NCBI GenBank assembly: GCA_026993525.1
Contig: JALWSS010000094.1
Span: 1 to 64,000, forward strand
From: Saprospiraceae bacterium
GTDB taxonomy: Bacteria; Bacteroidota; Bacteroidia; Chitinophagales; Saprospiraceae
DNA length: 64,000 nucleotides
Direction of reading: 5' to 3'
Shown here: positions 1-64,000 of the stretch, one piece after another
Position numbering within the stretch: position 1 is the stretch's first letter
Layout: each line of letters starts with the position of its first letter
Notes under the pieces: model-generated
The model's input: the letters and a program-made list of their open reading frames with translations, nothing else
The model's database searches: none
What the model was told of the DNA's origin: nothing
Position numbers and translations under genes: made by a program

Positions 1-384
1 GAGGGCCAGGAAGGCAACAACACCGAGTGCAAACCACAGCAAGGCCCTGGCATTGTTGTCTAAAAATGCCAGGACCAGGGCAATGAGATTGGCGCCTTCC
101 AGGACTGCTACCTGAAGGATGAAATAGAGCCGGTAATGATTGATCTTTTCTGTTGGAGTGCCGGTTTCGGGAATCGTATCGGCAGCCCTCTTTCTGAAGA
201 AAAAAGACAATGCGATGCCGGCGGCCACCGCTATGGGAATGATGGTGCCGTATTCTCCGGCGGTGCCGCTATCCGGTTGCATCAGCGCAAAGCGCAGGAC
301 CAGACCTATAAACACCTGCCCTGCCAGCAATGCGTAAAAAATGATTTCATTTTGCCTGAATGTGTTTGGTGCATTTGCGTACAT
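1..384 (-). CDS. Integral membrane protein, C-terminally cut by window edge
   Basis: An open frame runs from the ATG at 384 to the left edge, 128 codons with no stop. The start is MYANAPNTF. Hydrophobic segments lie at about residues 13-33, 45-62, 83-105 and from 111 onward, with a short RKR-containing loop after the second, so this is an inner-membrane protein with at least four helices. I do not recognise a family. It is transcribed away from the repeat-rich gap at 385-1154. Function unknown; the reading frame itself is convincing because membrane-segment alternation and codon use match neighbouring genes. Confidence 0.6.
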   Translation of the reverse strand, partial: MYANAPNTFRQNEIIFYALLAGQVFIGLVLRFALMQPDSGTAGEYGTIIPIAVAAGIALSFFFRKRAADTIPETGTPTEKINHYRLYFILQVAVLEGANLIALVLAFLDNNARALLWFALGVVAFLAL

Positions 385-420
385 AGCGAAAAGATTTTTG
401 TGAATCACATGTTACAACGA

Positions 421-1090
421 ACCCTGAGCGCACTGCATAAAGTGCGTTCAGGGGTTGAGAGGGGTTGAGAGGGGTTGAGCTTGGTCACCCATATACCTCC
501 CGACGAATGACGGGATCGGCATCGGGGGACTCAACCCCGGAGGGGTCAAATCCTCGCTTATCCTGTCAATTGCCCTGTATTCCCTGAATGCCTCAAATCC
601 CCGTATGGTCGAAGATTCAGCTCCTAAATATACATCAAAAAAGATGGTGAAAGTCGATGTCGCTCTATTTCTACCAACGTGGTATTTCCCCGGCATCCTT
701 TGTGGACATACAAGGTGATAATAATTAATAAACTTATTTTGTATTCATAAGCAACCTATTACCAATCATTTCACAGAGATCAAACATTGGCAGCCAAAGG
801 CTCGATTCCTGAGCGCCCCGATCCCGACTTTCGTCTGGAGGTTTAGAGAAGTTGAGAGACCTGCCCTGTCCCTGTCCCTGTCCCTGTCCGGCTGGACAGA
901 CGGGCGGCGGCCAGACGGGCTCAGTTCCTCAATTCCCCGTCTGGCCTGGCGCCAGCCGGACAGGCTCAGTTCCTCAGTTCCTCAATTCCTCAATTCCTCC
1001 CCCGATACCGATCCCGAATCCCGTCCCGAATCCCGAACGCTTTCGGGATCGGGATCGGGATCGGGATGGCACGGGGCTCAGTTCCTCCCA
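421..1090. repeat. Intergenic short tandem repeats and hairpins
   Basis: The 385-1154 gap holds no convincing gene. It contains a hairpin with arms near AGCGCACT/AGTGCGTT (425-448), three copies of a 10-bp GGGGTTGAGA-type unit (448-480), CCTGTC hexamers (863-893), an imperfect inverted repeat built on CCGTCTGG/CCGGACAG (935-965), TTCCTCAG/AATTCCTC octamers (964-1000, minus-strand sense TGAGGAAC) and GGGATC hexamers (1043-1068). Sequence between about 560 and 835 shows nothing I can name. The octamers lie downstream of the minus-strand transporter gene ending at 1155, in its sense orientation. Confidence 0.75.
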
Positions 1091-1097
1091 CAATGCA

Positions 1098-1124
1098 AAC
1101 GCCCGTCGCTGGGCGACGGGCGTT
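1098..1124 (-). terminator. Hairpin terminator of the POT transporter gene
   Basis: Perfect 12-bp stem AACGCCCGTCGC (1098-1109) with GCGACGGGCGTT (1113-1124) and a 3-nt loop, about 30 nt beyond the stop of the minus-strand transporter gene. The following T-run on the minus strand is short (TTTG), so termination could be weak. Confidence 0.6.
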
Positions 1125-1154
1125 GCAGAATCTTACGTAACACAATAATTGAGA

Positions 1155-2759
1155 TCAGTGGATGCCATGCATCCATTTCTTGAGTATCGGTGAAAGCAGG
1201 AGCAGCAGCAATGCGCAGCCCAGCACCACGTAAACGCCCCAGGTCATGTACACATCGGCAAAAGCTCCAAGGGCATGTGCGGCATCCACCGGTTCACCAT
1301 TTGCACCTTCGCCGTGGGAAATGGCCTGGCCGAGGGCACCGGCAATCTTGTGGGCAAAAGCGATGGACAGGAACCATGACCCCATGACGAAACCCACCAC
1401 TTTTGCCGGGGAGAGTTTTGTGACCACAGAGAGGCCCACCGGCGACAAACTCAACTCGCCGGTTGTATGGAAGAAGTACATGGCCATCAGGAAGACAAGC
1501 GGTATTTGCGCAGCGACCGGAACTGCATCCGGGGCCACTCCCTGCAACATGGGCAGTACGCTCTTGACGCCCAGCACCATGATGAAGTAACCCATCGCCA
1601 TTTGCAGCAAACCGAAGAAAAACTTCATGGGTGTTCGCGGTTCCATCTTTGACTTGCGAAGCTTGCCCCACATCCATGAAAACACCGGTGCCAGCAGGAT
1701 GATGTACAGTGGGTTCACCGCCTGAAACTGGCCGGTTTCGATGCCGAGGCGGTTCACATACCGGTCGGTCAGTATGTTGAGCGATCCGCCGGCCTGTTCA
1801 AACAGCGTCCAGAAGATCATGTGGAAGAAGAACAGTGCTATGAACACCAGCAGGCGCTGCCCGTCCACCCGGTCTTCCCAGGTGAATGCTGTGTAAAGCA
1901 GGTAAATGATTACGCCCGCACCGCCTATGATGAGAATCCAGTCCGTGACGCCTTCATTGTTGATGAGGTAGCTGAAAATCGGGATGAAGATGATGGTTCC
2001 CAGAAGGATGACCAGGATGTTGCTCATCCCGAGGAATGATTTTTTGGTCAGAATGCCTTCCGTTGGGGGTGTGCCTTTGTCGGCGTAGTTCTGCATGTTC
2101 CGGTAGAATACCAGCAATCCGAGTATCATGCCGATACCGGCAGCAAGGAATCCGGTTGATTCACCCACACGGGCATAGAGGTAACCGCAAGTGATGGGAG
2201 CCAGGAAGGCGCCGATGTTGATACCCATGTAAAAGATGGTGAAGGCCCGGTCTTTTCGGGGGTCGTCTTTGTCATAGAATGTTCCGAGGAAGCTGGAAAT
2301 GTTTGGTTTGAAATACCCATTACCCACAGCCAGCAAACCAAGGCCGATGAAGAATACCATTTCGGTGTGGCCGATGAAGTGTGCGTTGGCAGCAAGGGTG
2401 AGTTGGCCCAGGGCCATCAATATCCCACCCCAGAGTACCGCATATCGGAAACCCATGATGCGGTCGGCGAGGATACCCCCAACGATGGGTGCAGCGTAAA
2501 GCAGGGCGTTGAAAGCGCCGTAAATACCGTAAGCCCGCTCATCGGCATCGGCCTGGGCCATCTGGTCAAAAAGCACTTTCGTCATGTACAGGATCAGAAA
2601 AGCCCTCATGCCGTAGAAGCTGAACCTTTCCCACATCTCGGCAAAGAAGAGGGTGAAGAGCGCTTTCGGGTGTACTTTCCGCTGTGAGAGCACCACCATG
2701 GGCACCCATACCAACACAAACAACCATCCGAAAATAAGTAAACCTGTTGCGAAATCCAT
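1155..2759 (-). CDS. POT/PTR family proton-coupled di/tripeptide transporter
   Basis: 534-aa polytopic inner-membrane protein of the major facilitator superfamily. The family signature for proton coupling, ExxERFxxYG, is present at residues 41-50 (EMWERFSFYG), followed by the loop sequence GGILADRIMGFRYA after the second helix, as in DtpT/PepT homologues. Length and about 12-14 hydrophobic segments fit the family. Expected role is proton-driven uptake of small peptides. It is a single gene with its own hairpin downstream. Substrate range cannot be read from the sequence. Confidence 0.9.
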   Translation of the reverse strand: MDFATGLLIFGWLFVLVWVPMVVLSQRKVHPKALFTLFFAEMWERFSFYGMRAFLILYMTKVLFDQMAQADADERAYGIYGAFNALLYAAPIVGGILADRIMGFRYAVLWGGILMALGQLTLAANAHFIGHTEMVFFIGLGLLAVGNGYFKPNISSFLGTFYDKDDPRKDRAFTIFYMGINIGAFLAPITCGYLYARVGESTGFLAAGIGMILGLLVFYRNMQNYADKGTPPTEGILTKKSFLGMSNILVILLGTIIFIPIFSYLINNEGVTDWILIIGGAGVIIYLLYTAFTWEDRVDGQRLLVFIALFFFHMIFWTLFEQAGGSLNILTDRYVNRLGIETGQFQAVNPLYIILLAPVFSWMWGKLRKSKMEPRTPMKFFFGLLQMAMGYFIMVLGVKSVLPMLQGVAPDAVPVAAQIPLVFLMAMYFFHTTGELSLSPVGLSVVTKLSPAKVVGFVMGSWFLSIAFAHKIAGALGQAISHGEGANGEPVDAAHALGAFADVYMTWGVYVVLGCALLLLLLSPILKKWMHGIH

Positions 2760-2954
2760 ATCCTTGATTTTGTTAGTGTTTCAACCTGCCGGAAGGCCGA
2801 ACCGCCCACAGGAAGGTCTTTTCGTTTTGCCGTTTTGCGAAGAAAAAAACCACAGGAATTTTTTCCGAAGGAAGGCCTTTTTCAAAGCGGCGGTAAAATA
2901 GATTTTTTTTGATTCAAATCCGGTTAATGCGGGGATTTTGTTGGCTGCCCGCCG

Positions 2955-3575
2955 CTATTTACGGATGCCATCCTGTTCCGGAAAGGCTGCTGGCTGTTCT
3001 ATTTCCAGGGTCCAGCCCATGCTCTCTACCAGGAAGCGGATGGTATTGTAGATGTCCTCCCGGCGTTCCAGTGCCCGGGTGAACAGATCACTGTCCAGGG
3101 CCTTTTTCCTCACATAATCCCTGGCCTTGTCATTCAGCCTGTTGTAGTCATCGGGGCTGAAAGAATTGAAGGCTCCTTCCTGAATGTCGTAATAGTCCAG
3201 GTTGTGGTCAATGGACAGGATCTCCGGGGCAGGAATGGCGGACATTCGCACCGTCTTGCTCCCGGCATCGGTCCTGATGTTCAGCTTGTTCAGGTCAAAG
3301 CCTACGGACACTTTGGCCTGTATCCTTATGAGGGCTTTTTTTCGGAAGAAGGAAAGGTCAAAGCCGTAATAATCCTGGTAATCGTAAATCTCACTGAAAT
3401 AGCCTTCCAGCACCACCAGTTTGGTCACCGTCCTTATCCGGTCGAGCAGTACGGTAGCCTGTTCTTCCCTGTTGATCTTTCCGAAGTCGTAGTACCAGCG
3501 GGTCAGCCAGATGCCGGCAGTGAACACCACCGTGAGCAAAAGGACTGCTGCAATTAGTTTCAGGTTGCGCTTCAT
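2955..3575 (-). CDS. DUF4230 family membrane-anchored protein
   Basis: 206 aa with one N-terminal membrane helix (residues about 5-25, MKRNLKLIAAVLLLTVVF) and a soluble remainder that matches the DUF4230 pattern: a segment on VVLEGYFSEIYDYQDYYGFD, then a beta-rich stretch containing KVSVGFDLNKLNI and a helical C-terminal part. Members are of unknown function; the topology suggests a periplasmic or extracytoplasmic domain. It lies 71 bp downstream of the flippase-like gene on the same strand, so the two could be cotranscribed. No catalytic motif is visible. Confidence 0.7.
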   Translation of the reverse strand: MKRNLKLIAAVLLLTVVFTAGIWLTRWYYDFGKINREEQATVLLDRIRTVTKLVVLEGYFSEIYDYQDYYGFDLSFFRKKALIRIQAKVSVGFDLNKLNIRTDAGSKTVRMSAIPAPEILSIDHNLDYYDIQEGAFNSFSPDDYNRLNDKARDYVRKKALDSDLFTRALERREDIYNTIRFLVESMGWTLEIEQPAAFPEQDGIRK

Positions 3576-3646
3576 GTGTTGTTGGATTGATGAATGACGG
3601 CTATAAGACCCCCTGACAGGATAAAGGTAACTTCAACTGCCGCCAT

Positions 3647-4678
3647 TCAACGCCGAAATCTGATTCCCAGTGTTTTCCGGATGTTGGTAATCCAGATCAA
3701 AAGGAGGCCTGCAAGGGCAGGAATGGCCACGTTGACCAAGAAAAGCAAAAAAGTGGCACTCATCACCGGTGCCAGAACATTTGAGTGTCCTTCGTCAAAA
3801 GCCATCAATGCAAACTCGCCCCTGGCAATCAGGCCTGCAAGCGGCGGCAAGGGGATGCTGGCCTGCAAAAGAAAGACCATGGCAACCGTGGCCAGGGCCG
3901 GCAGGTACGACACCTCCAACCCGAAAAACCACAACAGCAAAACATATTGTGTGCAATAAGTCAGGTAGCGCCCGGCTGCCACCGCCAGTATGGCACTGAG
4001 TTGTCTGAAAGAATAGCGTTTGAGAAAGGACAGTTTTGAGACGACCTTCCGGTAGGTTTTGCCCAAAGGTATTCTTCGCAACAGCGGCAACAAGAGGTCA
4101 ATGTTGTAATAAAAAAGCAACATCACCGCTACCAGGCTCAGGCCAAAGGACAGGAGCAAAGAGCCCGACACGCCGTTTTTGTTCATCCACGCTGCATGAA
4201 ACAAAAGGGTTCCGGCCAAACCCAAAGCGATGATGACCAACAACTGGCTCAGACTGCCCACCACCGTGGCTGCCACCGCCTGCCAGCCGTATTTTTTCTT
4301 CAGAAACAGCACCCGCCCTGCGTATTCCCCGATGCGGTTGGGGGTGACGACTGCCACCGCCATGCCACCCAGTACCGACTTGAACAGGACGGCAAACCCC
4401 GTCGGTAAAAACTGCCTGGTCAGAATGTGGAACTTGAAGGTTTCCAGGCCCAGGTTGAGGGGCACCATGACCACAGTCAGCACCACGAGCCACAACTGCG
4501 GCCATTGCCAGCGGCTGCCCGTTTCCCGAAGGAGTGTTTGCCATTGCCCTTCGGAAAACAACTGCCGCCACAGCACCCACAGCAGCAGCAGGGTCAGTGG
4601 CAACTTGATCAGCAAATTGATCCGGTTGGGAGAGAAAAAAGAGGAACCGCTTGTTTTCACTTTGGGCAAATCGGTCAA
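3647..4678 (-). CDS. Flippase-like / lysylphosphatidylglycerol synthase TM-region protein (UPF0104)
   Basis: 343-aa protein with about eight membrane segments and the family-typical segment MAVAVVTPNRIGEYAGRVLF followed by the WQAVAATVVGSLSQL helix. This is the membrane half of MprF-like proteins without the aminoacyl-transferase domain. In Bacteroidota such proteins occur as stand-alone membrane proteins of unproven function, presumably lipid translocation. It is divergent from ruvC, with starts only 67 bp apart. A second member of the family is present at 48.4 kb. Confidence 0.75.
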   Translation of the reverse strand: MTDLPKVKTSGSSFFSPNRINLLIKLPLTLLLLWVLWRQLFSEGQWQTLLRETGSRWQWPQLWLVVLTVVMVPLNLGLETFKFHILTRQFLPTGFAVLFKSVLGGMAVAVVTPNRIGEYAGRVLFLKKKYGWQAVAATVVGSLSQLLVIIALGLAGTLLFHAAWMNKNGVSGSLLLSFGLSLVAVMLLFYYNIDLLLPLLRRIPLGKTYRKVVSKLSFLKRYSFRQLSAILAVAAGRYLTYCTQYVLLLWFFGLEVSYLPALATVAMVFLLQASIPLPPLAGLIARGEFALMAFDEGHSNVLAPVMSATFLLFLVNVAIPALAGLLLIWITNIRKTLGIRFRR

Positions 4679-4707
4679 TGTTTAAGGGCTTTGTGCCTGG
4701 CTGGCGT

Positions 4708-4715
4708 TAGCTTTG
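4708..4715 (+). promoter_or_regulatory. TAnnTTTG -7 box upstream of ruvC
   Basis: TAGCTTTG matches the Bacteroidota primary-sigma -7 consensus TAnnTTTG, 30 nt before the ruvC ATG. A TTTG lies further upstream (4690-4693), but at 14 nt the spacing is shorter than the usual 19-21. Confidence 0.4.
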
Positions 4716-4745
4716 TGCCAAACTCTTCCGAAACAAAACCAGCAG

Positions 4746-5306
4746 ATGCCAAAGAAAGAAAAATATCGAATCCTCGGAGTGGATCCAGGCTCCAATGTTT
4801 TGGGTTACGCCATTCTGGATGTGAACGGGCAAGAAACCCGCGTCGTGGTTTTTGATGTGATCAGCATGGCCAGGCTCAGTGACCACCACCAGAAGCTGCG
4901 CCGCATTTTTGAAGAACTGCAAAAGGTCATTGCTGAATACCGGCCCGATCAGATGGCCGTGGAGGCCCCTTTTTACGGAAAGAACGTGCAGTCCATGCTC
5001 AAGCTGGGGCGGGCCCAGGGCGTGGCCATTGCCGCCGGCATCACCCGCAACCTGACCATCGCGGAATACTCTCCAAAAAAGATCAAGCAATCCGTAACCG
5101 GCAATGGCAACGCCTCCAAAGAGCAAGTGGCAGCCATGCTCCGCCACACCCTGTCCATCAGCCTGGAAGATGCCGGGCTGGACGCCACCGATGCCCTGGC
5201 AACGGCCTTGTGCCACTTTTATCAAAGTAAAAAATTGCCGGGAGCAGGAAAAAATTACAGCGGTTGGGAAGCCTTTCTCAAAGACAACCCGGACCGGCTG
5301 GGCTGA
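4746..5306 (+). CDS. ruvC: Crossover junction endodeoxyribonuclease RuvC
   Basis: 186 aa. Cuts Holliday junctions as a dimer together with RuvAB. The RNase H-like fold carries the four acidic metal ligands expected: D13 in GVDPGS, E73 in AVEAPFYGKN, and D146/D149 in GLDATDALATALCH. The ATG at 4746 was chosen because it gives the standard RuvC N-terminus; the longer frame would need a TTG at 4713 and adds a non-homologous stretch. The gene is divergent from the flippase-like gene and convergent with the HIT gene, whose stop is 6 bp away. Confidence 0.95.
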   Translation: MPKKEKYRILGVDPGSNVLGYAILDVNGQETRVVVFDVISMARLSDHHQKLRRIFEELQKVIAEYRPDQMAVEAPFYGKNVQSMLKLGRAQGVAIAAGITRNLTIAEYSPKKIKQSVTGNGNASKEQVAAMLRHTLSISLEDAGLDATDALATALCHFYQSKKLPGAGKNYSGWEAFLKDNPDRLG

Positions 5307-5311
5307 CAACC

Positions 5312-5704
5312 TCAGAGCGCTGCCGCTACCCGTGAAGCGATGGCTGCCATTTCTTCGGAAGAGAGTTTCAGTTTTGGAGCCCCGAGGTCCATCTGCCGCT
5401 CTGACTGGAACGGGATGAGGTGGATGTGCGCATGGGGCACTTCCGTGCCTACCACCAGCATGCCTACCCGCTTGCACTCCATGCACTTGTCCAGTGCCTT
5501 TGCCACTCGCTTGGCAAAAACGATCATGTCAGCAAGCAAGGCATCATCCAGGTCAAACAGGTAGTCCACTTCCTTCTTCGGAATGACCAGGGTGTGGCCT
5601 TTGGCCGTGGGATTGATATCCAGAAAAGCGAGGAACTGATCGTCTTCTGCCACCTTGTAGCAGGGTATTTCTCCATTGACGATCTTGGTAAAAATGCTGG
5701 CCAT
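5312..5704 (-). CDS. HIT family nucleotide-binding hydrolase
   Basis: 130 aa with the histidine triad near the C-terminus (PHAHIHLIPF, pattern HxHxHxx), the nucleotide-phosphate hydrolase motif of Hint/PKCI-type proteins. The start MASIFTKIVNGEIPCYKV at 5704 is the canonical Hint N-terminus, so the upstream extension to 5863 is rejected. The likely reaction is hydrolysis of AMP-linked substrates such as adenosine phosphoramidates. It follows greA on the same strand, with a strong hairpin between the two. Confidence 0.92.
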   Translation of the reverse strand: MASIFTKIVNGEIPCYKVAEDDQFLAFLDINPTAKGHTLVIPKKEVDYLFDLDDALLADMIVFAKRVAKALDKCMECKRVGMLVVGTEVPHAHIHLIPFQSERQMDLGAPKLKLSSEEMAAIASRVAAAL

Positions 5705-5759
5705 GGCAGGGTGGGTTTTATCGAAGTGCAAAAAAATCTGTTGCAAGGCCAAAAGTAAT

Positions 5760-5788
5760 CCGTTCCGGAAAACCTGTTTCCGGAACGG
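5760..5788 (-). terminator. Hairpin between greA and the HIT gene
   Basis: Perfect 12-bp inverted repeat CCGTTCCGGAAA (5760-5771) / TTTCCGGAACGG (5777-5788) with a 5-nt loop, 8 nt after the greA stop. The U-tract is poor, so it could act as a terminator or as a 3'-end-stabilising hairpin. Confidence 0.65.
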
Positions 5789-5795
5789 ATAAAAA

Positions 5796-6269
5796 TCACA
5801 GGCTGATTTCAACGATTTCGAAATGGATGATGCCTGCAGGAGTCTGAATTTCTGCGACCTCACCTACTTTCTTCCCCAGAAGGCCTTCACCAATGGGAGA
5901 AGAAGCTGAGATTTTTTTAGCCTTCAGGTCGGCTTCTGACTCCGAGACGATCTTGTAGGTCATCGTTTTGTTCGTCTTTTTATTGAGGATGGTCACGGAG
6001 GTGAGCAGGCGCACTTCTGAGGTGTCCATCATGCTTTCGTCAATAATGCGGGCATGGGCCAGCGTTTTTTCCAGCTCATTGATGCGCATTTCCAGCATGC
6101 CCTGGGCATCTTTGGCTGCGTCGTATTCAGCATTTTCTGACAGGTCACCTTTTTCTCTTGCTTCGGCAATGGCCCGGGCCACCTCCTGCCGTCCGGTGCT
6201 TTTCAACTCATCCAATTCGGCTTTCAGCTTGTCGTAGCCTTCCTGTGTCAGATAATTGTAATTTGCCAT
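5796..6269 (-). CDS. greA: Transcription elongation factor GreA
   Basis: 157 aa, the standard GreA length. It has an N-terminal antiparallel coiled coil (YNYLTQEGYDKLKAELDELK, with the acidic tip region EKGDLSENAEYDAAKDAQ) and a C-terminal FKBP-like domain (ISASSPIGEGLLGKKVGE). GreA stimulates transcript cleavage in backtracked RNA polymerase. The start MANYNYLTQ at 6269 is preferred over the codon at 6287. Confidence 0.96.
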   Translation of the reverse strand: MANYNYLTQEGYDKLKAELDELKSTGRQEVARAIAEAREKGDLSENAEYDAAKDAQGMLEMRINELEKTLAHARIIDESMMDTSEVRLLTSVTILNKKTNKTMTYKIVSESEADLKAKKISASSPIGEGLLGKKVGEVAEIQTPAGIIHFEIVEISL

Positions 6270-6594
6270 AAGTTCACATGGTTTCATTCAACGGCCCGTC
6301 GGGCGCCGTTTCTGCAAGAGCCCCAATCGTTCCACTTTTCCAAAGCTTCCATTTCAGCAAAACAGCCCTGCGGGTCATAAGTCCCGTGTTGGTTTTGACT
6401 GTGCTGAGGTGTTTGTTGCCGGAGAAGAAGTAGGAATGGGCCCCTGTCCAGGTTGATGTAAATAAAATGCAGAAACGTTTCCATTGCATGGAGCAACAGA
6501 AACGTTTCCGAGTTTTCTTCTAACGCCACAAAAATAGTGGTGTCAGGTCAAATAAGGAAAGCGAACACATAGAAAATTGTTCGCATTTGGCAGC
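6270..6594. other. 325-bp gap with duplicated GAAACGTTTC palindrome
   Basis: No gene is supported here. Two identical copies of AGAAACGTTTCC lie at 6471-6482 and 6498-6509, about 200 bp upstream of greA and 27 bp apart start to start. The core GAAACGTTTC is a perfect palindrome of the type bound by LacI-family regulators, but no such regulator is encoded nearby. Confidence 0.4.
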
Positions 6595-7671
6595 TTAGAG
6601 GTTGAACCTCAAAGACAAGTGATGGTTGCCATCAAATATTTTCGTGGTCTGGTAGGCGTAGTCAATGGCTACCCTGGGTGAACCTTTTTCCTTGTTCAGG
6701 GGAACGTTCACGGTGAAACCACCTGCAATGCCCGTAAACAAGGGTTCGCTGTCAAACTGGGTGGTGGCTACCTGGCCGAAATCCAGCTTGTAACCACCCC
6801 GGATCATTACCATTTCCTTGAAGGCATACTCGATGCCACCGCCGATCTGGTCTTGAGAGAAAGCATTGGAGGTGTAATTGCCCACAGCGGTAATCCGGTG
6901 ATTAACGGCCGGCAGGAAGTCGTAAGACAGCCCGATGTTCAGTACAGACTGCAACTCAAAAGCTGTCGGACGCTGGTTGATGGTTACGGCGTGTTCGCCG
7001 TCAAAATCCGTGATGGTAAGTTCTTCGGCCAGGCCTTCGCCCTTGAACTGGAGGCGGGAACCCACGTTGCGGAGCGAAATGCCAAACTTGAAGTTGTCAT
7101 TTTCTCCGGTTACGTATTGAATACCTGCGTCCAGGGCCATGGCAGAGGCCTGCACGTCTTCCAGGCCTTCGGTAACGGCGCGGAACAACACACCCACGGT
7201 CACTTTGTTTTCGAACATGTGGGCGAAGCCAACGCCGAGGTTGAAGTAACGGGGAGAGAAAGTGCCGCCGGTGCCTTCGGGCTGGGTGGTGGTGGTTCTG
7301 GCAATGTCGCCGAAATCCAGTGTCATGATGCTGATGCCGAGTGCGCTGTTCTCGCCAATTTTCTGCGAGAGGCCAAAGGCGTTGATGCCGATATCGGTGC
7401 CTTTGAGGTACTGGGTATGCGCCACGTTGATCTCTGTGCGATCAATTCTGACCAATCCGGCAATGTTGAGGCGCATGGCTTCCACACCACTGATCATGGA
7501 AGTATTCATGGTGTGCAGACCTGCACTGCGGGCCCAGGGATTGAGCAACAGTTCAGGAGCACCTGCTTCACCCTGGCGGTCAGGGTTGCCGGCTACAGCA
7601 GTGGTTGTGGCCCAGCCAACTACCACCAGCGTTAAGATGAAGTACAATATCTTGTTCATAAAGAGTTTCAT
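6595..7671 (-). CDS. PorV/PorQ family outer-membrane protein
   Basis: About 358 aa with a signal peptide (hydrophobic core ILYFILTLVVVGWA ending at TAVAG) and a beta-barrel pattern throughout, with a C-terminal LRFNL. The segment LLLNPWARSAGLHTMNTSMI followed by GVEAMRLNIAGL is typical of PorV/PorQ (UPF0164) proteins, which receive or shuttle type IX secretion cargo at the outer membrane. It is the last gene of a three-gene operon behind a 1342-aa secreted protein. The start could also be the ATG at 7659; both leave an intact signal peptide. Confidence 0.8.
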   Translation of the reverse strand: MKLFMNKILYFILTLVVVGWATTTAVAGNPDRQGEAGAPELLLNPWARSAGLHTMNTSMISGVEAMRLNIAGLVRIDRTEINVAHTQYLKGTDIGINAFGLSQKIGENSALGISIMTLDFGDIARTTTTQPEGTGGTFSPRYFNLGVGFAHMFENKVTVGVLFRAVTEGLEDVQASAMALDAGIQYVTGENDNFKFGISLRNVGSRLQFKGEGLAEELTITDFDGEHAVTINQRPTAFELQSVLNIGLSYDFLPAVNHRITAVGNYTSNAFSQDQIGGGIEYAFKEMVMIRGGYKLDFGQVATTQFDSEPLFTGIAGGFTVNVPLNKEKGSPRVAIDYAYQTTKIFDGNHHLSLRFNL

Positions 7672-7741
7672 TTTGAGCCATTTAGACAATGATCAGCATT
7701 GGGGAGGGCAGCGCAACTGCCCTCCCTGATGTTGCTGATGA

Positions 7742-10700
7742 TTACAATCCTGTCGGGTCGAATTGACGGGTAATACCGAACCACTTGAGGGTTCTTTCAC
7801 CCAGACCCGGTGCTTCCACATGGATGAGGTACACACCACCTGCCACCGGAATGCCTTTGCTGTTCTTCAGGTCCCATTCAAGGTCAGGTATGATCTGCGC
7901 ACTCGGAATGGCGTTGCCGAAGGGCTGGCCGGGCTGTTCATCGCGGTTGTATTGGCGAATGAACTTACCATCCAGTGAATAGATGATAACGGTACATTTT
8001 GCCGGCAGGTTGGTAATTTTCACTTTGGTGTTCAGACGGCTGCTCTCGTAATCGCTGTAAGCATAGTACGGGTTCGGAACCACGTTGATGGCCTGCAGCG
8101 CTTCGTTGATTCCCACCGCATCCAGTGGAGTGGCCTGTTTGCCTTCTATCTTGAAGCGATAGGTTGGATAACCGTTGTAATCACCGGTTCCGGTTTCAAC
8201 CGTATAGGGGTTGTCCACGCGGAGTTTGAGCGTCACTTCGTTCGGGATGAGCCCGGTTGAGCCACTGCCAAGTTCCTGCATGCGCGAGCCGGTCTGCAAC
8301 ATGGGCAAGCCGGCCCAGGTGATCTGCTTCATGGCGTTGATCTTCTTCAGCTCCAACGAAGAGCCGATGTTCGGATCGAGGCGGGTGCGGAGGTAGGCGC
8401 AACTGTCGTATTCCGTGCTGGTCACATAAACGAAGTGCTGACCGCCTGCATAGTACAGCATCGGTGTGAAGATCGTAGCAGCTTCAAAGAGCACCTGGCT
8501 GTTCGGGTTGAAGAGCATGTCACGGCCATTGGGCTTGCCGTCAACATAGCCGTTCTCAAAGCCGTTTTCAGCGTCGTAAACGGAGTTTTCGCCGAAGAAG
8601 ATGTTGAGGCGTTTTCCGGTTTCCACGTCAATGGCATAGCCGGGGAACCAGCCCATGCCCACGCCGTCGCCGTCAGGGTCGGGCAGGCCGTCGCCATCGT
8701 TGTCGTTTTTACCGACGGAAGGCGAGTTTCTGACATCCCAATGAGCGGCGTCACCGCCGGTGGTTACCGGTGTTCCGTCTTCCCGGAAAGCGAAGTTGAC
8801 ATAGTCCCTGTTGGCCATTTCCACAACCACACAACGACTCCACAGGCTCTTGTCCGGTGTAATGACGATGTCAACGTTGTTGAGCTTCTGCAACAGGTTT
8901 TCGTCTTTCTGGAAGTTGCAGTTCTTGCGCCAGGCCGGTGTGATGTAGAACGGATAGGTGTTCGGATCCCTCTCCTGGCATTCGGCCAGTTGATAGGGGA
9001 TGAAATATCCGTTGCCAATACGGGCCAGATCAATGTGCGGATCGGTGTCATCCACATAGTCAAAGGCGAACAAGGTAGGTGGTATGCTCGGAATGTTGAA
9101 TCCGTCCTGAATACCGGAGAACCAGAAATCTGCATCCGGGTTGCCATACTCGATGTCATAGCCAATTGCACCGTCGTTCGGGCTCGACAAAGTGCCGACA
9201 TCCGGTGTCTGGCCTATGGTTACCGTGAAGCCATATTCGCCGAGGATTTGCTCATTGAGGGACTCGATGGAGCGCTCGGAAGTGATGGTATTGCCGGTGG
9301 CAAGCTCGGTCAGTTGCCAGTAAGTGGGATCGTCCAGTTTGTCGTTGCCCATGTCATCGTCAACGAAAGTCAGTTCAAACTCACCGTCAACGACTTCCAG
9401 TGGGTTGTAGATTCTGACATCTATCGGACCACGTCCCTCTTTGTAAACTATGGTTCCATCAAAGGAACCGTCCAGTATTTTGGCTTTGGTCTCGTCAGAA
9501 ATATCAATGAAGTTTCCTCCGACTCCAATTCCGTCTATCCGTGTCACAACCGGGCCGTCGCCATATTTTGCGTTCAGATCACGGTCAACGATGGGACGTG
9601 GAATTGGCGCATAGGTGCGAATGTTCTTACGACCGGTGAGGAATGGCTTCTTCTGCCCAACAAAGGTGAGCGGATCAAACGGCTCGTAATCGTTGTGGGC
9701 GTAAGCCAATGCAGAGAAATAGTACCGGCGGTGGTTGATCAGCTTGCGGTCGCCGGTGGCAAACTGGTCTTCGTTGATCACAAAAGTGTGACGAATGCCT
9801 TCATCCACACCCTCTACCTGCACCTCCGGATAAAAGATAAATTCAGGTGCATTCGGGTCAAGCTCTGCGTTCGGATTGGCAACCGGCAGCCAGTTGTAAA
9901 TGGATCCGATACCGTTTTTTACATCCACCTGGTACACCAGGCGGGCCTTGTCTGGGTCATTGAAGTCGGCAGGGCCAACATTCGGTCCGGCCAGTTGGTA
10001 CAAGAGGTAACCTTCAAAGTTGTAGGTGGTATCGAGCTCCTGACCAGGTACCGGCGATGGAATCTCCAGACCGAGCTCTTCGTACTCCTCGTTGTAGTTG
10101 TTGGAAGTGGGACGATTGGTCAAAACTGCGATGATCTCCTGATCGAGTTCGATCCAGTCAACATCCGGGGCATCGGGGCCATCGGTGATGTCGAAGCAGT
10201 TGTCGAAGAGGGCCTGAGCCAGGTCATCGGCAAATTGGAGACGGCTGATGTCAGGGCATGGATAGTCGAGGTTGGGAACCCATACGGCACCGATGATCAG
10301 CTCGTTGACTGCACCAGGCTGCAGGGTGAAAGGACCCGAAGCCTGTACCGTACGGCGGTCGTATTCAGGCAGGCCCTGGGGAAACTCAGCACCAGGATTG
10401 CACATGGACCACCCCGTTGGATCGTTGGGATCGTCAACGAAGGCGTAATCAATGAATTGGGTACTCGAAGGATCGTAACCATCACCTCCAAAGGTGAAGG
10501 GTGTGCCATCTCTCCAGCGTCCCGACAGGTAGTTGTAGAACTGAACATCCGTTGAGGGGTCAGTGGTACCGGGCGGTGGTGGTGGGTTGCCAAAGCTCGG
10601 GTTGTTGAAATAGGTGAAAGAAGACATTCCAAGCTCATGGAGGAACTCATCACGAGGGCCCCTGAAATAGTCAATACCGATGATGGGAATGTCGGTTCCG

Positions 10701-11770
10701 TAAGTGGGCACTCCATCGCAAGTGATGCCCGGTTGTCCGTCTTCGGCATCGGCGTTGTAGGTGTATGCCAGGCTACGGTCAATGTCGCAACCGATGTAGT
10801 CATCGAGGTAACAACCCAGGTCAGCATCCACCCACATGGCGAAGTAAGTAGAGTCAATGTCTTCAACGGCCCGGTTGATCAGCTTGTACCGCTGGAAGGT
10901 CATGTCGTTGAGTTGGTCGTTGGTGGCATAGGCAAATGACTGTACCTGCACCTCCATCCTGATGGGGATACCGTTGGTCTCACCGTGGATGGCTCCTCCT
11001 CCCTCATCGTTGTAAATCCAGAAGATCATTTCATCGGGAAACTGTGGGAGGAGCTCCTCGCAACCCCGTATTTCGATTCTCGGAAAGTCCCCTTTGAGGG
11101 GGTCGTAGGTTCCATCCAAGTCGTTGTCCCAGAAACCGGCCAAACCCTGATCAGTGTCCGGAAGGTCAAACTGGTGCACGCTGAAGAAATACGGGTTCCG
11201 TTTACCGGGCCATCCTTTTACGCCCAGGGGGATCATGTCTTCCGTATAAGTGATCAGCCCGGCTTTCGCTTCTTCAAACAAACGCTGGTGTTCCTCAATT
11301 TCAGAACCCTGGACTTCAAAGAACTGGTCCCATTTGTCGCAGACTTCTTTTGAGGTGGTACCCTCATCAGGGTTGAGCGGCCCGGGCCAGAAATCACTTC
11401 GGTTGGAAGAGTTCCCGTAGGTCTGACAGGCTACCTTGAGGTTGTCACCCACGTCGAGGCCACCCAGCCAGACGGCCCCTGCGAAGATGGAGGAGACTTC
11501 CGTCTGTCCGGGCTCAACGGCAGGGACGACGTATTTGCCATCTCCCCGGTCCCACCAGACGTCACCGCCGGTGGTCAGGCGGGCACGTACGTTGTTGACA
11601 TTCTGGTCAACTTGTGCCTTGGCGGTAGTACAAGCTTCACGGTACTGCAATTGAGCATCGTTGGGCCTGGCCGGCTTTTCTTTGGGGTTGTAATAAGCCT
11701 GTGCCGAAAAAGCGAACAGGCAGCACCCCAATACCAGCATGGTTATTCGCTGTAAAAATTGATTGCGCAT
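7742..11770 (-). CDS. Giant secreted protein with type IX-like C-terminal domain
   Basis: 1342 aa with an N-terminal signal peptide (MLVLGCCLFAFSAQA). The body is rich in Asp, Gly, Pro and aromatics with many loop-like stretches and no recognised catalytic motif. Calcium-binding-like acidic stretches occur, for example DNDGDGLPDPDGDGVGMGW. The last 120 residues (INVVPNPYYAYSDYES to the C-terminus, with VKITNLPAKCTVIIYSLDGK and GVYLIHVEAPG) resemble the Ig-like C-terminal domain used for type IX sorting. It sits between the TonB receptor and the PorV-like gene, 73 and 70 bp away, so one transcript is likely. The molecular role is unknown. Confidence 0.75.
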   Translation of the reverse strand: MRNQFLQRITMLVLGCCLFAFSAQAYYNPKEKPARPNDAQLQYREACTTAKAQVDQNVNNVRARLTTGGDVWWDRGDGKYVVPAVEPGQTEVSSIFAGAVWLGGLDVGDNLKVACQTYGNSSNRSDFWPGPLNPDEGTTSKEVCDKWDQFFEVQGSEIEEHQRLFEEAKAGLITYTEDMIPLGVKGWPGKRNPYFFSVHQFDLPDTDQGLAGFWDNDLDGTYDPLKGDFPRIEIRGCEELLPQFPDEMIFWIYNDEGGGAIHGETNGIPIRMEVQVQSFAYATNDQLNDMTFQRYKLINRAVEDIDSTYFAMWVDADLGCYLDDYIGCDIDRSLAYTYNADAEDGQPGITCDGVPTYGTDIPIIGIDYFRGPRDEFLHELGMSSFTYFNNPSFGNPPPPPGTTDPSTDVQFYNYLSGRWRDGTPFTFGGDGYDPSSTQFIDYAFVDDPNDPTGWSMCNPGAEFPQGLPEYDRRTVQASGPFTLQPGAVNELIIGAVWVPNLDYPCPDISRLQFADDLAQALFDNCFDITDGPDAPDVDWIELDQEIIAVLTNRPTSNNYNEEYEELGLEIPSPVPGQELDTTYNFEGYLLYQLAGPNVGPADFNDPDKARLVYQVDVKNGIGSIYNWLPVANPNAELDPNAPEFIFYPEVQVEGVDEGIRHTFVINEDQFATGDRKLINHRRYYFSALAYAHNDYEPFDPLTFVGQKKPFLTGRKNIRTYAPIPRPIVDRDLNAKYGDGPVVTRIDGIGVGGNFIDISDETKAKILDGSFDGTIVYKEGRGPIDVRIYNPLEVVDGEFELTFVDDDMGNDKLDDPTYWQLTELATGNTITSERSIESLNEQILGEYGFTVTIGQTPDVGTLSSPNDGAIGYDIEYGNPDADFWFSGIQDGFNIPSIPPTLFAFDYVDDTDPHIDLARIGNGYFIPYQLAECQERDPNTYPFYITPAWRKNCNFQKDENLLQKLNNVDIVITPDKSLWSRCVVVEMANRDYVNFAFREDGTPVTTGGDAAHWDVRNSPSVGKNDNDGDGLPDPDGDGVGMGWFPGYAIDVETGKRLNIFFGENSVYDAENGFENGYVDGKPNGRDMLFNPNSQVLFEAATIFTPMLYYAGGQHFVYVTSTEYDSCAYLRTRLDPNIGSSLELKKINAMKQITWAGLPMLQTGSRMQELGSGSTGLIPNEVTLKLRVDNPYTVETGTGDYNGYPTYRFKIEGKQATPLDAVGINEALQAINVVPNPYYAYSDYESSRLNTKVKITNLPAKCTVIIYSLDGKFIRQYNRDEQPGQPFGNAIPSAQIIPDLEWDLKNSKGIPVAGGVYLIHVEAPGLGERTLKWFGITRQFDPTGL

Positions 11771-11843
11771 GGTTGAATATTTTTTGAACTAAAAAAACTA
11801 CCGGGCGAGCGCCATTTGACGCTCACCGGCAATTTGGTTTTTA

Positions 11844-14800
11844 TCAGAAGTTGACAGAAGCGCCGAAGAAAATCCTCCTCGGCAGGCTGTAATTGTTCGG
11901 GTTGAGCAATCTCCACTGGTAAGATGCCAGGAAAGCGTCAAGGCTCTGACCCTGGTTGATACCACCCTCCAGGAAGGCCTGTCCTCTTGATGAACTGAGG
12001 AACCCATCGTCATCCGGTGCACCGGTGAAGCGGTAAACACCAACGATATTGCGACGATCAAACAGGTTGGATACCCGAAGGTACACATTCATGCTGAGTG
12101 GACGTTTGGACTCCGGACCTGACAGGTCGAAGTTTTTGTCAATCTGAGCATTGACCACAAAGGTCCAGGGCAGGCGGGAACTGTTGATGGTTCCGGCAAT
12201 GCCCTGCGAGCCCAACTGCGCAGGTTCCACGGCTTTGGTGTAAGGACGCCCGCTCACCGCACGGCCCGTGATATTCAAACCGGCATTGGCGAAAATATCC
12301 AGGCCACCGATGCGAGGGCCGTTGTATTTCTTGCCGGAGCCATAGCGGAAATCGAAAATACCTGTAAGAATGTGGCGCTCGTCGTAGCTGAGCGGGAAGA
12401 GTACCCGCTGGATGCTGCGTGAACCGAGCCCCCGGGAGGAGTTGGCATCGGAACCGGTACCATCTGCAAATTGCAGGGTGTAGTTCAGGTTTAGCGAAAC
12501 ATTGCCGGTACGGCGAAGGTCATAGGCAACTGAGAAGCCTTTCACCGTGGCAAAGTCGAGGTTGTCATAGGTTTCGTAAATGTTGACCGGAGCAGGAACA
12601 AACTGGATGAACCGGCTCTGGATCATGTCGCGCAGCTCTTTGTAATAGGCAGAAAGCTTGAGGGCTGAAGAGTTGCTGAGCTTTTGCTGGAAACCAACCT
12701 CGTAGTCCACCGTGCGCTCAGGCTTCAGTGCAGCGTTGTTCCGCAACCCACTTCCGTTCGTCTCCCAATAGAAGTAGGTTAAGGGGCTTACGAAAGTGTT
12801 GGAAGGCGGACGCTGCACGAGGATGTCGTAGTGGGCAAAGAAGTTGGCCTCATCAGAAATCGGGAAAGAGAAAGCCAGACGAGGCATCCAGTTGATCTGG
12901 GGTTCGTAGTCTTTGAAGGAGATATCCGTCTGGAAATTCTCGTTGGTGATGTCGCGCTTGGTTTCGTCATCTTCGGAATAACGCGGGAAAACAATTCCAC
13001 CGCCGAATATTTCAGAACCGTCGTTGGCAGGCGCTCCGTTGGGATGGTACCAGGTGTCGCCCTCGCGGTAAGCCTGTACGGTTTCTCCTCCTTCGCTGGT
13101 GACGTACACTTTGAAATTATCCCCAATGTTGCCGGGGCGCTCAACGCCGAAGCGATCGCTGAAATCCTTTGCAGTCATGATGTCGTACAGGGAGTACGGA
13201 TCGCGCAGCACCTTGGTATTGGCATCGAAACGATCCACCCTGACGCCGAGCCGGAAGATGATGTCCTTGAAGGTGAACTTGTCCTGAATGAATGCCGACT
13301 GGTAATTGGGCCGGAAGGCAGCCACGGGGAAATCACGGATTCCGTTGGCGTCTTTGTGCGTAAAGAAATCGTCGAAGGTAACTCCTGTGAGCTCGTTTCC
13401 GAGGTAATCATATCCATAATAACTGACCATTCCGAGGTCATTCAATTCACGGGCGGAGAACATGTCCAGGCTGAGATCGTTGGGGTTCATCCCGTCAATA
13501 TTGATGTATTGATTCAAGGGAATGCCAAACTTCTCACGCACCCTTTTGAAGAAAAGGTTGTCGTTGCTGGTGGTTACGATGTTGGGAGCGAAAATGGGCA
13601 CCTGTATGTCAGTGGTGTCAGATTCGCCAGTGAAAGTGTTTACCGTGATGTATTGACCATCAATGGTATAAAGTACCTGGGTAGAGTCAAGGCCCTGACC
13701 TTCGATGTGCTCATTGGCGTGCAGGCGGGCCACTGTCCAAAGCCCCACAGGAGCAACATTGTAGCTGCGACTGATGCGCTCTTCGTACATGAAACCCATC
13801 TGGACATTGTGGCGTGCGCCTCCTGAGCCACCGGGTACCAGCTCAAATGAAGTGTTGGCATTGAAGGTGATCCGCTCGCCAATTCCTTTGTTAAAGGAGT
13901 TGTAAACCGCACCTACATTGGTGTGCAGCCCCCAGACACTGGAGAGGTTGCTGGGCACGAATCCGTTGCGAAGCTCAAAATCATTGAAGTTATCTGCATC
14001 GTCGGCGTTGTGGATGTAACGGGTCAACACCGGATTGGCAGAACCGGGTGTGTATCCATTGAAAGTACGGGTGTAGTCCACCTGTGCAGGATAGATTGCT
14101 ACAGTATCCGGTGCAATTGGTTCCACAATGACGTCAATGGATGGTTCCCAGGTGAGGTCAAAGTTTCCGATGTAGCCGTAGTCGAAAAGGCGGTTGTCAT
14201 GACGGGGGTCTGCGGTGTTGCTGTTTGACTTTTCGTATCCGAATTGCAGGATGTAAGCTGCATTCTGGATCAGGGCACCTTTGGTACGCTCAGCTTCATC
14301 GGTTGCGGTGGCCATGGTGGTTCCCAGGCGATGGCGCAGGCGGAGGTTCAGGCGGTAACCGTCAGATTTTGCGGTTGGATTGTTGTGGCTGTTGAACACC
14401 CTCCATCCGCCGGGGGTAAATTGGTTCTCACGGTTGAAGTAAGCACCGGAAAGGGTCAGGTCCACATTCCTGGAGACGTTGGCGTCAAACTTACCAACGA
14501 TGTCGTAATTCACTCTTTGTTCGTAAGGACGGGCATCCAGGGCATTCACACCGGAGTTGTCCACCCACTCGGCCGAGGGGAAAGGCGTACCGCCCAACAG
14601 GCGTACGGGGTTGGCTTCCAACTCAGCCAGCACGTCATCTTTTACACGGTAAACCGGAATGGCAGGCGGGTCGTCGTCCTGGTTGGACTGAAACTGTCCG
14701 GCCAGGCGGAAACCGAGAACGGTTTCACCCTTGCGCTTCCAGATAGGGCCGGAAACGTTGACGGCGGCAAGGTTGTGTCCGAAAGCATCCAGGAATTCGG

Positions 14801-15503
14801 AAGTTTCAAATTCGGCACCACCGCCATAGCGCTCGGAAGGGCCTTTGGTGGTGATGGAGATGATACCACCGGTCACGTCACCATAGCGGGCCTCTACCCC
14901 ACCGGTGATGACCTGCAACTGTTCGATCTCCGATTTGGGAATGGCCGCCCGGTTCACCCGCACACCATCAATGTAGTAGTTGGTGGCATTGGAGCGGGAA
15001 CCCCGGATGGAGATGGCCCCACCTTCGTCGCTGGTGGAGACACCTGCTGCCAGTGATGCCAGGGCGTTGACGCTCCTGGTCGGGATTTTTGCTATTTCTT
15101 CGCTGGTCAGGGTTTGGCCTTGCGTGGTGTTGTCCTGCTCGATGAGTGGTTTCTTCCAGGTCACGGTTATTACGTCAATGGTAATACCTGCTGAAAGCTG
15201 GGCATTGAGGACATTGGCCTTGCCTTCCAGAACGGCTACTCCCTCAATTCGTTGGGTTTGGTAGCCAGTATAGGAGAACTCTACGTCGTAGGTTCCCGGG
15301 TCAAGTTCGGTGATACTGTAATAACCGTCAAAGTCCGTTTCGCCTCCGGTTATGAGCACCCCGTTTTTGTAAAGTGCCACTGTTCCGAAAAGAATCGGTT
15401 GACCGTTGTCAGCATCCGTCACCTGCCCCTTCAATGAGGTTTGGGCATGCAGCACCAGACCCGCCAGAAGGAAGACCAGGGTGAGAAGTAAATGACGTGC
15501 CAT
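11844..15503 (-). CDS. TonB-dependent outer-membrane receptor with carboxypeptidase-like N-terminal domain
   Basis: 1219 aa. The signal peptide MARHLLLTLVFLLAGLVLHA is followed by a carboxypeptidase-regulatory-like beta-sandwich (residues about 22-105, SLKGQVTDADNGQPILFGTV), a plug domain (ALASLAAGVSTSDEGGAISI, then GVEARYGDVTGGIISI) and a large barrel ending in FGASVNF with a terminal Phe. It lacks the SusC signature and has no SusD partner. It heads an operon with the giant secreted protein and the PorV-like protein, so a role in surface display or type IX-linked assembly is as plausible as nutrient uptake. The ATG at 15503 was chosen for its signal peptide. Confidence 0.88.
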   Translation of the reverse strand: MARHLLLTLVFLLAGLVLHAQTSLKGQVTDADNGQPILFGTVALYKNGVLITGGETDFDGYYSITELDPGTYDVEFSYTGYQTQRIEGVAVLEGKANVLNAQLSAGITIDVITVTWKKPLIEQDNTTQGQTLTSEEIAKIPTRSVNALASLAAGVSTSDEGGAISIRGSRSNATNYYIDGVRVNRAAIPKSEIEQLQVITGGVEARYGDVTGGIISITTKGPSERYGGGAEFETSEFLDAFGHNLAAVNVSGPIWKRKGETVLGFRLAGQFQSNQDDDPPAIPVYRVKDDVLAELEANPVRLLGGTPFPSAEWVDNSGVNALDARPYEQRVNYDIVGKFDANVSRNVDLTLSGAYFNRENQFTPGGWRVFNSHNNPTAKSDGYRLNLRLRHRLGTTMATATDEAERTKGALIQNAAYILQFGYEKSNSNTADPRHDNRLFDYGYIGNFDLTWEPSIDVIVEPIAPDTVAIYPAQVDYTRTFNGYTPGSANPVLTRYIHNADDADNFNDFELRNGFVPSNLSSVWGLHTNVGAVYNSFNKGIGERITFNANTSFELVPGGSGGARHNVQMGFMYEERISRSYNVAPVGLWTVARLHANEHIEGQGLDSTQVLYTIDGQYITVNTFTGESDTTDIQVPIFAPNIVTTSNDNLFFKRVREKFGIPLNQYINIDGMNPNDLSLDMFSARELNDLGMVSYYGYDYLGNELTGVTFDDFFTHKDANGIRDFPVAAFRPNYQSAFIQDKFTFKDIIFRLGVRVDRFDANTKVLRDPYSLYDIMTAKDFSDRFGVERPGNIGDNFKVYVTSEGGETVQAYREGDTWYHPNGAPANDGSEIFGGGIVFPRYSEDDETKRDITNENFQTDISFKDYEPQINWMPRLAFSFPISDEANFFAHYDILVQRPPSNTFVSPLTYFYWETNGSGLRNNAALKPERTVDYEVGFQQKLSNSSALKLSAYYKELRDMIQSRFIQFVPAPVNIYETYDNLDFATVKGFSVAYDLRRTGNVSLNLNYTLQFADGTGSDANSSRGLGSRSIQRVLFPLSYDERHILTGIFDFRYGSGKKYNGPRIGGLDIFANAGLNITGRAVSGRPYTKAVEPAQLGSQGIAGTINSSRLPWTFVVNAQIDKNFDLSGPESKRPLSMNVYLRVSNLFDRRNIVGVYRFTGAPDDDGFLSSSRGQAFLEGGINQGQSLDAFLASYQWRLLNPNNYSLPRRIFFGASVNF

Positions 15504-15683
15504 AAAGTTGAATTTTATTTGCGTTAAGTGATTATTCAATACTGTGGAAACAGCTTTTGAGAGGATGGCGCGCAAGTATAGTGAAAAGCCATTGCCTCTC
15601 AAAGCCCTTCGCTGTCGCAATGAACTTTGGTCATTCAGCTACCATGATTTGGCCGTTTGGGAGACTTTGGGATTGTCAGTGTG

Positions 15684-15691
15684 CAAATGTA
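15684..15691 (-). promoter_or_regulatory. TAnnTTTG -7 box upstream of the TonB operon
   Basis: Minus-strand TACATTTG matches the Bacteroidota -7 consensus, about 180 nt before the receptor ATG. It would give a long 5' untranslated leader. Confidence 0.4.
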
Positions 15692-16093
15692 GGTGCAAGC
15701 CCGGGGCTTTTCTTTCCAAACTCCTGTAAAAGTCAGATTCTTGACCTCCGTTTTGCCAATGCAAGACTTGGATGCTTTGCGCCGAAGGCGCTAATGTAGC
15801 TAAATCCTCAGGCCGGCTACAGAATGGCAATTAAAAAACATTCACAGGCGGGGCAAAGCGTAAACTCCCTGAAAGATTAGAAAGCGGCCTCTGCCCGGAC
15901 AACAGGCAAAAGCAACGATAAAAAAAGGGGAGTGTATCTGCCACTGTTTTGGCAGCACATCCAATTACCGGTGGACATTTGTCACGGTTTTTGCCGAAGG
16001 CTAAGAACCATCCCCCAATTTTTACAGGACATCATTGTCCATCCCATCCCCCACCCAACCCAATCCGAATTACTTTCAACAAGACCGAACCGC

Positions 16094-16171
16094 ATGGACA
16101 ACAATTGGCCAACGTCAATGAAAGCTTGTCATGCCAAAAGATACTTTACTCCTATTTCCGTGTTTAATTAA
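16094..16171 (+). CDS. Possible 25-aa small protein ahead of a terminator
   Basis: ATG to TAA, 25 codons, beginning MDNNWPTSMK and ending YFTPISVFN. It stops 8 nt before a strong intrinsic terminator that has no other plus-strand gene upstream, so something is transcribed here. It could be a real small protein, a leader, or chance coding inside a small RNA. I do not recognise the peptide. Confidence 0.3.
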   Translation: MDNNWPTSMKACHAKRYFTPISVFN

Positions 16172-16179
16172 CCAAACTG

Positions 16180-16213
16180 AAAAGCCTGCCTTCTTCGTGA
16201 AGTGCAGGCTTTT
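16180..16213 (+). terminator. Strong intrinsic terminator
   Basis: Stem AAAAGCCTGC (16180-16189) with GCAGGCTTTT (16204-16213), extended inside by CTTC/GAAG. The T-run TTTT is on the plus strand. Confidence 0.75.
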
Positions 16214-16240
16214 GTATTGGGGAGAGGTTGAGAGGGGTTG

Positions 16241-16517
16241 AGAGGAGTTTCCACATCAGGTTGCAACTTTCAGTTGCGACCTGAATTCAACATCCGGCAT
16301 TCTTCCTCTCACAGTGCCCACAGAGAACACGGTGAAAAAAAACTCTGTGGACTCAGTGGTCTCCGTGTGAGGCGATAAAAGTTTAGAGGAGTTTCCACAT
16401 CAGGTTGCAACTTTCAGTTGCGGCCTGAATTCAACATCCGGCATTCTTCCTCTCACAGTGCCCACAGAGAACACGGTGAAAAAAAACTCTGTGGACTCAG
16501 TGGTCTCCGTGTGAGGC
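16241..16517. repeat. 133-bp direct repeat, two copies
   Basis: Copies at 16241-16373 and 16385-16517 differ at one clear position (GCGACC versus GCGGCC) and are separated by 11 bp. Each contains an inverted-repeat core (CTGTGGACTC.., CCACAGAGAA..). GAGAGGGGTTGA-type repeats precede the first copy. No ORF is supported inside. Confidence 0.85.
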
Positions 16518-16726
16518 AATGGCGAGTCAAGCCCGGGAGGTTGAGAGGGAGGGAGCAGAAAAATGGCTTTTTTCAGGGGTGTCAAAAAGATTTTCGAAAA
16601 AAGTTCCTGTTTTCCGCAACCGGTTTGAGTTAGCCCCTGTCTATGGGGTGGTCCGTGAGAGGATCCGGCGATTATTGTTAAAGAAAATCACCACAAGAAT
16701 AGGGGTGCCGGCAAGCTGTTTCCATC

Positions 16727-16734
16727 TATATTTG
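16727..16734 (+). promoter_or_regulatory. TAnnTTTG -7 box
   Basis: TATATTTG, 51 nt before the ATG of the small membrane protein gene at 16785. Confidence 0.45.
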
Positions 16735-16784
16735 CAAAGTCAACACCCCAGCATCAAGATGTGGTGACCAAAACGAATCTACCT

Positions 16785-17006
16785 ATGAAACCCAAATCAT
16801 TCCGCAATTACATCTGGGCCACGCTGGTGATACTCAGTCTTGCCAGTTACGGATACCTGCTTTCAAAAGATGTAGCTGACTACGCCACTGAAGACCAGGC
16901 CAGTGTATCAGTGGATGAGAATGAGGAAGAAGCCAGGGTTTACCTTCCGGACATAGCATTGCTGAAAAAGCTCTACGACCTGGCCGAAGGATTTCTCAAC
17001 CGCTGA
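16785..17006 (+). CDS. Small single-pass membrane protein
   Basis: 73 aa. Basic N-terminus (MKPKSFRNYIW), one membrane helix (residues about 10-28, ATLVILSLASYGYLL), an acidic linker (VDENEEEA) and an amphipathic C-terminal helix (LPDIALLKKLYDLAEGFL). The ATG at 16785 is preferred over a GTG at 16761. Codon use is host-like and a -7 box lies upstream, so it is probably real. Function unknown. It converges with the MBL-fold gene, 18 bp away. Confidence 0.65.
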   Translation: MKPKSFRNYIWATLVILSLASYGYLLSKDVADYATEDQASVSVDENEEEARVYLPDIALLKKLYDLAEGFLNR

Positions 17007-17024
17007 TCACAGCTCCGGCCCCGA

Positions 17025-17909
17025 TCATTCATTGCCGTACTTTTTCCAGTACCTGATCAACCCGGCCACGCTCATCCAGGCTGGGTTTGCATTCTCATAG
17101 CGCTCTATGTTCTCACCTTTCACACCTTCCTTGCGCAACTGCCCGGCCACGTATTTCTGAAATTCTGGTGTTACCTCTGACGGATCAGCGTCTTGCTCGG
17201 CCCAGGGTTTCATCCACAGCGCCCAGTCCATCAAAATTGACTTCAGTTCCGACAAATGCCGGCTCACCGTTTTCACCTCTCCGAAATGGGTTAAAAACAA
17301 GCGTTCAGGATTCAGGGACTCCAGGCGTTTGATGGACTCCATCCAATGCCCGATGTGAATATCCGGTGGCGGGCAAGGCGGCACCACAGGGCCTTTGTTG
17401 ATTCGGATGCCACCCACATCACCGGTAAAAACATCCGCTTCCAGTTGCCAGGCAATGTGGTGGATGGCATGACCGGGCGTGTGGTGGGCGATGAACTCCC
17501 GGTTGCCAATTCTCACGGTTTGGCGGTCTTCAACCGTCACCAGTTGGTTTGCGGCAATGGGGTGCATCTGTCCCCACAAGCGGTCCATATCGTCTTTGTA
17601 TATCCGGGTGGCGGAGGCCATCAGCTTTGAGGGATCGGCAAGGTGTGGAAGGCCGGCAGGATGGACGTACACGCGGGCTCCTTCGTTGGCAAGGACCCAG
17701 GCCGCTCCGCCGTGATCGAGGTGGATGTGGGTGAGCAACACGTGTTGCACATCGCTCAATCCAACGCCCGCCTCCGACAATCCTGCCTCCAGGGCCGGCA
17801 AGGTTGAATGAGGCCCGGTTTCTACCAATACTGGTCCGTCGGAAGTCTCCACCAGAAAGGAAGCAATGGTTTCGCTGTGGTTTCCGAAGTTGAGGTCAAT
17901 GATCTGCAT
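17025..17909 (-). CDS. MBL-fold metallohydrolase
   Basis: 294 aa with the metallo-beta-lactamase signature THIHLDHGG (HxHxDH), a second ligand His in AHHTPGHAIHH, an Asp in FTGDVGG and a final ligand His in LTHFGE. These are the expected two-zinc ligands of the superfamily. The closest pattern is the group of glyoxalase-II- or lactonase-like hydrolases; substrate unknown. The start MQIIDLNFGNH at 17909 aligns with the first beta strand; the longer frame to 18014 adds an unsupported extension. Confidence 0.88.
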   Translation of the reverse strand: MQIIDLNFGNHSETIASFLVETSDGPVLVETGPHSTLPALEAGLSEAGVGLSDVQHVLLTHIHLDHGGAAWVLANEGARVYVHPAGLPHLADPSKLMASATRIYKDDMDRLWGQMHPIAANQLVTVEDRQTVRIGNREFIAHHTPGHAIHHIAWQLEADVFTGDVGGIRINKGPVVPPCPPPDIHIGHWMESIKRLESLNPERLFLTHFGEVKTVSRHLSELKSILMDWALWMKPWAEQDADPSEVTPEFQKYVAGQLRKEGVKGENIERYENANPAWMSVAGLIRYWKKYGNE

Positions 17910-18244
17910 GAATTCATTTTGTACTCGAAATCGGGGATTTTCGATTACCGGGTATTGAACAAGAAGCTCAAAAGTGTGAAATGTCCTTGTCAAAAACAAT
18001 TGCCTGGTCATCATTCATGCATCGCCACCTCACTCAATAGCCAATGGATAGAATTTCAATGTTTCCAGCTAACCTCTTTGGTAGTTATACTCAAAACGAA
18101 GTGGTTTGGACGGCGATCCCGATCCCCAATCCCTCCTGAAGTTCAAAGCTGAAATCTTCCCAAACTACTTCGACTTGGGTATAGCTTTCCAGATTCTTTT
18201 TCCATCTTCGCTGCGCAATGCCGCAACTCACTCACCCAGGAGCT
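17910..18244. other. Divergent intergenic region, no gene seen
   Basis: 335 bp between the divergent MBL-fold and M14 genes. It must hold both promoters. A TATAGCTTTC sequence near 18180 resembles a -7 box. Nothing else stands out. Confidence 0.4.
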
Positions 18245-19465
18245 ATGATCAGACAATTGATTTTTCTATTTCTCATCCTTCAGATCATCGCCTGTGGCAC
18301 ACCAAAGCCGGGGCAGTTCACCTATCCGGAACCGGTTGATACCAGCACCCGCCCCATCGAGATGCAGGAGAAAAAGACCTGGAGCGTGGCAGGCGTGCAT
18401 GCCGACAACCAGTTCGATGCTGCCCGCCTCAACGACTTTACCCAACTGAACGACAGCACCTGGCAGGCCACCATCCGGCCCGAAAACCACCCCATCAACA
18501 TGAGCCCCTGGTACGCCTTCCGGCTGTGGGCCGATTCGACCGTGAGCATCAACCTGCACCTGCACTACGAAAACGGCCGCCACCGATACCCCCCGAAAAT
18601 CAGCTCCAACGGCCGACGGTGGCTGACAATAGACAGCACCGCCACAAAGCCGGTGGACAGCACCGACCTCATGGTGAAACTCAACCTGAGCACCGACACC
18701 ATTTTCTTCGCTGCGCAAGAGCTGGTGCCGTCAAGAGCCGTGGAAAAATGGTGCTCACTCATGGCGCTCCACCCCGCTGTCACCTATGGCAGCGCCGGCA
18801 TCAGCAAACAGGGCCGCAACATCCCCATGCTCCTCATTGACGAAGGTGAACCAAAAGGAAAAGAATTGCTGGTCATCCTCAGCCGCCAGCACCCGCCGGA
18901 AGTGACCGGCTACTTCGCCATGCAGGCCTTTGTGGAAGCGCTGCTGGCCGACAAACCCCTCTCCAATGCCTTCCGTAAAAAATACCGCATCCTGGTCTTC
19001 CCGCTCATGAACCCCGACGGCGTGGACAACGGCCATTGGCGCCACAACGCCGGTGGCATTGACCTGAACCGCGACTGGGCCTACTACCGCCAGCCGGAAG
19101 TGCGCCAGGTGGCAGCCCGCATCGTCCAGGTAGCCCATGAATTCAAAAACCGCGTGGTGCTGGGCCTGGATTTCCACTCCACCTGGAAAGACCTGTACTA
19201 TACTTTCGACGAAACCTTGAAAAGCGTACTGCACGGTTACAAAGACTACTGGCTGCAGGGCATCGAAGAGGCCCTCCCTGGCTATGAAGCCGATGACCGA
19301 CCCAACGGCCTCAACCAGCCCATCTCAAAAACCTGGTTCTTCCAGCAATTCCGGGCCGAAAGCGTCACCTACGAAATCGGCGACAACACCCCCCGTGATT
19401 TTGTCCGAAGGAAAGGAACCGTGGCCGCCATCGAAATGATGGAATTGTTGATATTGAGGAACTGA
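18245..19465 (+). CDS. M14 family zinc carboxypeptidase, lipoprotein
   Basis: 406 aa. It is a predicted lipoprotein with Cys17 in IIACG after a short signal peptide. The M14 zinc ligands are visible as RQHPPEVTG (HxxE) and the later His in GLDFHSTWKD; the substrate-binding NPDG..NRDW segments and the catalytic Glu in SVTYEIGDNTP are all in order, so an active enzyme is expected. The ATG at 18245 has an AGGAG 5 nt upstream, a rare Shine-Dalgarno in this window. The final residues ILRN and the stop TGA are already part of the downstream GAGGAACT repeats. Confidence 0.88.
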   Translation: MIRQLIFLFLILQIIACGTPKPGQFTYPEPVDTSTRPIEMQEKKTWSVAGVHADNQFDAARLNDFTQLNDSTWQATIRPENHPINMSPWYAFRLWADSTVSINLHLHYENGRHRYPPKISSNGRRWLTIDSTATKPVDSTDLMVKLNLSTDTIFFAAQELVPSRAVEKWCSLMALHPAVTYGSAGISKQGRNIPMLLIDEGEPKGKELLVILSRQHPPEVTGYFAMQAFVEALLADKPLSNAFRKKYRILVFPLMNPDGVDNGHWRHNAGGIDLNRDWAYYRQPEVRQVAARIVQVAHEFKNRVVLGLDFHSTWKDLYYTFDETLKSVLHGYKDYWLQGIEEALPGYEADDRPNGLNQPISKTWFFQQFRAESVTYEIGDNTPRDFVRRKGTVAAIEMMELLILRN

Positions 19466-19738
19466 GGAATTGAGCCTGTCCGGCTGGCGCCAGGCCAGAC
19501 GGGGAACTGAGGAACTGAGGAACTGAGGAACTGAGGAATTGACAACTGATCCCGAAGCAAGCTCGGGAATCCCGAGGCAAGCTCGGGAACAACCGCCAAC
19601 CGACAACCGCTAACTGATAACCGCTAACTGATAACCGCTAACTGATAACCGCTAACTGATAACCGCTAACTGATAACCGCTAACTGATAACCGCTAACTG
19701 ATAACCGATCCCGAGGCAAGCTCGGGAACAACCGTTAT
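19456..19738. repeat. Tandem repeats and hairpins between M14 and S9 genes
   Basis: Starting at the M14 stop codon there are GAGGAACT octamers (TGA in each unit), a CCTGTCCGGCTGGCGCC inverted repeat, more octamers, two hairpins of the CCCGAG..CTCGGG type (19568-19588 region), then about seven 14-bp units AACTGATAACCGCT (19600-19705), another CCCGAGGCAAGCTCGGG hairpin (19710-19726) and the S9 gene start 15 nt later. Confidence 0.9.
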
Positions 19739-19741
19739 ACC

Positions 19742-20842
19742 ATGAAAAACATCATTCTTCTCTTCGCAATGCTGCTGCTGGCGGGCACCACCCTGCCGGC
19801 ACAATCCGAAACCGAACTCAAAAAAGAAATCGAATCGCTGCGCAACCAGCTTTCCGGTGTTCGTCATTCTTTCGACGTGCTGGAAAAGCAGGTGGACGAC
19901 GTGCTGTGGTTCCAGCGGCTGGGCGATGTAGCCTTCATTGACAAAGTGGAGATCACGGGGCCGCCGCTCACCGAGGCACAGATCAAGCACTTCAGCAAAG
20001 GGGGCAACAACCCCACCTTTCTGGCCCGGAACCCCTTGCGCTTCAAGACCTATGTCTTTATACCCCGTTTTGCAGACAGCCAGAAAAAGTACCCGTTGCT
20101 GGTCTTCCCGCACGGCGGTGTGCACGGTGATTTCAACACCTTCTACGTTCACATATTGCGGGAGCTGATGGCACAGGGCTACATCGTGGCGGCACCCGAG
20201 TACCGGGGCAGCACCGGCTATGGCAAGCGCTTTTACGAAAGCATTGACTACGGCGGCCTGGAAGTCAAGGATGTAAAAGCTGCCCGCGACTGGATGGTGG
20301 AGAATTACGACATTGTTGACGACAAACGGGTTGGCATTCTCGGATGGAGCCACGGAGGCATGATCACCCTGCTCAACCTGTTCGAGTACCCGGATGCCTA
20401 CAAGGTGGGGTATGCCGGCGTTCCTGTCAGCGACCTCATTGCCCGGATGGGCTACAAAACAGATGGATACCGCAAGCTGTATTCCGTGGATTACCACATC
20501 GGAAAAACCGCCCACCAGGACCCCGAAGAGTACCGCCGCCGCTCACCGGCCTGGCAAGCCCACAAGCTGCAAACCCCACTGCTCATCCACACCAATACCA
20601 ACGACGCCGATGTGAACGTGCTGGAGGTGGAACACCTCATCCAGGCCTTGAAGGCCGAAGGGAAAAAGTTTGAATACGAGATATTTGAAGAGGCACCCGG
20701 CGGGCACGGCTTCAACCGCATTGACACCAGGCTGGCCGTCCAGGTGCGCCTGAAGGTTTACAAATTCCTGGAACGCTACCTGGATCCGCCCCGCCCGTTT
20801 GAAAACCTGAAAGCGCTCAGGAAAGCAGGTTATGGGTTTTGA
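19742..20842 (+). CDS. S9-type alpha/beta hydrolase (prolyl oligopeptidase-like peptidase), exported
   Basis: 366 aa with a signal peptide (MKNIILLFAMLLLAGTTLPAQ) and a short coiled coil (residues about 22-55, LKKEIESLRNQLSG). The alpha/beta-hydrolase domain shows the nucleophile elbow GWSHGG, an Asp in NTNDADVNV and a His in APGGHGFN, giving a complete Ser-Asp-His triad. PEYRGSTGYG is typical of S9 dipeptidyl/acylaminoacyl peptidases. The N-terminal propeller of classic S9 enzymes is absent, so this is a short exported variant. It may work with the adjacent M14 carboxypeptidase on peptides in the periplasm, which is an inference from position only. Confidence 0.85.
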   Translation: MKNIILLFAMLLLAGTTLPAQSETELKKEIESLRNQLSGVRHSFDVLEKQVDDVLWFQRLGDVAFIDKVEITGPPLTEAQIKHFSKGGNNPTFLARNPLRFKTYVFIPRFADSQKKYPLLVFPHGGVHGDFNTFYVHILRELMAQGYIVAAPEYRGSTGYGKRFYESIDYGGLEVKDVKAARDWMVENYDIVDDKRVGILGWSHGGMITLLNLFEYPDAYKVGYAGVPVSDLIARMGYKTDGYRKLYSVDYHIGKTAHQDPEEYRRRSPAWQAHKLQTPLLIHTNTNDADVNVLEVEHLIQALKAEGKKFEYEIFEEAPGGHGFNRIDTRLAVQVRLKVYKFLERYLDPPRPFENLKALRKAGYGF

Positions 20843-21299
20843 ACCTTGTGTCTGCCGGCATTACGCTAAAATGTGCCGGCAGATGCACATTACTTTTTAA
20901 TTGAATTTATCGCCTCAGAATTTGAGAAAAAAAGAATTGCGAACTACCTTCATGGCCACAATGCATGAATGGATTGAGCCCTTGTTTACACTCGCATGCT
21001 TGATACGCAAGTGAACAAATAATATCTGAACGAGGTGAATAATCCCCCAACGTACGTCGGAATATTCAGGTAATCTTCCTCCGGCTATCGGGGAGAATTC
21101 AACCAGGCACAGAAAAATTGGCCGCTTGAAGCCAAGCATTGGGGATTAAAACAGGCTCTAAAACCCCAGTTGGACAAAAACCTTTGTAACGGGTAACGCC
21201 CCCGAACTCCGAATGTCGCTTGAAAAAAGCCGTCTAACTACCCCCCAGACGGCTTGAAAGGGAGCCCGGTCATTTGGCCGGGCTTTCGAACTTTGAGGA
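20843..21299. other. Intergenic region with three hairpins
   Basis: A 10-bp hairpin follows the S9 gene (TCTGCCGGCA 20851-20860 / TGCCGGCAGA 20874-20883). Two tandem hairpins lie near the right end: AAGCCGTCT/AGACGGCTT (21227-21255) and AGCCCGG/CCGGGCT followed by TTT (21263-21286). No gene is visible between them. Confidence 0.55.
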
Positions 21300-21606
21300 T
21301 TATGGAGGTTTATGGGGATTATGAAGGATTATGAAGGATTATTGAGGTTTTTAGAGGTTTTTAGAGGTTTATTGAGGCTTATAGAGCCTGCCCTGTCCCT
21401 GTCCCTGTCCCCGTCCCTGTCCGGCGGCCAGACGGGCGGCGGTCAGACGGGCGGCGGTCAGACGGGCTGTCGGCAAACTGGGATTACAGCGGTTGAAAGC
21501 TCCACTGGATAAACCTTCGAGACTGTTCAAAAACCTTCAAAAACCTTAAAAAACCTTAAAAAACCTTAAAAAACCTTCATAATCCTTCAAAAACCTTAAA
21601 AAACAC
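21300..21606. repeat. Repeat array upstream of pabB
   Basis: Units GGATTATGAA and GAGGTTTTTA, then CCTGTC hexamers, three GGCGGTCAGACGG-type units, and finally 10-bp CCTTAAAAAA units running to within about 20 nt of the pabB start. The left GGTTTTT/GGATTATG units and the right AAAAACC/CATAATCC units are mutually inverted, so the whole array could fold on itself. Confidence 0.8.
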
Positions 21607-21627
21607 CACTTGACCGCATGGCAGAAC

Positions 21628-22590
21628 ATGGATGATTGGGCAGCACGAAACATTCCTTTCGTGTTCCTCGTGGATTTCGAACAACGGAAGCCGGTGGCGG
21701 TGCCGCTGGCTGATGCGGCATCGGAGGGCATCTGGTTTTCGACGCCCGGTATCCGCAATGTGGATCCGGCACCTGCGGCAACTCATTTTTTCTTCAAAAA
21801 AGCGCCCATCGGATATGAGGAATACCACCGGGGGTTCCGCATTGTGGCAGATCACATCCACGCGGGAAACAGCTTTTTACTGAACTACACCTGCCCCACC
21901 CCGGTCAGTACCAACCTTTCCCTTCGGCAAATTTTTCATTCGGCTGTCGCCAAATACCGGATTCTGTTCCGCAACGAGTTTGTTTGTTTTTCGCCGGAAA
22001 CCTTCATCGGGATCAGCGGCAACCGCATTGTGACCCGGCCCATGAAAGGCACCATAGACGCCAGCCTGCCCGATGCCCGGGCCCGCATCCTGAACGACTT
22101 CAAGGAAACCGCCGAGCACAACACCATCGTGGACCTGCTCCGCAACGACCTCAACCGCATTGCCCGAAGGGTGAAGGTGGAAAAATTCCGGTACCTGGAC
22201 AGGTTGGAGACCAGCGGCAAGCCCTTGCTTCAGGTGAGTTCTGAGATTTCCGGTGAGTTGCCACACAACTGGCCTTCGGCATTTTCTGCACTTCTGAAAA
22301 ACCTGCTGCCGGCCGGCTCTGTCAGTGGGGCGCCAAAAGCAAAAACCCTGGAGATCATCCGGCAGGCAGAGCGCGGGCCGAGGGGGTATTACACGGGAAT
22401 ATTCGGCGTGTGCAACGGCAGGCAGGTCGAGGCGGCGGTGCTGATTCGCTTCATCGAACAGACGGAAACGGGCCTCCTTTACCGCAGCGGTGGTGGCATC
22501 ACCTGCTTCAGCGACCCCGAAAAGGAATACCGGGAAATGACTGACAAGGTGTACCTTCCCATTCCGACCCTGGCAACAAAACCCGCCTGA
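21628..22590 (+). CDS. pabB: Aminodeoxychorismate synthase component I (PabB-type)
   Basis: 320 aa, chorismate-binding enzyme fold only (no N-terminal TrpE-like domain), as usual for Bacteroidota PabB. Motifs include TRPMKGT, AEHNTIVDLLRNDL, AGSVSGAPKAKTLEII and RSGGGITCFSDPEKEY. It makes 4-amino-4-deoxychorismate for folate. The ATG at 21628 (MDDWAARNIPF) was chosen over a TTG at 21610. It overlaps the lyase gene by the final base of its stop, so the two are translationally coupled. A dedicated amidotransferase is not adjacent; TrpG at 38.5 kb may serve both, as in some bacteria (inference). Confidence 0.88.
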   Translation: MDDWAARNIPFVFLVDFEQRKPVAVPLADAASEGIWFSTPGIRNVDPAPAATHFFFKKAPIGYEEYHRGFRIVADHIHAGNSFLLNYTCPTPVSTNLSLRQIFHSAVAKYRILFRNEFVCFSPETFIGISGNRIVTRPMKGTIDASLPDARARILNDFKETAEHNTIVDLLRNDLNRIARRVKVEKFRYLDRLETSGKPLLQVSSEISGELPHNWPSAFSALLKNLLPAGSVSGAPKAKTLEIIRQAERGPRGYYTGIFGVCNGRQVEAAVLIRFIEQTETGLLYRSGGGITCFSDPEKEYREMTDKVYLPIPTLATKPA

Positions 22591-23183
22591 TGATGCTGCT
22601 GGAAACCATCCGCATTTACCGAAGGAAAGCCGAAAACCTGCCCTGGCACCAGGCCCGGCTGGAGCGCTCTCAAACTGCACTCTTCGGCAATGGCGGCACT
22701 ATTGACCTGGAGAAAGCCATCCGCCTGCCCGACCGGCTGAGCGAGGGGCTGTACAAATGCCGGGTCTTGTACGACACCGAAATCAGGGAAGTCAATTTCG
22801 CTCCCTATTTCCCGAAGGAAATACAGACGGTGGCCCTCGTTCGTGACAACGACATCAGCTACCCGCACAAGTTCGCCCGCCGCCGCCAGCTCAACCACCT
22901 GCTGAAATTCTCCGGGGCGGATGAGATCATCATCGTCAAAAACGGCCTGGTGACGGACACCAGCTACAGCAACCTGGCTTTTTCCGACGGTGAAAAATGG
23001 TACACCCCCGCCAACCCGTTGCTGGAAGGCACTTGCCGTGCACGGCTCATCCATGCCGGAGTATTGATCCCAGCTGAATTAATGATCAGCGACCTTTCCG
23101 TCTTCAAAACTTTCAAGCTCATCAACGCCATGCTGCCCCTGGAAGAGAGCCGGCCGCTGCCCATGAGCATCATCCGGTTCTGA
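22590..23183 (+). CDS. pabC: Aminotransferase class IV, probable aminodeoxychorismate lyase
   Basis: 197 aa, shorter than E. coli PabC but of the Bacteroidota size. It has the class IV fold signatures DTSYSNLAF (phosphate/carboxylate binding) and NPLLEGTCRARLI, and the PLP Lys is expected in FARRRQLNHLLKFSG or KNG regions. Directly coupled to pabB, it would convert aminodeoxychorismate to p-aminobenzoate. The context supports lyase rather than branched-chain or D-amino-acid transaminase activity. Confidence 0.82.
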   Translation: MMLLETIRIYRRKAENLPWHQARLERSQTALFGNGGTIDLEKAIRLPDRLSEGLYKCRVLYDTEIREVNFAPYFPKEIQTVALVRDNDISYPHKFARRRQLNHLLKFSGADEIIIVKNGLVTDTSYSNLAFSDGEKWYTPANPLLEGTCRARLIHAGVLIPAELMISDLSVFKTFKLINAMLPLEESRPLPMSIIRF

Positions 23184-23236
23184 CCCTGGAACTTTCCATT
23201 AGAAATCATTAACGCACATCGTACACCCTGGCTGAG

Positions 23237-23244
23237 TATATTTG
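23237..23244 (+). promoter_or_regulatory. TAnnTTTG -7 box
   Basis: TATATTTG, 69 nt before the lipoprotein start at 23313 and after the pabC stop. Confidence 0.4.
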
Positions 23245-23312
23245 CCGCCCGGCATGGCAAGCCTGCTGCTTGTGCCTGTTTAACCACCAGACTACCACCA
23301 CAATTGACAAAA

Positions 23313-23987
23313 ATGAAAAAGCAAATTTTCTTCGTCGCAATGGCCCTGCTGGCCTTCGCCTCCTGCAAATGGGACAAGCATTCAAATTCCAATCCTTCGG
23401 AGAATCCCTCCCCACAGGCCACTCCAGCCCAGGATGCCCTCAGCCGGATTTACGAAACCAAAACCGTGGTGGATTCCATCACCGGCAAAGCTTTCGAGGT
23501 TCAACGCCCGGTGGACCCGCTGAGCACCGCCATCAGCAAGGACCCGGTCAGCATTCCCGACGCCGTGAAACCCAAACCGGTGCCACTGGCCCCCGTCAGC
23601 CCACAGCAGCAGCGCATCGTCAGGGTGCTCACCAAAGATTACTGGATTGTGTGGGCCCTGCACAAGATCAAACACAAAGGCCTCAACCGCATCAACCAGG
23701 GGGCGTGGTTCAAATTCAACCCCGACGGCTCTTACCAGTACGGCCAGTTCGATAAAACAATCGGCAACGGCGCCTGGAGCTGGGAATACCGCGGCGACAA
23801 AGCCATCCTCCTGCTCGACTCCGAAATGGTGGGCGACGACCGGGAATGGTCCTTCCTCCTCGGCAGCGATGAAGACGTGATGGTATGGGTGGGCACCGAC
23901 CGATACCACACCACCGACACCCAGTGCAAACTCCAGAACCTCATCCAACCACCCCGCAACAGACAGGAAATGGGATTCCAGGAGTGA
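23313..23987 (+). CDS. Hypothetical lipoprotein with lipocalin-like C-terminal part
   Basis: 224 aa, lipobox at Cys18 (LLAFASC). A low-complexity Asn/Pro/Ser linker leads to a C-terminal domain whose pattern (GAWFKFNPDGSYQYGQF, then WSWEYRGDKAILLLDSE, then EWSFLLGSDEDVMVWVG) is like the small beta-barrel lipocalin/heme-like domains found in Bacteroidota. No function is assigned. The stop TGA falls inside GAGTGAGGGATGAGG repeats. Confidence 0.6.
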   Translation: MKKQIFFVAMALLAFASCKWDKHSNSNPSENPSPQATPAQDALSRIYETKTVVDSITGKAFEVQRPVDPLSTAISKDPVSIPDAVKPKPVPLAPVSPQQQRIVRVLTKDYWIVWALHKIKHKGLNRINQGAWFKFNPDGSYQYGQFDKTIGNGAWSWEYRGDKAILLLDSEMVGDDREWSFLLGSDEDVMVWVGTDRYHTTDTQCKLQNLIQPPRNRQEMGFQE

Positions 23988-24062
23988 GGGATGAGGAGTG
24001 AGGGATGAGGAAGTGAGGAACTGAGGAACTGAGGAACTGAGGAAGTGAGGAAGTGAGGAACT
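23980..24062 (+). repeat. TGA-containing tandem repeats at a gene 3' end
   Basis: GAGTGAGGGATGAGG units followed by GAGGAACT/GAGGAAGT octamers, beginning with the stop codon of the lipoprotein gene and running in its sense orientation. Confidence 0.85.
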
Positions 24063-24297
24063 GAGCGCACTGCAAAAAGTGCGCTCAGAGGTTTAGAGGG
24101 GTTTAGAGAAGTTTAGAGACCTGTCTGGCGGCAGACAGAGGTTACGCTCGGTCGTCTCTAAACATTTGTAAACCAATAATTTAGGATAAACTCAACTTCT
24201 CATAACCAACGGGACTTACGCCAATTTTAATAGAAAATGACTTTTTGCCCCGATAGCCCGAAAGCCTTCGGGATCGGGGGACTCAGGAATTGAGGAA
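24063..24297 (+). repeat. Interspersed element of about 230 bp, copy A
   Basis: Begins with a 9-bp-arm hairpin (GAGCGCACT/AGTGCGCTC), continues with GTTTAGAG-type repeats, an AT-rich middle (ACCAATAATTTAGG.., CATAACCAACGGGACTT, CCAATTTTAATAGAAAATG) and ends with a CCCCGATAGCCCGAAAG/CTTCGGGATCGGGG hairpin and ACTCAGGAATTGAGG. The same order and most bases recur on the minus strand at 50371-50592. No ORF is supported. Confidence 0.85.
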
Positions 24298-24365
24298 CTG
24301 AGGAATGAGTCCCCTGCAAAAAGTTATATCCTCGTCGAAAGATGTAACTTCATCTAAACATAAGT

Positions 24366-24493
24366 CGGACGGAGTCCGACAAGATGGGGTCCCGGACGTC
24401 CCGAAGAAATTTCGGGAGGAACCAGCGTGGTTGCTGGCGCCTCCCGAGATGGACTCGGGATGTCCGGTGCCTCTTCCAGCCGGACTCCGTCCG
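24366..24493. repeat. 128-nt nested inverted repeat
   Basis: Four nested stems: CGGACGGAGTCCG (24366-24378) with CGGACTCCGTCCG (24481-24493); CCGGACGTCCCGA (24392-24404) with TCGGGATGTCCGG (24455-24467); TCGGGAGG (24412-24419) with CCTCCCGA (24440-24447); CCAGC (24422-24426) with GCTGG (24433-24437). It could be a structured RNA or a REP-like DNA element. Confidence 0.8.
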
Positions 24494-24700
24494 GCATGTG
24501 AGCATTCAAATTTCCGACGGAATTAATGAAATAGGGGTTTTTGCAGTGGACTCAGGAATTGAGTGCCCCGATCCCAAAGAAATTTAGGGATCGGGGCAAA
24601 AAGTGCGCTCAGAGGTTGAGAGGGCTTGTCCCGGGATCAACCTCTCCCAACTTGGAGAATTGCATAAAATTCTGGAGTTTGTGCCCCACTCTTGACAATT

Positions 24701-24737
24701 CAGAGGAGGTCTGAAAAACAGGCCTCCTCTGGTTTTT
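24701..24737 (+). terminator. Intrinsic terminator directly before the MFS gene
   Basis: Stem CAGAGGAGGTCTG (24701-24713) with CAGGCCTCCTCTG (24719-24731), one wobble pair, followed by GTTTTTG. It lies 28 nt before the preferred MFS start and overlaps nothing on the left, so it is either the end of an unannotated small RNA or an attenuator. Confidence 0.75.
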
Positions 24738-24765
24738 GATGAACAAAACGAAAAGCGGACGATCC

Positions 24766-26154
24766 ATGGCAAACACAAACACCGCACTTACAGGAAAAAA
24801 GCCCCGCCTCAGCCTGGCTCAGATCATCAACATGAGCGTTGGATTCCTGGGCATCCAGATTGGATTTGCACTGCAAAACGGCAATGCCAGCCGCATACTT
24901 CAGGGCTATGGTGCCAACGTGGAGGAATTGCCCAATTTTTGGCTGGTAGCACCCATAATCGGGCTGTTGGTGCAGCCGCTCATCGGCCACTATTCCGACC
25001 GCACCTGGACCAGGCTGGGCCGGCGCAGGCCTTACTTTCTGGCAGGAACCATTATGGCCAGCGTTGCCCTGTGCCTGATGCCCAATGCCAACCTCCTCAC
25101 CAACCTCATTCCGCCGCTCTGGGTGGGTGCCGGCATGCTGATGATCATGGACGCCTCATTCAATGTGAGCATGGAACCGTTCCGGGCGCTGGTGGCTGAC
25201 AAGCTATCCAGTGAACAGCGCACCCTCGGATTCAGCGTGCAAACGGTGCTGATCGGTATCGGTGCAGTGGTGGGGTCCTGGCTGCCGTATGTGCTGGCCA
25301 ATTGGATTGGAATCCCGAACACCGCTCCCGAAGGGCATGTGCCGCCCAATGTGGTGTGGTCGTTTTACATCGGTGCGGCCATTTTCATTTCCGCCATTCT
25401 ATGGACGGTTTTCACCACCCCGGAATATCCCCCGGAGGTGCAGGCCGGTTTTGCCGAAGGGGATGAAGAAGAGAAAGAAGCCATGCCCACAGGTGGGCTG
25501 GGTACCATCTTCAAAGACATTGCAGCCATGCCCAAAACCATGCGCCAACTCGGTCTGGTTCAATTCTGTTCCTGGTTCGGACTGTTCAGCATGTGGGTGT
25601 TCACCACCCCGGCGGTGGCGCACCACATTTACGGCTGTGCCATCAACGACAGCAGTTCCGAAACCTACCAGACCGCCGGCGACTGGGTTGGGGTCATCTT
25701 CGGGGTTTACAACTTGGTGTCGGCCATCTACGCCATGATGCTGCCAAAAATCGCCGGGCGAATCGGTCGCCGGCGGACCCATGCCTTCTCGCTGGTCTGT
25801 GGGGCCATCGGTCTCATTTCCATTTACTTCGTGAAAGACCCCATGTGGCTCATTGCCTCCATGGTGGGCGTGGGCATGGCATGGGGCAGTATCCTTGCAA
25901 TGCCCTACGCCATCCTGGCCGGTGCACTGCCCGTAAAAAAAATGGGGGTGTACATGGGCATTTTCAACTTCTTTATCACCATTCCACAAATCGTCAGCGG
26001 CATCGTCAACAGGCCCCTGGTCAAATACGCTTTCGGCTCTGAAGCCATCTATGCCCTGGTCATGGCCGGCGTGCTCTTCCTCATCGGCGCCTGGGCCGTC
26101 ATGCGGGTGGAAGACAAGGATGATGTGGTTCTTGTTGAGGAATCGAGGAACTGA
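24766..26154 (+). CDS. MFS sugar transporter of the GPH/sucrose-transporter type
   Basis: 462 aa with about 12 membrane helices. The loop between helices 2 and 3 reads GHYSDRTWTRLGRRRPYFL, the signature of SLC45/sucrose-type and maltose MFS carriers, and an early cation-symporter-like segment NMSVGFLGIQIGFALQ is present. It probably imports a disaccharide with protons. The ATG at 24766 (MANTNTALTGKK) was preferred because the earlier ATG at 24739 immediately follows the terminator U-tract. The C-terminus LVEESRN and stop come from the start of the GAGGAACT repeats. Confidence 0.82.
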   Translation: MANTNTALTGKKPRLSLAQIINMSVGFLGIQIGFALQNGNASRILQGYGANVEELPNFWLVAPIIGLLVQPLIGHYSDRTWTRLGRRRPYFLAGTIMASVALCLMPNANLLTNLIPPLWVGAGMLMIMDASFNVSMEPFRALVADKLSSEQRTLGFSVQTVLIGIGAVVGSWLPYVLANWIGIPNTAPEGHVPPNVVWSFYIGAAIFISAILWTVFTTPEYPPEVQAGFAEGDEEEKEAMPTGGLGTIFKDIAAMPKTMRQLGLVQFCSWFGLFSMWVFTTPAVAHHIYGCAINDSSSETYQTAGDWVGVIFGVYNLVSAIYAMMLPKIAGRIGRRRTHAFSLVCGAIGLISIYFVKDPMWLIASMVGVGMAWGSILAMPYAILAGALPVKKMGVYMGIFNFFITIPQIVSGIVNRPLVKYAFGSEAIYALVMAGVLFLIGAWAVMRVEDKDDVVLVEESRN

Positions 26155-26349
26155 GGAACTGAGGAACTGAGCCTGTCCGGCTGGCGCCAGGCCAGACGGG
26201 GAACTGAGGAACTGAGGAACTGAGGAACTGAGGAATTGAAGAACCGAAGAACTGAAGAACTGAAGAACTGAAGAATCGAGGGGGGCTAGCACTTTGCCAC
26301 CTGCCTCAAATCCTCGATTCTTCTCCCGACGAAAGTCGGGATCGATTCC
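26137..26349. repeat. Convergent repeat block between MFS and LysM genes
   Basis: From the MFS stop: plus-sense GAGGAACT octamers, a CCTGTCCGGCTGGCGCC inverted repeat, octamers drifting to GAAGAACT. From about 26300 the pattern flips to minus sense (CCTCGATTC, CCTCACTCC) around a TCCCGAC-GAAA-GTCGGGA hairpin, up to the LysM-gene stop. Confidence 0.85.
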
Positions 26350-27210
26350 TCACTCCCTAAAATATTCAATTTCCACAAAGAAACGGGGGGCACGGGCACC
26401 GAGGAAGCGGGCCACGGAGGGGGATAGAATTACGATGACATCCGGGCCGTATCGGCGGTCGTCTATGCGGCCGATGACTTTGGCGTAGGCCTCTACACCG
26501 GTGTGTGGATTGAAAATCCGGATGGGCGTTCCCGGTTTTGCGAAGCGATGGAGGGCATAGCAGTCCGATGCGCCTTTCTGGTCGCGCAGCCAATAGGCCG
26601 CACCTTTCTGAAAGCTGGATTTGGAAAAGCTTCGTTTCGATTCAAACTGTAGAAACAGCTTTTGCATGACGGGGCCCAGCGGGTGGCCGTTCATGAGCTG
26701 CACCGAGTCGGGGATGCCGCCGGTGCTGAGCCAGCCGATGTGCAATACCTGTCCGATGCTGAGTTCGTTTCCGCTCAGGCCGTTGCGGGCTTTCAGGGTG
26801 TCCAGATTTATTTTGAAGTATCGCTTCGCAATGCTGTAGAGGGTTTCTTTGGGTTTCACCACGTACACCAGGGGGGCATAGGATTCGCCCCGTTTCCGCT
26901 CGTCGGCGTAGCGCACCATGGCTGAATCCGGCAGGGGTATGAGTACCGCCTGGCTGTCGGGGATGCTCTCCGCATTGCGCAGCGAGGGATTGAAAGCATA
27001 CAGTGCATCCAGTTTCAGACCGTAGTGTCTGGCCAGCGAGAACAAGGTCTGGCCTTTGGTGTAGTAATGCGTAAAGGACATGCCGGCCGCAGGACTCACC
27101 TTTAGGAAAAGTGTATCTTGGGGCCGCAGGTATTGCAGGCTGTCGCCGGTGGCAAAGGCGGCCAAAATGGAAAGAATTACGAAGCCTGGGGTGAGGAGTA
27201 GTTTTTTCAT
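26350..27210 (-). CDS. LysM and RlpA-like double-psi-beta-barrel protein, exported
   Basis: 286 aa with a signal peptide (LLLTPGFVILSILAAFATG). LysM 1 spans residues about 48-93 (YYTKGQTLFSLARHYGL) and LysM 2 about 116-159 (YVVKPKETLYSIAKRYFKI); both are peptidoglycan-binding modules. Residues about 200-285 resemble a RlpA-like double-psi beta-barrel (ASDCYALHRFAKPGTPIRI, then YAKVIGRIDDRRYGPDVIVILS). It may bind or remodel the cell wall. The stop TAG joins GGGAGTGAGG repeats on its strand. Confidence 0.85.
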   Translation of the reverse strand: MKKLLLTPGFVILSILAAFATGDSLQYLRPQDTLFLKVSPAAGMSFTHYYTKGQTLFSLARHYGLKLDALYAFNPSLRNAESIPDSQAVLIPLPDSAMVRYADERKRGESYAPLVYVVKPKETLYSIAKRYFKINLDTLKARNGLSGNELSIGQVLHIGWLSTGGIPDSVQLMNGHPLGPVMQKLFLQFESKRSFSKSSFQKGAAYWLRDQKGASDCYALHRFAKPGTPIRIFNPHTGVEAYAKVIGRIDDRRYGPDVIVILSPSVARFLGARAPRFFVEIEYFRE

Positions 27211-27271
27211 GTTTGGTTAAAATTCACAGCGCCGGGGAGCCGCACCTGCCCGCAAATTCCACAAAATATTC

Positions 27272-28033
27272 ATGACCGAAAATAATAAATCACTGCCGAT
27301 GCCTAAAGCACCCGGCATTGGCATCATACCCGCCCGCTTCGGCTCAACCCGCTTTCCCGGAAAGCCCCTGGCCGATATTGGCGGCAAGCCGATGATCCAA
27401 TGGGTGTACGAAAAGTGCACCCGCTCAACGCTGGACGAAGTGGTGGTGGCCACCGACGACCGGCGGATTCTTGACGCGGTAAAAGCCTTTGGCGGCCAGG
27501 CCGTGATGACCGCCCCCACCCACACCAGCGGCACCGACCGCTGCGCAGAAGTGGCTGCGATGGAACCTTACCGTGATTTTTCCTTCGTCGTAAACATCCA
27601 GGGCGATGAACCGGGCATGGACCCGGCTTTGATAGATGCTGCTTTGGATTTGTTGCGAAGCGACGAAAAACTACAGATAAGTACCCTGGCCGGCAGGATC
27701 AGCGATGCCGCCCAGGTCAGCAACCCGAATGTGGTGAAAGTGGTTTTTGACCGGGCGCAACGGGCGCTGTACTTTAGCCGGAGCCCCATCCCTTTTGTAA
27801 GAGAGGGTGGCAGCGCTGCATTCTACCGCCACATCGGGTTGTATGCTTTTCGTCGCAATATCTTACAGGAACTGGCAAGCCTCGAACAAAGCAGCCTCGA
27901 AAAAGCGGAACAACTGGAGCAACTCCGCTGGATGGAAAACGGCATACCCATCGGCGTGGCCCTGGTTGAGCACAACGCCATCGCCATTGACACACCGGCA
28001 GACCTGGAAGCCTTTAAAAGACAATACGGATGA
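27272..28033 (+). CDS. kdsB: 3-deoxy-manno-octulosonate cytidylyltransferase
   Basis: 253 aa. It activates KDO as CMP-KDO for lipid A-core synthesis. The CTP-binding N-terminus IIPARFGSTRFPGKPLADIGG, the VATDD..I motif and VNIQGDEPG (metal-binding Asp) are all present, and the length is standard. It overlaps the following Nudix gene by 4 bp (ATGA) and is divergent from the LysM gene. Confidence 0.95.
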   Translation: MTENNKSLPMPKAPGIGIIPARFGSTRFPGKPLADIGGKPMIQWVYEKCTRSTLDEVVVATDDRRILDAVKAFGGQAVMTAPTHTSGTDRCAEVAAMEPYRDFSFVVNIQGDEPGMDPALIDAALDLLRSDEKLQISTLAGRISDAAQVSNPNVVKVVFDRAQRALYFSRSPIPFVREGGSAAFYRHIGLYAFRRNILQELASLEQSSLEKAEQLEQLRWMENGIPIGVALVEHNAIAIDTPADLEAFKRQYG

Positions 28034-28572
28034 AACACGGCCCCATCAAGTTTTGCAGCCGCTGTGGTTCTGACCAATTGCAGCGCCTCATTCCGGAAGG
28101 AGACCACCGCATCCGGGTGGTGTGCGCCAACTGCCGGACCATCCATTACCAAAATCCGAGGATCATAGCGGGTTGCCTGCCTGTGTGGGAGGACAAGGTG
28201 CTGCTCTGCCGCAGGGCCATCGAACCCCGCCGGGGCTTTTGGAACATCCCCGCCGGATTCCTGGAAAACGGCGAAGCCATAGAGGCCGGGGCTGCACGGG
28301 AGGTCTGGGAGGAGGCCGCCGCAAAAGTGAAAATCGAAAGGGTACTGGCTGTTTTCACCCTGCTGGATTTTCACCACGTGTATGTGCATTTCACCGGCGA
28401 GCTGGTGGACGGGGCCTTTGGGGTTGGGGAAGAAAGTCTGGAAACCCGCCTGTTTTCCGAAGAAGAAATACCCTGGGAAGACATCGCTTTCATCTCTTCC
28501 AAATTCGCACTCGAAGCCTTTTTTGAAGACAGACGCCTCGGTCTGGAGCGCACCCATGTGGGTTCCCGCTGA
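28030..28572 (+). CDS. Nudix hydrolase with N-terminal zinc ribbon
   Basis: 180 aa. N-terminal zinc ribbon (CSRCG .. CANC, residues about 9-36) followed by a Nudix domain with the box GFLENGEAIEAGAAREVWEEA, matching GX5EX7REUXEEXGU except for an Ala in place of the final Gly. The zinc-ribbon Nudix group includes NADH pyrophosphatase-like and ADP-ribose-type hydrolases; the substrate is not clear. Translationally coupled to kdsB. Confidence 0.88.
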   Translation: MKHGPIKFCSRCGSDQLQRLIPEGDHRIRVVCANCRTIHYQNPRIIAGCLPVWEDKVLLCRRAIEPRRGFWNIPAGFLENGEAIEAGAAREVWEEAAAKVKIERVLAVFTLLDFHHVYVHFTGELVDGAFGVGEESLETRLFSEEEIPWEDIAFISSKFALEAFFEDRRLGLERTHVGSR

Positions 28573-28688
28573 AGATTGTCAAAGGCCAAACTGAGCGCCT
28601 GCACTTCGCCATTTGGTGTCAGTTGCAGATTTTTGCCGCCTGACATCCGGACGCTTGTTTTTTCACCTTCGGAAAACGCCATTGACCA

Positions 28689-29384
28689 TTGAGAAAGATC
28701 ATCATCGCCATTGACGGACACTCATCCTGTGGCAAGAGCAGCCTGGCCAAAGCCCTGGGCGAAGCCATCAACTACACCTATATCAGCTCGGGAGATATGT
28801 ACCGGGCTGTCACGCTTTATTTTCTTCGCAAAAAGGTGAACATCAACAACCCCGAGGCCGTGGCTGAGGCCCTCAAAAACATCCACCTCGAATTCAGACG
28901 GATCAACGGCCAGAACAGAATCTTCCTGAACGGCGAGGACGTGAGCGAAGAAATCCGCTCCATGCCCGTGGCCGAATGGGTAAGCCCGGTGGCTGCCATC
29001 CCTGCCGTGCGCCGGGAAATGGTGCACCAGCAGCGCCTCATGGGCAAAAAGAAAGGCATCGTAATGGATGGGAGGGACATCGGTACGGTGGTTTTCCCCG
29101 ATGCGGAACTGAAGATATTTCTCACCGCCGACCTGGAAGAAAGAGCCCGGCGCCGCTACAAAGAACTGCTCGAAAACGGCTATGATGTGGAATTTGACGA
29201 CGTGCTGCAAAACCTGGAAGAACGCGACCGCATTGACTCTACCCGGGCCGACAGCCCGCTGACCGTGGCCGATGATGCCAGAATACTTGACAACACCAAC
29301 CTGAACAAAGAACAATCGCTGAAAAAAGCCCTGGAGATGTACCGGGAGGCCCTGGCGGCACTCGAAGCCCGGAACAAGGCTTAG
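28689..29384 (+). CDS. cmk: Cytidylate kinase, TTG start
   Basis: 231 aa. Phosphorylates CMP/dCMP. The P-loop IDGHSSCGKSSLAK starts at residue 8, followed by SSGDMYRAV, the CMP-binding DGRDIGTVVFPDA and the lid-region RRRYKELLENG and DRIDSTRADSPL. The only usable start is TTG at 28689: the in-frame stop TGA is two codons upstream and the next ATG is within the conserved core. It converges with the lipoprotein gene, overlapping by 4 bp. Confidence 0.94.
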   Translation: MRKIIIAIDGHSSCGKSSLAKALGEAINYTYISSGDMYRAVTLYFLRKKVNINNPEAVAEALKNIHLEFRRINGQNRIFLNGEDVSEEIRSMPVAEWVSPVAAIPAVRREMVHQQRLMGKKKGIVMDGRDIGTVVFPDAELKIFLTADLEERARRRYKELLENGYDVEFDDVLQNLEERDRIDSTRADSPLTVADDARILDNTNLNKEQSLKKALEMYREALAALEARNKA

Positions 29385-29974
29385 TTGCCTGCTTTCTTTT
29401 CCCCTTCCAATTTCTTTTTCACCGCCGGACTAACGACGGCCCCGCCACGGTCTTTCTTGTCAATTTTCTCCACCACCTCGGGGTGCTGAACGCTCAGGGT
29501 GTCCATCAGCCTTTGCACGTCATCGAGAAAGGGATCGTTTTTGTAGCGCCAGGTAAAGGTGCGGTAAACGATCAGGGCAGAGTCTTTCCGGTTGAGCTCG
29601 GTGTCATAAAGAAAGCCTTTCAGAAACAGCGCCCGGGGTGCCTGCACAGTGCCCCGGAACTCATCCGCAATGCGGTCATACAGCGAAATGGCTTTGGCGT
29701 TGTTGCCCAGCATGCGGGCACAATCGGCAGCTTTCATCAGAAAATTGGCGTTCACCTCCCGGCGCTCCGGGTATTTGTTGGCGTGCTCCTCGTAAAGGCT
29801 GATGAGCCTCTTCAACTGCTCCTGATCGGGAGCATCCTGCAAGGCCACTTCGGCTTCCAGATCGCTGATGCGGGCATCCACTTTCTGGTCTTCGCCTCCA
29901 CCCCCGGGGTCCGACTGGCAACCGAATTCAAGCGCCAGGGTGAGCATTGCAACGAGGAACAAAAAATGTTTCAT
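29381..29974 (-). CDS. TPR-like lipoprotein
   Basis: 197 aa. Lipobox at Cys19 (LALEFGC), a Gly/Asp-rich linker, then helical pairs of TPR character (residues about 50-130, LISLYEEHANKYPERREVN and AISLYDRIADEF). The C-terminus is Lys-rich. It is probably an outer-membrane lipoprotein acting as a scaffold; no specific function is recognised. Its stop overlaps the end of cmk on the other strand. The start is the ATG at 29974; earlier in-frame codons would spoil the signal peptide. Confidence 0.7.
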   Translation of the reverse strand: MKHFLFLVAMLTLALEFGCQSDPGGGGEDQKVDARISDLEAEVALQDAPDQEQLKRLISLYEEHANKYPERREVNANFLMKAADCARMLGNNAKAISLYDRIADEFRGTVQAPRALFLKGFLYDTELNRKDSALIVYRTFTWRYKNDPFLDDVQRLMDTLSVQHPEVVEKIDKKDRGGAVVSPAVKKKLEGEKKAGN

Positions 29975-30102
29975 GGTAGTTTGGATTGGTGATTCCATTA
30001 ATTGGTGTTTTTGCGAAGCAGCGAAGTTAGAAAAGAATGAAGGATTATGGGGATTATGGGGATTATGGGATTATGAAGGGTTATGAGGGATTATGAAGGT
30101 TG
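29975..30102. repeat. GGATTATGG-type repeats upstream of lipoprotein gene
   Basis: After about 60 bp of ordinary sequence, 9- to 10-bp GGATTATGGGATTATGAA units occupy 30038-30098, next to the composite element that follows. Confidence 0.75.
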
Positions 30103-30396
30103 TTGTCGGTTGTCGGTTGTCGGTTGTCGGTTGTTCCCGAGCTTGCCTCGGGATCGGTTGTCGGTTGTCGGTTGTTCCCGAGCTTGCCTCGGGATCGGTT
30201 GTCGGTTGTCGGTTGCCAGGGCTTCATACGGGAATCAGTTAGCAGGACTACTCTGTTCAACTCTGCTTTTAACTCACATAACTCTGTGGTTAATTATGCC
30301 TGCCTGGCAGTCAGACGGGGATTATGAGGTTTAGCAGAGAATACCACGAGCCACAGCCTGCCCCGATCCCTCGGGGAGCTACCAGCTACCAGCCAC
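30103..30396 (+). repeat. Composite modular element, copy 1
   Basis: Module order: TCGGTTG heptamers, CCCGAGCTTGCCTCGGG hairpin, heptamers, a second such hairpin, heptamers, an ACTCTGTTCAACTCTG..AACTCTGTGGTTAA segment, a CAGACGGGGATT segment, GTTTAGCAGAGAATACCACG, then GAGCTAC/ACCAGCT-type repeats around a CCCCGA..TCGGGG hairpin. It ends about 70 bp before tsaC. Copies 2 and 3 lie at 39091-39370 and 61403-61653. Confidence 0.85.
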
Positions 30397-30467
30397 CCGC
30401 CTGCCCAACTTGCCAATCACCAAATTCTTGCTTTACTTCACGCCTTTCGGCGCAAATAGGCAACGAC

Positions 30468-31082
30468 ATGCTATTGGAAATCCATCCGGAAAACCCGCAG
30501 GGGCGGTACATCAGGCAAGTCACAGACATTCTGAAAGACGGTGGGATCATCGTCATTCCAACGGACGCTGTTTACGGCATAGCCTGCGACAGCAGCAACC
30601 AAAAAGCCATCGGGAAGATCGGCCGTTTGAAAAACCTCGATCCGGCAAAGGCGCTGTTCACCCTTCTTTGCGAAGACATTGCACAGGTGGCACAGTACGC
30701 CTGGCAACTCGACAACCAGGTCTTCAAACTCATCAAACGGAACACGCCGGGGCCTTTCACATTCATTCTGAAAAGTGGCCGGGCCCTGCCAAAACTGCTG
30801 CTCAACCGCCGCAAAACCATCGGAGTCAGAATACCCGCCAACCGAATTGCGCAAGCGATCATAAAAGAATTGGGAAGACCGCTCATCAGCACCTCACTCG
30901 TTGCCGATGACGACATCCACCAATACCCGAACGATCCTTTTGACATCCACGAAGAATACCAGAACAGGGTGGACCTCGTCATTGACGGTGGGCTGGGAGG
31001 CCTGGACCCCACAGCCGTCGTGGATTGCACACAGACACCCTGCGAGATCATCCGCCAGGGGCCGGTGGAATTTATTGAATAA
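30468..31082 (+). CDS. tsaC: L-threonylcarbamoyladenylate synthase (Sua5/YciO/YrdC family)
   Basis: 204 aa. Forms threonylcarbamoyl-AMP for t6A37 of ANN-decoding tRNAs. The YrdC fold motifs are visible: GGIIVIPTDAVYGIACD, KIGRLKNLDPAKAL, KRNTPGPFTFILK and IGVRIPANRIA. The ATG at 30468 (MLLEIHPENPQG) begins the conserved domain; the longer frame starts inside the repeat element. It ends 9 bp before aroE, so an operon is likely. Assignment to TsaC rather than the paralogous YciO group is by domain only. Confidence 0.85.
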   Translation: MLLEIHPENPQGRYIRQVTDILKDGGIIVIPTDAVYGIACDSSNQKAIGKIGRLKNLDPAKALFTLLCEDIAQVAQYAWQLDNQVFKLIKRNTPGPFTFILKSGRALPKLLLNRRKTIGVRIPANRIAQAIIKELGRPLISTSLVADDDIHQYPNDPFDIHEEYQNRVDLVIDGGLGGLDPTAVVDCTQTPCEIIRQGPVEFIE

Positions 31083-31091
31083 CAAATTGCG

Positions 31092-31835
31092 ATGAGAAGA
31101 TTCGGACTGACAGGATTCCCGCTGGAGCACTCTTTTTCAGTTGCCTATTTTGATGAAAAGTTCAAAAAAGAAGGCATTAGCGATTGCCGCTACGATGCCT
31201 TTCCCCTTGAAAACATCGCCGATTTTCCTAAACTGCTGGAAAAGCACCCTGACCTGTGCGGCCTCAATGTCACCATTCCCCACAAAGAAAGTGTCATCAA
31301 ATTTCTCGATGAGCTCGATCCGGTAGCTGAGGCCATTGGCGCCGTGAACTGCATTGCCATTGCTGACGGAAAACTGACCGGCCACAACACCGATGGGTAT
31401 GGATTTCTAACCTCATTGCACGAGTGGATCAACCGCTTCAGCCTGACCCTGCCTCCCGGGGCGCTCATCCTGGGCACCGGCGGTGCCTCCAGGGCTGTTT
31501 CCTGGTCGCTTCGCAAACTCGGCGTTGACGTGCAGCTCGTTTCACGCCGCCCCGGCCCCGGCCTGCTGACCTACAATGACCTGGACGAACAGGTGATGCG
31601 CCAGCACGCCCTCATCGTGAACACCACCCCGCTGGGCACCTGGCCCGATGTGGACTCCTGCCCCGCCCTGCCCTGGCAATACATCCAACCCCTGCACCTG
31701 CTGTACGACCTGGTTTACAACCCACCAAAAACCCTGTTCCTGAAAATGGGCCGCAAACAGGGCGCTGCCACCACCAACGGCCTGCGTATGCTGGAATTAC
31801 AGGCCGACAGATCGTGGGATATTTGGAATGGGTGA
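31092..31835 (+). CDS. aroE: Shikimate dehydrogenase
   Basis: 247 aa. Reduces 3-dehydroshikimate with NADPH in chorismate synthesis. The shikimate-binding FGLTGFPLEHSFS, the NVTIPHKESVIKFLDEL (catalytic Lys), GAVNCIA, the GTGGASRAV dinucleotide loop and NTTPLG are all present. It converges on the tryptophan operon across a repeat block, so the aromatic genes flank each other on both strands. The stop is within the first GAAGAACTGAGG repeat. Confidence 0.95.
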   Translation: MRRFGLTGFPLEHSFSVAYFDEKFKKEGISDCRYDAFPLENIADFPKLLEKHPDLCGLNVTIPHKESVIKFLDELDPVAEAIGAVNCIAIADGKLTGHNTDGYGFLTSLHEWINRFSLTLPPGALILGTGGASRAVSWSLRKLGVDVQLVSRRPGPGLLTYNDLDEQVMRQHALIVNTTPLGTWPDVDSCPALPWQYIQPLHLLYDLVYNPPKTLFLKMGRKQGAATTNGLRMLELQADRSWDIWNG

Positions 31836-32249
31836 AGAACTGAGGATTTGAAGAACTGAGGATTTGAAGAACCGAGGATTTGAAGAACCGAGGATTTGAA
31901 GAACCGAGGATTTGAAGAACTGAGGATTTGAAGAACTGAGGAATTGAAGAACTGAGGAATTGAAGAACTGAGGATTTGAAGAACTGAGGATTTGAAGAAC
32001 TGAGGATTTGAGCCCCGATAGCCATCGGGGGAGGAATTGAGGGCACCCCACGTAAACCCCTTTGCCATCCGCTAGCCCCTTTTGTCATTCTCCGAAGGAG
32101 GAAACAGGCTTGTACATAGGCGCCCACCATGCTCTGATCAATCAGCTAAAAGCTACCCCCTCTCGATTCCTCAATTCTTCGATTCCTCAAATCCTCAATT
32201 CCTCATCCCTCATCCCTCCCCCGATGGCTATCGGGGCATCCCTCATCCC
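31832..32249. repeat. Convergent repeat block between aroE and DAHP synthase
   Basis: The aroE side has about nine 16-bp units (GAAGAACTGAGGATTT) in plus sense to 32008, then a CCCCGATAGCCATCGGGG hairpin. From about 32160 the repeats are in minus sense (TTCCTCAATTCTTCGATTCC, CATCCCT heptamers around CCCCGATGGCTATCGGGG) to the DAHP-synthase stop. No gene is seen in the 120 bp between the blocks. Confidence 0.9.
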
Positions 32250-33257
32250 TCATCCAATAACCGCATTCCACACCGCCGACACCTTCCGGTAAAGCATTTC
32301 CGCTTCCTGGAAATTCAGTGTTTGTTGTCCGTCGGAAGCGGCCTTTTCCGGGGTTTCGTGGACTTCAAGGAGCAGGCCGTCAGCGCCGGCGGCCACGCAG
32401 GCCAGGGCAATGCTGGCCACGAAACGGCGCACACCGATGCCGTGGGAGGGGTCTGCAACGACCGGCAGGTGGCTTTTTTCCTTCAGAATGGGAATGGCAT
32501 TGATGTCGAAGGTATTGCGGCTGGCAGTTTCAAAAGTGCGGATGCCCCGCTCACAGAGAATGATCTTTTCGTTGCCGTTGCTGAATACGTATTCGGCGGC
32601 CTGCAACAATTCCTCGACGGTGCCCGACATGCCCCTTTTCAGCAACACGGGCTTGTCCACCCTGCCCAGGGCATCCAGCAGGTTGAAATTCTGTGCATTG
32701 CGGGCCCCCACCTGGAAGATATCCACATAGGGTTCCATCGGCTCGATCTGCTCGGTGTGCATTACCTCCGTGATGATCTTTATTCCGTTTCGCTTCGCAA
32801 TGGCCGACCACATTTTGAGGCCTTCCAGCCCCAGTCCCCGAAACGAATAGGGAGACGAACGGGGCTTGTACACCCCGCCCCGCATGATCCTGATGCCGTT
32901 TTTCAGCAGGTGTTCCACGGTTTTTTCCACCTGCTCCCCGCTTTCGATGGAGCAGGGGCCCGCCATGGTGCTCAGACCTTTGCGACTGATGACCACCCCG
33001 TCACCCAGATCTATGCTCGTATTCTCCACCCGCCACTTGCGGCTCACCAATTTGTAAGGATCACTCACCCGGTGGATGTCGGCCACGCCGGGCATGGTGC
33101 CCAGCCGCCGGATGTCGAATTCGGTTTTGCCTACACAAACCAGGTACTGCCGGAACTGCGTGTGCACCTCTGTGGCTTTGTATTTCAGGCTTTGGATGGC
33201 CTCCAGGAGGGTCATTTTCTCCTGTTCCGTAATGTCGGGTTTGAGTTGTACGATCAT
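32250..33257 (-). CDS. 3-deoxy-7-phosphoheptulonate synthase, type I-beta
   Basis: 335 aa. First enzyme of the shikimate pathway (PEP plus erythrose 4-phosphate). An N-terminal ferredoxin-like regulatory domain (residues 1-75, as in Thermotoga DAHP synthase) precedes the TIM barrel with AGPCSIES, MRGGVYKPRSSPYSF, EVMHTEQ, VGARNAQNFNLL, CERGIRTFE and ADPSHGIG. No chorismate mutase domain is fused. It is the last gene of the trp operon, 82 bp after trpA, which ties precursor supply to tryptophan demand. Confidence 0.92.
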   Translation of the reverse strand: MIVQLKPDITEQEKMTLLEAIQSLKYKATEVHTQFRQYLVCVGKTEFDIRRLGTMPGVADIHRVSDPYKLVSRKWRVENTSIDLGDGVVISRKGLSTMAGPCSIESGEQVEKTVEHLLKNGIRIMRGGVYKPRSSPYSFRGLGLEGLKMWSAIAKRNGIKIITEVMHTEQIEPMEPYVDIFQVGARNAQNFNLLDALGRVDKPVLLKRGMSGTVEELLQAAEYVFSNGNEKIILCERGIRTFETASRNTFDINAIPILKEKSHLPVVADPSHGIGVRRFVASIALACVAAGADGLLLEVHETPEKAASDGQQTLNFQEAEMLYRKVSAVWNAVIG

Positions 33258-33339
33258 TTGTGTTGGTTATTTATCCGCCCTGCCGGTCCTGGCCGGGATT
33301 GAAGTGTTGAAATTGTTTATGGGATTTGGTGAACACATT

Positions 33340-34125
33340 TTAATCACTAAGATTGGGCACGTCCGGCAACCTGAGGTTTCCGATGAATTCTCTGGCTGCA
33401 ATGCCTTGTTCCTGCGAGCGGATAAAAGCACTACCCACCACACCGCCGTTGAGGTGCCGGCAAACGGTGCTGAAATCTTCATGGGTGGAAATGCCAAAGC
33501 CCGCGAGGACGGGATTTTTCAAATTCATGTTGGCCAGCCTTTGGAAATAAGCTTGCTGCTCAGGGCCAAAACCCCGATTGCCTCCTGTGGTACTGCTGGT
33601 TGAAACCGCATACAGGAACCCGTTGGAAGCCTCGTCCAGTTGCCGGATGCGCTCCCCGGAAGTTTGTGGAGTAACGAGAAAAATACTGCCAAGGTCATAT
33701 TCTTCGAAAAGCGACTTGCAGTTGTGCTCATGCCACTGCAAAGGCATGTCAGGAAGTATCAATCCATCCACGCCCACCTCCCTGCATTGTTTGCAAAAGC
33801 GCTGCAGCCCAAATTGCAACACCGGGTTCAGGTAGCCCATCAGCACCAGCGGCACCTGTGTTCTGGCCCGGATACCGGCCAACTGCCCAAACAGCCGCCC
33901 GATGCTCATGCCTTGCTCCAGTGCCTTTTTGCTGCTCTGCTGGATGGTGGGCCCGTCGGCCAGCGGATCACTGAAGGGCATGCCCACCTCGACGATGTCG
34001 GCACCGGCTTTGGCCAGTTGAACAATGGTGTCTGCCGTTCCGTCAATCTCCGGGTAACCGGCGGTGAAGTACACTGCCAGCAGCCCGCTGTTTTTTTGGT
34101 TGAAAAGTTTTTTCAGGTTGTTCAT
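33340..34125 (-). CDS. trpA: Tryptophan synthase alpha chain
   Basis: 261 aa. Cleaves indole-3-glycerol phosphate. The catalytic Glu46 (VEVGMPFSDP) and Asp57 (LADGPTIQ) are present, and the loop TPQTSGERIRQLDEASNGFLYAV is conserved. It follows trpB by 47 bp. Confidence 0.95.
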   Translation of the reverse strand: MNNLKKLFNQKNSGLLAVYFTAGYPEIDGTADTIVQLAKAGADIVEVGMPFSDPLADGPTIQQSSKKALEQGMSIGRLFGQLAGIRARTQVPLVLMGYLNPVLQFGLQRFCKQCREVGVDGLILPDMPLQWHEHNCKSLFEEYDLGSIFLVTPQTSGERIRQLDEASNGFLYAVSTSSTTGGNRGFGPEQQAYFQRLANMNLKNPVLAGFGISTHEDFSTVCRHLNGGVVGSAFIRSQEQGIAAREFIGNLRLPDVPNLSD

Positions 34126-34172
34126 GAATTAAGGTTGATTGAGACTGTTTTACTGTATCACACCCTTCCCGT

Positions 34173-35364
<1,192 letters not shown>

Positions 35365-35381
<17 letters not shown>

Positions 35382-36021
35382 TGAAAAACTGTTTTAATAG
35401 TTCAGGGTCTTTGCGTCCCGGCCCGGTTTCAAAGCGGCTGTTGAGGTCGAAGCCGGCGAGCATTGGGTGCCATGTAGAGGCATCCTTCAGGAGAGGGCCA
35501 TGTTCCGGGCCGATGCCACCACTGAGCAGGAAAGGTGTTTGTCCACGATAATATTTGAGCTGTTGCCAATTGAAGGGCACGCCGTTGCCACCCCGTCGGG
35601 GGCCTTTGGCGTCGAAGACGAAGCGTTCACAAAACGGCTCGTAGCGCTCCGTTTTACCGAAGGAAAAGCCAGGTCCAACACCGAAAGCCTTCCATACCTC
35701 CAGGCCAGTATTTGCCATCGCTGCGCAATAATCCGGCGACTCATCACCGTGCAATTGAACCACATCGAGTTCCAACTCCCCGGCCGTGGCCAGCACCCGT
35801 TCCGGCTCTTCGTTCACGAACACACCCACTTTTTTTATTTCCTTCGGTAAATGCCGTACCCAGGCCAACTGCCCGGGCCCACCGGCATGGCGTGGCGATT
35901 TTTCGAAGAAAATGAAGCCGAGGTAATCGGGCCTGAGCGCCGCAACGGCCCGGGCGTTGTCCTCATGGCACATGCCGCAGATTTTTACCGAAGGGATGCT
36001 ATGTTGGAAAATTTTGTCCAT
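35365..36021 (-). CDS. trpF: Phosphoribosylanthranilate isomerase
   Basis: 218 aa TIM barrel. The catalytic Cys is in VKICGMC and the catalytic Asp in [12 protein letters not shown]; the phosphate loop [10 protein letters not shown] is present. The ATG at 36021 (MDKIFQ) is preferred over a TTG at 36036. It lies 11 bp after trpC and overlaps trpB by 17 bp. Confidence 0.93.
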
Positions 36022-36032
36022 TGTGCGCTTCT

Positions 36033-36839
36033 TCAACGGGCTTCAGCCGGTTTGCCCAAATGCGATTCAACCCCTTTGATGAATTGCCGGCAAGCCAGTT
36101 CCGGCCTTGCATGTTTCATAAAACCCTCTCCGATGAGGAAGCCGTCGAAACCGGCCATTTTCAGTTCTGCCACCGTGGCGGGGTCCTGCAATCCCGATTC
36201 GGAGATTTTGACCATTTCCTTCGGTAAATGCGGCAGCAAGCTGAGCGAAGTGCGGGTATCCACGCTGAAATCCGCCAGGTTGCGGTTGTTGATGCCCACC
36301 ACGTTGATGTGTTCGTTGAGGTGGTCCAGTTCAGACCCACGGTGCAGTTCCAGCAGCACCTCCAGCCCCAAAGACCGGGCAAAAGCCGCCAGTCGCCTGG
36401 TTTCCTCCGGTTGCAGCGCAGCTGCGATGAGCAAAACGACATCGGCACCAATGCTCTTTGCCTCCGCGATCTGGTACTCGCTGAGGATGAAATCCTTGCG
36501 CAGGATGGGGCAGTAATTGAATTTCCGGGCCGTGGCCAGATCCTCGTTGCTGCCACCGAAAAAGTGCGCATCGGTCAGCACCGACAGCGCCGAAGCCCCG
36601 GCCTGCATGTAGCCGATGGTGACCTGCTCCACATCGGCATAGGCGTTGATGACCCCTTTCGACGGCGAGCGCCGCTTGAACTCTGCAACGATGCCCAATC
36701 GGTCGGAACGGCGCAGGTAGCGGCTGAGGCTCACCACAGGCGTTTCGAAAAAGATGCTCTGCTCCAGCAATGCCACCGGATAAAAGGCCTTCCGCTGCTC
36801 TACTTCCTGGCGCTTGTGGGCGATGATTTTTTTTAGCAT
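36033..36839 (-). CDS. trpC: Indole-3-glycerol-phosphate synthase
   Basis: 268 aa TIM barrel. The motif VAEFKRRSPSKG contains the substrate-binding and catalytic Lys, followed by ALSVLTDAHFFGGS, LRKDFILSEYQI, VGINNRNLADFSVD and SESGLQDP. Not fused to TrpF, unlike E. coli. It begins 213 bp after trpD, with repeats in the gap. Confidence 0.96.
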   Translation of the reverse strand: MLKKIIAHKRQEVEQRKAFYPVALLEQSIFFETPVVSLSRYLRRSDRLGIVAEFKRRSPSKGVINAYADVEQVTIGYMQAGASALSVLTDAHFFGGSNEDLATARKFNYCPILRKDFILSEYQIAEAKSIGADVVLLIAAALQPEETRRLAAFARSLGLEVLLELHRGSELDHLNEHINVVGINNRNLADFSVDTRTSLSLLPHLPKEMVKISESGLQDPATVAELKMAGFDGFLIGEGFMKHARPELACRQFIKGVESHLGKPAEAR

Positions 36840-37075
36840 GTTATGAAGATTATGGCCCCGATATTCATCGGGGATGGAGGTTTATGAAGGATTATGGAGG
36901 ATTATGAGGTTTAGCAGAGAATACCACGAGCTACGAGCTACAGCCTGCCCCGTGCCGATGCCGATCCCGAAAGCTTTCGGGATTCGGCATCGGCATCGGG
37001 GAGCCACCAGCTACGAGCTACGAGCTATGAGCTACGAGCTACGAGCTACGATCTATGAGCTACCAGCTACGAGCA
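36840..37075. repeat. Repeat block between trpC and trpD, partial composite element
   Basis: GGATTATG units near the trpC start, then the second half of the composite element (GTTTAGCAGAGAATACCACG, CTACGAG heptamers), a long near-palindrome centred at about 36974 (arms GCCGATGCCGATCCCGAAAG, one extra base) and CTACGAG heptamers running into the last codons of trpD. On the trpD strand the heptamer is CTCGTAG, carrying TAG. Confidence 0.85.
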
Positions 37076-38060
37076 TCTCCAACGCTCTTTTTGCCCGGCC
37101 GCTTTGCAGTGCTTCTTGTGCCCGGGCCCGGCAGTCTTCCAGGCTTTCCTTCGGGAAACAACAACGCAGGGCGGCAGCGGCGTTGGCCAGCACCACCTGG
37201 TTTTGGGCGGGGGTACCCCGGCCCTCCAGGATGTCGGTGAAAATCCGTGCACTGGCTTTTATGCTTTCGCCTCCGGCAATGTCACTTTCCGTAACCCTGC
37301 CGCCGAGTTGTTCAGGCTCCAGGGTTTCGGGGCCTCCTTCGGTAAAAGTCATCACCGGGGCGGTGAGCGATATTTCGTCGTAGCCGCCGAGGGTGTGTAC
37401 CACGCAAAAGCTGCTGCGTTGGCCATTTCGCACGTCTTCCTGCATCAGGTAGCCGTACAGGCGGAGCAGTTCCAGGTTGAAAACCCCGGTGAACTGGTGC
37501 GCAGGGCGGGCCGGGTTCACGATGGGCCCCAGCATGTTGAAAAAAGTCTTGATGCCCAATGCCCGACGAACAGGCCCCACGCTCTTCAGTGCCGGATGAA
37601 ACAACGGGGCATGCAGAAAGCAAATGCCCGCCTCATCCAGTTGCCGCCTCAAGTTGTCAGTGTCATTGGTGAAGCGGTAACCGAGGGCCTCCAACACGTT
37701 GGAGGAGCCACAGACCGAGCTGACGCCGTAGTTGCCGTGCTTCACCACCTGGCCACCGGCACCGGCCACCACGAAGCTGGCCAGCGTGGAGATGTTGAAA
37801 GTGTTTTTTCCATCGCCGCCGGTGCCACAGAGGTCCACCGCCGGCAGGCCGTCCAGGTCGAAGGGTACGCACAAATCCAGCAACGCCTGGCGGAACCCGT
37901 CGAGTTCTTCGATGGAAATGCTGCGCATCAGGTAAACCGTCAGAAACGCTGCGATTTGCGCCTCGTTGGCTTCGCCCCGTGTGATCATCGTCAGGGCGTC
38001 ATAAGCCTCCGGCCGGCTGAGCCGCTGCTGTTCGAAAAGTTTGTTGAGAATATTTTTCAT
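37053..38060 (-). CDS. trpD: Anthranilate phosphoribosyltransferase
   Basis: 335 aa. Transfers phosphoribose from PRPP to anthranilate. Conserved VDLCGTGGDGKNTFNIST, KHGNYGVSSVCGSSNVLEAL and the N-terminal helical bundle are present. Its last residues MLVAGSS and stop are encoded by the CTCGTAG-type repeat, so the native C-terminus has probably been replaced by repeat sequence. Confidence 0.95.
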   Translation of the reverse strand: MKNILNKLFEQQRLSRPEAYDALTMITRGEANEAQIAAFLTVYLMRSISIEELDGFRQALLDLCVPFDLDGLPAVDLCGTGGDGKNTFNISTLASFVVAGAGGQVVKHGNYGVSSVCGSSNVLEALGYRFTNDTDNLRRQLDEAGICFLHAPLFHPALKSVGPVRRALGIKTFFNMLGPIVNPARPAHQFTGVFNLELLRLYGYLMQEDVRNGQRSSFCVVHTLGGYDEISLTAPVMTFTEGGPETLEPEQLGGRVTESDIAGGESIKASARIFTDILEGRGTPAQNQVVLANAAAALRCCFPKESLEDCRARAQEALQSGRAKRALEMLVAGSS

Positions 38061-38103
38061 TATGCTTGAATTTCAGTTGAATACATGCACAAGGCAGATT
38101 CGT

Positions 38104-38111
38104 TACATTTG
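38104..38111 (+). promoter_or_regulatory. TAnnTTTG -7 box of the DUF433 gene
   Basis: TACATTTG, 22 nt before the ATG at 38133, facing against trp operon transcription. A possible TTG lies 24 nt upstream. Confidence 0.5.
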
Positions 38112-38132
38112 TAAATCAAAAGGTTACAGCAC

Positions 38133-38456
38133 ATGACGCTTACAAAAAAGTCCATCGAACTACCATTGCGACAAGACGACCAGGGTGTCATCAGGGTTGG
38201 CGATTCCCGGGTTTCGCTTGATCTGATCATTCAGTCCTGGCAGAATGGTTTCTCAGCCGAGGAAATTGCTTCGCAATTCCCAGTCATTTCATTGGCAGAT
38301 GTATATGCTTCCATCAGTTTTTACCTGCAAAATCAAGAGCAGGTGGATGCTTATCTGGCAGAGAATGATGAATTAGCAACGTCATACAGACAAATGCTTG
38401 AATCCTTATATCCTCCCTCCGCCATTCGGAAGATATTGTCCAGTCGGGGTGACTGA
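38133..38456 (+). CDS. DUF433 protein, antitoxin-like, on the opposite strand inside the trp operon
   Basis: 107 aa. The DUF433 pattern is clear: IRVGDSRVSLDLIIQSWQNG, then SAEEIASQFPVISLADVYA and a helical tail. DUF433 proteins are often antitoxin-like DNA-binding partners of a PIN-like DUF5615 protein; no such partner follows, so this is an orphan or a remnant of a pair. It sits between trpG and trpD in antisense orientation with its own -7 box. Codon use is slightly more AT-rich than that of its neighbours. Real function unproven. Confidence 0.75.
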   Translation: MTLTKKSIELPLRQDDQGVIRVGDSRVSLDLIIQSWQNGFSAEEIASQFPVISLADVYASISFYLQNQEQVDAYLAENDELATSYRQMLESLYPPSAIRKILSSRGD

Positions 38457-38459
38457 AAT

Positions 38460-38512
38460 CCCATCGGACCCCGTCACGCTTGTCACGTCTGTCACGCTTG
38501 TCACGTCTTTCA
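38460..38512 (-). repeat. 9-bp TGA-containing repeats after trpG
   Basis: Minus-strand units CGTGACAAG/CGTGACAGA, four copies, starting at the trpG stop codon. Confidence 0.75.
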
Positions 38513-39079
38513 CAACCCCACCCAATTCCGCAGCATCTCTCTCCCCTGTGGCGTCATCACACTTTCCGGATGGAACTGCACACCCCGCAGGTCCCAGGTC
38601 TTGTGGGTCAGTCCCATCACGGTGCCTTCCCCGTCCTCGCAGGTGAGGCGGAAGCAGTCGGGAATGCCTTCCGGAGCCACCACCCAGGAGTGGTAGCGCC
38701 CGGCATCGAAAACCGGTGGCAGGTTCCGGAACAAGGGCTCCGATTCGTCCAGCACCCGGATTTGCGAAGCGACACCGTGAAAAACCCGCTCCATGTTGAG
38801 CAGCTTGCCGCCATACACTTCAGCCATGGCCTGCAGGCCCAGGCATACCCCTAAGATGCTCTTCTCCGGCGCCCAGGTCTCGATCAGCTCGCACAGGATG
38901 CCCGATTCGGCTGGCAGCCCCGGCCCCGGCGAGAGCAGGATTTTGTCGTACTGCCCCACCTCCTCCAGGCTGATCTCGTCGTTGCGGGCCACAACCGGCC
39001 GGGTGCCGGTGATCTCCTCCAGGTACTGCACCAGGTTGTAGGTGAATGAGTCGTAGTTGTCGAAAACGAGAATGCGCAT
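38510..39079 (-). CDS. trpG: Anthranilate synthase component II (glutamine amidotransferase)
   Basis: 189 aa class I amidotransferase. Nucleophile Cys in LGVCLGLQAM, oxyanion segment LLSPGPGLP, catalytic His-Glu in GVQFHPESVMTPQG. It supplies ammonia to TrpE and may also serve PabB, which has no neighbouring amidotransferase here (inference). Confidence 0.95.
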   Translation of the reverse strand: MRILVFDNYDSFTYNLVQYLEEITGTRPVVARNDEISLEEVGQYDKILLSPGPGLPAESGILCELIETWAPEKSILGVCLGLQAMAEVYGGKLLNMERVFHGVASQIRVLDESEPLFRNLPPVFDAGRYHSWVVAPEGIPDCFRLTCEDGEGTVMGLTHKTWDLRGVQFHPESVMTPQGREMLRNWVGL

Positions 39080-39090
39080 TTTTGAGGGTT

Positions 39091-39370
39091 TGTCGGTTGT
39101 CGGTTGTCGGTTGTTCCCGAGCTTGCCTCGGGATCGGTTGCCGGTTGCCGGTTGCCGGTTGCCGGATTACTCTGTTCAACTCCGTTTTTAACTCTCACAA
39201 CTCTGTGGTTAAAAAGGTGTAGAGTTGAGAGTTAAGGCTGTAACCTGTCCGGCTGGCCAGACGGGGATTTGAAGATGCTAGCTCTGACTACGAGCTACCA
39301 GCCACGAGCTACAGCCTGCCCCGATCCCTCGGGGAGCTACCAGCTACCAGCTACCAGCTACCAGCCAGCT
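39091..39370 (+). repeat. Composite modular element, copy 2
   Basis: Same module order as the copy at 30103: TCGGTTG heptamers, CCCGAGCTTGCCTCGGG hairpin, GTTGCCG repeats, ACTCTGTTCAACTCCG..CTCTGTGGTTAA, CTGGCCAGACGGGGATTTGA, CTACGAG-type repeats, CCCCGATCCCTCGGGG hairpin, ACCAGCT repeats. The left end faces the trpG start and the right end runs into the last codons of trpE. Confidence 0.85.
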
Positions 39371-40799
39371 CCTCCGCCCGCACGATGGCTTTGCGCAGGG
39401 CGCCGACTTTGTGGAAGACCTCCTGGAGTTCCCGTTCCGGAACAGAGTGTTTGACCACGCCGGCGCCGGCCTGGTAGTGCAGCCGGTTGCCCTTTGACAA
39501 AAAGCTTCGGATGAGGATGGCGTGGTTGGCCTCACCGGTGAAGGTGAAAAAGCCCACACAGCCACCGTAATAGCTGCGGCCTTCTTTTTCGATTTCAGCG
39601 ATCAGTTCCATGGCCCGGTACTTGGGGGCACCGCTGAGGGTGCCCGCCGGAAAGGTCTCAGCCAGCAGTCGCATGGCCGAACAATGCTCCGGCAACTCCC
39701 CCGCCACCTCCGACACCAGGTGGATCACATGGCTGTAAAACTGCACCTCCCGGAAAGTCTCCACCCGCACCTTGCGGCAGAGTCGGTTGAGGTCGTTGCG
39801 GGCCAGGTCCACCAACATCACGTGCTCGGCATTTTCTTTCGGATCGGCGGCGAGGGCCCCGGCGGCCCGGCGGTCGGTGGCATCGTCGCCCGTGCGGGGG
39901 AAGGTACCCGCGATGGGGTTGATGCGGGCCAGGCGGCGGCCACCGGCTTCCTGGCCCAGACGCACCTGCGCCTCCGGGCTGGACCCGAAAATCCGGTAAT
40001 CGGAATAGTCGAAGTAAAACAGGTACGGCGATGGATTGACGGAGCGCAGGGCCCGGTACACGTTGAAATCATCCCCCTGGAATTGCTGACTGAAGGGCCT
40101 GCTCAGCACGACCTGGAACACATCGCCCCGCTGGCAGTGCTGCCGGCCGCGCTCTACCATCTCCAGGTAGTCAGAATCGCTGAGGGCAGACCTCTCTTCA
40201 CCAATGCGGCGAAATGGGAAACCGGGCACCGGCGCCACCTGCAACTGCTCCAGCAATGCCGGCAGTTCAGGCTCCATGTCAGCCATCCGGTTCTCGATGG
40301 CGGTCATGGTGTTGTCGAAATGGTTGATGGCCAGCACAAAGCGGGGCAGGTGGTAACTGAGCAGGGGAATTTCCCGTTCAGGGCTGTTTTCGTTTTCCAA
40401 CCGGAGGGTCTCAAAAAACTCCACCGCCCCGTAAGCCGAATAACCGAAAAAGCCGTTCAGTGACTGAGCAGGCCCCGTTTTTCCCGAGGGTTGGTACCGC
40501 CTGAAAAACTGCTCCAGCTTTGGCACCAATGACTGGCGGTTGGCCACCGGCTCTATTTCTTTTTTCCCTTCGGGCAATTCAAATACGAGCCCGGAAGCCT
40601 CCAGCCGGACCCCGGCCAGTTTTCCGAGGCAGATGAAAGAAAAGCTGTTTTCCTGACCGTGGTAATCGGAACTCTCCAAAAGTAAAGCCCCCGGATAGCG
40701 GTCCCGGAGCCGGAGAAAGAGACTCACAGGAGTGACCGTGTCGGCCAGGAGTGTTTTCGAAGAAGTGAGAATTTCTGTCATTTTATCAGTGGCCATCAT
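39351..40799 (-). CDS. trpE: Anthranilate synthase component I
   Basis: 482 aa. Converts chorismate to anthranilate with TrpG. The LLESS motif near the N-terminus (GALLLESSDYHG) is the tryptophan feedback site. The catalytic domain shows FQVVLSRPFSQQF, RINPIAGTFPRTG, AEHVMLVDLARNDLNR, AGTLSGAPKYRAMELI and YQAGAGVVKHSVPE. The ATG at 40799 (MMATDKMTEIL) starts just after the attenuator terminator; the ATG at 40781 is also possible. The final residues ELAGSW and the stop come from the AGCTGGT-type repeat. Confidence 0.95.
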   Translation of the reverse strand: MMATDKMTEILTSSKTLLADTVTPVSLFLRLRDRYPGALLLESSDYHGQENSFSFICLGKLAGVRLEASGLVFELPEGKKEIEPVANRQSLVPKLEQFFRRYQPSGKTGPAQSLNGFFGYSAYGAVEFFETLRLENENSPEREIPLLSYHLPRFVLAINHFDNTMTAIENRMADMEPELPALLEQLQVAPVPGFPFRRIGEERSALSDSDYLEMVERGRQHCQRGDVFQVVLSRPFSQQFQGDDFNVYRALRSVNPSPYLFYFDYSDYRIFGSSPEAQVRLGQEAGGRRLARINPIAGTFPRTGDDATDRRAAGALAADPKENAEHVMLVDLARNDLNRLCRKVRVETFREVQFYSHVIHLVSEVAGELPEHCSAMRLLAETFPAGTLSGAPKYRAMELIAEIEKEGRSYYGGCVGFFTFTGEANHAILIRSFLSKGNRLHYQAGAGVVKHSVPERELQEVFHKVGALRKAIVRAEELAGSW

Positions 40800-40830
40800 G
40801 GATGCTGGTTTTGACTCATTCTTAAAATCA

Positions 40831-40866
40831 AAAAAGGCCCGCCGTGAGTCCGGCAGGCCTTTTTTT
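40831..40866 (-). terminator. Attenuator terminator of the trp operon
   Basis: On the minus strand the stem is GGCCTGCC / GGCGGGCC with an 8-nt loop and a TTTTTT tail, also flanked by an A-run that extends the stem. It lies between the leader peptide stop and the trpE start. The loop and 3' arm contain ACTCACGG, which is complementary to CCGTGAGT in the leader. Confidence 0.88.
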
Positions 40867-40908
40867 GCAAAGAAAATACTTACAACAGGCACACGGGGCT
40901 ACTCACGG
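40842..40908 (-). promoter_or_regulatory. trp antiterminator pairing
   Basis: Leader segment CCGTGAGT (plus-strand 40901-40908) can pair over 8 bp with ACTCACGG in the terminator (plus-strand 40842-40849), which would block terminator folding. The leader segment spans the stop codon of the leader peptide, so a ribosome finishing the peptide would mask it and a ribosome stalled at the Trp codons would leave it free. Confidence 0.8.
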
Positions 40909-40985
40909 AACCGGGGTTCACGGGAAAGCCACCACCACCAGTTTTGGTGATTCGAAGGAGCCTTGTATGTATTCAGATTTTGCAT
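40899..40985 (-). CDS. trpL: trp operon leader peptide with four consecutive Trp codons
   Basis: 28-aa ORF, ATG at 40985 to TAG at 40899, MQNLNTYKAPSNHQN followed by WWWW and LSREPRFRE. The four TGG codons are at 40929-40940. Tryptophan is rare in proteins, and this run sits just upstream of an antiterminator/terminator pair in front of trpE, so it is a leader peptide that senses charged tRNA-Trp. The larger frame to 41120 is not needed. No Shine-Dalgarno is seen, as usual for the phylum. Confidence 0.88.
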   Translation of the reverse strand: MQNLNTYKAPSNHQNWWWWLSREPRFRE

Positions 40986-41116
40986 TTTTTCAGTTGCACT
41001 TTTCACAAATGCGTGGGGCAAAGAAAAGGGTATGCCAACCAAAGAAGCAAGTTTTTGGCCAAAGATTTTGGGGGGGAGGTTTCTTCTCCTGCCATTGCTC
41101 CTGAAAAATTTACGGC

Positions 41117-42928
41117 TCACCTCAGCAAGGTCACCTCTCCCCTTGCGCTTCGGCTGAAGAGCTGGCCCTCGTGCCAGGCGGTGTACACGGCGTGCCAGAT
41201 GTACACTTCAGAGGGAGCATCGCTGCCGCTCACCCTGCCGTCCCAGCCAACGGCGGGGTCGGTGCTGGTGAACACCTCCTGCCCCCAGCGATTGAAAACC
41301 CGCAGCCGGTAATCGGCAAAATAACACTGATAGACCGGCCCAAAGGTATCGTTGACGCCGTCGCCGTTGGGCGTGAAGGCATTGGGCACTTCAAACACAC
41401 AGGGGCACTTGCCATCCGGCACGTTGAAGATGACCTGCTGCGTGGTGCCGCAATGGTACGCCGTGGCCCGGTACTGCCCCGGCTCCGTCACGTGGAACAG
41501 GCTGTCGGTACTTCCGTCCTCCCAAACCACCGTACCCGTCGCGTGGGTGTATTTCAGGTCTATCTCAGCGCCCAGACAGATGAAGGTGTCTATGACGATG
41601 TCTGGGAGGGGCGGGCCGTAGTAGGTTTGGCAGAGGAGGGTTTGGGGGAAACTTTCTGCTATGTTGAAAATCGGCATTTCAATGGGCGTAACGATAGCTG
41701 ACACATCTTCCACCTGAGGAAAAGTATCTTCTTCTAAAAATATTTTTTTTGGGTTTAGACCCAAGGGGTCTGGGTCGGGTAATTGATCAAAACAATCGAC
41801 TTCAAAACCTGGACTAGTCTTATAAAGTTCGAGTCCACCCCTCCGGAACACAAATACCCCTCTTTCATCATCCAATGCCCTCGCTCCTAAAACCAATGGT
41901 GACCCTGCATCCAGATACACACTCTCCAACATATTCAATTCTTGGTCCCATTTGTAAATAACCGGATTGTCATTTTCAAATACCGGATCTATTTCGCCTA
42001 ACAAAATCAGTTCACCACTGGGAGCAAGTTGAAGGGAATTCTTTCGATTAGAACGAGATATTGTGATAAAAGTATGACCCAAATTTTCTCTATAATAAAA
42101 TGATTCACTTTGATCAGCGATGATTGTTCCGTATAAATCAATTTTAGCCAATTTATGACTAACTTGAAAATTTTCACAAATTACATAAATATTACTGTCA
42201 ACGAACAATGGTCTCGTATTTAGAAATCTGGATTTTTCGAATGGTACACCCTCTGTTCTCAATCTTCTCACCTTTTCAACTTGGCCGAGGCTGTCTAATA
42301 ATGTCAAATGCCTGTTTGTTATCAGGGCTGCATGATTAAAGCCGTAATCTATTGCAAAATGTGCTGTAATGTAGAATTGGACATCTATTAGACTCGTATA
42401 ATCAAATACATACTTTTTTGAAAAAATAACCTCACCAGATGGCGATAGGCGGACAATTACTGCAATATGGTTATTAAAGGTCTTATGGTCCAATGTTACT
42501 ATTTTCTCCCCGTCTTGCTTTATCTGTAAATAATTTGGAATTACGGGGATCCCCAAATCAACTTGAATCCCTTTTGCAAAATCCGAATTAAAAAGATTGA
42601 ATTCGATAATAAAAAATGAAGTTGACTGCCCAAAAAAGTTGCCCAATAAGTAAATTGTATCCCCTTCCCTTACATAGTCATGAATTTCCATTCGGGTAAG
42701 ACCGATTTGTTTACCTCCGATAAACAAACCGCAACTATCAACTTCAACAACCATAAAATTCCCTTCAATGTTTCGTAAAAACAAATTTAAACCTCCATTC
42801 TGCCCCTCTTCAATGAAGGTATAAAAGGAACCGAAGTTCAGGCCTTCATAATTGACAGAAAACTCTGACTGCCCTATTGAATCTATTGAAAGCGAAAAGC
42901 AAAAAAATAAGTATAAAATATACCTCAT
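41117..42928 (-). CDS. Secreted protein with gliding-type (type B) type IX sorting domain
   Basis: 603 aa. Signal peptide (YILYLFFCFSLSIDSIGQ). The central region (residues about 30-400) is a beta-rich, propeller-like repeat region of unknown function. The last 90 residues form the CHU_C / gliding motility-associated C-terminal domain (PNAFTPNGDGVNDTFGP, then LRVFNRWGQEVF and GWDGRVSG), the signal for type IX export. Base composition changes inside the gene: the C-terminal part (to about 41700) is GC-rich like its neighbours, the N-terminal two thirds are clearly AT-rich. Confidence 0.85.
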   Translation of the reverse strand: MRYILYLFFCFSLSIDSIGQSEFSVNYEGLNFGSFYTFIEEGQNGGLNLFLRNIEGNFMVVEVDSCGLFIGGKQIGLTRMEIHDYVREGDTIYLLGNFFGQSTSFFIIEFNLFNSDFAKGIQVDLGIPVIPNYLQIKQDGEKIVTLDHKTFNNHIAVIVRLSPSGEVIFSKKYVFDYTSLIDVQFYITAHFAIDYGFNHAALITNRHLTLLDSLGQVEKVRRLRTEGVPFEKSRFLNTRPLFVDSNIYVICENFQVSHKLAKIDLYGTIIADQSESFYYRENLGHTFITISRSNRKNSLQLAPSGELILLGEIDPVFENDNPVIYKWDQELNMLESVYLDAGSPLVLGARALDDERGVFVFRRGGLELYKTSPGFEVDCFDQLPDPDPLGLNPKKIFLEEDTFPQVEDVSAIVTPIEMPIFNIAESFPQTLLCQTYYGPPLPDIVIDTFICLGAEIDLKYTHATGTVVWEDGSTDSLFHVTEPGQYRATAYHCGTTQQVIFNVPDGKCPCVFEVPNAFTPNGDGVNDTFGPVYQCYFADYRLRVFNRWGQEVFTSTDPAVGWDGRVSGSDAPSEVYIWHAVYTAWHEGQLFSRSARGEVTLLR

Positions 42929-43144
42929 GAGATCGTGTTTATTTGATTCAACCCAAGAAATGCCTTTTTGGACTTGTCAACATCAGACTGCAATCATCCA
43001 ATTTAAAAATGCTTTGAAGGTTGGACTACCTTCTCAATTAAATGAAATTGTAAAAGATGAGAGTCTATATTCGACCCTCATCTTTCAAGCATCATGTTTG
43101 CTTTATGGGAACCAGCATTGTTACTATTACTTTACATACAGAAC

Positions 43145-43741
43145 TTAAAAAGAGGGATCATTTGAATTCCCAAGGTAACAATACTCATCCAAAGCAAAAT
43201 ACTGCCTTTCGTCAATAACATCAACACCGGGAGGCGCATAAAAATAGAAATCTTGAGATTTAATATCCCCAGGATCTTGAGGAGCAGGAGGCTCACTCGT
43301 CCAATCACAAGTTACATTTACATGCACATATACACTATCGTAATTTCCTGGCAATATAGGACTTACTGAAAATTCCAAAATTCCCTGCGACTCCGTACAA
43401 GCATCAAACTCATACACATCTCCCTCATCCCACAGCACGCCGGCGGGGCCATTGCTTAATTGGCAATCAAAGTTGGGAAAAGTGTGGTAAACGCCCACTG
43501 CCCAAATCCAGAAGCTGCCCTGGGGCGGGTCGGCGTCCACTACGGTGGCCCGGCAATGGCAGCCGGGGGTAGGTTCAAACGCTTGTGTCACATTCTTTTC
43601 AAACAACGCCGGATTTTTCAGGATGTCGTAGGTAGTCGGAGGATCGGGTAGTTTCTGAAAGGCCGGAGCGGGGAATTCATCGGGTATTACGTCGTGGTCA
43701 CACCCTGTAAGCAGGGGTAGAATCAAGCATACAATCAGCAA
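43145..43741 (-). CDS. Lipoprotein with a heptamer tract at its 5' end
   Basis: 198 aa from a TTG at 43741 to a stop at 43145. Lipobox Cys14 (ILPLLTGC). The mature part has several Cys and aromatic residues and no recognised domain. With the TTG start the signal peptide has no basic n-region. An ATG at 43817 (MKTFNSSQFS..) would give a normal n-region but is out of frame by one nucleotide across seven TGAGAAC units; loss of one unit joins it in frame. The first third is GC-rich and the last part AT-rich. Confidence 0.6.
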   Translation of the reverse strand: MLIVCLILPLLTGCDHDVIPDEFPAPAFQKLPDPPTTYDILKNPALFEKNVTQAFEPTPGCHCRATVVDADPPQGSFWIWAVGVYHTFPNFDCQLSNGPAGVLWDEGDVYEFDACTESQGILEFSVSPILPGNYDSVYVHVNVTCDWTSEPPAPQDPGDIKSQDFYFYAPPGVDVIDERQYFALDEYCYLGNSNDPSF

Positions 43742-43745
43742 GAAA

Positions 43746-43801
43746 TGAGAAATGAGAACTGAGAACTGAGAACTGAGAACTGAGAACTGAGAACTGAGAA
43801 C
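43746..43801. repeat. Seven perfect TGAGAAC heptamers plus one degenerate
   Basis: Perfect units at 43753-43801 and one degenerate unit TGAGAAA at 43746-43752. On the minus strand they read AGTTCTC without stop codons, between a possible ATG (43817) and the lipoprotein signal peptide. Confidence 0.95.
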
Positions 43802-43939
43802 TGTTAAAAGTTTTCATTGTAAAAAGTTTTTGGTTAAGAGATGACCAAAGTTAAAAAAGCACCGGGAAATATTCGAAGAATATCGGGCAAAAAAAATTCC
43901 TTTTCCTTCCATTTGTATTGTTATGCTTAATTTACCCCC

Positions 43940-44536
43940 ATGCTCTTCCAAAATCCAGTCATCAACACCGAAGAATTGCCGGCTGTGGAGTCGGTGCAGT
44001 TTCAGCGCTTGTCGCCGGCGTGGCGGGTGGTTTCGTACATCAGCACGCTGATCTTTTTTGTTTTTCTTTCGATGGGCTGGGGCTTGTTTTATGTTTTGGC
44101 CGGGGACATTCCGGAGTGGATCACCATGGGTAGCCTGGCCGCCATTCTCGTTTTGTTTCTGCTCAGCATGGTGCTGGTGAGCAGCCGCTACCGCATGGCG
44201 GGCTATGCGCTGCGGGCGCACGACATCATGTACAAAAGGGGGGTGTTCTGGCACAGCACCACCATCATTCCCTACTCCCGCATCCAGCATGTGGAGATCA
44301 GCCAGGGGCCGGTGCAATCGGCATTTGGCATTGCCACGCTGCGCATCTACACCGCCGGCGGTTCCCGCAGCGATTTGAGTATTGAAGGGCTGGAGCGAAA
44401 AAGTGCCGAAGAAATCAAGGAATTGATCACCGGGAAGGTGGCTGCTGCGAAGGGTGCCGAATCTGAGCAGGATGTGGCCGCATTGCGCAGCGAAGAAGAA
44501 AAAGCCGAAGGCACGGATGAGCTGCCAACAGAGTAA
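43940..44536 (+). CDS. PH-domain (bPH2) membrane protein
   Basis: 198 aa. Two membrane helices (residues about 32-55 and 62-82) followed by a bacterial PH domain of the YdbS/YdbT type (YRMAGYALRAHDIMYKRGVFWHSTTIIPYSRIQHVEISQGP is split across the beginning of the domain; short motifs YKRGVFW and SRIQHVEI are diagnostic) and an acidic tail. The function of these proteins is not established. It converges with rimK, 6 bp apart. Confidence 0.85.
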   Translation: MLFQNPVINTEELPAVESVQFQRLSPAWRVVSYISTLIFFVFLSMGWGLFYVLAGDIPEWITMGSLAAILVLFLLSMVLVSSRYRMAGYALRAHDIMYKRGVFWHSTTIIPYSRIQHVEISQGPVQSAFGIATLRIYTAGGSRSDLSIEGLERKSAEEIKELITGKVAAAKGAESEQDVAALRSEEEKAEGTDELPTE

Positions 44537-44542
44537 AACTGA

Positions 44543-45442
44543 TCACCTTTTTTTACTCCTCAGCCGGGAGGCTCCCGCATAGGTATTTTCGACGATGGCA
44601 CCGGCAATGTCTGCGCCGGTGGTGTTTTCGATGCCCTCCAGGCCGGGTGAGGCGTTGACTTCCATTACCAGGGGGCCCCTGTTGCTTCGCAAAATGTCCA
44701 CACCGGCAATTTGCAGGCCGAGCAGGCGGGTGGCCTTCAGCACCAGGTTGGTTTCGTGGTGGGTCAGTTTTACGTTGAAGCTTTCGGCGCCCCGGTGCAG
44801 GTTGGAGCGGAATTCGCCGGCGGCTGCCACCCGGATCATGGAGGCCACCACCGAGCGGCCCACCACGAAGGCCCGTACGTCAGAGCCGGCAGCTTCGGCA
44901 ATGTATTCCTGCAGGATGACGGGTTGGTTCAGCTTGGCAAAGACCTCCGCCAGAGAAACTGCCATCTGCTGGCTTTCCGCAAGGATGACCCCGATGCCAT
45001 GGGTGCTTTCCAGCATTTTGATGACCACAGGGGCTCCTCCGAGTTTTTCCACCAGGTAGGGCACGGCCTCCGGGTTGCCGGCGATGAAAGTCCGGGGCAC
45101 CGGAACGCCATTGGCACTGAGGTGCTGAAGGCATTTGAGCTTGTCACGGGCCATCAGCAAGGCCTCGGAGCGGGTGGCCGTGTACACCCCCATGAGCTCA
45201 AAATGCCGGATCACCGCAGCGCCGTAATCCGTAAGCGAGGCCCCGATGCGCGGGATCACGGCATCTACACCGCTCAGTTTTTCGCCCTCGTAATAGACCT
45301 GCGGCTTTTCGTCGTCAATGAGCAGGTGACAGCGCTGGTGGTCAATGATGCGCACATTGTGCCCCCGCAACCGGGCTGCCCGGAAGAGGCTCTGGGTGCT
45401 GTAAAGCGCTGACCCTCTGGATAATATGGCGAGATTGAACAC
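44543..45442 (-). CDS. rimK: RimK-type ATP-grasp ligase, GTG start
   Basis: 299 aa, the usual RimK length. The conserved N-terminus LAILSRGSALYST follows the GTG at 45442; the alternative is a TTG at 45511 with an unmatched extension. ATP-grasp motifs: VVIKMLESTHGIGVILAE, PVILQEYIAEAAGSDVRAFVVG, and the metal-binding MEVNASPGLEGIE. In E. coli RimK adds glutamates to ribosomal protein S6; related enzymes ligate amino acids to other substrates, so the target is uncertain. Confidence 0.88.
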   Translation of the reverse strand: MFNLAILSRGSALYSTQSLFRAARLRGHNVRIIDHQRCHLLIDDEKPQVYYEGEKLSGVDAVIPRIGASLTDYGAAVIRHFELMGVYTATRSEALLMARDKLKCLQHLSANGVPVPRTFIAGNPEAVPYLVEKLGGAPVVIKMLESTHGIGVILAESQQMAVSLAEVFAKLNQPVILQEYIAEAAGSDVRAFVVGRSVVASMIRVAAAGEFRSNLHRGAESFNVKLTHHETNLVLKATRLLGLQIAGVDILRSNRGPLVMEVNASPGLEGIENTTGADIAGAIVENTYAGASRLRSKKR

Positions 45443-45567
45443 GGGGTATGAATTGTTGGTTTTCCGGACCTTGCAACTGCCCGGCCGACAAATGTGCTTT
45501 AAAATTGCCAATTCCTGCTAACTTGCCCCACGCTGAATTGTAACCGGGAGGTTTTTACTGTGGGGTT

Positions 45568-45602
45568 GATCCCGATCCCGAAACCCTTCGGGATCAGGGA
45601 TC
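45568..45602. repeat. Hairpin upstream of the UMF1-type MFS gene
   Basis: Near-perfect inverted repeat GATCCCGATCCCGAA / TTCGGGATCAGGGATC around a short loop, 50 bp before the start at 45653. It belongs to the same CCCGA-type hairpin class found throughout the gaps of the window. Confidence 0.65.
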
Positions 45603-45652
45603 GCCGCAAAACCACTTCGTTTTTTAGTTTATCATTCGCCAAGCATTGAAGC

Positions 45653-46939
45653 ATGAACAACACCCACACTGCCGTTGAACAGAACAATCCCCGCACCATC
45701 AACGGTTGGGCCTTTTTCGACTGGGCCAACAGCGCCTATGCCCTCGTGATTACGGTGGCCATTTTTCCCGGCTATTTCCTGGCTGTCACAGACGACACCT
45801 TCCGGCTTTTCGGCATGGAGATGACCGACAGTGCGCTGTACGCCTTTGCGGTGTCGGCGGCTTACCTGCTCATTGCGATGATGTCGCCGCTGCTGTCGGG
45901 TATTGCCGATTACGGTGGGCGCAAGATGTGGTTCCTGAAATTCTTCACCACCATGGGGGCCATTTCCTGCATCTCCATGTGGTTTTTCACCAACATGGCC
46001 ACCCTGCCGCTGGGCACCATTGCCTTCATGCTGGCCACCATCGGTTTTGCCGGGGGCATCGTGTTTTACAACGCCTACCTGCCCATCATCGCCACCGAGG
46101 ACCAGTACGACCGGGTGAGCGCCCGGGGCTTCTCGTACGGCTACATCGGCAGTGTCATCCTGCTGATTGCCAACCTGGTGACGATCACCTTTTACGAAGA
46201 GCTGGGTTTCAGGGATGAAAGCATGGCCGTCAGGCTTTCCTTCGTAATGGTGGGGCTGTGGTGGCTGGGTTTTGCGCAGATTCCCTTCCGAAGGCTGCCA
46301 CCGGATTCAAAACTTATTTCTGAAGACAATCTGCTGAATAAGGGTTTTCAGGAACTGAAAAAAGTCTGGCACCAACTGACCCATTTCAAAAACACCAAGC
46401 GCTTTCTGATTTCTTTTTTCTTCTACAATGCCGGGGTACAAACGGTGCTTTTCCTGGCTGCCACCTTTGCCGAAAAAGAGCTCCAGTTCAAAACCAGCGA
46501 TCTGATCATTCTCATCCTCATTCTGCAACTGGTGGCCATCGTCGGGGCCACGTTCTTCGCAAGGGTGTCCGACTGGCGGGGCAACAAGTTCTCCCTGGCG
46601 GTTATGATTATCATCTGGATGCTCATCTGTGGCATTGCCTACATCGTTTCCAGCAAGATGGAATTTTACATCCTTGCCGGGGCTGTCGGTCTGGTGATGG
46701 GGGGCATCCAAAGTCTTTCACGAAGCACCTACTCCAAACTGATACCGGAAAACACGCCCGATACGGCTTCCTGGTTCAGTTTTTACGACGTGCTCGACAA
46801 GGTCAGCACCATGCTGGGCACCTTTGGCTTTGGCATCGTGCAGTTGACCGGCGGCATGAGAAGTGCCGTGCTGGCACTTGCGGTTTTCTTCGTCATCGGC
46901 CTGATCATCCTGGGCTTCACCCGCATTGCAAGGGCCTGA
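45653..46939 (+). CDS. UMF1-family MFS transporter
   Basis: 428 aa with about 12 helices. The N-terminus INGWAFFDWANSAYALVI is characteristic of the UMF1/Atg22-like family, and the loop ADYGGRKMWFL follows helix 3. In fungi Atg22 exports amino acids from vacuoles; bacterial substrates are unknown. Confidence 0.88.
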   Translation: MNNTHTAVEQNNPRTINGWAFFDWANSAYALVITVAIFPGYFLAVTDDTFRLFGMEMTDSALYAFAVSAAYLLIAMMSPLLSGIADYGGRKMWFLKFFTTMGAISCISMWFFTNMATLPLGTIAFMLATIGFAGGIVFYNAYLPIIATEDQYDRVSARGFSYGYIGSVILLIANLVTITFYEELGFRDESMAVRLSFVMVGLWWLGFAQIPFRRLPPDSKLISEDNLLNKGFQELKKVWHQLTHFKNTKRFLISFFFYNAGVQTVLFLAATFAEKELQFKTSDLIILILILQLVAIVGATFFARVSDWRGNKFSLAVMIIIWMLICGIAYIVSSKMEFYILAGAVGLVMGGIQSLSRSTYSKLIPENTPDTASWFSFYDVLDKVSTMLGTFGFGIVQLTGGMRSAVLALAVFFVIGLIILGFTRIARA

Positions 46940-47067
46940 AATGACGGCCGCATTGCGACGAAAGTCATTTGTTGGAAAAGAATGACAAACATCCTCGACA
47001 TTGGTCTGTGCATTGATTAGCTTTGCCCTGCGATACCAGAAACCGAAAAACCAAACCCACAAAAGCT

Positions 47068-47934
47068 ATGACCCCCAGGCAGTCCACCCTTCAGGGCACC
47101 CTCTTAAGCCGGCTGTTCAGACATCACCACCCCAATGCCTCTTCCGGTATTCAATTCTCTTTTTTTCATTTTTCATTTTTTATCGTCGCAATGGCGTGCT
47201 GCCTGCTGGCACCGGCACGGTCAATGGCCCAGGACACCCTGCTGTTCGAGGGCAAATGGAAATTGCCCGTTGTCATCGAAGAAGAAAACGAATACGAAGT
47301 GATCTACCGGAAGGCCGATTGGGTGAACAGCCCGCTGTACGTCATCGAGAAGCGCTTTATCACCGAAATCAACTATCTGGACACCCTGGAAGCGGCAAAA
47401 AAATTCAAGTCACGCCCTTTCGACGGCAGCAACATTGACCTGTGGGTGAAGCCCCTCGACAGCAACACGGTGATGCTTCGGGGCCGCCTGCTGCACATGG
47501 ACGACACCATGCTCATGGTGCGCCACCGGGGCAGTTTCATGGAGGGAAAGCCCAAAATCCGCTCTGAGTTGGTTTCCGTCATCACCTACGATCAGATCCA
47601 AAAGCTGGAATACCGCAAGCGCAGCAAAATGCGAAAGAGCGCTTTCATCGGTGCGGCCACAGGGCTCGTTGCCGGCACCCTGACGGGGCTGCTCCTTTTC
47701 AACGACACACCTGCCTGCGAAAACAGCGGCATCGATGGCAAACCTCCCTGCGACCCCAACCTGAAAAGCCCCCTGACACGCGTTGAGAAATCCCTCATCC
47801 TGGGGGCGGGTGCGGCGGCCGGTGGCTTTGTCACGGGCGGCATGATCGGCGGGGTGCGCATCAAATTCACCATCGGCGGCAACAAAGACCGGTACAACCA
47901 GGCCATTCCCCACATATTGCGGTCATTGAACTGA
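47068..47934 (+). CDS. Exported protein with glycine-zipper segment
   Basis: 288 aa starting MTPRQSTLQG. A long n-region is followed by a signal-peptide core FSFFHFSFFIVAMACC, encoded partly by TTTTTCA repeats, and cleavage near SMAQ. The mature part has a beta-rich domain (EYEVIYRKADWVN, DTMLMVRHRG) and two glycine-zipper stretches (GAATGLVAGTLTGLLLF and GAGAAAGGFVTGGMIGG) that may sit in or on a membrane. Family not recognised. The ATG at 47068 was preferred over a TTG at 47023. Confidence 0.6.
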   Translation: MTPRQSTLQGTLLSRLFRHHHPNASSGIQFSFFHFSFFIVAMACCLLAPARSMAQDTLLFEGKWKLPVVIEEENEYEVIYRKADWVNSPLYVIEKRFITEINYLDTLEAAKKFKSRPFDGSNIDLWVKPLDSNTVMLRGRLLHMDDTMLMVRHRGSFMEGKPKIRSELVSVITYDQIQKLEYRKRSKMRKSAFIGAATGLVAGTLTGLLLFNDTPACENSGIDGKPPCDPNLKSPLTRVEKSLILGAGAAAGGFVTGGMIGGVRIKFTIGGNKDRYNQAIPHILRSLN

Positions 47935-48014
47935 GTGAAGGTGCATTTGTTCATGTGGCGTGACCCCCACGGGGGTACCCGTCACAAAGGAGAAACAACT
48001 ATTCACGCATTTTC

Positions 48015-48022
48015 TATTTTTG
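48015..48022 (+). promoter_or_regulatory. TAnnTTTG -7 box of panD
   Basis: TATTTTTG, 8 nt before the panD ATG, so transcription would start very close to the start codon. Confidence 0.35.
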
Positions 48023-48029
48023 CGCCGCT

Positions 48030-48383
48030 ATGATGATAACGGTATTTAAGTCGAAGATTCACAGAGCTAAAATTACAGAGGCCAACCTCAATTATGTGGG
48101 CAGTGTCACCATTGACGAGGCCCTGATGGAAGCCGCCAATCTGATAGAAGGAGAAAAGGTGCAAATCGTGAACAACAACAACGGTGAGCGCCTGGAAACC
48201 TATGTGATCAGGGGCCCGCGCAACTCCGGTGTGCTCTGCCTGAACGGTGCGGCAGCCCGCAAAGCCCAGCCCGGTGACATCGTCATCATCATCTCTTACG
48301 CAATGATGACGCCCGAAGAAGCCAGGAACTTTAAACCGGCCACTGTTTTCCCCGACGAAAACAACCGGCTGCCACAGAACTGA
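48030..48383 (+). CDS. panD: Aspartate 1-decarboxylase precursor
   Basis: 117 aa. Makes beta-alanine for pantothenate. The self-processing site Gly24-Ser25 (NYVGSVTID) yields the pyruvoyl group; the catalytic N-terminus [12 protein letters not shown] (Lys9) and [12 protein letters not shown] are standard. Followed 52 bp later by a flippase-like gene. Confidence 0.96.
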
Positions 48384-48434
48384 CCGCTACCAGACACGAC
48401 ACCCTGAGGAGGCAGCAAGCAGCAACGTACCAGC

Positions 48435-49508
48435 GTGAACAAGACCCTTTCCAATATCCTGAAGTTTTTGTTTTTCCTCAGCCTGGGTGCAGGAATCCTT
48501 TTTCTCGTTTACAAAGGACAAAACGAAGCTTTCCTTGCCGACTGCGCCCAAAGGGGCATTCCCGGGGAGGAGTGCAAGCTGATGGACAAGCTCCTCAACG
48601 ATTTCAAATCGGTGCGATTCGGGTGGATCGGGATGGTGCTGCTGGCCTTTGTCGTCAGCAACTTCAACCGGAGTGTTAAATGGCTGATCCTGTTGCGCCC
48701 CCTGGGTTACCGGCCCCGCTTCATCAATGCCTTGCTGTCCATCCTGGTGGGCTACTTCGCCAACCTGGGTTTGCCCAGAATGGGCGAGGTGGTTAGAGCC
48801 GGCGTGCTGGCCAGGTATGAAAAACTACCCGCCGAAAAAGTAATGGGAACCATCGTGGTGGACCGGGTGGTGGACCTGGTGTTGATGGCGATGGCTTTTG
48901 GCCTGGTGCTCATATTCGAATACGACAAAATAGCCTTTTACCTCTCAGAACTTTCCGGAACGGAAAAGGAGTCTTCCGGCCCGGGATGGCCCATGATCCT
49001 TGGAATCTTACTCTTTGTCCTGTTCGTTTTGGTTATTATCTTCAGAAAAAGGCTGAAGAAAACAGCCCTGTACGAAAGGGTTTACAAGCTGTTTTTTGGA
49101 TTTTACGAAGGCCTGATGAGCGTCAGAAAGCTGGATGCTCCCGGCTGGTTCATCTTTCACAGTGTGAGCATCTGGGTGCTGTATTTTTTGATGACCTGGT
49201 TTGGTTTTAAGGCCTTCGGCCCAACGGCGCACCTGGGCATCAGTGCTGCGCTGACCGTTTTCGCTTTCGGCACATTGGGCATGGTCATTCCCTCGCCGGG
49301 TGGCATGGGCACCTTCCACGCCATGGTCATCGCTGCGCTTACCTTGTTTTACAACATCAAGGGCGATGATGCCTTATCCGCTGCCAACATCATTTTCTTT
49401 TCGGTTTCCATAGGGTTCAACGTGCTGCTGGGCTTACTTTCACTCATCTCGCTTCCCATTATCAACAAAGACTATAACCCTTCCCACAAATCAACTGCCA
49501 CACCATGA
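48435..49508 (+). CDS. Flippase-like / LPG-synthase TM-region protein, second copy in window
   Basis: 357 aa with about eight helices and the family motif LGLPRMGEVVRAGVLARYEK. Starts at GTG 48435; no ATG fits better. It overlaps the start of hldE by 4 bp, which suggests a role in envelope lipid or LPS traffic, though that is only context. It is a distant paralogue of the protein at 3647. Confidence 0.78.
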   Translation: MNKTLSNILKFLFFLSLGAGILFLVYKGQNEAFLADCAQRGIPGEECKLMDKLLNDFKSVRFGWIGMVLLAFVVSNFNRSVKWLILLRPLGYRPRFINALLSILVGYFANLGLPRMGEVVRAGVLARYEKLPAEKVMGTIVVDRVVDLVLMAMAFGLVLIFEYDKIAFYLSELSGTEKESSGPGWPMILGILLFVLFVLVIIFRKRLKKTALYERVYKLFFGFYEGLMSVRKLDAPGWFIFHSVSIWVLYFLMTWFGFKAFGPTAHLGISAALTVFAFGTLGMVIPSPGGMGTFHAMVIAALTLFYNIKGDDALSAANIIFFSVSIGFNVLLGLLSLISLPIINKDYNPSHKSTATP

Positions 49509-50017
49509 AGCACATCGAAGTGTTACAATCCAAAATCATGGACCTTGAAAAGGCGCAGAAACAGGTGGCCGCCTGGCGCATCAACGACGACCGCATCGTT
49601 TTTACCAACGGTTGTTTCGACCTGCCCCATCCGGGCCATGTGCAGTACCTGGCACAGGCCCGGGACCTTGGCAACCGGCTCGTGGTTGGCCTCAATTCCG
49701 ATGCTTCCGTAAAGAAGCTGAAAGGCCCCGACCGCCCCGTGCAGAATCAAAACTCACGGGCCCTGATCCTGGCCGGCCTCGCCACCGTTGACCTCATCGT
49801 CATTTTTGACGAAGACACGCCGCTCAACCTCATCAAGGCCATCCAACCCGATGTGCTGGTGAAAGGCGGCGACTGGCCCACAGACCAGATCGTGGGCGCT
49901 GATGCGGTCAAAGCCAACGGAGGCCAGGTGCTCAGCCTCCCCTTCACCGAAGGACACTCAACAAGTGAGTTGATTGAGAAGATGAGGAATCGAGGATGTG
50001 AGGAAGTGAGGAATTGA
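49505..50017 (+). CDS. hldE: D-glycero-beta-D-manno-heptose 1-phosphate adenylyltransferase
   Basis: 170 aa, the C-terminal (RfaE2-type) half only, as a free-standing enzyme that makes ADP-heptose for LPS core. Nucleotidyltransferase motifs TNGCFDLPHPGHVQYL (HxGH), VGLNSDASVKKLKGPDRP and VKGGDWP are present. The native end is probably near TSELIEK; the last ten residues (RNRGCEEVRN) and the stop are encoded by GAGGAAGT-type repeats. Confidence 0.92.
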   Translation: MKHIEVLQSKIMDLEKAQKQVAAWRINDDRIVFTNGCFDLPHPGHVQYLAQARDLGNRLVVGLNSDASVKKLKGPDRPVQNQNSRALILAGLATVDLIVIFDEDTPLNLIKAIQPDVLVKGGDWPTDQIVGADAVKANGGQVLSLPFTEGHSTSELIEKMRNRGCEEVRN

Positions 50018-50190
50018 GGAATTGAGGAGGCGAAGCATTCGTTATAGCAAGTGTTGAGCGCAGCGGCACTTGCAAATTCCCATTGTACGGCAAGTGACGT
50101 CTCGCCAGGCTCGACTTAACACTTGCCGGAACGGGGTTGATTGAGAAGATGAGGAATCGAGGAAGTGAGGAATTGAGGAGGCAAAGCATC
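49969..50190. repeat. Duplicated hldE 3' end flanking a small inverted-repeat element
   Basis: GTTGATTGAGAAGATGAGGA and the following bases (49969-49996) recur at 50136-50163, and both are followed by TGAGGAATTGAGGAGGC. Between them are nested inverted repeats GCAAGTGTT (50047-50055) / AACACTTGC (50118-50126) and CACTTGC (50067-50073) / GCAAGTG (50090-50096). Confidence 0.85.
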
Positions 50191-50370
50191 GAACTGAAAA
50201 AGTTTGCGCAGGCGCCTAGGGCCTCAATTTCTCAAAAGGTGGCCAGAGGCCGCTACTCAGGTGCGTCAACGAGCAAAGCTCGTGACGAGCCGCAGGATTT
50301 TCATTGTGAACAACAGGGATCAAATCTTCAGTTCCTCTCCCGACGAATGTCGGGATCAGTTCCTCAGCTC

Positions 50371-50592
50371 CTCAATTCCTGAGTCCCCCGATCCCGAAGG
50401 CTTTCGGGCTATCGGGGTAAAAAGGCATTTTCTTTTAAAATTGGCGCAAGTTCCGTTGGCTATGAGAAATCGGAAGGACCCTAAATTATTGATTTATAGA
50501 TATTTAGAGGCGATCGGGCGCAACCTCGCTAAACCTCTCTAAACTTCTCTAAACCTCTCTCAACCTCTGAGCGCACTTTTTGCAGTGCGCTC
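50371..50592 (-). repeat. Interspersed element of about 230 bp, copy B
   Basis: Minus-strand copy of the element at 24063-24297. It has both end hairpins (GAGCGCACT/AGTGCGCTC at 50569-50592, CCCCGATAGCCCGAAAG-type at about 50385-50417) and the AT-rich middle. Similarity by eye is about 80 percent. Confidence 0.85.
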
Positions 50593-50631
50593 ATTCCTCA
50601 GTTCTTCAATTCCTCAGTTCCTCAGTTCCTC

Positions 50632-50691
50632 TCCCGACATCCCAAAAGCCGATACCGAAAGCTTTCGGTATCGGCTTTTGGGATGTCGGGA
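50632..50691. repeat. Perfect 60-bp palindrome downstream of the Crp/Fnr gene
   Basis: Two perfect 30-bp arms with no spacer, centre AAAG|CTTT between 50661 and 50662; the arms start TCCCGACATCCCAAAAGCCG. It lies 13 bp beyond the crp-type stop and could serve as a terminator or as a DNA cruciform site. Confidence 0.95.
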
Positions 50692-50704
50692 TCACTTCCC
50701 CATT

Positions 50705-51397
50705 TCAATGCGGCACCAGTTTTTGCAGGGCCTCCAGGTCTCTGACCAGCAGGCGTTTGCGGTTGTAGGTGATCAGGTTGCTTTTTTCCAGTTCATTCAA
50801 CACCGTGGTAACGGTTTGGCGGGAGGTGGCCGTGAGGCTGGCGATGTCCTGGTGGGTGAGAAACTTGCGGACGATATGCTCATAACCGATGCGTTGGCCT
50901 TTTTCATTGGCGAGGTTCACCAAAAATTCAATGATCCGGGTTCGGGAATCTTTGAAAACCAGTGATTGCAGGCGTTGTTCCATTGCCAGCATGCGGTTGC
51001 CGATGATTTTCATCAGGTAAAAGCTCAACCCCCGTTGCTCACGCATCAGGCTTTTCATTGTGTCCACAGTGAGTACACAGCAGGTGGTATCTTCCATGGC
51101 CAGGGCAAAATGACGGCGGTTACGGGCTCCCGTCAAGGGCAATTCCCCAAATAACTCGCCCTTGTCAATGATGCTCAGGGTGATTTCCTTTCCGGATTCA
51201 TTGAAGGTTCCGATTTTGATCCTTCCTTCTTCTACCAGAAAAATCTTGTCGGCATACTCACCCGGCAGGAAGATGTATTGGCCCTTCGGGAAAATCCGGT
51301 GCTCAAGTTTACCTGCCGCTTCACCCAGTTTTGTCGGGCAGAACAGGTTCTGAAGGTTGACTTCCTCGAGGTACCAGAATTGTTGGGCATTTGCCAT
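50705..51397 (-). CDS. Crp/Fnr family transcriptional regulator
   Basis: 230 aa. N-terminal cyclic-nucleotide-binding beta-roll (residues about 25-140; FLPGEYADKIFLVEEGRIKI and GELFGELPL) and a C-terminal winged helix whose recognition region is THQDIASLTATSRQTVTTVLN. The effector-site Arg/Ser pair of Crp is not obvious, and there is no N-terminal Cys cluster for an iron-sulfur centre, so it is a Bacteroidota-type Crp/Fnr protein with unknown ligand. The start MANAQQFWYLEEV at 51397 was chosen; the frame upstream is unlikely coding. Confidence 0.9.
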   Translation of the reverse strand: MANAQQFWYLEEVNLQNLFCPTKLGEAAGKLEHRIFPKGQYIFLPGEYADKIFLVEEGRIKIGTFNESGKEITLSIIDKGELFGELPLTGARNRRHFALAMEDTTCCVLTVDTMKSLMREQRGLSFYLMKIIGNRMLAMEQRLQSLVFKDSRTRIIEFLVNLANEKGQRIGYEHIVRKFLTHQDIASLTATSRQTVTTVLNELEKSNLITYNRKRLLVRDLEALQKLVPH

Positions 51398-51734
51398 GAT
51401 TGGAGATTTGGTTGAAAGTAGTTGTATCAACACGGAACATGGTCTCAGGTTGTTCAAATTCCCATTGACCAGGGAATCATTGTCTTTGGAACAACAAAAA
51501 GTGAAACGTGTGATACTTTTTCGTACTTTCGGCGTTGTAAAGAATGTCACACAATTGAACACCAACCGGTAAAATCTTTAATGAGGAATACCCTGCTTTG
51601 GGGCCTTCGGAAGGAATTTAAAAAGTGTTGACGAATCTCATGGAAATTCCGTTTGGTAAAACTATATTTGCCAAAGAGTCAACGACAGAGAATTTAAAAC
51701 GTTAAATCCTCTGCCTAACCAAAAATCTTGACGA
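51398..51734. other. Divergent gap with -7 box
   Basis: 337 bp between the Crp/Fnr gene and the small protein gene. TATATTTG at 51663-51670 matches TAnnTTTG and resembles the context of the box at 16727 (both are followed by GCAAAG/CCAAAG and GTCAAC). No gene is supported. Confidence 0.45.
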
Positions 51735-51968
51735 ATGAGTGAACGATCATTATTTCAACGCCTATTGAACGCCAAATCAGCCCTGAACGCAACCATTGAA
51801 AAAATTCTTGACTTGAACCGCCGATTGAAGAGCCTCTCCTGGGGCAAGAAAAGCCCCGAGAACACCGCCATCAAAGAAGAACTCAAGCTGCTGAACAAAG
51901 TAGCTGACCAACAAGCCAAAATCGTTCAGATGTACGAGGCCCGCCTCAACCAAAGATTTGGCAACTAA
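51735..51968 (+). CDS. Small helical protein
   Basis: 77 aa, highly charged and predicted to be almost entirely helical (LNAKSALNATIEKILDLNRRL, then AIKEELKLLNKVADQQAKIVQ), probably a coiled-coil dimer. Host-like codon use, a -7 box upstream and a strong terminator downstream support a real monocistronic gene. Not recognised. Confidence 0.65.
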   Translation: MSERSLFQRLLNAKSALNATIEKILDLNRRLKSLSWGKKSPENTAIKEELKLLNKVADQQAKIVQMYEARLNQRFGN

Positions 51969-51996
51969 GAATTACAATCTTGCCATGTAAAAAAGT

Positions 51997-52030
51997 CGCC
52001 CCTGGTTGATGAAAATCTCCAGGGGCGCTT
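51997..52030 (+). terminator. Terminator of the small helical protein gene
   Basis: 9-bp stem CGCCCCTGG (51997-52005) / CCAGGGGCG (52019-52027) followed by CTTTCATTT. Confidence 0.75.
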
Positions 52031-52051
52031 TCATTTCACACCATAACGTTC

Positions 52052-52777
52052 TCATTCTCCGTTCAGTCGTTCCAGTAATTGCTGCGCTATTTGGTAATAC
52101 CCTGAATCTGCCGGAATTGAGCGCAAGACCTTGCTGCAGTTCGCTTCATCGCCATCCTTCAGGTAGCTCAAAGCCAGGTTCCAAACTGCAAAATCCCGGA
52201 TTTCAGGAGCGGTGGAAGTTGCCAGGCTGGTGAAGATCTCCCGGGCCTCCGGTGTTTCTCCCAATTCCATTTTTGCAATTCCGAGGTACACTTTTACCAG
52301 ATCGTCGGTGGGATTTCCGGCCACATACTCCTGCAGGATGGGCAGTGCTTTTTCATAGTCGCCGTGGTTGAATGCCTGTTCGGCCATTGACAGGTCATTG
52401 GCAGTGGCTGAGGATTTTTCCACGAGTGCCAGAGGCGGGTGCACAGCGTATTGCTCGTAGAGCGAAGGCCGCAGGGCAAGCCAGGCCACAACCAGCACCA
52501 GAACGGTGGCTGCAATGGCCAGCATCCAACGGCGGCGGCCCGCCATACTGACAACCTTTCCGGATTTTTGGCTGAAAAACTCAGCACCAAGTGCATCCAA
52601 TTCACTTTTGAGTGCATCTCTGCGGCGGTGGCCCTGCAGAAAACGGTTCATGTCCTTTTGCAAGGCCAGCTCCTCTGCCAGCGATTCGTTGGCCTTCAAC
52701 TCCTGTTCGAATGCCGCTTTTTCATCGGCATCCATTTGTCCGCTCAGGTATTTGTCAATTCTTTTTGTGGCTTCCAT
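52052..52777 (-). CDS. Membrane-anchored TPR protein, probable anti-sigma partner
   Basis: 241 aa. The cytoplasmic N-terminal part (residues 1-75; KRIDKYLSGQMDADEKAAFE) resembles anti-sigma N-terminal helices without the zinc ligands. It is followed by one membrane helix (about 85-103, WMLAIAATVLVLVVAWLAL) and periplasmic TPRs (AEQAFNHGDYEKALPILQEY, then YLGIAKMELGETPEAREIF). The start overlaps the stop of the ECF sigma gene by 1 bp. The pairing indicates a sigma regulator that senses the envelope. Confidence 0.72.
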   Translation of the reverse strand: MEATKRIDKYLSGQMDADEKAAFEQELKANESLAEELALQKDMNRFLQGHRRRDALKSELDALGAEFFSQKSGKVVSMAGRRRWMLAIAATVLVLVVAWLALRPSLYEQYAVHPPLALVEKSSATANDLSMAEQAFNHGDYEKALPILQEYVAGNPTDDLVKVYLGIAKMELGETPEAREIFTSLATSTAPEIRDFAVWNLALSYLKDGDEANCSKVLRSIPADSGYYQIAQQLLERLNGE

Positions 52778-53352
52778 TATGAGTCATTCTTGTGATGTTG
52801 ATAGAAAAGTTTCTTCCACCTGGCCAGGCAGCGGTGTTTGGCCTGGTACACCGCATTGGCCGATGGGATGCCCAACTGTGCTGCAATTTTATCCGGGTCT
52901 TTTTTCCCTTCGGTAAATAGGGTTAGCAGTTGCCGGCACTGGTCGCTCAACAAGTCAAAGACCCGGGCCAGTGTGTCCATGCGCTGCTTTTCCAGCATGG
53001 CGCTTTCAGCAGCTTCCAGTTCAGGTTCTTCTTCTAATTGTCCGTACAACTCCTCTTTTCTTATGCTTTGCCGGCGCTTTTTTTTGCTCAGTTGGTCAAA
53101 CCACATTCGCTTCGCAATGACCATGAGCAGCCCTCCGAAGTTTCCGGTGAACTGAAAATCCTTTCCACAATAGCGGTCGTAGATGGCCATGAGGGCATCC
53201 TGCATCAGGTCTTTGGCGTCGTCTTCGTCACCGTTGTTGCGCAGCACCCAACTACGCAGTTGCGGAGCGAAACGCCGGTAGATCTCCCGCAACACCCCGG
53301 AATTGCCACCGCACAGTGCCTTCAGATAAGTTTCATCGCTTTGCCAGTTCAT
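52777..53352 (-). CDS. ECF-type RNA polymerase sigma factor
   Basis: 191 aa. Region 2 (LREIYRRFAPQLRSWVLRN, DAKDLMQDALMAIYDRY) and region 4 (LSDQCRQLLTLFTEGKKDPDKIAAQLG with the helix-turn-helix PSANAVYQAKHRCLARW) are present. The ATG at 53352 has TACATTTG 17 nt upstream. It is coupled to the membrane TPR gene and divergent, across 670 bp, from the lipoprotein/PKD/CHAT genes it may control. Confidence 0.9.
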   Translation of the reverse strand: MNWQSDETYLKALCGGNSGVLREIYRRFAPQLRSWVLRNNGDEDDAKDLMQDALMAIYDRYCGKDFQFTGNFGGLLMVIAKRMWFDQLSKKKRRQSIRKEELYGQLEEEPELEAAESAMLEKQRMDTLARVFDLLSDQCRQLLTLFTEGKKDPDKIAAQLGIPSANAVYQAKHRCLARWKKLFYQHHKNDS

Positions 53353-53368
53353 ACACTTTGCTTTCCGA

Positions 53369-53376
53369 CAAATGTA
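53369..53376 (-). promoter_or_regulatory. TAnnTTTG -7 box of the sigma factor gene
   Basis: Minus-strand TACATTTG, 17 nt before the ATG; a TTG lies 22 nt further upstream. Confidence 0.5.
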
Positions 53377-53550
53377 AAGCACGGAAGGCACAATGTGCCA
53401 ATCGGCTTTTGTACGAAAGGAAGTGAATGCACATAAGAATGCCAGGCAGGCGGGAAGCAAGGAATGACAACCATTTCCTTTCATTATCGGGTTCCCTGAT
53501 AAAAGTGTTGACAGAAAATAAACGGTTTGTTGTCTGAATCGCAGATTGGG

Positions 53551-53820
53551 CTCCCTACTTCTTTATACCGCAGAGTTAAACAGAGTTATTACACAGAGTT
53601 CCACAGAGTTTTATCTCGGAATTCCACGGAGCTAGCGCCCCCAAACTCTACACTCTAAACCCTAAACCAGGGATGAGGGATGCTAGTGCCCTCTACTCCC
53701 TACTCTTTTAAACCGCAGAGTTAAACAGAGTTATTACACAGAGTTCCACAGAGTTTTATCTCGGAATTCCACGGAGCTAACCCTCCTCCCTACTCCCTAC
53801 TCTCTACTCCCTACTCCAAA
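53551..53820. repeat. 67-bp direct repeat with CTCCCTA heptamers
   Basis: Copies at 53568-53634 and 53713-53779 are identical by eye, beginning CCGCAGAGTTAAACAGAG and ending CACGGAGCTA. They are embedded in TACTCCC-type heptamers. The rest of the 53353-54022 gap shows no gene; its right end is the conserved leader of the lipoprotein cassette. Confidence 0.88.
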
Positions 53821-53904
53821 GGATTGCACGGATTGGGGGTTGGCTACGCATCAGTAAGCCGGGGCATAAAACCCTGGCTTTCTGCTTTTTACGCCCTTTT
53901 AAAT

Positions 53905-54022
53905 TGCGCCAGCGAAAAAAAATCAAAAAAAATTTACCGAAGGGCGTAAGAAAAGGGAAGCCGGGCAGATGAGTTGGTGAATTTGATCGCAAACTGAATT
54001 TTCTAACTAAAATCTTCACATC
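53905..54022 (+). repeat. Cassette leader, copy 1
   Basis: The 118 bp before the first lipoprotein ATG (GCGCCAGCG.., TTTACCGAAGGGCGTAAG, GAGTTGGTGA, AATCTTCACATC) recur almost unchanged before the second one at 54690-54809. Likely shared promoter and 5' leader. Confidence 0.8.
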
Positions 54023-54583
54023 ATGAAACGTATTCAAATTTCATTTTTCACCGTACTCGCATTGGCAGTTTTGAGTTTCACCGCTTGCAAAAAGGAAGAC
54101 ATCAAAGACAACGGACCTAAGGTGCGCAACTGGACCAAGTTCCTCCTCATGGGAGATGTTGAACACGGCAAGTGCGTTCCGGGACTGGGACTTTGCCTCA
54201 CCCTGGAGCAACTGGACCCGAACAACGCCTCTGATTTCCCGCTCGGCCCCGATGAGCTGTTGGCAGAACCTTACATGGGCAGCGATCGCTCCATCAACTT
54301 CAGCACTTCAATTCCGGCCAGCCGCCTCAGCCCCGAAGCCGAAAACCAACTGCTCGGCCGCCGTTTCCTGGAATTCAAGAATGACATTCCACTGCCCGAA
54401 GCCATCGTGAAGCAGGCTTTTGAAGACGCCGGCGTAAGCTATGACGGGCATCAGGTGACCATCCAAAGCGGAGTTTACGAGGCTGCCGTAAATGAAAATT
54501 ACGACGCCGCCGGAAGCCTCGTCTCTGTTGAGTTGTGCTACAATGGCAGTGGCTGGAGCATTTGCATCACCATTGAATTCTAA
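54023..54583 (+). CDS. Small lipoprotein, tandem paralogue 1
   Basis: 186 aa, lipobox at Cys22 (LSFTACKKED). The mature part has a conserved Cys pair in GKCVPGLGLCL and the segment LDPNNASD. It shares its first 32 residues almost completely with the next gene and about half of the rest by eye. No known domain. Both copies have conserved leader and terminator, so they form duplicated cassettes. Confidence 0.75.
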   Translation: MKRIQISFFTVLALAVLSFTACKKEDIKDNGPKVRNWTKFLLMGDVEHGKCVPGLGLCLTLEQLDPNNASDFPLGPDELLAEPYMGSDRSINFSTSIPASRLSPEAENQLLGRRFLEFKNDIPLPEAIVKQAFEDAGVSYDGHQVTIQSGVYEAAVNENYDAAGSLVSVELCYNGSGWSICITIEF

Positions 54584-54633
54584 TCCCATGATCAGGCCGT
54601 TACGACAGGCAAGGGGGAGACCCCAAAAGCCGG

Positions 54634-54666
54634 CACCTGGCTCCGTTGGAGCCGGGTGTTTTTTTT
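54634..54666 (+). terminator. Terminator of lipoprotein 1
   Basis: 11-bp stem CACCTGGCTCC (54634-54644) / GGAGCCGGGTG (54648-54658), one wobble, followed by eight T. Confidence 0.88.
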
Positions 54667-54689
54667 GTTGTGATCAGTACAGGGAATTG

Positions 54690-54809
54690 TTGCGCCAGCG
54701 AGAAAAAAATCAAAAAAATTTTACCGAAGGGCGTAAGAAAAAGGATGCTGTGCAGATGAGTTGGTGATTTTGATCGCAAACGGAATTTTCAAACCAAAAT
54801 CTTCACATC
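54690..54809 (+). repeat. Cassette leader, copy 2
   Basis: Near-identical to 53905-54022, see that entry. Confidence 0.8.
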
Positions 54810-55370
54810 ATGAAACGCATTCAAATTTCATTTTTCACCGTACTCGCATTGACAGTTTTGAGTTTCACCGCTTGCAAAAAGGAAGACATCAAAGACAACG
54901 GACCACAGGTGCAAAACTGGGCCAGGATAGTTGTTCTGAGCGACATTGAAAACGGCAAATGCGTTTCCGGAACAGGCCTGTGCCTGAGCGTTGAACAAGT
55001 GGACCCCAACAACGCTCCCGAAGGCCCGCTGGGCACCAATGAACTGTTGGCAGAACCGATACTGGCAAATGACAACGCCGTAACTTTCCATGCCTCCATC
55101 CCGGCCACCTACCTGAGTGCCGATGCCGAATACCAACTGGTAGAGCGGCAGTTCCTCAACATCCAAAACGACATTGCAATTGACGAGGCCATTGTAAGGC
55201 AAGCCTGGGAAAACGCCGGCAAGATTTACGACGGGCAAACCGTGACCATTGGGAAAGGTGTTTACAATGCCTGGATGATGAAGAGCTACTCTGGCAACGG
55301 CACCCTGGAACTTGTAAGATTCTGCATCAGTGGCAGCAATTGGAGAATGTGCATTGATATTACCTACTGA
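54810..55370 (+). CDS. Small lipoprotein, tandem paralogue 2
   Basis: 186 aa, lipobox Cys22. The DNA is near-identical to paralogue 1 through about codon 32, then diverges, while Cys positions (GKCVSGTGLCLSVEQVDPNNA), helix-like NDIAIDEAIVRQAWENAG and a C-terminal CISGSNWRMC with two further Cys remain. The sharp identity boundary suggests gene conversion or selection for a shared signal peptide with a diversified surface domain. Confidence 0.75.
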   Translation: MKRIQISFFTVLALTVLSFTACKKEDIKDNGPQVQNWARIVVLSDIENGKCVSGTGLCLSVEQVDPNNAPEGPLGTNELLAEPILANDNAVTFHASIPATYLSADAEYQLVERQFLNIQNDIAIDEAIVRQAWENAGKIYDGQTVTIGKGVYNAWMMKSYSGNGTLELVRFCISGSNWRMCIDITY

Positions 55371-55417
55371 TATCCCGGTCAACTTGCAGCCAAAGGCAGG
55401 GGAAACCCAAAAACCGG

Positions 55418-55447
55418 CGCCCTGGCTCCTTTTGAGCCGGGCGTTTT
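55418..55447 (+). terminator. Terminator of lipoprotein 2
   Basis: Stem CGCCCTGGCTC (55418-55428) / GAGCCGGGCG (55434-55443) with one bulge, followed by TTTT. Related in sequence to the terminator of paralogue 1. Confidence 0.82.
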
Positions 55448-55532
55448 CCTTGATCGGAAATGCGCTGTATCTTTCGACGCACTCCAGCCAGGGGCCAGTT
55501 CTACAATTGTTCTCAAACCAATTCTGAAACCC

Positions 55533-57512
55533 ATGCGACTGTTATTGTCAGCAATGTTTTTTCCTGTTTTGCTGTTTGCCCAGACCGCCCCGCAGCGGCA
55601 GGCTGATTTTCTCGCTTCGCAAAACGGCGACGCAGTGAAATTTGAGCCCGTGCTTCCCCCCCTCATCCAGCAGGCGGGGGCTCCTCCGGCATTTTACGAC
55701 CACTACTGGGAGTTTGGCGACGGGGATTTCAGCTTCGATGAGAGCCCTGCCCATGTTTACCCGAAGGGAGGCACCTACGAAGTGTACTACCTGGCCACGG
55801 GAAAGTACGACAACGGCAAAGCACCCCGCTCCCGCAAAAAACGAACCCCTGCACCGCAACCCCGTGAGGCCGTTGCTTCGGTCAACGACGTGCTTCCTGA
55901 TGAGCACGCGTCCATCGGTATGAAGGCTGTAAGGAATCCCCGGGCGGAGGAGGAATTCGTCTGCATACTGAGTTATGCCAACCGGAGTCCGGTGGCCCAG
56001 TCCGGAAAGCTGTACCTGTTTTTCAACGAGCGGAGCTGGCCCACCACGCATTTTGAATTTCTGGAAAGCCGCAGCCACTTTGGGGAGGCGGAAATCGAAG
56101 AGCCCTTTGCTGCGCTGGCCCCCGCCAATGCCAGCGGCTGGGCAGGTGCTGACGAGCCTGAAAACCTGTACGAATTGCTGCTCCCGGACAGGTTTCCGGA
56201 AGTGGCACTGGCTGACCTGAGCCGCCAATACAAACAGGTGAAGGCCTGGCAATTCGGTGGACTCGAGCCCGGTGAGGCGAGGAACCTGTTCGTTTCCCTG
56301 CTGGCCACCGGAAGTATGGTGAAAGACACCCAGGCCATCATCAGCATCTCGGGTCTGTACATCAGCGACGACCAGCGCATCGTGGAGCAGTACGACCTGG
56401 AAATGGAAATCGTGTCCAGCCACGACCCCAACTACATGGCCGTTTCGCAGCGCCGCATGGGCTTCCGCAGGGTGCGGAGCAAAGCCCTCGAATACAAGGT
56501 TCATTTTCAGAATGTGGGCGAGGGCCCGGCCAGCCGGGTACAGATCACCTGTACCATACCCAGGGGCCTGAGCACGGAAAACTTCCGTATCCTGGATGTG
56601 CAGCCCCTTTGCCCGCTTTGCCCGGAGGGCGAAACCATACAAAGCTGTCTGGACACCGCCATTTTCGAAGACCGGATCGTTTTCACCTTCCGAAACATCT
56701 ACCTGCCCGGCATCCGCCAGCAGGGCATTGCCGAAAAAGACTCCACCAAAGGCTTCATCAAATACCGCCTCACGCCCGGCCGCAAAATCAAAAAGCAGGA
56801 TTTCAGCGCCCGGGCCAGCATCGTTTTCGACAACAACCCGCCCATACGTACCAACCGGGCCCCTACCCGGTTCAAACCGGGCCTGAGCCTTACACCGATG
56901 CTCGGCCGGGCCATGCATCCGAACAGCACTGATCCGGACCACTGGCAGGTCGGTTTCGCTGTGGCCCCTTACAAGCCCTACCGGCTCTTCTGGCAGGGTG
57001 AGGCCTGGGCCGGCCAGACGGCGGAAACCACCACCACCGATTTCATCACCAACGACAGCTCCTGGATCCAGCCCATTACGGATGCCACCGGCAATGTTTT
57101 CGATGCCCGGTTTGACTCCCTTGCCAACATTGACCGGGTGCAAACCGTGCAAAGCACCAATTATGCGCTGGTGCCTTTTCAACTTCGCTACAACCTGTCG
57201 GCATTCCTGAGCATTGGGGCAGGCGGGCAGCTCGACGTGGAACGCCGCAAGGTCATCACCGAGGAAACCCTCAACAGTTCCGTGCAGGTCTTCGAACTGG
57301 CCACGGGGGCTTTCCTGGCGCAGTACAGTACCGATTACCCGCCGCAAACGACCTCCACCTCCGGCACGAAATGGTCGTGGCGGCCCGCCGTGTTTGCCGA
57401 CGTACATGTGGGCAGTGTGCGCGTGGGCCCTGCCGGCGGCCTGCGGGCGGTTTTGCCGTTGGAAGATGGGGCTGAGCCCCGGCTGCTGGCTTTCGTGTAT
57501 TGGAAATTCTGA
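55533..57512 (+). CDS. PKD-domain secreted protein with C-terminal beta-barrel-like part
   Basis: 659 aa, signal peptide (LLLSAMFFPVLLFAQ). A PKD fold occupies residues about 20-95 (YWEFGDGDFSFDESPAHVYPKG is split; the diagnostic motif is WEFGDGD..HVY). The middle part has DUF11-like beta-sandwich features (YKVHFQNVGEGPASRVQI). The last about 200 residues alternate like outer-membrane strands and end in FVYWKF with a terminal Phe. This suggests an outer-membrane-anchored surface protein. It is 63 bp upstream of the CHAT gene and likely cotranscribed. Confidence 0.7.
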   Translation: MRLLLSAMFFPVLLFAQTAPQRQADFLASQNGDAVKFEPVLPPLIQQAGAPPAFYDHYWEFGDGDFSFDESPAHVYPKGGTYEVYYLATGKYDNGKAPRSRKKRTPAPQPREAVASVNDVLPDEHASIGMKAVRNPRAEEEFVCILSYANRSPVAQSGKLYLFFNERSWPTTHFEFLESRSHFGEAEIEEPFAALAPANASGWAGADEPENLYELLLPDRFPEVALADLSRQYKQVKAWQFGGLEPGEARNLFVSLLATGSMVKDTQAIISISGLYISDDQRIVEQYDLEMEIVSSHDPNYMAVSQRRMGFRRVRSKALEYKVHFQNVGEGPASRVQITCTIPRGLSTENFRILDVQPLCPLCPEGETIQSCLDTAIFEDRIVFTFRNIYLPGIRQQGIAEKDSTKGFIKYRLTPGRKIKKQDFSARASIVFDNNPPIRTNRAPTRFKPGLSLTPMLGRAMHPNSTDPDHWQVGFAVAPYKPYRLFWQGEAWAGQTAETTTTDFITNDSSWIQPITDATGNVFDARFDSLANIDRVQTVQSTNYALVPFQLRYNLSAFLSIGAGGQLDVERRKVITEETLNSSVQVFELATGAFLAQYSTDYPPQTTSTSGTKWSWRPAVFADVHVGSVRVGPAGGLRAVLPLEDGAEPRLLAFVYWKF

Positions 57513-57575
57513 GCGTTGCTCCACTGCCCTGGCTTATCTTAGCGGCACGTTGCCACTCGCAGGCGCATCGCCCTT

Positions 57576-60362
57576 ATGAAACATCTGCCACTCGTTTTTG
57601 CACTTTTTCCGTTCTTTCTTTCGCCTCCCGGGGTTTCGGGACAGGTTCCGGCTATGTGGGGCCAGGAGGCCGGTGCCCCATTTTGGGAACAAAAAATTGA
57701 GGCCTACGGCGAGGCCGGCCAATGGGACAGCCTGGGCCTCGCCTACAACGAATTCCTTTCTTTCCTTCGGCAAAACGACGACCTGACCGGCTGGCTATAT
57801 GCCTGCTGGGACTGGCAGTCGTGGCATTTCGACGATACCGAAAAAGCGCTTTCCATCCTGAACCGGGCTGTCAGCGAGGCCTGGCGGCAACCCCACTCAG
57901 CGGCCGAAGCTGAGGCCATGCTCTGGGTGCAGGTGAACCGCGGGTATCACTATTTTCAATCCGGCAATGTGGTGGCTTCCATCCAGGCCTATGAACAGGC
58001 CCTGAAATGGTACCGGCAATACCCGCCGACGGATTTTGAAGCGCTGGATTACCTCTTCCTGCCACTGGGCGCCCATTACACCCGGCTGGGCGACAACGAG
58101 AAAGCCCGAACCCTGTACGAACTGGCCATCAACAGCCATGCAACCGGCCCGGAAGATGCGGCCCTGGCCGGTGTTTACAACAACCTGGGCCTCACCTGGT
58201 GGAACGAAGGCAACTACCGGAAAGCCATCGAAATCTACCGGAGGGGGTTGCAATGCCGGGAGTTGCCGGCCGAGAAAAGCGGCTTGCTCCACCTATCCGT
58301 GGCACAGGCATTTTTTGACCAGGGCCAGGCCGACAGTGCGGCTGTCCACCTCGCAAAGGCATTCAGGTTCCTGAATGCGCTTACCACGACCGAAACGGTG
58401 CAGGACTACCGCTCCGGCGCCTGGCTTCTGCAAGGGAAGCTCCTGGCCCAGGCCGGCCATTTTGCCGAAGGGGAAAAAGCCATGAAAAAGGCCCTGGCTC
58501 TGGAAGTGGCTGCACTGGGCACTGGCCGCCACCGGGCTGTGGGCAAGATCCATGCGGCGCTGGGGCAGCTCTTTTTGGCCGAAGAAAAGCCGGAACCGGC
58601 CCTGAAATCCTTCAACATGGCTTTGGCCACCCTGCTGCCGGATTTTGACGAAGGCGATCTGAAAGCCCTGCCGGAAGAGGCTGCGCTTTACGAAGAAAAC
58701 ACCCTGCTGGAGGCCCTGGAAGGCAAAGCCGACGCCGCCGTGCAGCAATACCGTTCATCAGCCGACAGCAGCTGGCTCCACCTGGCACTGCGCTGCCACC
58801 ACCTTGCCGGCGTGGTGGACCTGCGGCTGAGGATGTTGTTCCAGTATGAGTCCAGCAAGTTGTCGCAACAGGAAAAATCCCGGCAGCGTCTGGAAAAGGC
58901 GATTGAAACAGCCCGCAAACTCTGGATACTGGATCCCAGAGACGATTTTTTTTGGGAGGGCTGGCATTTTGCCGAACAGGCCAAGGCCATGGTGCTGTTG
59001 GAGGGTCTCCTTCAGCAACGCTTCCGTTCCGGAACGGCAGGGGCGGAAGAACTTGCCCTGCGGCAGCAACTGGCCTGGTACGAGAAACAGCTCCTGCTAC
59101 ACCCCGAGGCCCCACAGCGCAGTACCTGGCTGGCGGGCAGGCAGCAGTTGCTCGATGAACTGGAAGCGGTGCAAAAAGCCCGGCCGGAATGGCAGCTGGT
59201 TTTGGAACGATTTGAAGACCTGTCGGCGGATCGCATCCGTGAAATCGTCAGCTCCACCGGACAGCAACAGGTATTGGAGTTCTTCGTCGGAAAACAAAAC
59301 CTGTTTGTGTTTGGCTGGAACGAAGGCCCATTGTGGGTGCGTCTGGCTGACGTGTCAGCGACAATGGGAAAGGTCCGGCAACTGCTCAATTGGCTGCCCT
59401 CCCGCCAGTTGCTGGACGAGCACCGGAGCGAATTCTGCCAGTTTGGTTTTGAACTGTACAGGGACCTTGTGATGCCTGTTACCGGCAATGCAGATAAACA
59501 GAAGCCCCTTCTCATCATCCCCGACGGGCAGCTCTCTTTTTTGCCTTTTGAGATGCTGCTCACGGAAAATACCAGCGTATCATGGCAGCGCACCCCTTTT
59601 CTCATCCGCCGTCATCCGGTGATGTACGCCTACTCATTGTTTGTTTTGGACAGCCAGCAGGAACTGCCTGACAAAGCACCCAAAAACCTGCTGCAACTGG
59701 CACCCATCTTTGCAAACGGAGAGCGAAACCTGACACCCCTGCTCAACAGCCGGGAGGAAGTGCCGGGCAGCTTCTTATGCCGCGCAAAGCAGCTTGAAGG
59801 TGAATCGGCCACTTTTGAAAATTTTGCCCCCGCCGCCGGGCAATACAAAATCCTGCACCTCAGCACCCACGCCGGTGTTGACAGTGCAGGCACCCTGCCC
59901 CGCATTGAATTTTACGAACGCAGTGCCTGGCTGCCGGACATTTACGCCCTCCCGCTGCACGCCGACCTGGTGGTGCTCAGCGCCTGCCAGACAGGGCTGG
60001 GCCAACTGGTGGAAGGCGAGGGGGTGATGAGCCTCTCGAGGGCATTCACCCTGGCCGGAGCAAAAGGCCTCGTCGCTTCGCAATGGACCATCAACGAAGC
60101 CGCCACCGCCACCATCCTGAAAGAAATGTACGCTCAGCTCCGAAAGGGAGAACCCAAATTCATGGCCCTTCACAAGGCCAAATTGCACTGGCTGGAAAAT
60201 GAGAAAATCCCCGCCGTTCAAAAATCGCCCTACTACTGGGCTGCCCTGGTGTATGTGGGTGATGCAGCACCGGTCAGGCTGCACAGTTGCCTGCTCTGGT
60301 GGCTCCCGGTCGGGCTCGTGGTGCTGTTGATTATTGGAATCGGTTATTGGAGTAGGGAGTAG
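57576..60362 (+). CDS. Exported TPR-CHAT protein (caspase-like peptidase) with C-terminal membrane anchor
   Basis: 928 aa. Signal peptide ([19 protein letters not shown]), TPR array at residues about 100-380 ([51 protein letters not shown]), a linker, and a CHAT domain at about 590-900. The catalytic dyad is His765 (HLSTHAG) and Cys804 (LSACQTGLG), both intact. It ends with a membrane helix ([18 protein letters not shown]) and SRE. CHAT domains are clan CD cysteine peptidases related to caspases; TPRs usually recognise a partner. An exported, membrane-tethered CHAT enzyme would act outside the cytoplasm, which is unusual compared with defence-type CHATs. The stop TAG is inside AGTAGGG repeats. 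Confidence 0.88.
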
Positions 60363-60577
60363 GGAGTAGGGAGTAGGGAGTAGAGAGTAGGGAGTAGAGA
60401 GTAGGGAGTAGAGAGTAGGGAGTAGAGAGTAGGGAGTAGAGAGTAGGGAGTAGAGAGTAGGGAGTAGGGAGTAGAGAGTAGGGAGTAGGGAGGGCTAGCC
60501 CCTTTCATCCCTCATCCCTCATCCCTCATCCCTCATCCCTCATCCCTCTCCCGACGAATGTCGAGATCATTCCTCCT
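60345..60577. repeat. GTAGGGA/GTAGAGA heptamers and convergent repeats
   Basis: About 20 heptamers with TAG in each unit start at the CHAT stop and run to 60490; then minus-sense CATCCCT heptamers and a TCCCGAC-GAAT-GTCGAGA hairpin lead to the DUF1080 stop. Confidence 0.92.
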
Positions 60578-61345
60578 TCACAGTTCCCTGATCCAGATGT
60601 TCCGGTAGCTGACTGGGTTGCCGTGGTCCTGAAGTTGGAGCGGGGCGGGGCCGTGAGGCACATTTTGCGGCAAGCCTCGATACTCAGTGGTGCCGTGCAG
60701 GGGCACGTGGTTTTGCACCACGATTCCGTTGTGGATGACGGTAATATAGGCCGGGCTGATTCGAATGCCGTCTTCGTTGAAGCGCGGTGCGGTGTAGATG
60801 ATGTCGTAAGTCTGCCATTGGCCGGGTGGGCGGCAGGCGTTCACCAGCGGAATGTACTGTTTGTAAATGGAGCCGGCCTGACCATTGGAATAAGTTCGAT
60901 TGTTGTAATTGTCGAGCACCTGAACTTCGTAGCGACTTTGGAGGAAGACACCGCTGTTGCCCCGGCCCTGCCCCTCACCTTTCACTTCGGCGGGGGTGCG
61001 CCACTCGATGTGCAACTGGCAGTCGCCAAATGTGCGCTTGGTGAAGATATCACCGGTGCCGCCCACCACGGTCATCACGCCATTCTCCACCTTCCACTTA
61101 ACCGAAGAGCCGTCTTTGTGGGTCCATTCACCGGTATTGGTTCCGTCGAATAGCACGATGGCATCGGAAGGAGCAGCCGTGCCCTCACCCGGGGCGACTA
61201 CCCGCGGTACGGGCTCCCAAACCTCGGTCATTTCCGGGGGCCATTTTTTGGATTGCTCCGCCGGGGCTATCTGCGCCAGCGAAGTGCATTGCAGGAAGAA
61301 CATTGCGACGAAAAAGGAGAGTGCAGGAGCGAGTGCGTGCTTCAT
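60578..61345 (-). CDS. DUF1080 (3-keto-disaccharide hydrolase-type) lipoprotein
   Basis: 255 aa, probable lipoprotein (Cys20 in FFLQCTS). The DUF1080 concanavalin-like domain starts at [20 protein letters not shown] and contains [31 protein letters not shown] and [13 protein letters not shown]. Members act on glucosides or 3-keto-sugars in other bacteria. The ATG at 61345 is preferred over a GTG at 61369. Confidence 0.88.
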
Positions 61346-61402
61346 TGAAACTGAGATTTTTGGTTCCACAATGGGGCGAATGTAGGGATTATGATGGATT
61401 AT

Positions 61403-61653
61403 GTCGGTTGTCGGTTGTCGGTTGTTCCCGAGCTTGCCTCGGGATCGGTTGTCGGTTGTCGGATATTCCCTAGCTTGTCTCGGGATTCAACTCCGGTTAC
61501 TCGGTGGTTAATTGAAGTTTATGATGTTTAGCAGAGCTTGCTACGAGCTACGAGCTACGAGCTACGAGCTACGAGCTACGAGCTACGAGCTACGAGCTAC
61601 GAGCCACCAGCTACAGCCTGCCCCGAGTACTCGGGGAGCCACCAGCTACGAGC
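61403..61653 (+). repeat. Composite modular element, copy 3
   Basis: TCGGTTG heptamers, CCCGAGCTTGCCTCGGG hairpin, heptamers, TTCAACTCCGGTTACTCGGTGG, ATGTTTAGCAGAGC, about eight CTACGAG heptamers, CCCCGAGTACTCGGGG hairpin, ACCAGCTACGAGC. Same order as copies at 30103 and 39091; its left end faces the start of a minus-strand gene, as in the other two. Confidence 0.85.
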
Positions 61654-61750
61654 AAAGCCGGCAAAATGTATGGAAAAGGGGCAGAAAGTGTGAACCGGGC
61701 ATTGAATTGCGTAATTTTGCGCCTTTTCCAGAAAACCCGGCACCGAGCTC

Positions 61751-64000
61751 ATGAACCTGACCAGTTTCCGCCAAAGATTCAGAGAACTTCCCCCACTGGA
61801 GCGGGACATTCTGAAGATCATGGCCATTGCCTGCGAGCCCATGGACACGGGTCTGCTGGTGCGGCTGCTACGTCGCTGCCAGATCTACGGACCACGGGGT
61901 GAGCTCATCACCGGCAAACACCTGGAGGCCCCCCGGCAGGTGCTGGACGACGCCGGTTGGCTGGATTACAGCGCCGGCGAACAATGGGCCCTGAGGTACA
62001 ATTACCTGCACCTGGTATTGCGCATGGCGGTCATTGACCTGTGGTACAAAACCGTGCTGCAAATGCTGCGCTTGGAATTGCCCTTTGTGGCACATCCCGG
62101 GCAAGCACCCCGAAACTTTGGCGTATGCCTCCGGGAACTGAGCGCGGCCCTGTACGCCGGCGACCTGGAACGCATGGACGAGGTCAGCCACGCCGCCCGG
62201 CGCCACTTCCCCACCCAATGGCTCCAGACCGATCTGCTGGCCACCGTTTTCGGGCCTTTTGACCCCGAGTGGCTGGGAACTTTCCACCGCGACATCCAGG
62301 TCTTCATCCTCAATCGCTTCATCGAGGAGGCGGTGGAGCAACTGGAACCCATCGAAGAATACGAAGCCGTTGCGGTAAGTGCAGGCTTTTCTGCCGCTGA
62401 AGATTGCCCGGGACTGGCCACGGCAAAATGCCTTCAAGGAAAGGCGAAAGAAGTGCTGACTGATCTGTACACCCGCCCCCGCAGCAAAGAGCTGGCTTCT
62501 CTGGAAGGAATGGCCAGGTTTTTCAACTGGCAGTTTATCGCTGCACTGTCAGCGTTTACCGAAGGAAACAAATACAGCGGTGTGCTGACCCACGCTGAAT
62601 CCGGTTTCAAGGGCGTGGCACTGCTGCTGACCCTCTTCGGGCAATACGGCGAACAGGCCGCCGGCAAGGTGTTGCCCATGCTGCCCGCCGCACCTGACCC
62701 CGCCTTCGGTAAAATATTCGGCTACCTGAAAGGGGCAGCACTGGTGCAGCAAAACCGCCTGACGGAAGCCGGGCCCCTGCTCAATGCACTGCCCGAAATG
62801 CCGCTCGACTGGTATTTCTTCGGCCTTGCCAATTTCTGGAGCATGGCCAGCCTGGGCGATTTCGAAATTGAGAAGATAAAAACCGTTGGCCGCAAGGCCG
62901 AAAAGAATGGCTACCGATGGGTGAGCCGCCAAATCAAGGACTTGCTGGCCGCCATGCAATCCGACGCCATTGCCGAAACCGGTACCGATACCCCGGGAGG
63001 CGAAGGGAAAAACAAAAAACTGCCCTGGTGGCTGCCCCGGAAACAATACTGGCAACGGGCTTTGGACGCCATCCTGGAAATAACCCCCGAACCGGAAAGG
63101 CCAAAAGCCACCGAAAGGGTAAAACGACTGGCCTGGCAAGTGGATTTTGAAGAACGCATTGTGCAACCGGTGGAGCAGGTGCTCGGTAAAAACGGCTGGT
63201 CGAAAGGCCGGCAGATTTCGTTGAAGCGCCTCAAAACCGGCGAAATAGATAGCCTCACCAAACAAGACCTGGAAATTGCCAAAGCCATCAACGTGGTCGG
63301 CGACAGCGGCATCAATGCCGGATATACGCTCGATTTCAACAAAGTGCTTCCGGCCCTGGCCGGGCATCCGCTGCTTTTTCTTCACAAACAGCCCAATGTG
63401 CCCGTGGAACTGGTGGAGGAGGAATTGCAACTGCGAATCGATGAGTCGGAGCAGGGCTTCGGGATACATTTCTTTCATCCTTTGGAAAATGGCGGGCTGA
63501 CCATCATCCGGGAGACCCCCACCCGGTACCTGCTGCTGAAACCCACACCCGCCCAAAAACGCATTTACCAACTGATGGGAGGCAGGCACTTGGTTTTGCC
63601 CAAAAGCGCAAAAAGCCAGCTCCTCAAAGTGGTGCGCCACGTCAGTCCCATGGTGGTCATCCACACGGATGTGGACGACATAGCCGGCAAGGTGGAAAGC
63701 ATGGAAGGCAATGCCACACCGCACATCCACCTGTTGCCGGCAGGCGATGGATTCAAACTGGAGATCTTCGTAAAACCTTTTACCGAAGGGCCGCCCTATG
63801 CCAAACCCGGCCAGGGGCACACCGTGCTGTTTGCAAAAATCAACGGCCAAACCGTGAAAGCCATCCGAAACCTGGAGGCCGAAGAGGAAAACGCCCGCCT
63901 GGTGGAGCAAACCTGCCCCACCCTTTCTGAATTCCCTTCGGAAAACAGGGAATGGCTCTTCGAAAAACCCGAACTGGCCCTCCAGGCATTGCTGGAACTG
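61751..64000 (+). CDS. Large protein resembling the N-terminal region of Bacteroidota SNF2 helicases, cut by window edge
   Basis: 750 codons without a stop from the ATG at 61751 to the window end. The first about 450 residues are helical and TPR-like. Residues about 450-720 match the region that precedes the ATPase in large Bacteroidota SNF2-family proteins: GYTLDFNKVLPALAGHPLLF, then VPVELVEEELQLRI, ETPTRYLLLKPT, GNATPHIHLLPAGDGFKLEIF and KPGQGHTVLFAKI. The helicase motifs would lie beyond the edge, so the identity rests on this region only. Confidence 0.6.
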   Translation, partial: MNLTSFRQRFRELPPLERDILKIMAIACEPMDTGLLVRLLRRCQIYGPRGELITGKHLEAPRQVLDDAGWLDYSAGEQWALRYNYLHLVLRMAVIDLWYKTVLQMLRLELPFVAHPGQAPRNFGVCLRELSAALYAGDLERMDEVSHAARRHFPTQWLQTDLLATVFGPFDPEWLGTFHRDIQVFILNRFIEEAVEQLEPIEEYEAVAVSAGFSAAEDCPGLATAKCLQGKAKEVLTDLYTRPRSKELASLEGMARFFNWQFIAALSAFTEGNKYSGVLTHAESGFKGVALLLTLFGQYGEQAAGKVLPMLPAAPDPAFGKIFGYLKGAALVQQNRLTEAGPLLNALPEMPLDWYFFGLANFWSMASLGDFEIEKIKTVGRKAEKNGYRWVSRQIKDLLAAMQSDAIAETGTDTPGGEGKNKKLPWWLPRKQYWQRALDAILEITPEPERPKATERVKRLAWQVDFEERIVQPVEQVLGKNGWSKGRQISLKRLKTGEIDSLTKQDLEIAKAINVVGDSGINAGYTLDFNKVLPALAGHPLLFLHKQPNVPVELVEEELQLRIDESEQGFGIHFFHPLENGGLTIIRETPTRYLLLKPTPAQKRIYQLMGGRHLVLPKSAKSQLLKVVRHVSPMVVIHTDVDDIAGKVESMEGNATPHIHLLPAGDGFKLEIFVKPFTEGPPYAKPGQGHTVLFAKINGQTVKAIRNLEAEEENARLVEQTCPTLSEFPSENREWLFEKPELALQALLEL

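Follow-up and report, generated by a model that had tools for sequence, protein, structure and literature searches.

The genes for tryptophan synthesis in the 64,000-nucleotide stretch of Saprospiraceae DNA analysed here (the window) are preceded by a short ORF with a run of tryptophan codons, which raises the question of whether their transcription is controlled by attenuation and, if so, which strands of the leader RNA would form the antiterminator. We consider it very probable (roughly 0.9) that transcription of the trpE, trpG, trpD, trpC, trpF, trpB, trpA and DAHP synthase genes is controlled here by a ribosome-mediated attenuator responding to charged tRNA-Trp. This reading is built on a conserved Trp run, a terminator, the spacing between them, and two co-varying helices. 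A sequence-only reading of the window had proposed that the locus follows the logic of the enterobacterial trp attenuator. Comparison with relatives strongly supports ribosome-mediated attenuation by tryptophan overall, and the same comparison speaks against the enterobacterial pairing geometry.

Direct reading of the minus strand finds the 28-codon ORF that had been claimed, running from an ATG at 40985 to a TAG stop codon at 40901–40899 and containing four consecutive TGG codons (Table 1). The Trp-run leader ORF stands before a trp gene, with an intrinsic terminator between the two. Leaders from members of the same genus read MKIQGTYGTRSTAQNWWWWLSSEPRFRE and MIATFKYQHTSTAQNWWWWHFQEPAFRE. The promoter-like element upstream of the ORF has one mismatch to TAnnTTTG, the −7 promoter element of Bacteroidota, and at 62 of 111 loci, against an expectation of 6.9, a TAnnTTTG box lies no more than 100 nt ahead of the leader ATG.

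Table 1. Positions of the trp leader elements and the downstream genes in the window.
Feature	Positions	Strand	Basis and remarks
Promoter-like element, Bacteroidota type	41019..41050	(-)	TTG ... TTTCTTTG, upstream of the leader ORF; read directly, start site putative
Leader peptide ORF	40899..40985	(-)	28 codons, MQNLNTYKAPSNHQNWWWWLSREPRFRE; read directly, counterparts at the same position in relatives
Four regulatory TGG (Trp) codons	40929..40940	(-)	Read directly; Trp runs kept here in relatives
Stem P1, 5' strand (equivalent of the 1:2 helix)	40960..40984	(-)	Fold and swap test
Stem P1, 3' strand	40866..40890	(-)	In the post-stop spacer; fold and swap test
Antiterminator strand CCGTGAGT	40901..40908	(-)	Last leader codons; its final base is the first base of the stop codon
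Antiterminator partner ACTCACGG	40842..40849	(-)	Terminator loop and top of the 3' arm
Intrinsic terminator	40830..40865	(-)	15-bp stem, 6-nt loop, T-rich 3' end giving a U tract; by folding; ahead of trpE
trpE (anthranilate synthase I)	39351..40799	(-)	TIGR00564, E 3e-112, below cut-off as for all family members; start codon chosen by us
trpG	38510..39079	(-)	TIGR00566, above cut-off
trpD	37053..38060	(-)	TIGR01245, above cut-off
trpC	36033..36839	(-)	NF001377, above cut-off
trpF	35365..36021	(-)	Best match phosphoribosylanthranilate isomerase, E 1e-41, below cut-off
trpB	34173..35381	(-)	TIGR00263, above cut-off
trpA	33340..34125	(-)	TIGR00262, above cut-off
DAHP synthase	32250..33257	(-)	NF006421, above cut-off

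The terminator that had been placed at 40831–40866 exists and forms a 15-bp stem on folding, with limits that shift by one base, to 40865–40830. The 8-bp complementarity proposed between the end of the leader ORF (40908–40901) and the terminator (40849–40842) is exact. The 181-nt leader folds with an energy of −67.3 kcal/mol (z −4.7), which none of 200 shuffled sequences equals. Taken from the window alone, the leader–terminator duplex is not significant, as 35 of 200 dinucleotide shuffles match or beat it. A search of the window with the Rfam covariance models gave no match at the gathering (curated) threshold, and a relaxed search of the leader gave sub-threshold matches only, none of them usable. 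One candidate, Thr_leader, was rejected: its score of 30.6 bits compares with a cut-off of 55, and it lies on the wrong strand, where it scores because the terminator is palindromic.

The significance of the attenuator comes from its conservation across relatives rather than from the window by itself. The comparison used the sequence upstream of 164 trpE genes (family, 90; other members of the order, 7; of the class, 26; of the phylum, 41). We scored as a leader any ORF that begins with ATG and contains WW or at least three Trp codons, with the same test on the reverse strand as a control. A Trp-run leader and a terminator precede trpE in 82/90 regions from the family, 7/7 from elsewhere in the order, 24/26 from elsewhere in the class, and 9/41 from the rest of the phylum, for a total of 122 of 164, against leader-like ORFs on the reverse strand in 2 of 164. 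A terminator follows each of the 122 leaders; counted from the first Trp codon of the run, it lies 62–76 nt away in the middle 80% of loci. Loci that miss the leader definition include five with WxW leaders (L096, L108, L149, L153, and L156), one with a TTG start (L002), and one at a contig end. In a large group from the wider phylum with higher-scoring TrpE (L031–L057 and L059), no Trp-run leader was found upstream of trpE. A wider-phylum locus, L116, has a leader before trpE with spaced Trp codons, MKNKNKYFGFTWAWFWFNKSCGTPV.

Which strands of these leaders pair was addressed with swap tests, in which the duplex energy of a locus's own two segments is compared with the energies obtained when partners are exchanged among loci. 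Across the 82 family loci, two pairs of segments co-vary: the leader start and Trp codons with the post-stop spacer (stem P1, z −14.7), and the part of the ORF downstream of the Trp codons (the ORF tail) with the loop and 3' arm of the terminator (z −11.4). Shared ancestry inflates these z values, and the strict set of 36 dissimilar loci, which provides the safer figure, gives −8.6 for leader start with spacer and −4.6 for tail with loop and 3' arm; with 85 distinct terminator apices the values are −13.8 and −11.0. The other loci of the class behave in the same way, with −5.5 for leader start with spacer, −4.5 for tail with loop and 3' arm, −0.2 for tail with 5' arm, and −0.4 for spacer with 5' arm. 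The related trpE leaders thus have both the conserved Trp runs and the co-varying stems that the sequence-only reading had suggested looking for. The leader-side words themselves differ widely, with 106 different words among 122 loci, and their partners in the terminator differ with them, examples being CCGTGAGT/ACTCACGG (window), CCGGGTGA/TCACCCGG (L138), and GTCGTGA/TCACGAC (L087). Among the best helices of the 122 loci, 94 touch the loop, 85 the 3' arm, and 53 the 5' arm. These patterns point to a 1:2-type stem between the leader coding region and the post-stop spacer, and to a predicted antiterminator helix, incompatible with the terminator, that is conserved by co-variation. Two observations count against the attenuator mechanism proposed below: P1 and the core antiterminator have zero bases in common, and a clear loop-touching helix is absent from some relatives.

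In the E. coli trp attenuator, the antiterminator is the 2:3 helix, formed between a strand downstream of the leader stop codon and the terminator's 5' arm. The same geometry could operate here, with the complementarity to the loop and 3' arm being secondary. The overall logic and the spacing match E. coli, when the stalled state is modelled for the window, the spacer too is paired with the 5' arm, and the leader tail pairs with the 5' arm in the 16 loci from the rest of the order and phylum (z −5.4, with −1.0 for loop and 3' arm). In the family, however, co-variation with the 5' arm is near zero for both the ORF tail (z −1.0) and the spacer (z −0.8), in contrast to the value for tail with loop and 3' arm, and it is likewise absent from the reduced sets of 85 and 36 loci. 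We therefore regard the enterobacterial geometry as unlikely for this locus.

A different possibility is that the terminator is constitutive and that the Trp-rich ORF acts in some other way, either by translation coupling or through a leader RNA or peptide that works in trans, like peTrpL of S. meliloti. A short terminated leader RNA would be expected in any case, and the trans route has a known precedent in another trp leader peptide (PMC7298713). Nevertheless, the spacing from leader to terminator is kept and both helices co-vary, the ~100 nt between the leader stop codon and the trpE start are far for reinitiation, and the leader peptide varies in sequence outside the Trp run, with no conservation across genera, all of which makes this possibility very improbable. 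That a random Trp-rich ORF happens to lie before an unrelated terminator is scarcely credible: four consecutive TGG codons are not rare in themselves (the 5.2-Mb genome has 24 such sites, and equally many of a control pattern) and the pairing alone is not significant, but the arrangement is conserved in more than 110 loci of the class, against the 2 of 164 in the reverse-strand control.

For the ribosome-mediated attenuator, we infer the ribosome positions, the kinetics, and the response to tryptophan as follows. When tryptophan is short, the ribosome translating the leader would stall on the four TGG codons and leave the end of the ORF free. The freed strand could then pair with the terminator loop as it emerges from RNA polymerase and zip into the top of the 3' arm. 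With its loop captured, the terminator would not be nucleated and the polymerase would read through. When tryptophan is ample, the ribosome would proceed to the stop codon, which overlaps the antiterminator strand, and cover that strand, so that the terminator could form. Without translation, P1 would enclose the antiterminator strand and the terminator would again form. We modelled this sequence of events by folding partial transcripts truncated at an assumed ribosome edge, with everything 5' of that edge removed, an approach that yields equilibrium folds for an assumed footprint. When the ribosome sits on the first Trp codon in the window leader and 2–8 nt of the 3' arm are exposed, the probability that the loop and 3' arm are paired upstream is 0.88–0.97 and that of the terminator is 0.00; when it has reached the stop codon, or is absent, the terminator has a probability of 0.98–1.00 from 4 nt of the 3' arm on. 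Means over 106 loci go in the same direction. These folds show that the switch is possible, which is not a demonstration that it occurs. For the full-length transcript at equilibrium the terminator is favoured in every ribosome state, a result that counts against the mechanism; because the terminator wins in every state once the full 3' arm is out, control must be kinetic.

Downstream of the leader, trpE, trpG, trpD, trpC, trpF, trpB, trpA, and the DAHP synthase gene follow in that order, all on the minus strand, and are presumably co-transcribed. Between trpG and trpD, on the opposite strand of the otherwise collinear cluster, lies a gene for a 107-residue DUF433 protein (PF04255, E 9e-8) at 38133–38456 (+). 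The gap between trpE and trpG (39080–39360, about 270 bases) contains short direct repeats, (tagctgg)n near trpE followed by (gcaaccg)n and (acaaccg)n before trpG.

Histidine genes in the family have leaders of a related kind. Upstream of hisG, His-run leaders are found at 24 of 30 family loci (L246–L275), 23 of them with a terminator. They resemble the trp leaders in their codon run, terminator, leader–spacer stem (z −6.8), and stop-proximal strand complementary to the terminator loop, although the test against loop and 3' arm is weaker (z −3.0). Unlike the trp leaders, many appear to pair with the loop and the top of the 5' arm: as read from the sequence, many end in KW-stop, where GGCAAATGGT matches the complement of ACCATTTGCC in the terminator (top of the 5' arm and loop). 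Many leaders of this set close with words resembling GGCAAATGGTGA, which are complementary to the loop of the terminator. With a threshold of E 1e-10, hisG is without a match in the source genome and in 27 others among 60 family genomes, which suggests that roughly half of the family has lost or altered histidine synthesis. Regions upstream of ilvB in the family show no convincing Ile/Leu/Val runs (4/30).

On balance we lean towards the view that Saprospiraceae and other Bacteroidia have a distinct form of attenuator for trp, with a related form for his. Its antiterminator strand would lie in the last leader codons and stop codon, inside the loop of the leader–spacer stem, and capture the emerging terminator loop and the top of the 3' arm, whereas other Bacteroidota would keep the 5'-arm geometry. 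The findings indicate that attenuation coupled to translation routinely controls trp (and his) genes throughout the class. By implication, transcription and translation run close enough together in these bacteria for such control to work, and the loop-capture geometry would need tighter timing than the textbook case.

Transcriptome mapping in Flavobacterium psychrophilum, a member of the same phylum, led to the suggestion that leader peptides mediate attenuation, the same type of control, ahead of operons for amino-acid biosynthesis (PMC9723704); the main text of that study gives it one sentence, with no mention of trp or of a pairing geometry. A 2010 comparative study by Lopatovskaya and others (doi 10.1134/S0026893310010164, cited in PMC4833913) may cover Bacteroidota and may contain an earlier prediction. 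In the open literature searched, we found no description of a trp attenuator or its pairing geometry in Bacteroidota. The sequence-only reading, which knew of no such case for Saprospiria, agrees with this result for trp, but the attenuator is not special to that group, being present upstream of almost every trpE gene sampled in the class and of some in the wider phylum. The existence of an attenuator in the phylum is thus ordinary and expected, and the antiterminator geometry would be the new part.

Among known systems, no Rfam leader family matches the trp leader of the window at the gathering threshold. The 16 leaders from the rest of the order and phylum (e.g. L058, L060, L111, L112, L114, and L123) share the Trp-run leader and terminator before trpE but as a group place the antiterminator on the 5' arm, the classical arrangement. 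The trpL leaders of E. coli and other Enterobacteriaceae are alike in having a Trp run in a short leader ORF, a leader–spacer stem, an intrinsic terminator before trpE, and near-equal spacing (59–62 nt from first Trp codon to terminator among the leaders listed). In 69 distinct Enterobacteriaceae leaders, the spacer pairs with the 5' arm at −9.8 kcal/mol, compared with −5.2 for the ORF tail with the loop and 3' arm. Because these leaders are too alike to give a swap test of the 2:3 helix any power, the contrast with E. coli rests on the duplex energies and the established 2:3 pairing. There, the antiterminator is formed by a strand beyond the stop codon and the 5' arm, whereas here the antiterminator strand precedes and overlaps the stop codon and appears to pair with the loop and 3' arm.

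Follow-up and report, generated by a model that had tools for sequence, protein, structure and literature searches.

The locus analysed here raises the question of whether a short tandem repeat that sits between the start codon and the signal peptide of a lipoprotein gene switches that gene on and off. Our analysis indicates that the gene is very likely a contingency (phase-variation) locus switched by repeat copy number, with the repeat very probably acting as the on/off switch because other lipoprotein genes of the family hold different frame-breaking repeats at that position. The window is the whole stretch of DNA that was analysed, 64,000 nucleotides on contig C94 of a genome (G000) comprising 5.16 Mb in 230 contigs, whose closest named relative is the Saprospirales metagenome-assembled genome NAT133. 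The features at and downstream of the array are these:

43815 to 43817, minus strand: ATG start codon, 1 nt out of the lipoprotein frame
43754 to 43802, minus strand: seven perfect AGTTCTC heptamers, stop-free in all three coding-strand frames
43741 to 43753, minus strand: two decayed array units (ATTTCTC ATTTCTT) running into the hydrophobic region, for 9.0 copies in all at 98% match
43145 to 43741, minus strand: lipoprotein frame, 198 codons from TTG 43741, with an LTGC lipobox (Cys codon 43702-43700)
41117 to 42928, minus strand: downstream partner, a 603-aa secreted protein with a CHU_C type IX secretion signal

An earlier note on this stretch, made from sequence alone, had claimed seven perfect heptamers after ATG 43817 (TGAGAAC, which is AGTTCTC on the minus strand), a distance of 76 nt from that ATG to TTG 43741 that is off by one and mended by one unit fewer or two more, and a TTG-started signal peptide without a basic n-region. 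All of these held, the first exactly (with the two decayed units besides), the second by coordinates (76 nt, remainder 1), and the third in that the frame read from the TTG has a hydrophobic stretch and no basic residue ahead of its LTGC lipobox. The distance from the ATG to the lipobox Cys codon, 115 nt, likewise leaves a remainder of 1, and the frame that the ATG opens stops after 39 codons; on paper, removal of one unit gives MKTFNSSQFSVLSSQFSVLISHFLLIVCLILPLLTGC. The downstream partner has an ordinary signal peptide of its own and no array. By comparison with shuffled sequence the array is not a chance product, its period-7 identity running for ~44 bases where 20 shuffled versions of the window gave 12 at most, and the 5.16 Mb genome contains no other copy of (AGTTCTC)3. 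Short-read assemblies may miscount repeats, though at 49-63 bp the array falls short of the 127-base overlap seen between contigs of this assembly.

Ahead of the start codon lie two further elements, the first of which is positioned by script and has not been tested for activity:

43846 to 43853, minus strand: TAACTTTG, putative promoter element matching the Bacteroidota -7 motif TAnnTTTG
43832 to 43843, minus strand: CATCTCTTAACC, a leader motif common to the window gene and a second lipoprotein family (described below)

TAnnTTTG is the -7 promoter consensus of Bacteroidota, and matches to TAnnTT[TC]G occur 36-39 nt ahead of the ATG in 9 of 23 tabulated leaders. The sequence CATCTYTTAACC, counted once in 0.98 Mb of the window genome and once in 0.78 Mb of a sister genome (G004), lies 26-29 nt ahead of the start codon not only of the window gene but also of several homologs.

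The start region is conserved in the only close ortholog found among 398 genomes of the family, which belongs to a different species (G004, PAAY01000083.1) and has 74-75% identity. Leader and ATG together (29 bases, TTAACCAAAAACTTTTTACAATGAAAACT) are identical in the alignment of the two genes, and the signal peptide and body 3' of the array are conserved too, whereas the heptamers differ, with seven perfect units each of AGTTCTC in the window and CTCGTTA in the ortholog. The ortholog's ATG lies 101 nt from its Cys codon (remainder 2, as against 1 in the window), so that both assembled alleles are OFF, at different offsets. Comparison of the two genes gave dN 0.19 and dS 1.3 (dN/dS ~0.15 over 180 codons), showing purifying selection on the protein body and therefore a protein that is maintained; a second pair, G000:C46 and G004:C67, gave dN 0.07 and dS 0.64. 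These genes are thus retained, although every assembled allele whose start can be read is out of frame.

Genes that are read through such arrays exist in the same genome. Searching for CTC-periodic heptamers close behind ATGA recovered two other genes, A and B, preceded by ATGAAAACAC and (CTCCGTT)n. Lipoprotein A (G000:C95) is in frame through its array (MKTPSVLRSPFSVLRSLLILCLIGAVFSCKKS), and B (G000:C125, with its ortholog G004:C10), a secreted protease of ~1,200 aa, has a trypsin-like domain and weakly matches a T9SS sorting tail; its reading frame runs on from ATGAAAACAC across (CTCCGTT)n without a shift. There is no ATG between array and signal peptide proper in either of the two B genes, and because B is in frame without another plausible start, its translation must pass through the array; neither A nor B has a usable start other than the one that precedes its in-frame array. 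Between the ATG and the end of the array, the B gene of one species has 69 nt and that of the other 48 nt, the difference of 21 nt being three unit lengths, and homologs of B in other genera have no array there and an ordinary signal peptide. A third copy, a paralog of lipoprotein A (G000:C19:93676, L044), is out of frame with a decayed array and an internal TAA, which fits what is expected of a switch stuck OFF. CTC-periodic arrays behind ATGA were not generally enriched in the genome (57 matches versus 49 in the reversed control), and the signal is therefore specific to these genes. We also observed that C95 and C125 (L107 and L108) start with an identical 127 bases (leader, ATG and array) before continuing into the unrelated genes A and B, a length that may reflect an assembly overlap at a 5' cassette common to both contigs.

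Homologs of A, collected by single-sequence and then profile search, make up the second lipoprotein family, in which a lipoprotein gene with a leader similar to that of the window gene is followed by a gene for a secreted protein. No homology was detected between the window lipoprotein and this family (hhalign probability 4%), and we therefore keep them as two families with a common layout. Every array in the second family lies between start codon and lipobox, and the units, of 2, 4, 5, 7, 8 or 10 bp, mostly differ from gene to gene:

G004:C67 and G000:C167: unit ACCGCTT
G002:C33: unit ACCTTTT
G002:C615: unit TTTCGCC
G007:C59: unit CACCATT
G010:C343: unit CTTCA
G011:C561: unit TCACG
G259: unit TTTTC
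G001:C56: unit TCAC
G011:C90: unit CTCA
G116: unit TTCT
G205 (G205:C91): unit CT
G153: unit CTTTTATG
G006 and G011:C351: unit CTTCACTGCG

The sole unit that is a multiple of three is a short 6-bp repeat in a weak homolog, G277. Most array-bearing homologs have a further gene, usually signal-peptide-like at its start, within ~220 nt downstream, and the partners next to the window gene and to the lipoprotein gene on C95 were both confirmed to have CHU_C. As a separate observation, the paralogous lipoproteins on C46 and C167 of the window genome (L206 and L221) have 126 identical bases spanning array and signal peptide, with similar N-termini followed by strongly different bodies, in a pattern resembling segment exchange.

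Pooling the B genes with both lipoprotein families gave 20 readable array-bearing starts, only 6 of which are in frame, as compared with all 8 array-free homologs (Fisher p=0.0019), whose in-frame ATG occupies the same place as the start of the array-bearing genes. The Fisher value is only indicative because some of the 20 starts are orthologs or recent paralogs. The 6/20 share is indistinguishable from the expected one third, and the OFF genes show offsets of both +1 and +2. With 14 of the 20 arrays out of frame, the ON state is directly visible in only 6 genes.

How unusual such an array is depends on the genomic background, which we surveyed in 0.98 Mb of the window genome and 0.78 Mb of its sister G004 rather than in whole genomes. 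The former held 209 tandem arrays (7, 8 and 10 bp) in 985 kb, with 203 of them intergenic though the DNA is ~80% coding, and arrays are therefore normally kept out of genes; in the latter, 77 of 77 arrays in 783 kb were classed as intergenic. The few arrays behind a start codon count as intergenic here because the simple gene caller used sets the start downstream of the array, and arrays of this kind were singled out separately from the census. Since intergenic arrays of 7-8 bp abound in both genomes and dominate their background, an array near a gene start is unremarkable there by itself and unit length is weak evidence. The window locus is an exception to this background, with a conserved start codon ahead of its array and a unit unique in the genome. 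Unit length carries more weight in G001 and G006, since long perfect tracts are scarce there: 240 kb of the former had 8 and 160 kb of the latter had none, and the sole 4-bp tract among the 8 is the one in the lipoprotein gene.

Several side observations were also made. Arrays reach ~210 per Mb in the window genome, nearly all between genes, with varied units such as AGGGATG, ACACCCT and AACTGAGG (window 1-64000, loci L017-L056 and L176-L195). An octamer array of 4.4 copies near the N-terminal part of a TonB-dependent-receptor-like ORF (L249:9328-9362, G001:C56) is a possible further switch, and a heptamer array (L033:17350-17370, G000:C17) abuts a glycosyltransferase-like ORF with TTG as its first start. 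Elsewhere in the window, TTTTTCA x2.7 occupies 47150-47181 in the signal-peptide region of ORF 47023-47934, whose ATG 47135 is out of frame while an ATG further upstream is in frame, and a 144-bp segment at 16237-16517 is tandemly duplicated with 98% identity.

An ordinary intergenic repeat was the first idea for the window array, given the many arrays around it, and was ruled out for this site because the ATG is conserved, the unit occurs only here and the homologs speak against it. The rival that survives best is a more specific form of it, namely that the array lies in a 5' untranslated region and the lipoprotein is translated from TTG 43741. In its favor are the 203 of 209 intergenic arrays, many just upstream of genes, and the glycosyltransferase-like ORF whose first start beside an array is likewise a TTG. 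Against it, the TTG is not conserved (its position reads TCG in the ortholog and CTG in A and B) whereas the ATG and leader are perfectly so, a signal peptide begun at the TTG would have no basic residue, A and B offer no plausible start after the array, and homologs without an array use an in-frame ATG at the equivalent place; we thus consider this rival unlikely. Less tenable still is a decaying pseudogene with the out-of-frame array as its lesion, for which one can cite the out-of-frame ATG in both species and the nonsense codon that the lipoprotein A paralog on C19 does bear, but which is made very unlikely by the dN/dS of ~0.15 over 180 codons, a frame that is open in both species and many intact relatives with the same architecture. 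Programmed frameshifting, or ribosome or polymerase slippage in the repeat without DNA change, might account for the 14 of 20 array-bearing starts that are out of frame in the assemblies, but is all but excluded because offsets of +1 and +2, units of varied sequence and length and some in-frame genes mean that no fixed frameshift signal can serve all.

What the switch would control remains poorly defined. The window lipoprotein had no Pfam or NCBIfam match, the second family gave just weak single-member matches to unrelated Pfam models, none convincing, and no solved structure matching these lipoproteins by sequence was found. A two-sequence AlphaFold model consisted mostly of strands (mean pLDDT 60, pTM 0.66), and this model of modest confidence had no significant fold match in the PDB. 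Surface exposure of the product is inferred from the LTGC lipobox and the neighbouring CHU_C type IX protein, the location itself being untested.

Known repeat-switched genes offer the closest comparison. In Neisseria, copy number of a CTCTT repeat in the leader-peptide coding part sets the frame of the opa surface protein gene family (PMC3960869), and in Helicobacter pylori, CT repeats in the signal-peptide coding sequence of oipA switch frame (PMC10564699). Loci of this opa/oipA type have a non-triplet tandem unit between start codon and signal-peptide core that is readable in all three coding-strand frames, both of which hold for the window array, and show in- and out-of-frame alleles among relatives with array-free relatives in frame, which is also met provided that "relatives" are defined by gene layout, the two lipoprotein families having no detectable homology. 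As in opa, a non-triplet repeat in the leader-coding part recurs across a group of putative surface protein genes; as in oipA, short repeats in the signal-peptide region would switch the frame, and the homolog on G205:C91 also has CT. Membership by homology of the product to Neisseria Opa or Helicobacter Hop proteins fails as far as tested: opa belongs to a different protein family and phylum, and no sequence relation was found between the oipA outer-membrane protein and the Saprospiraceae lipoproteins. Moreover, opa uses one pentamer and oipA one repeat type, whereas the Saprospiraceae genes have different units, orthologs included, and copy-number change has been measured in Neisseria but is merely inferred here. 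The heptanucleotide tracts at hmw1A and hmw2A among the simple sequence repeat loci of Haemophilus influenzae (PMC2651432) are candidate phase switches as well, though those lie in promoters and the window tract lies inside a reading frame. TAACTGA heptamer arrays, by contrast, are scattered through the genomes of Beggiatoaceae and also occur in Cyanobacteria and Bacteroidetes (PMC4679880), mostly in intergenic DNA upstream of start codons with one unit dominant. The other arrays of the window genome are generally of this intergenic sort; the window array, downstream of a conserved ATG and with a unit unique in the genome, is not, and does not lie outside coding sequence upstream of a start as that type requires, A and B being read through theirs. 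Finally, no inverted repeats of ≥10 bp were found in 43600-44100, and the invertible-promoter type of phase variation seen in Bacteroidota is thus not met.

Under the phase-variation reading, promoter and short leader would yield an mRNA with ATG 43817 as its start codon, and the 7-base repeat, open in three frames, would separate this ATG from the hydrophobic part of the signal peptide. Gain or loss of a unit, presumably by slipped-strand mispairing in replication, would shift the frame by one or two bases, such that in one frame of three the ribosome would pass from the repeat into an ordinary lipoprotein signal and make the protein (ON), while in the other two it would miss the lipoprotein frame altogether (OFF); the window as assembled would carry an OFF allele. 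The earlier note had proposed just such a contingency locus captured OFF, and that part is supported by the conserved ATG and leader of the ortholog, the purifying selection and the repeats of the second family. Its ON allele with a normal lipoprotein signal is so far a frame restored on paper, and slipped-strand mispairing stays inferred, with variable copy number within a population not shown. Change of copy number and switching at a high rate are inferred as well; no polymorphism is visible because there is one assembly per species, without reads, strains or expression data.

On/off switching of surface proteins by repeats has been described chiefly in host-adapted pathogens, and phase variation as familiar from Bacteroidota works by DNA inversion. 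In the literature searched, we found nothing relevant on repeat-based phase variation in Saprospiraceae or Bacteroidota. By analogy, the mode of action is very likely opa- or oipA-like, in new protein families of uncultured Saprospirales, and what sets these loci apart from the known cases is a repeat that keeps its site but not its unit, which changes even from one ortholog to the other. A bolder reading, for which the case is as yet balanced, is that at least two lipoprotein families and at least one secreted protease, which would have acquired the leader, together make up a multi-gene repertoire of on/off switches, with selection on where the switch sits and repeated replacement of the repeat unit; if so, nearly every gene would have its own switch, distinct in sequence and unit length. 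It is possible that the common 5' cassette also passes between genes by recombination in the arrays. Because the unit differs while its position is kept, selection on switching itself, as opposed to selection on a particular repeat, becomes testable, and the pattern suggests that these bacteria may face a pressure, perhaps from phages or grazers, that rewards variation of the cell surface.
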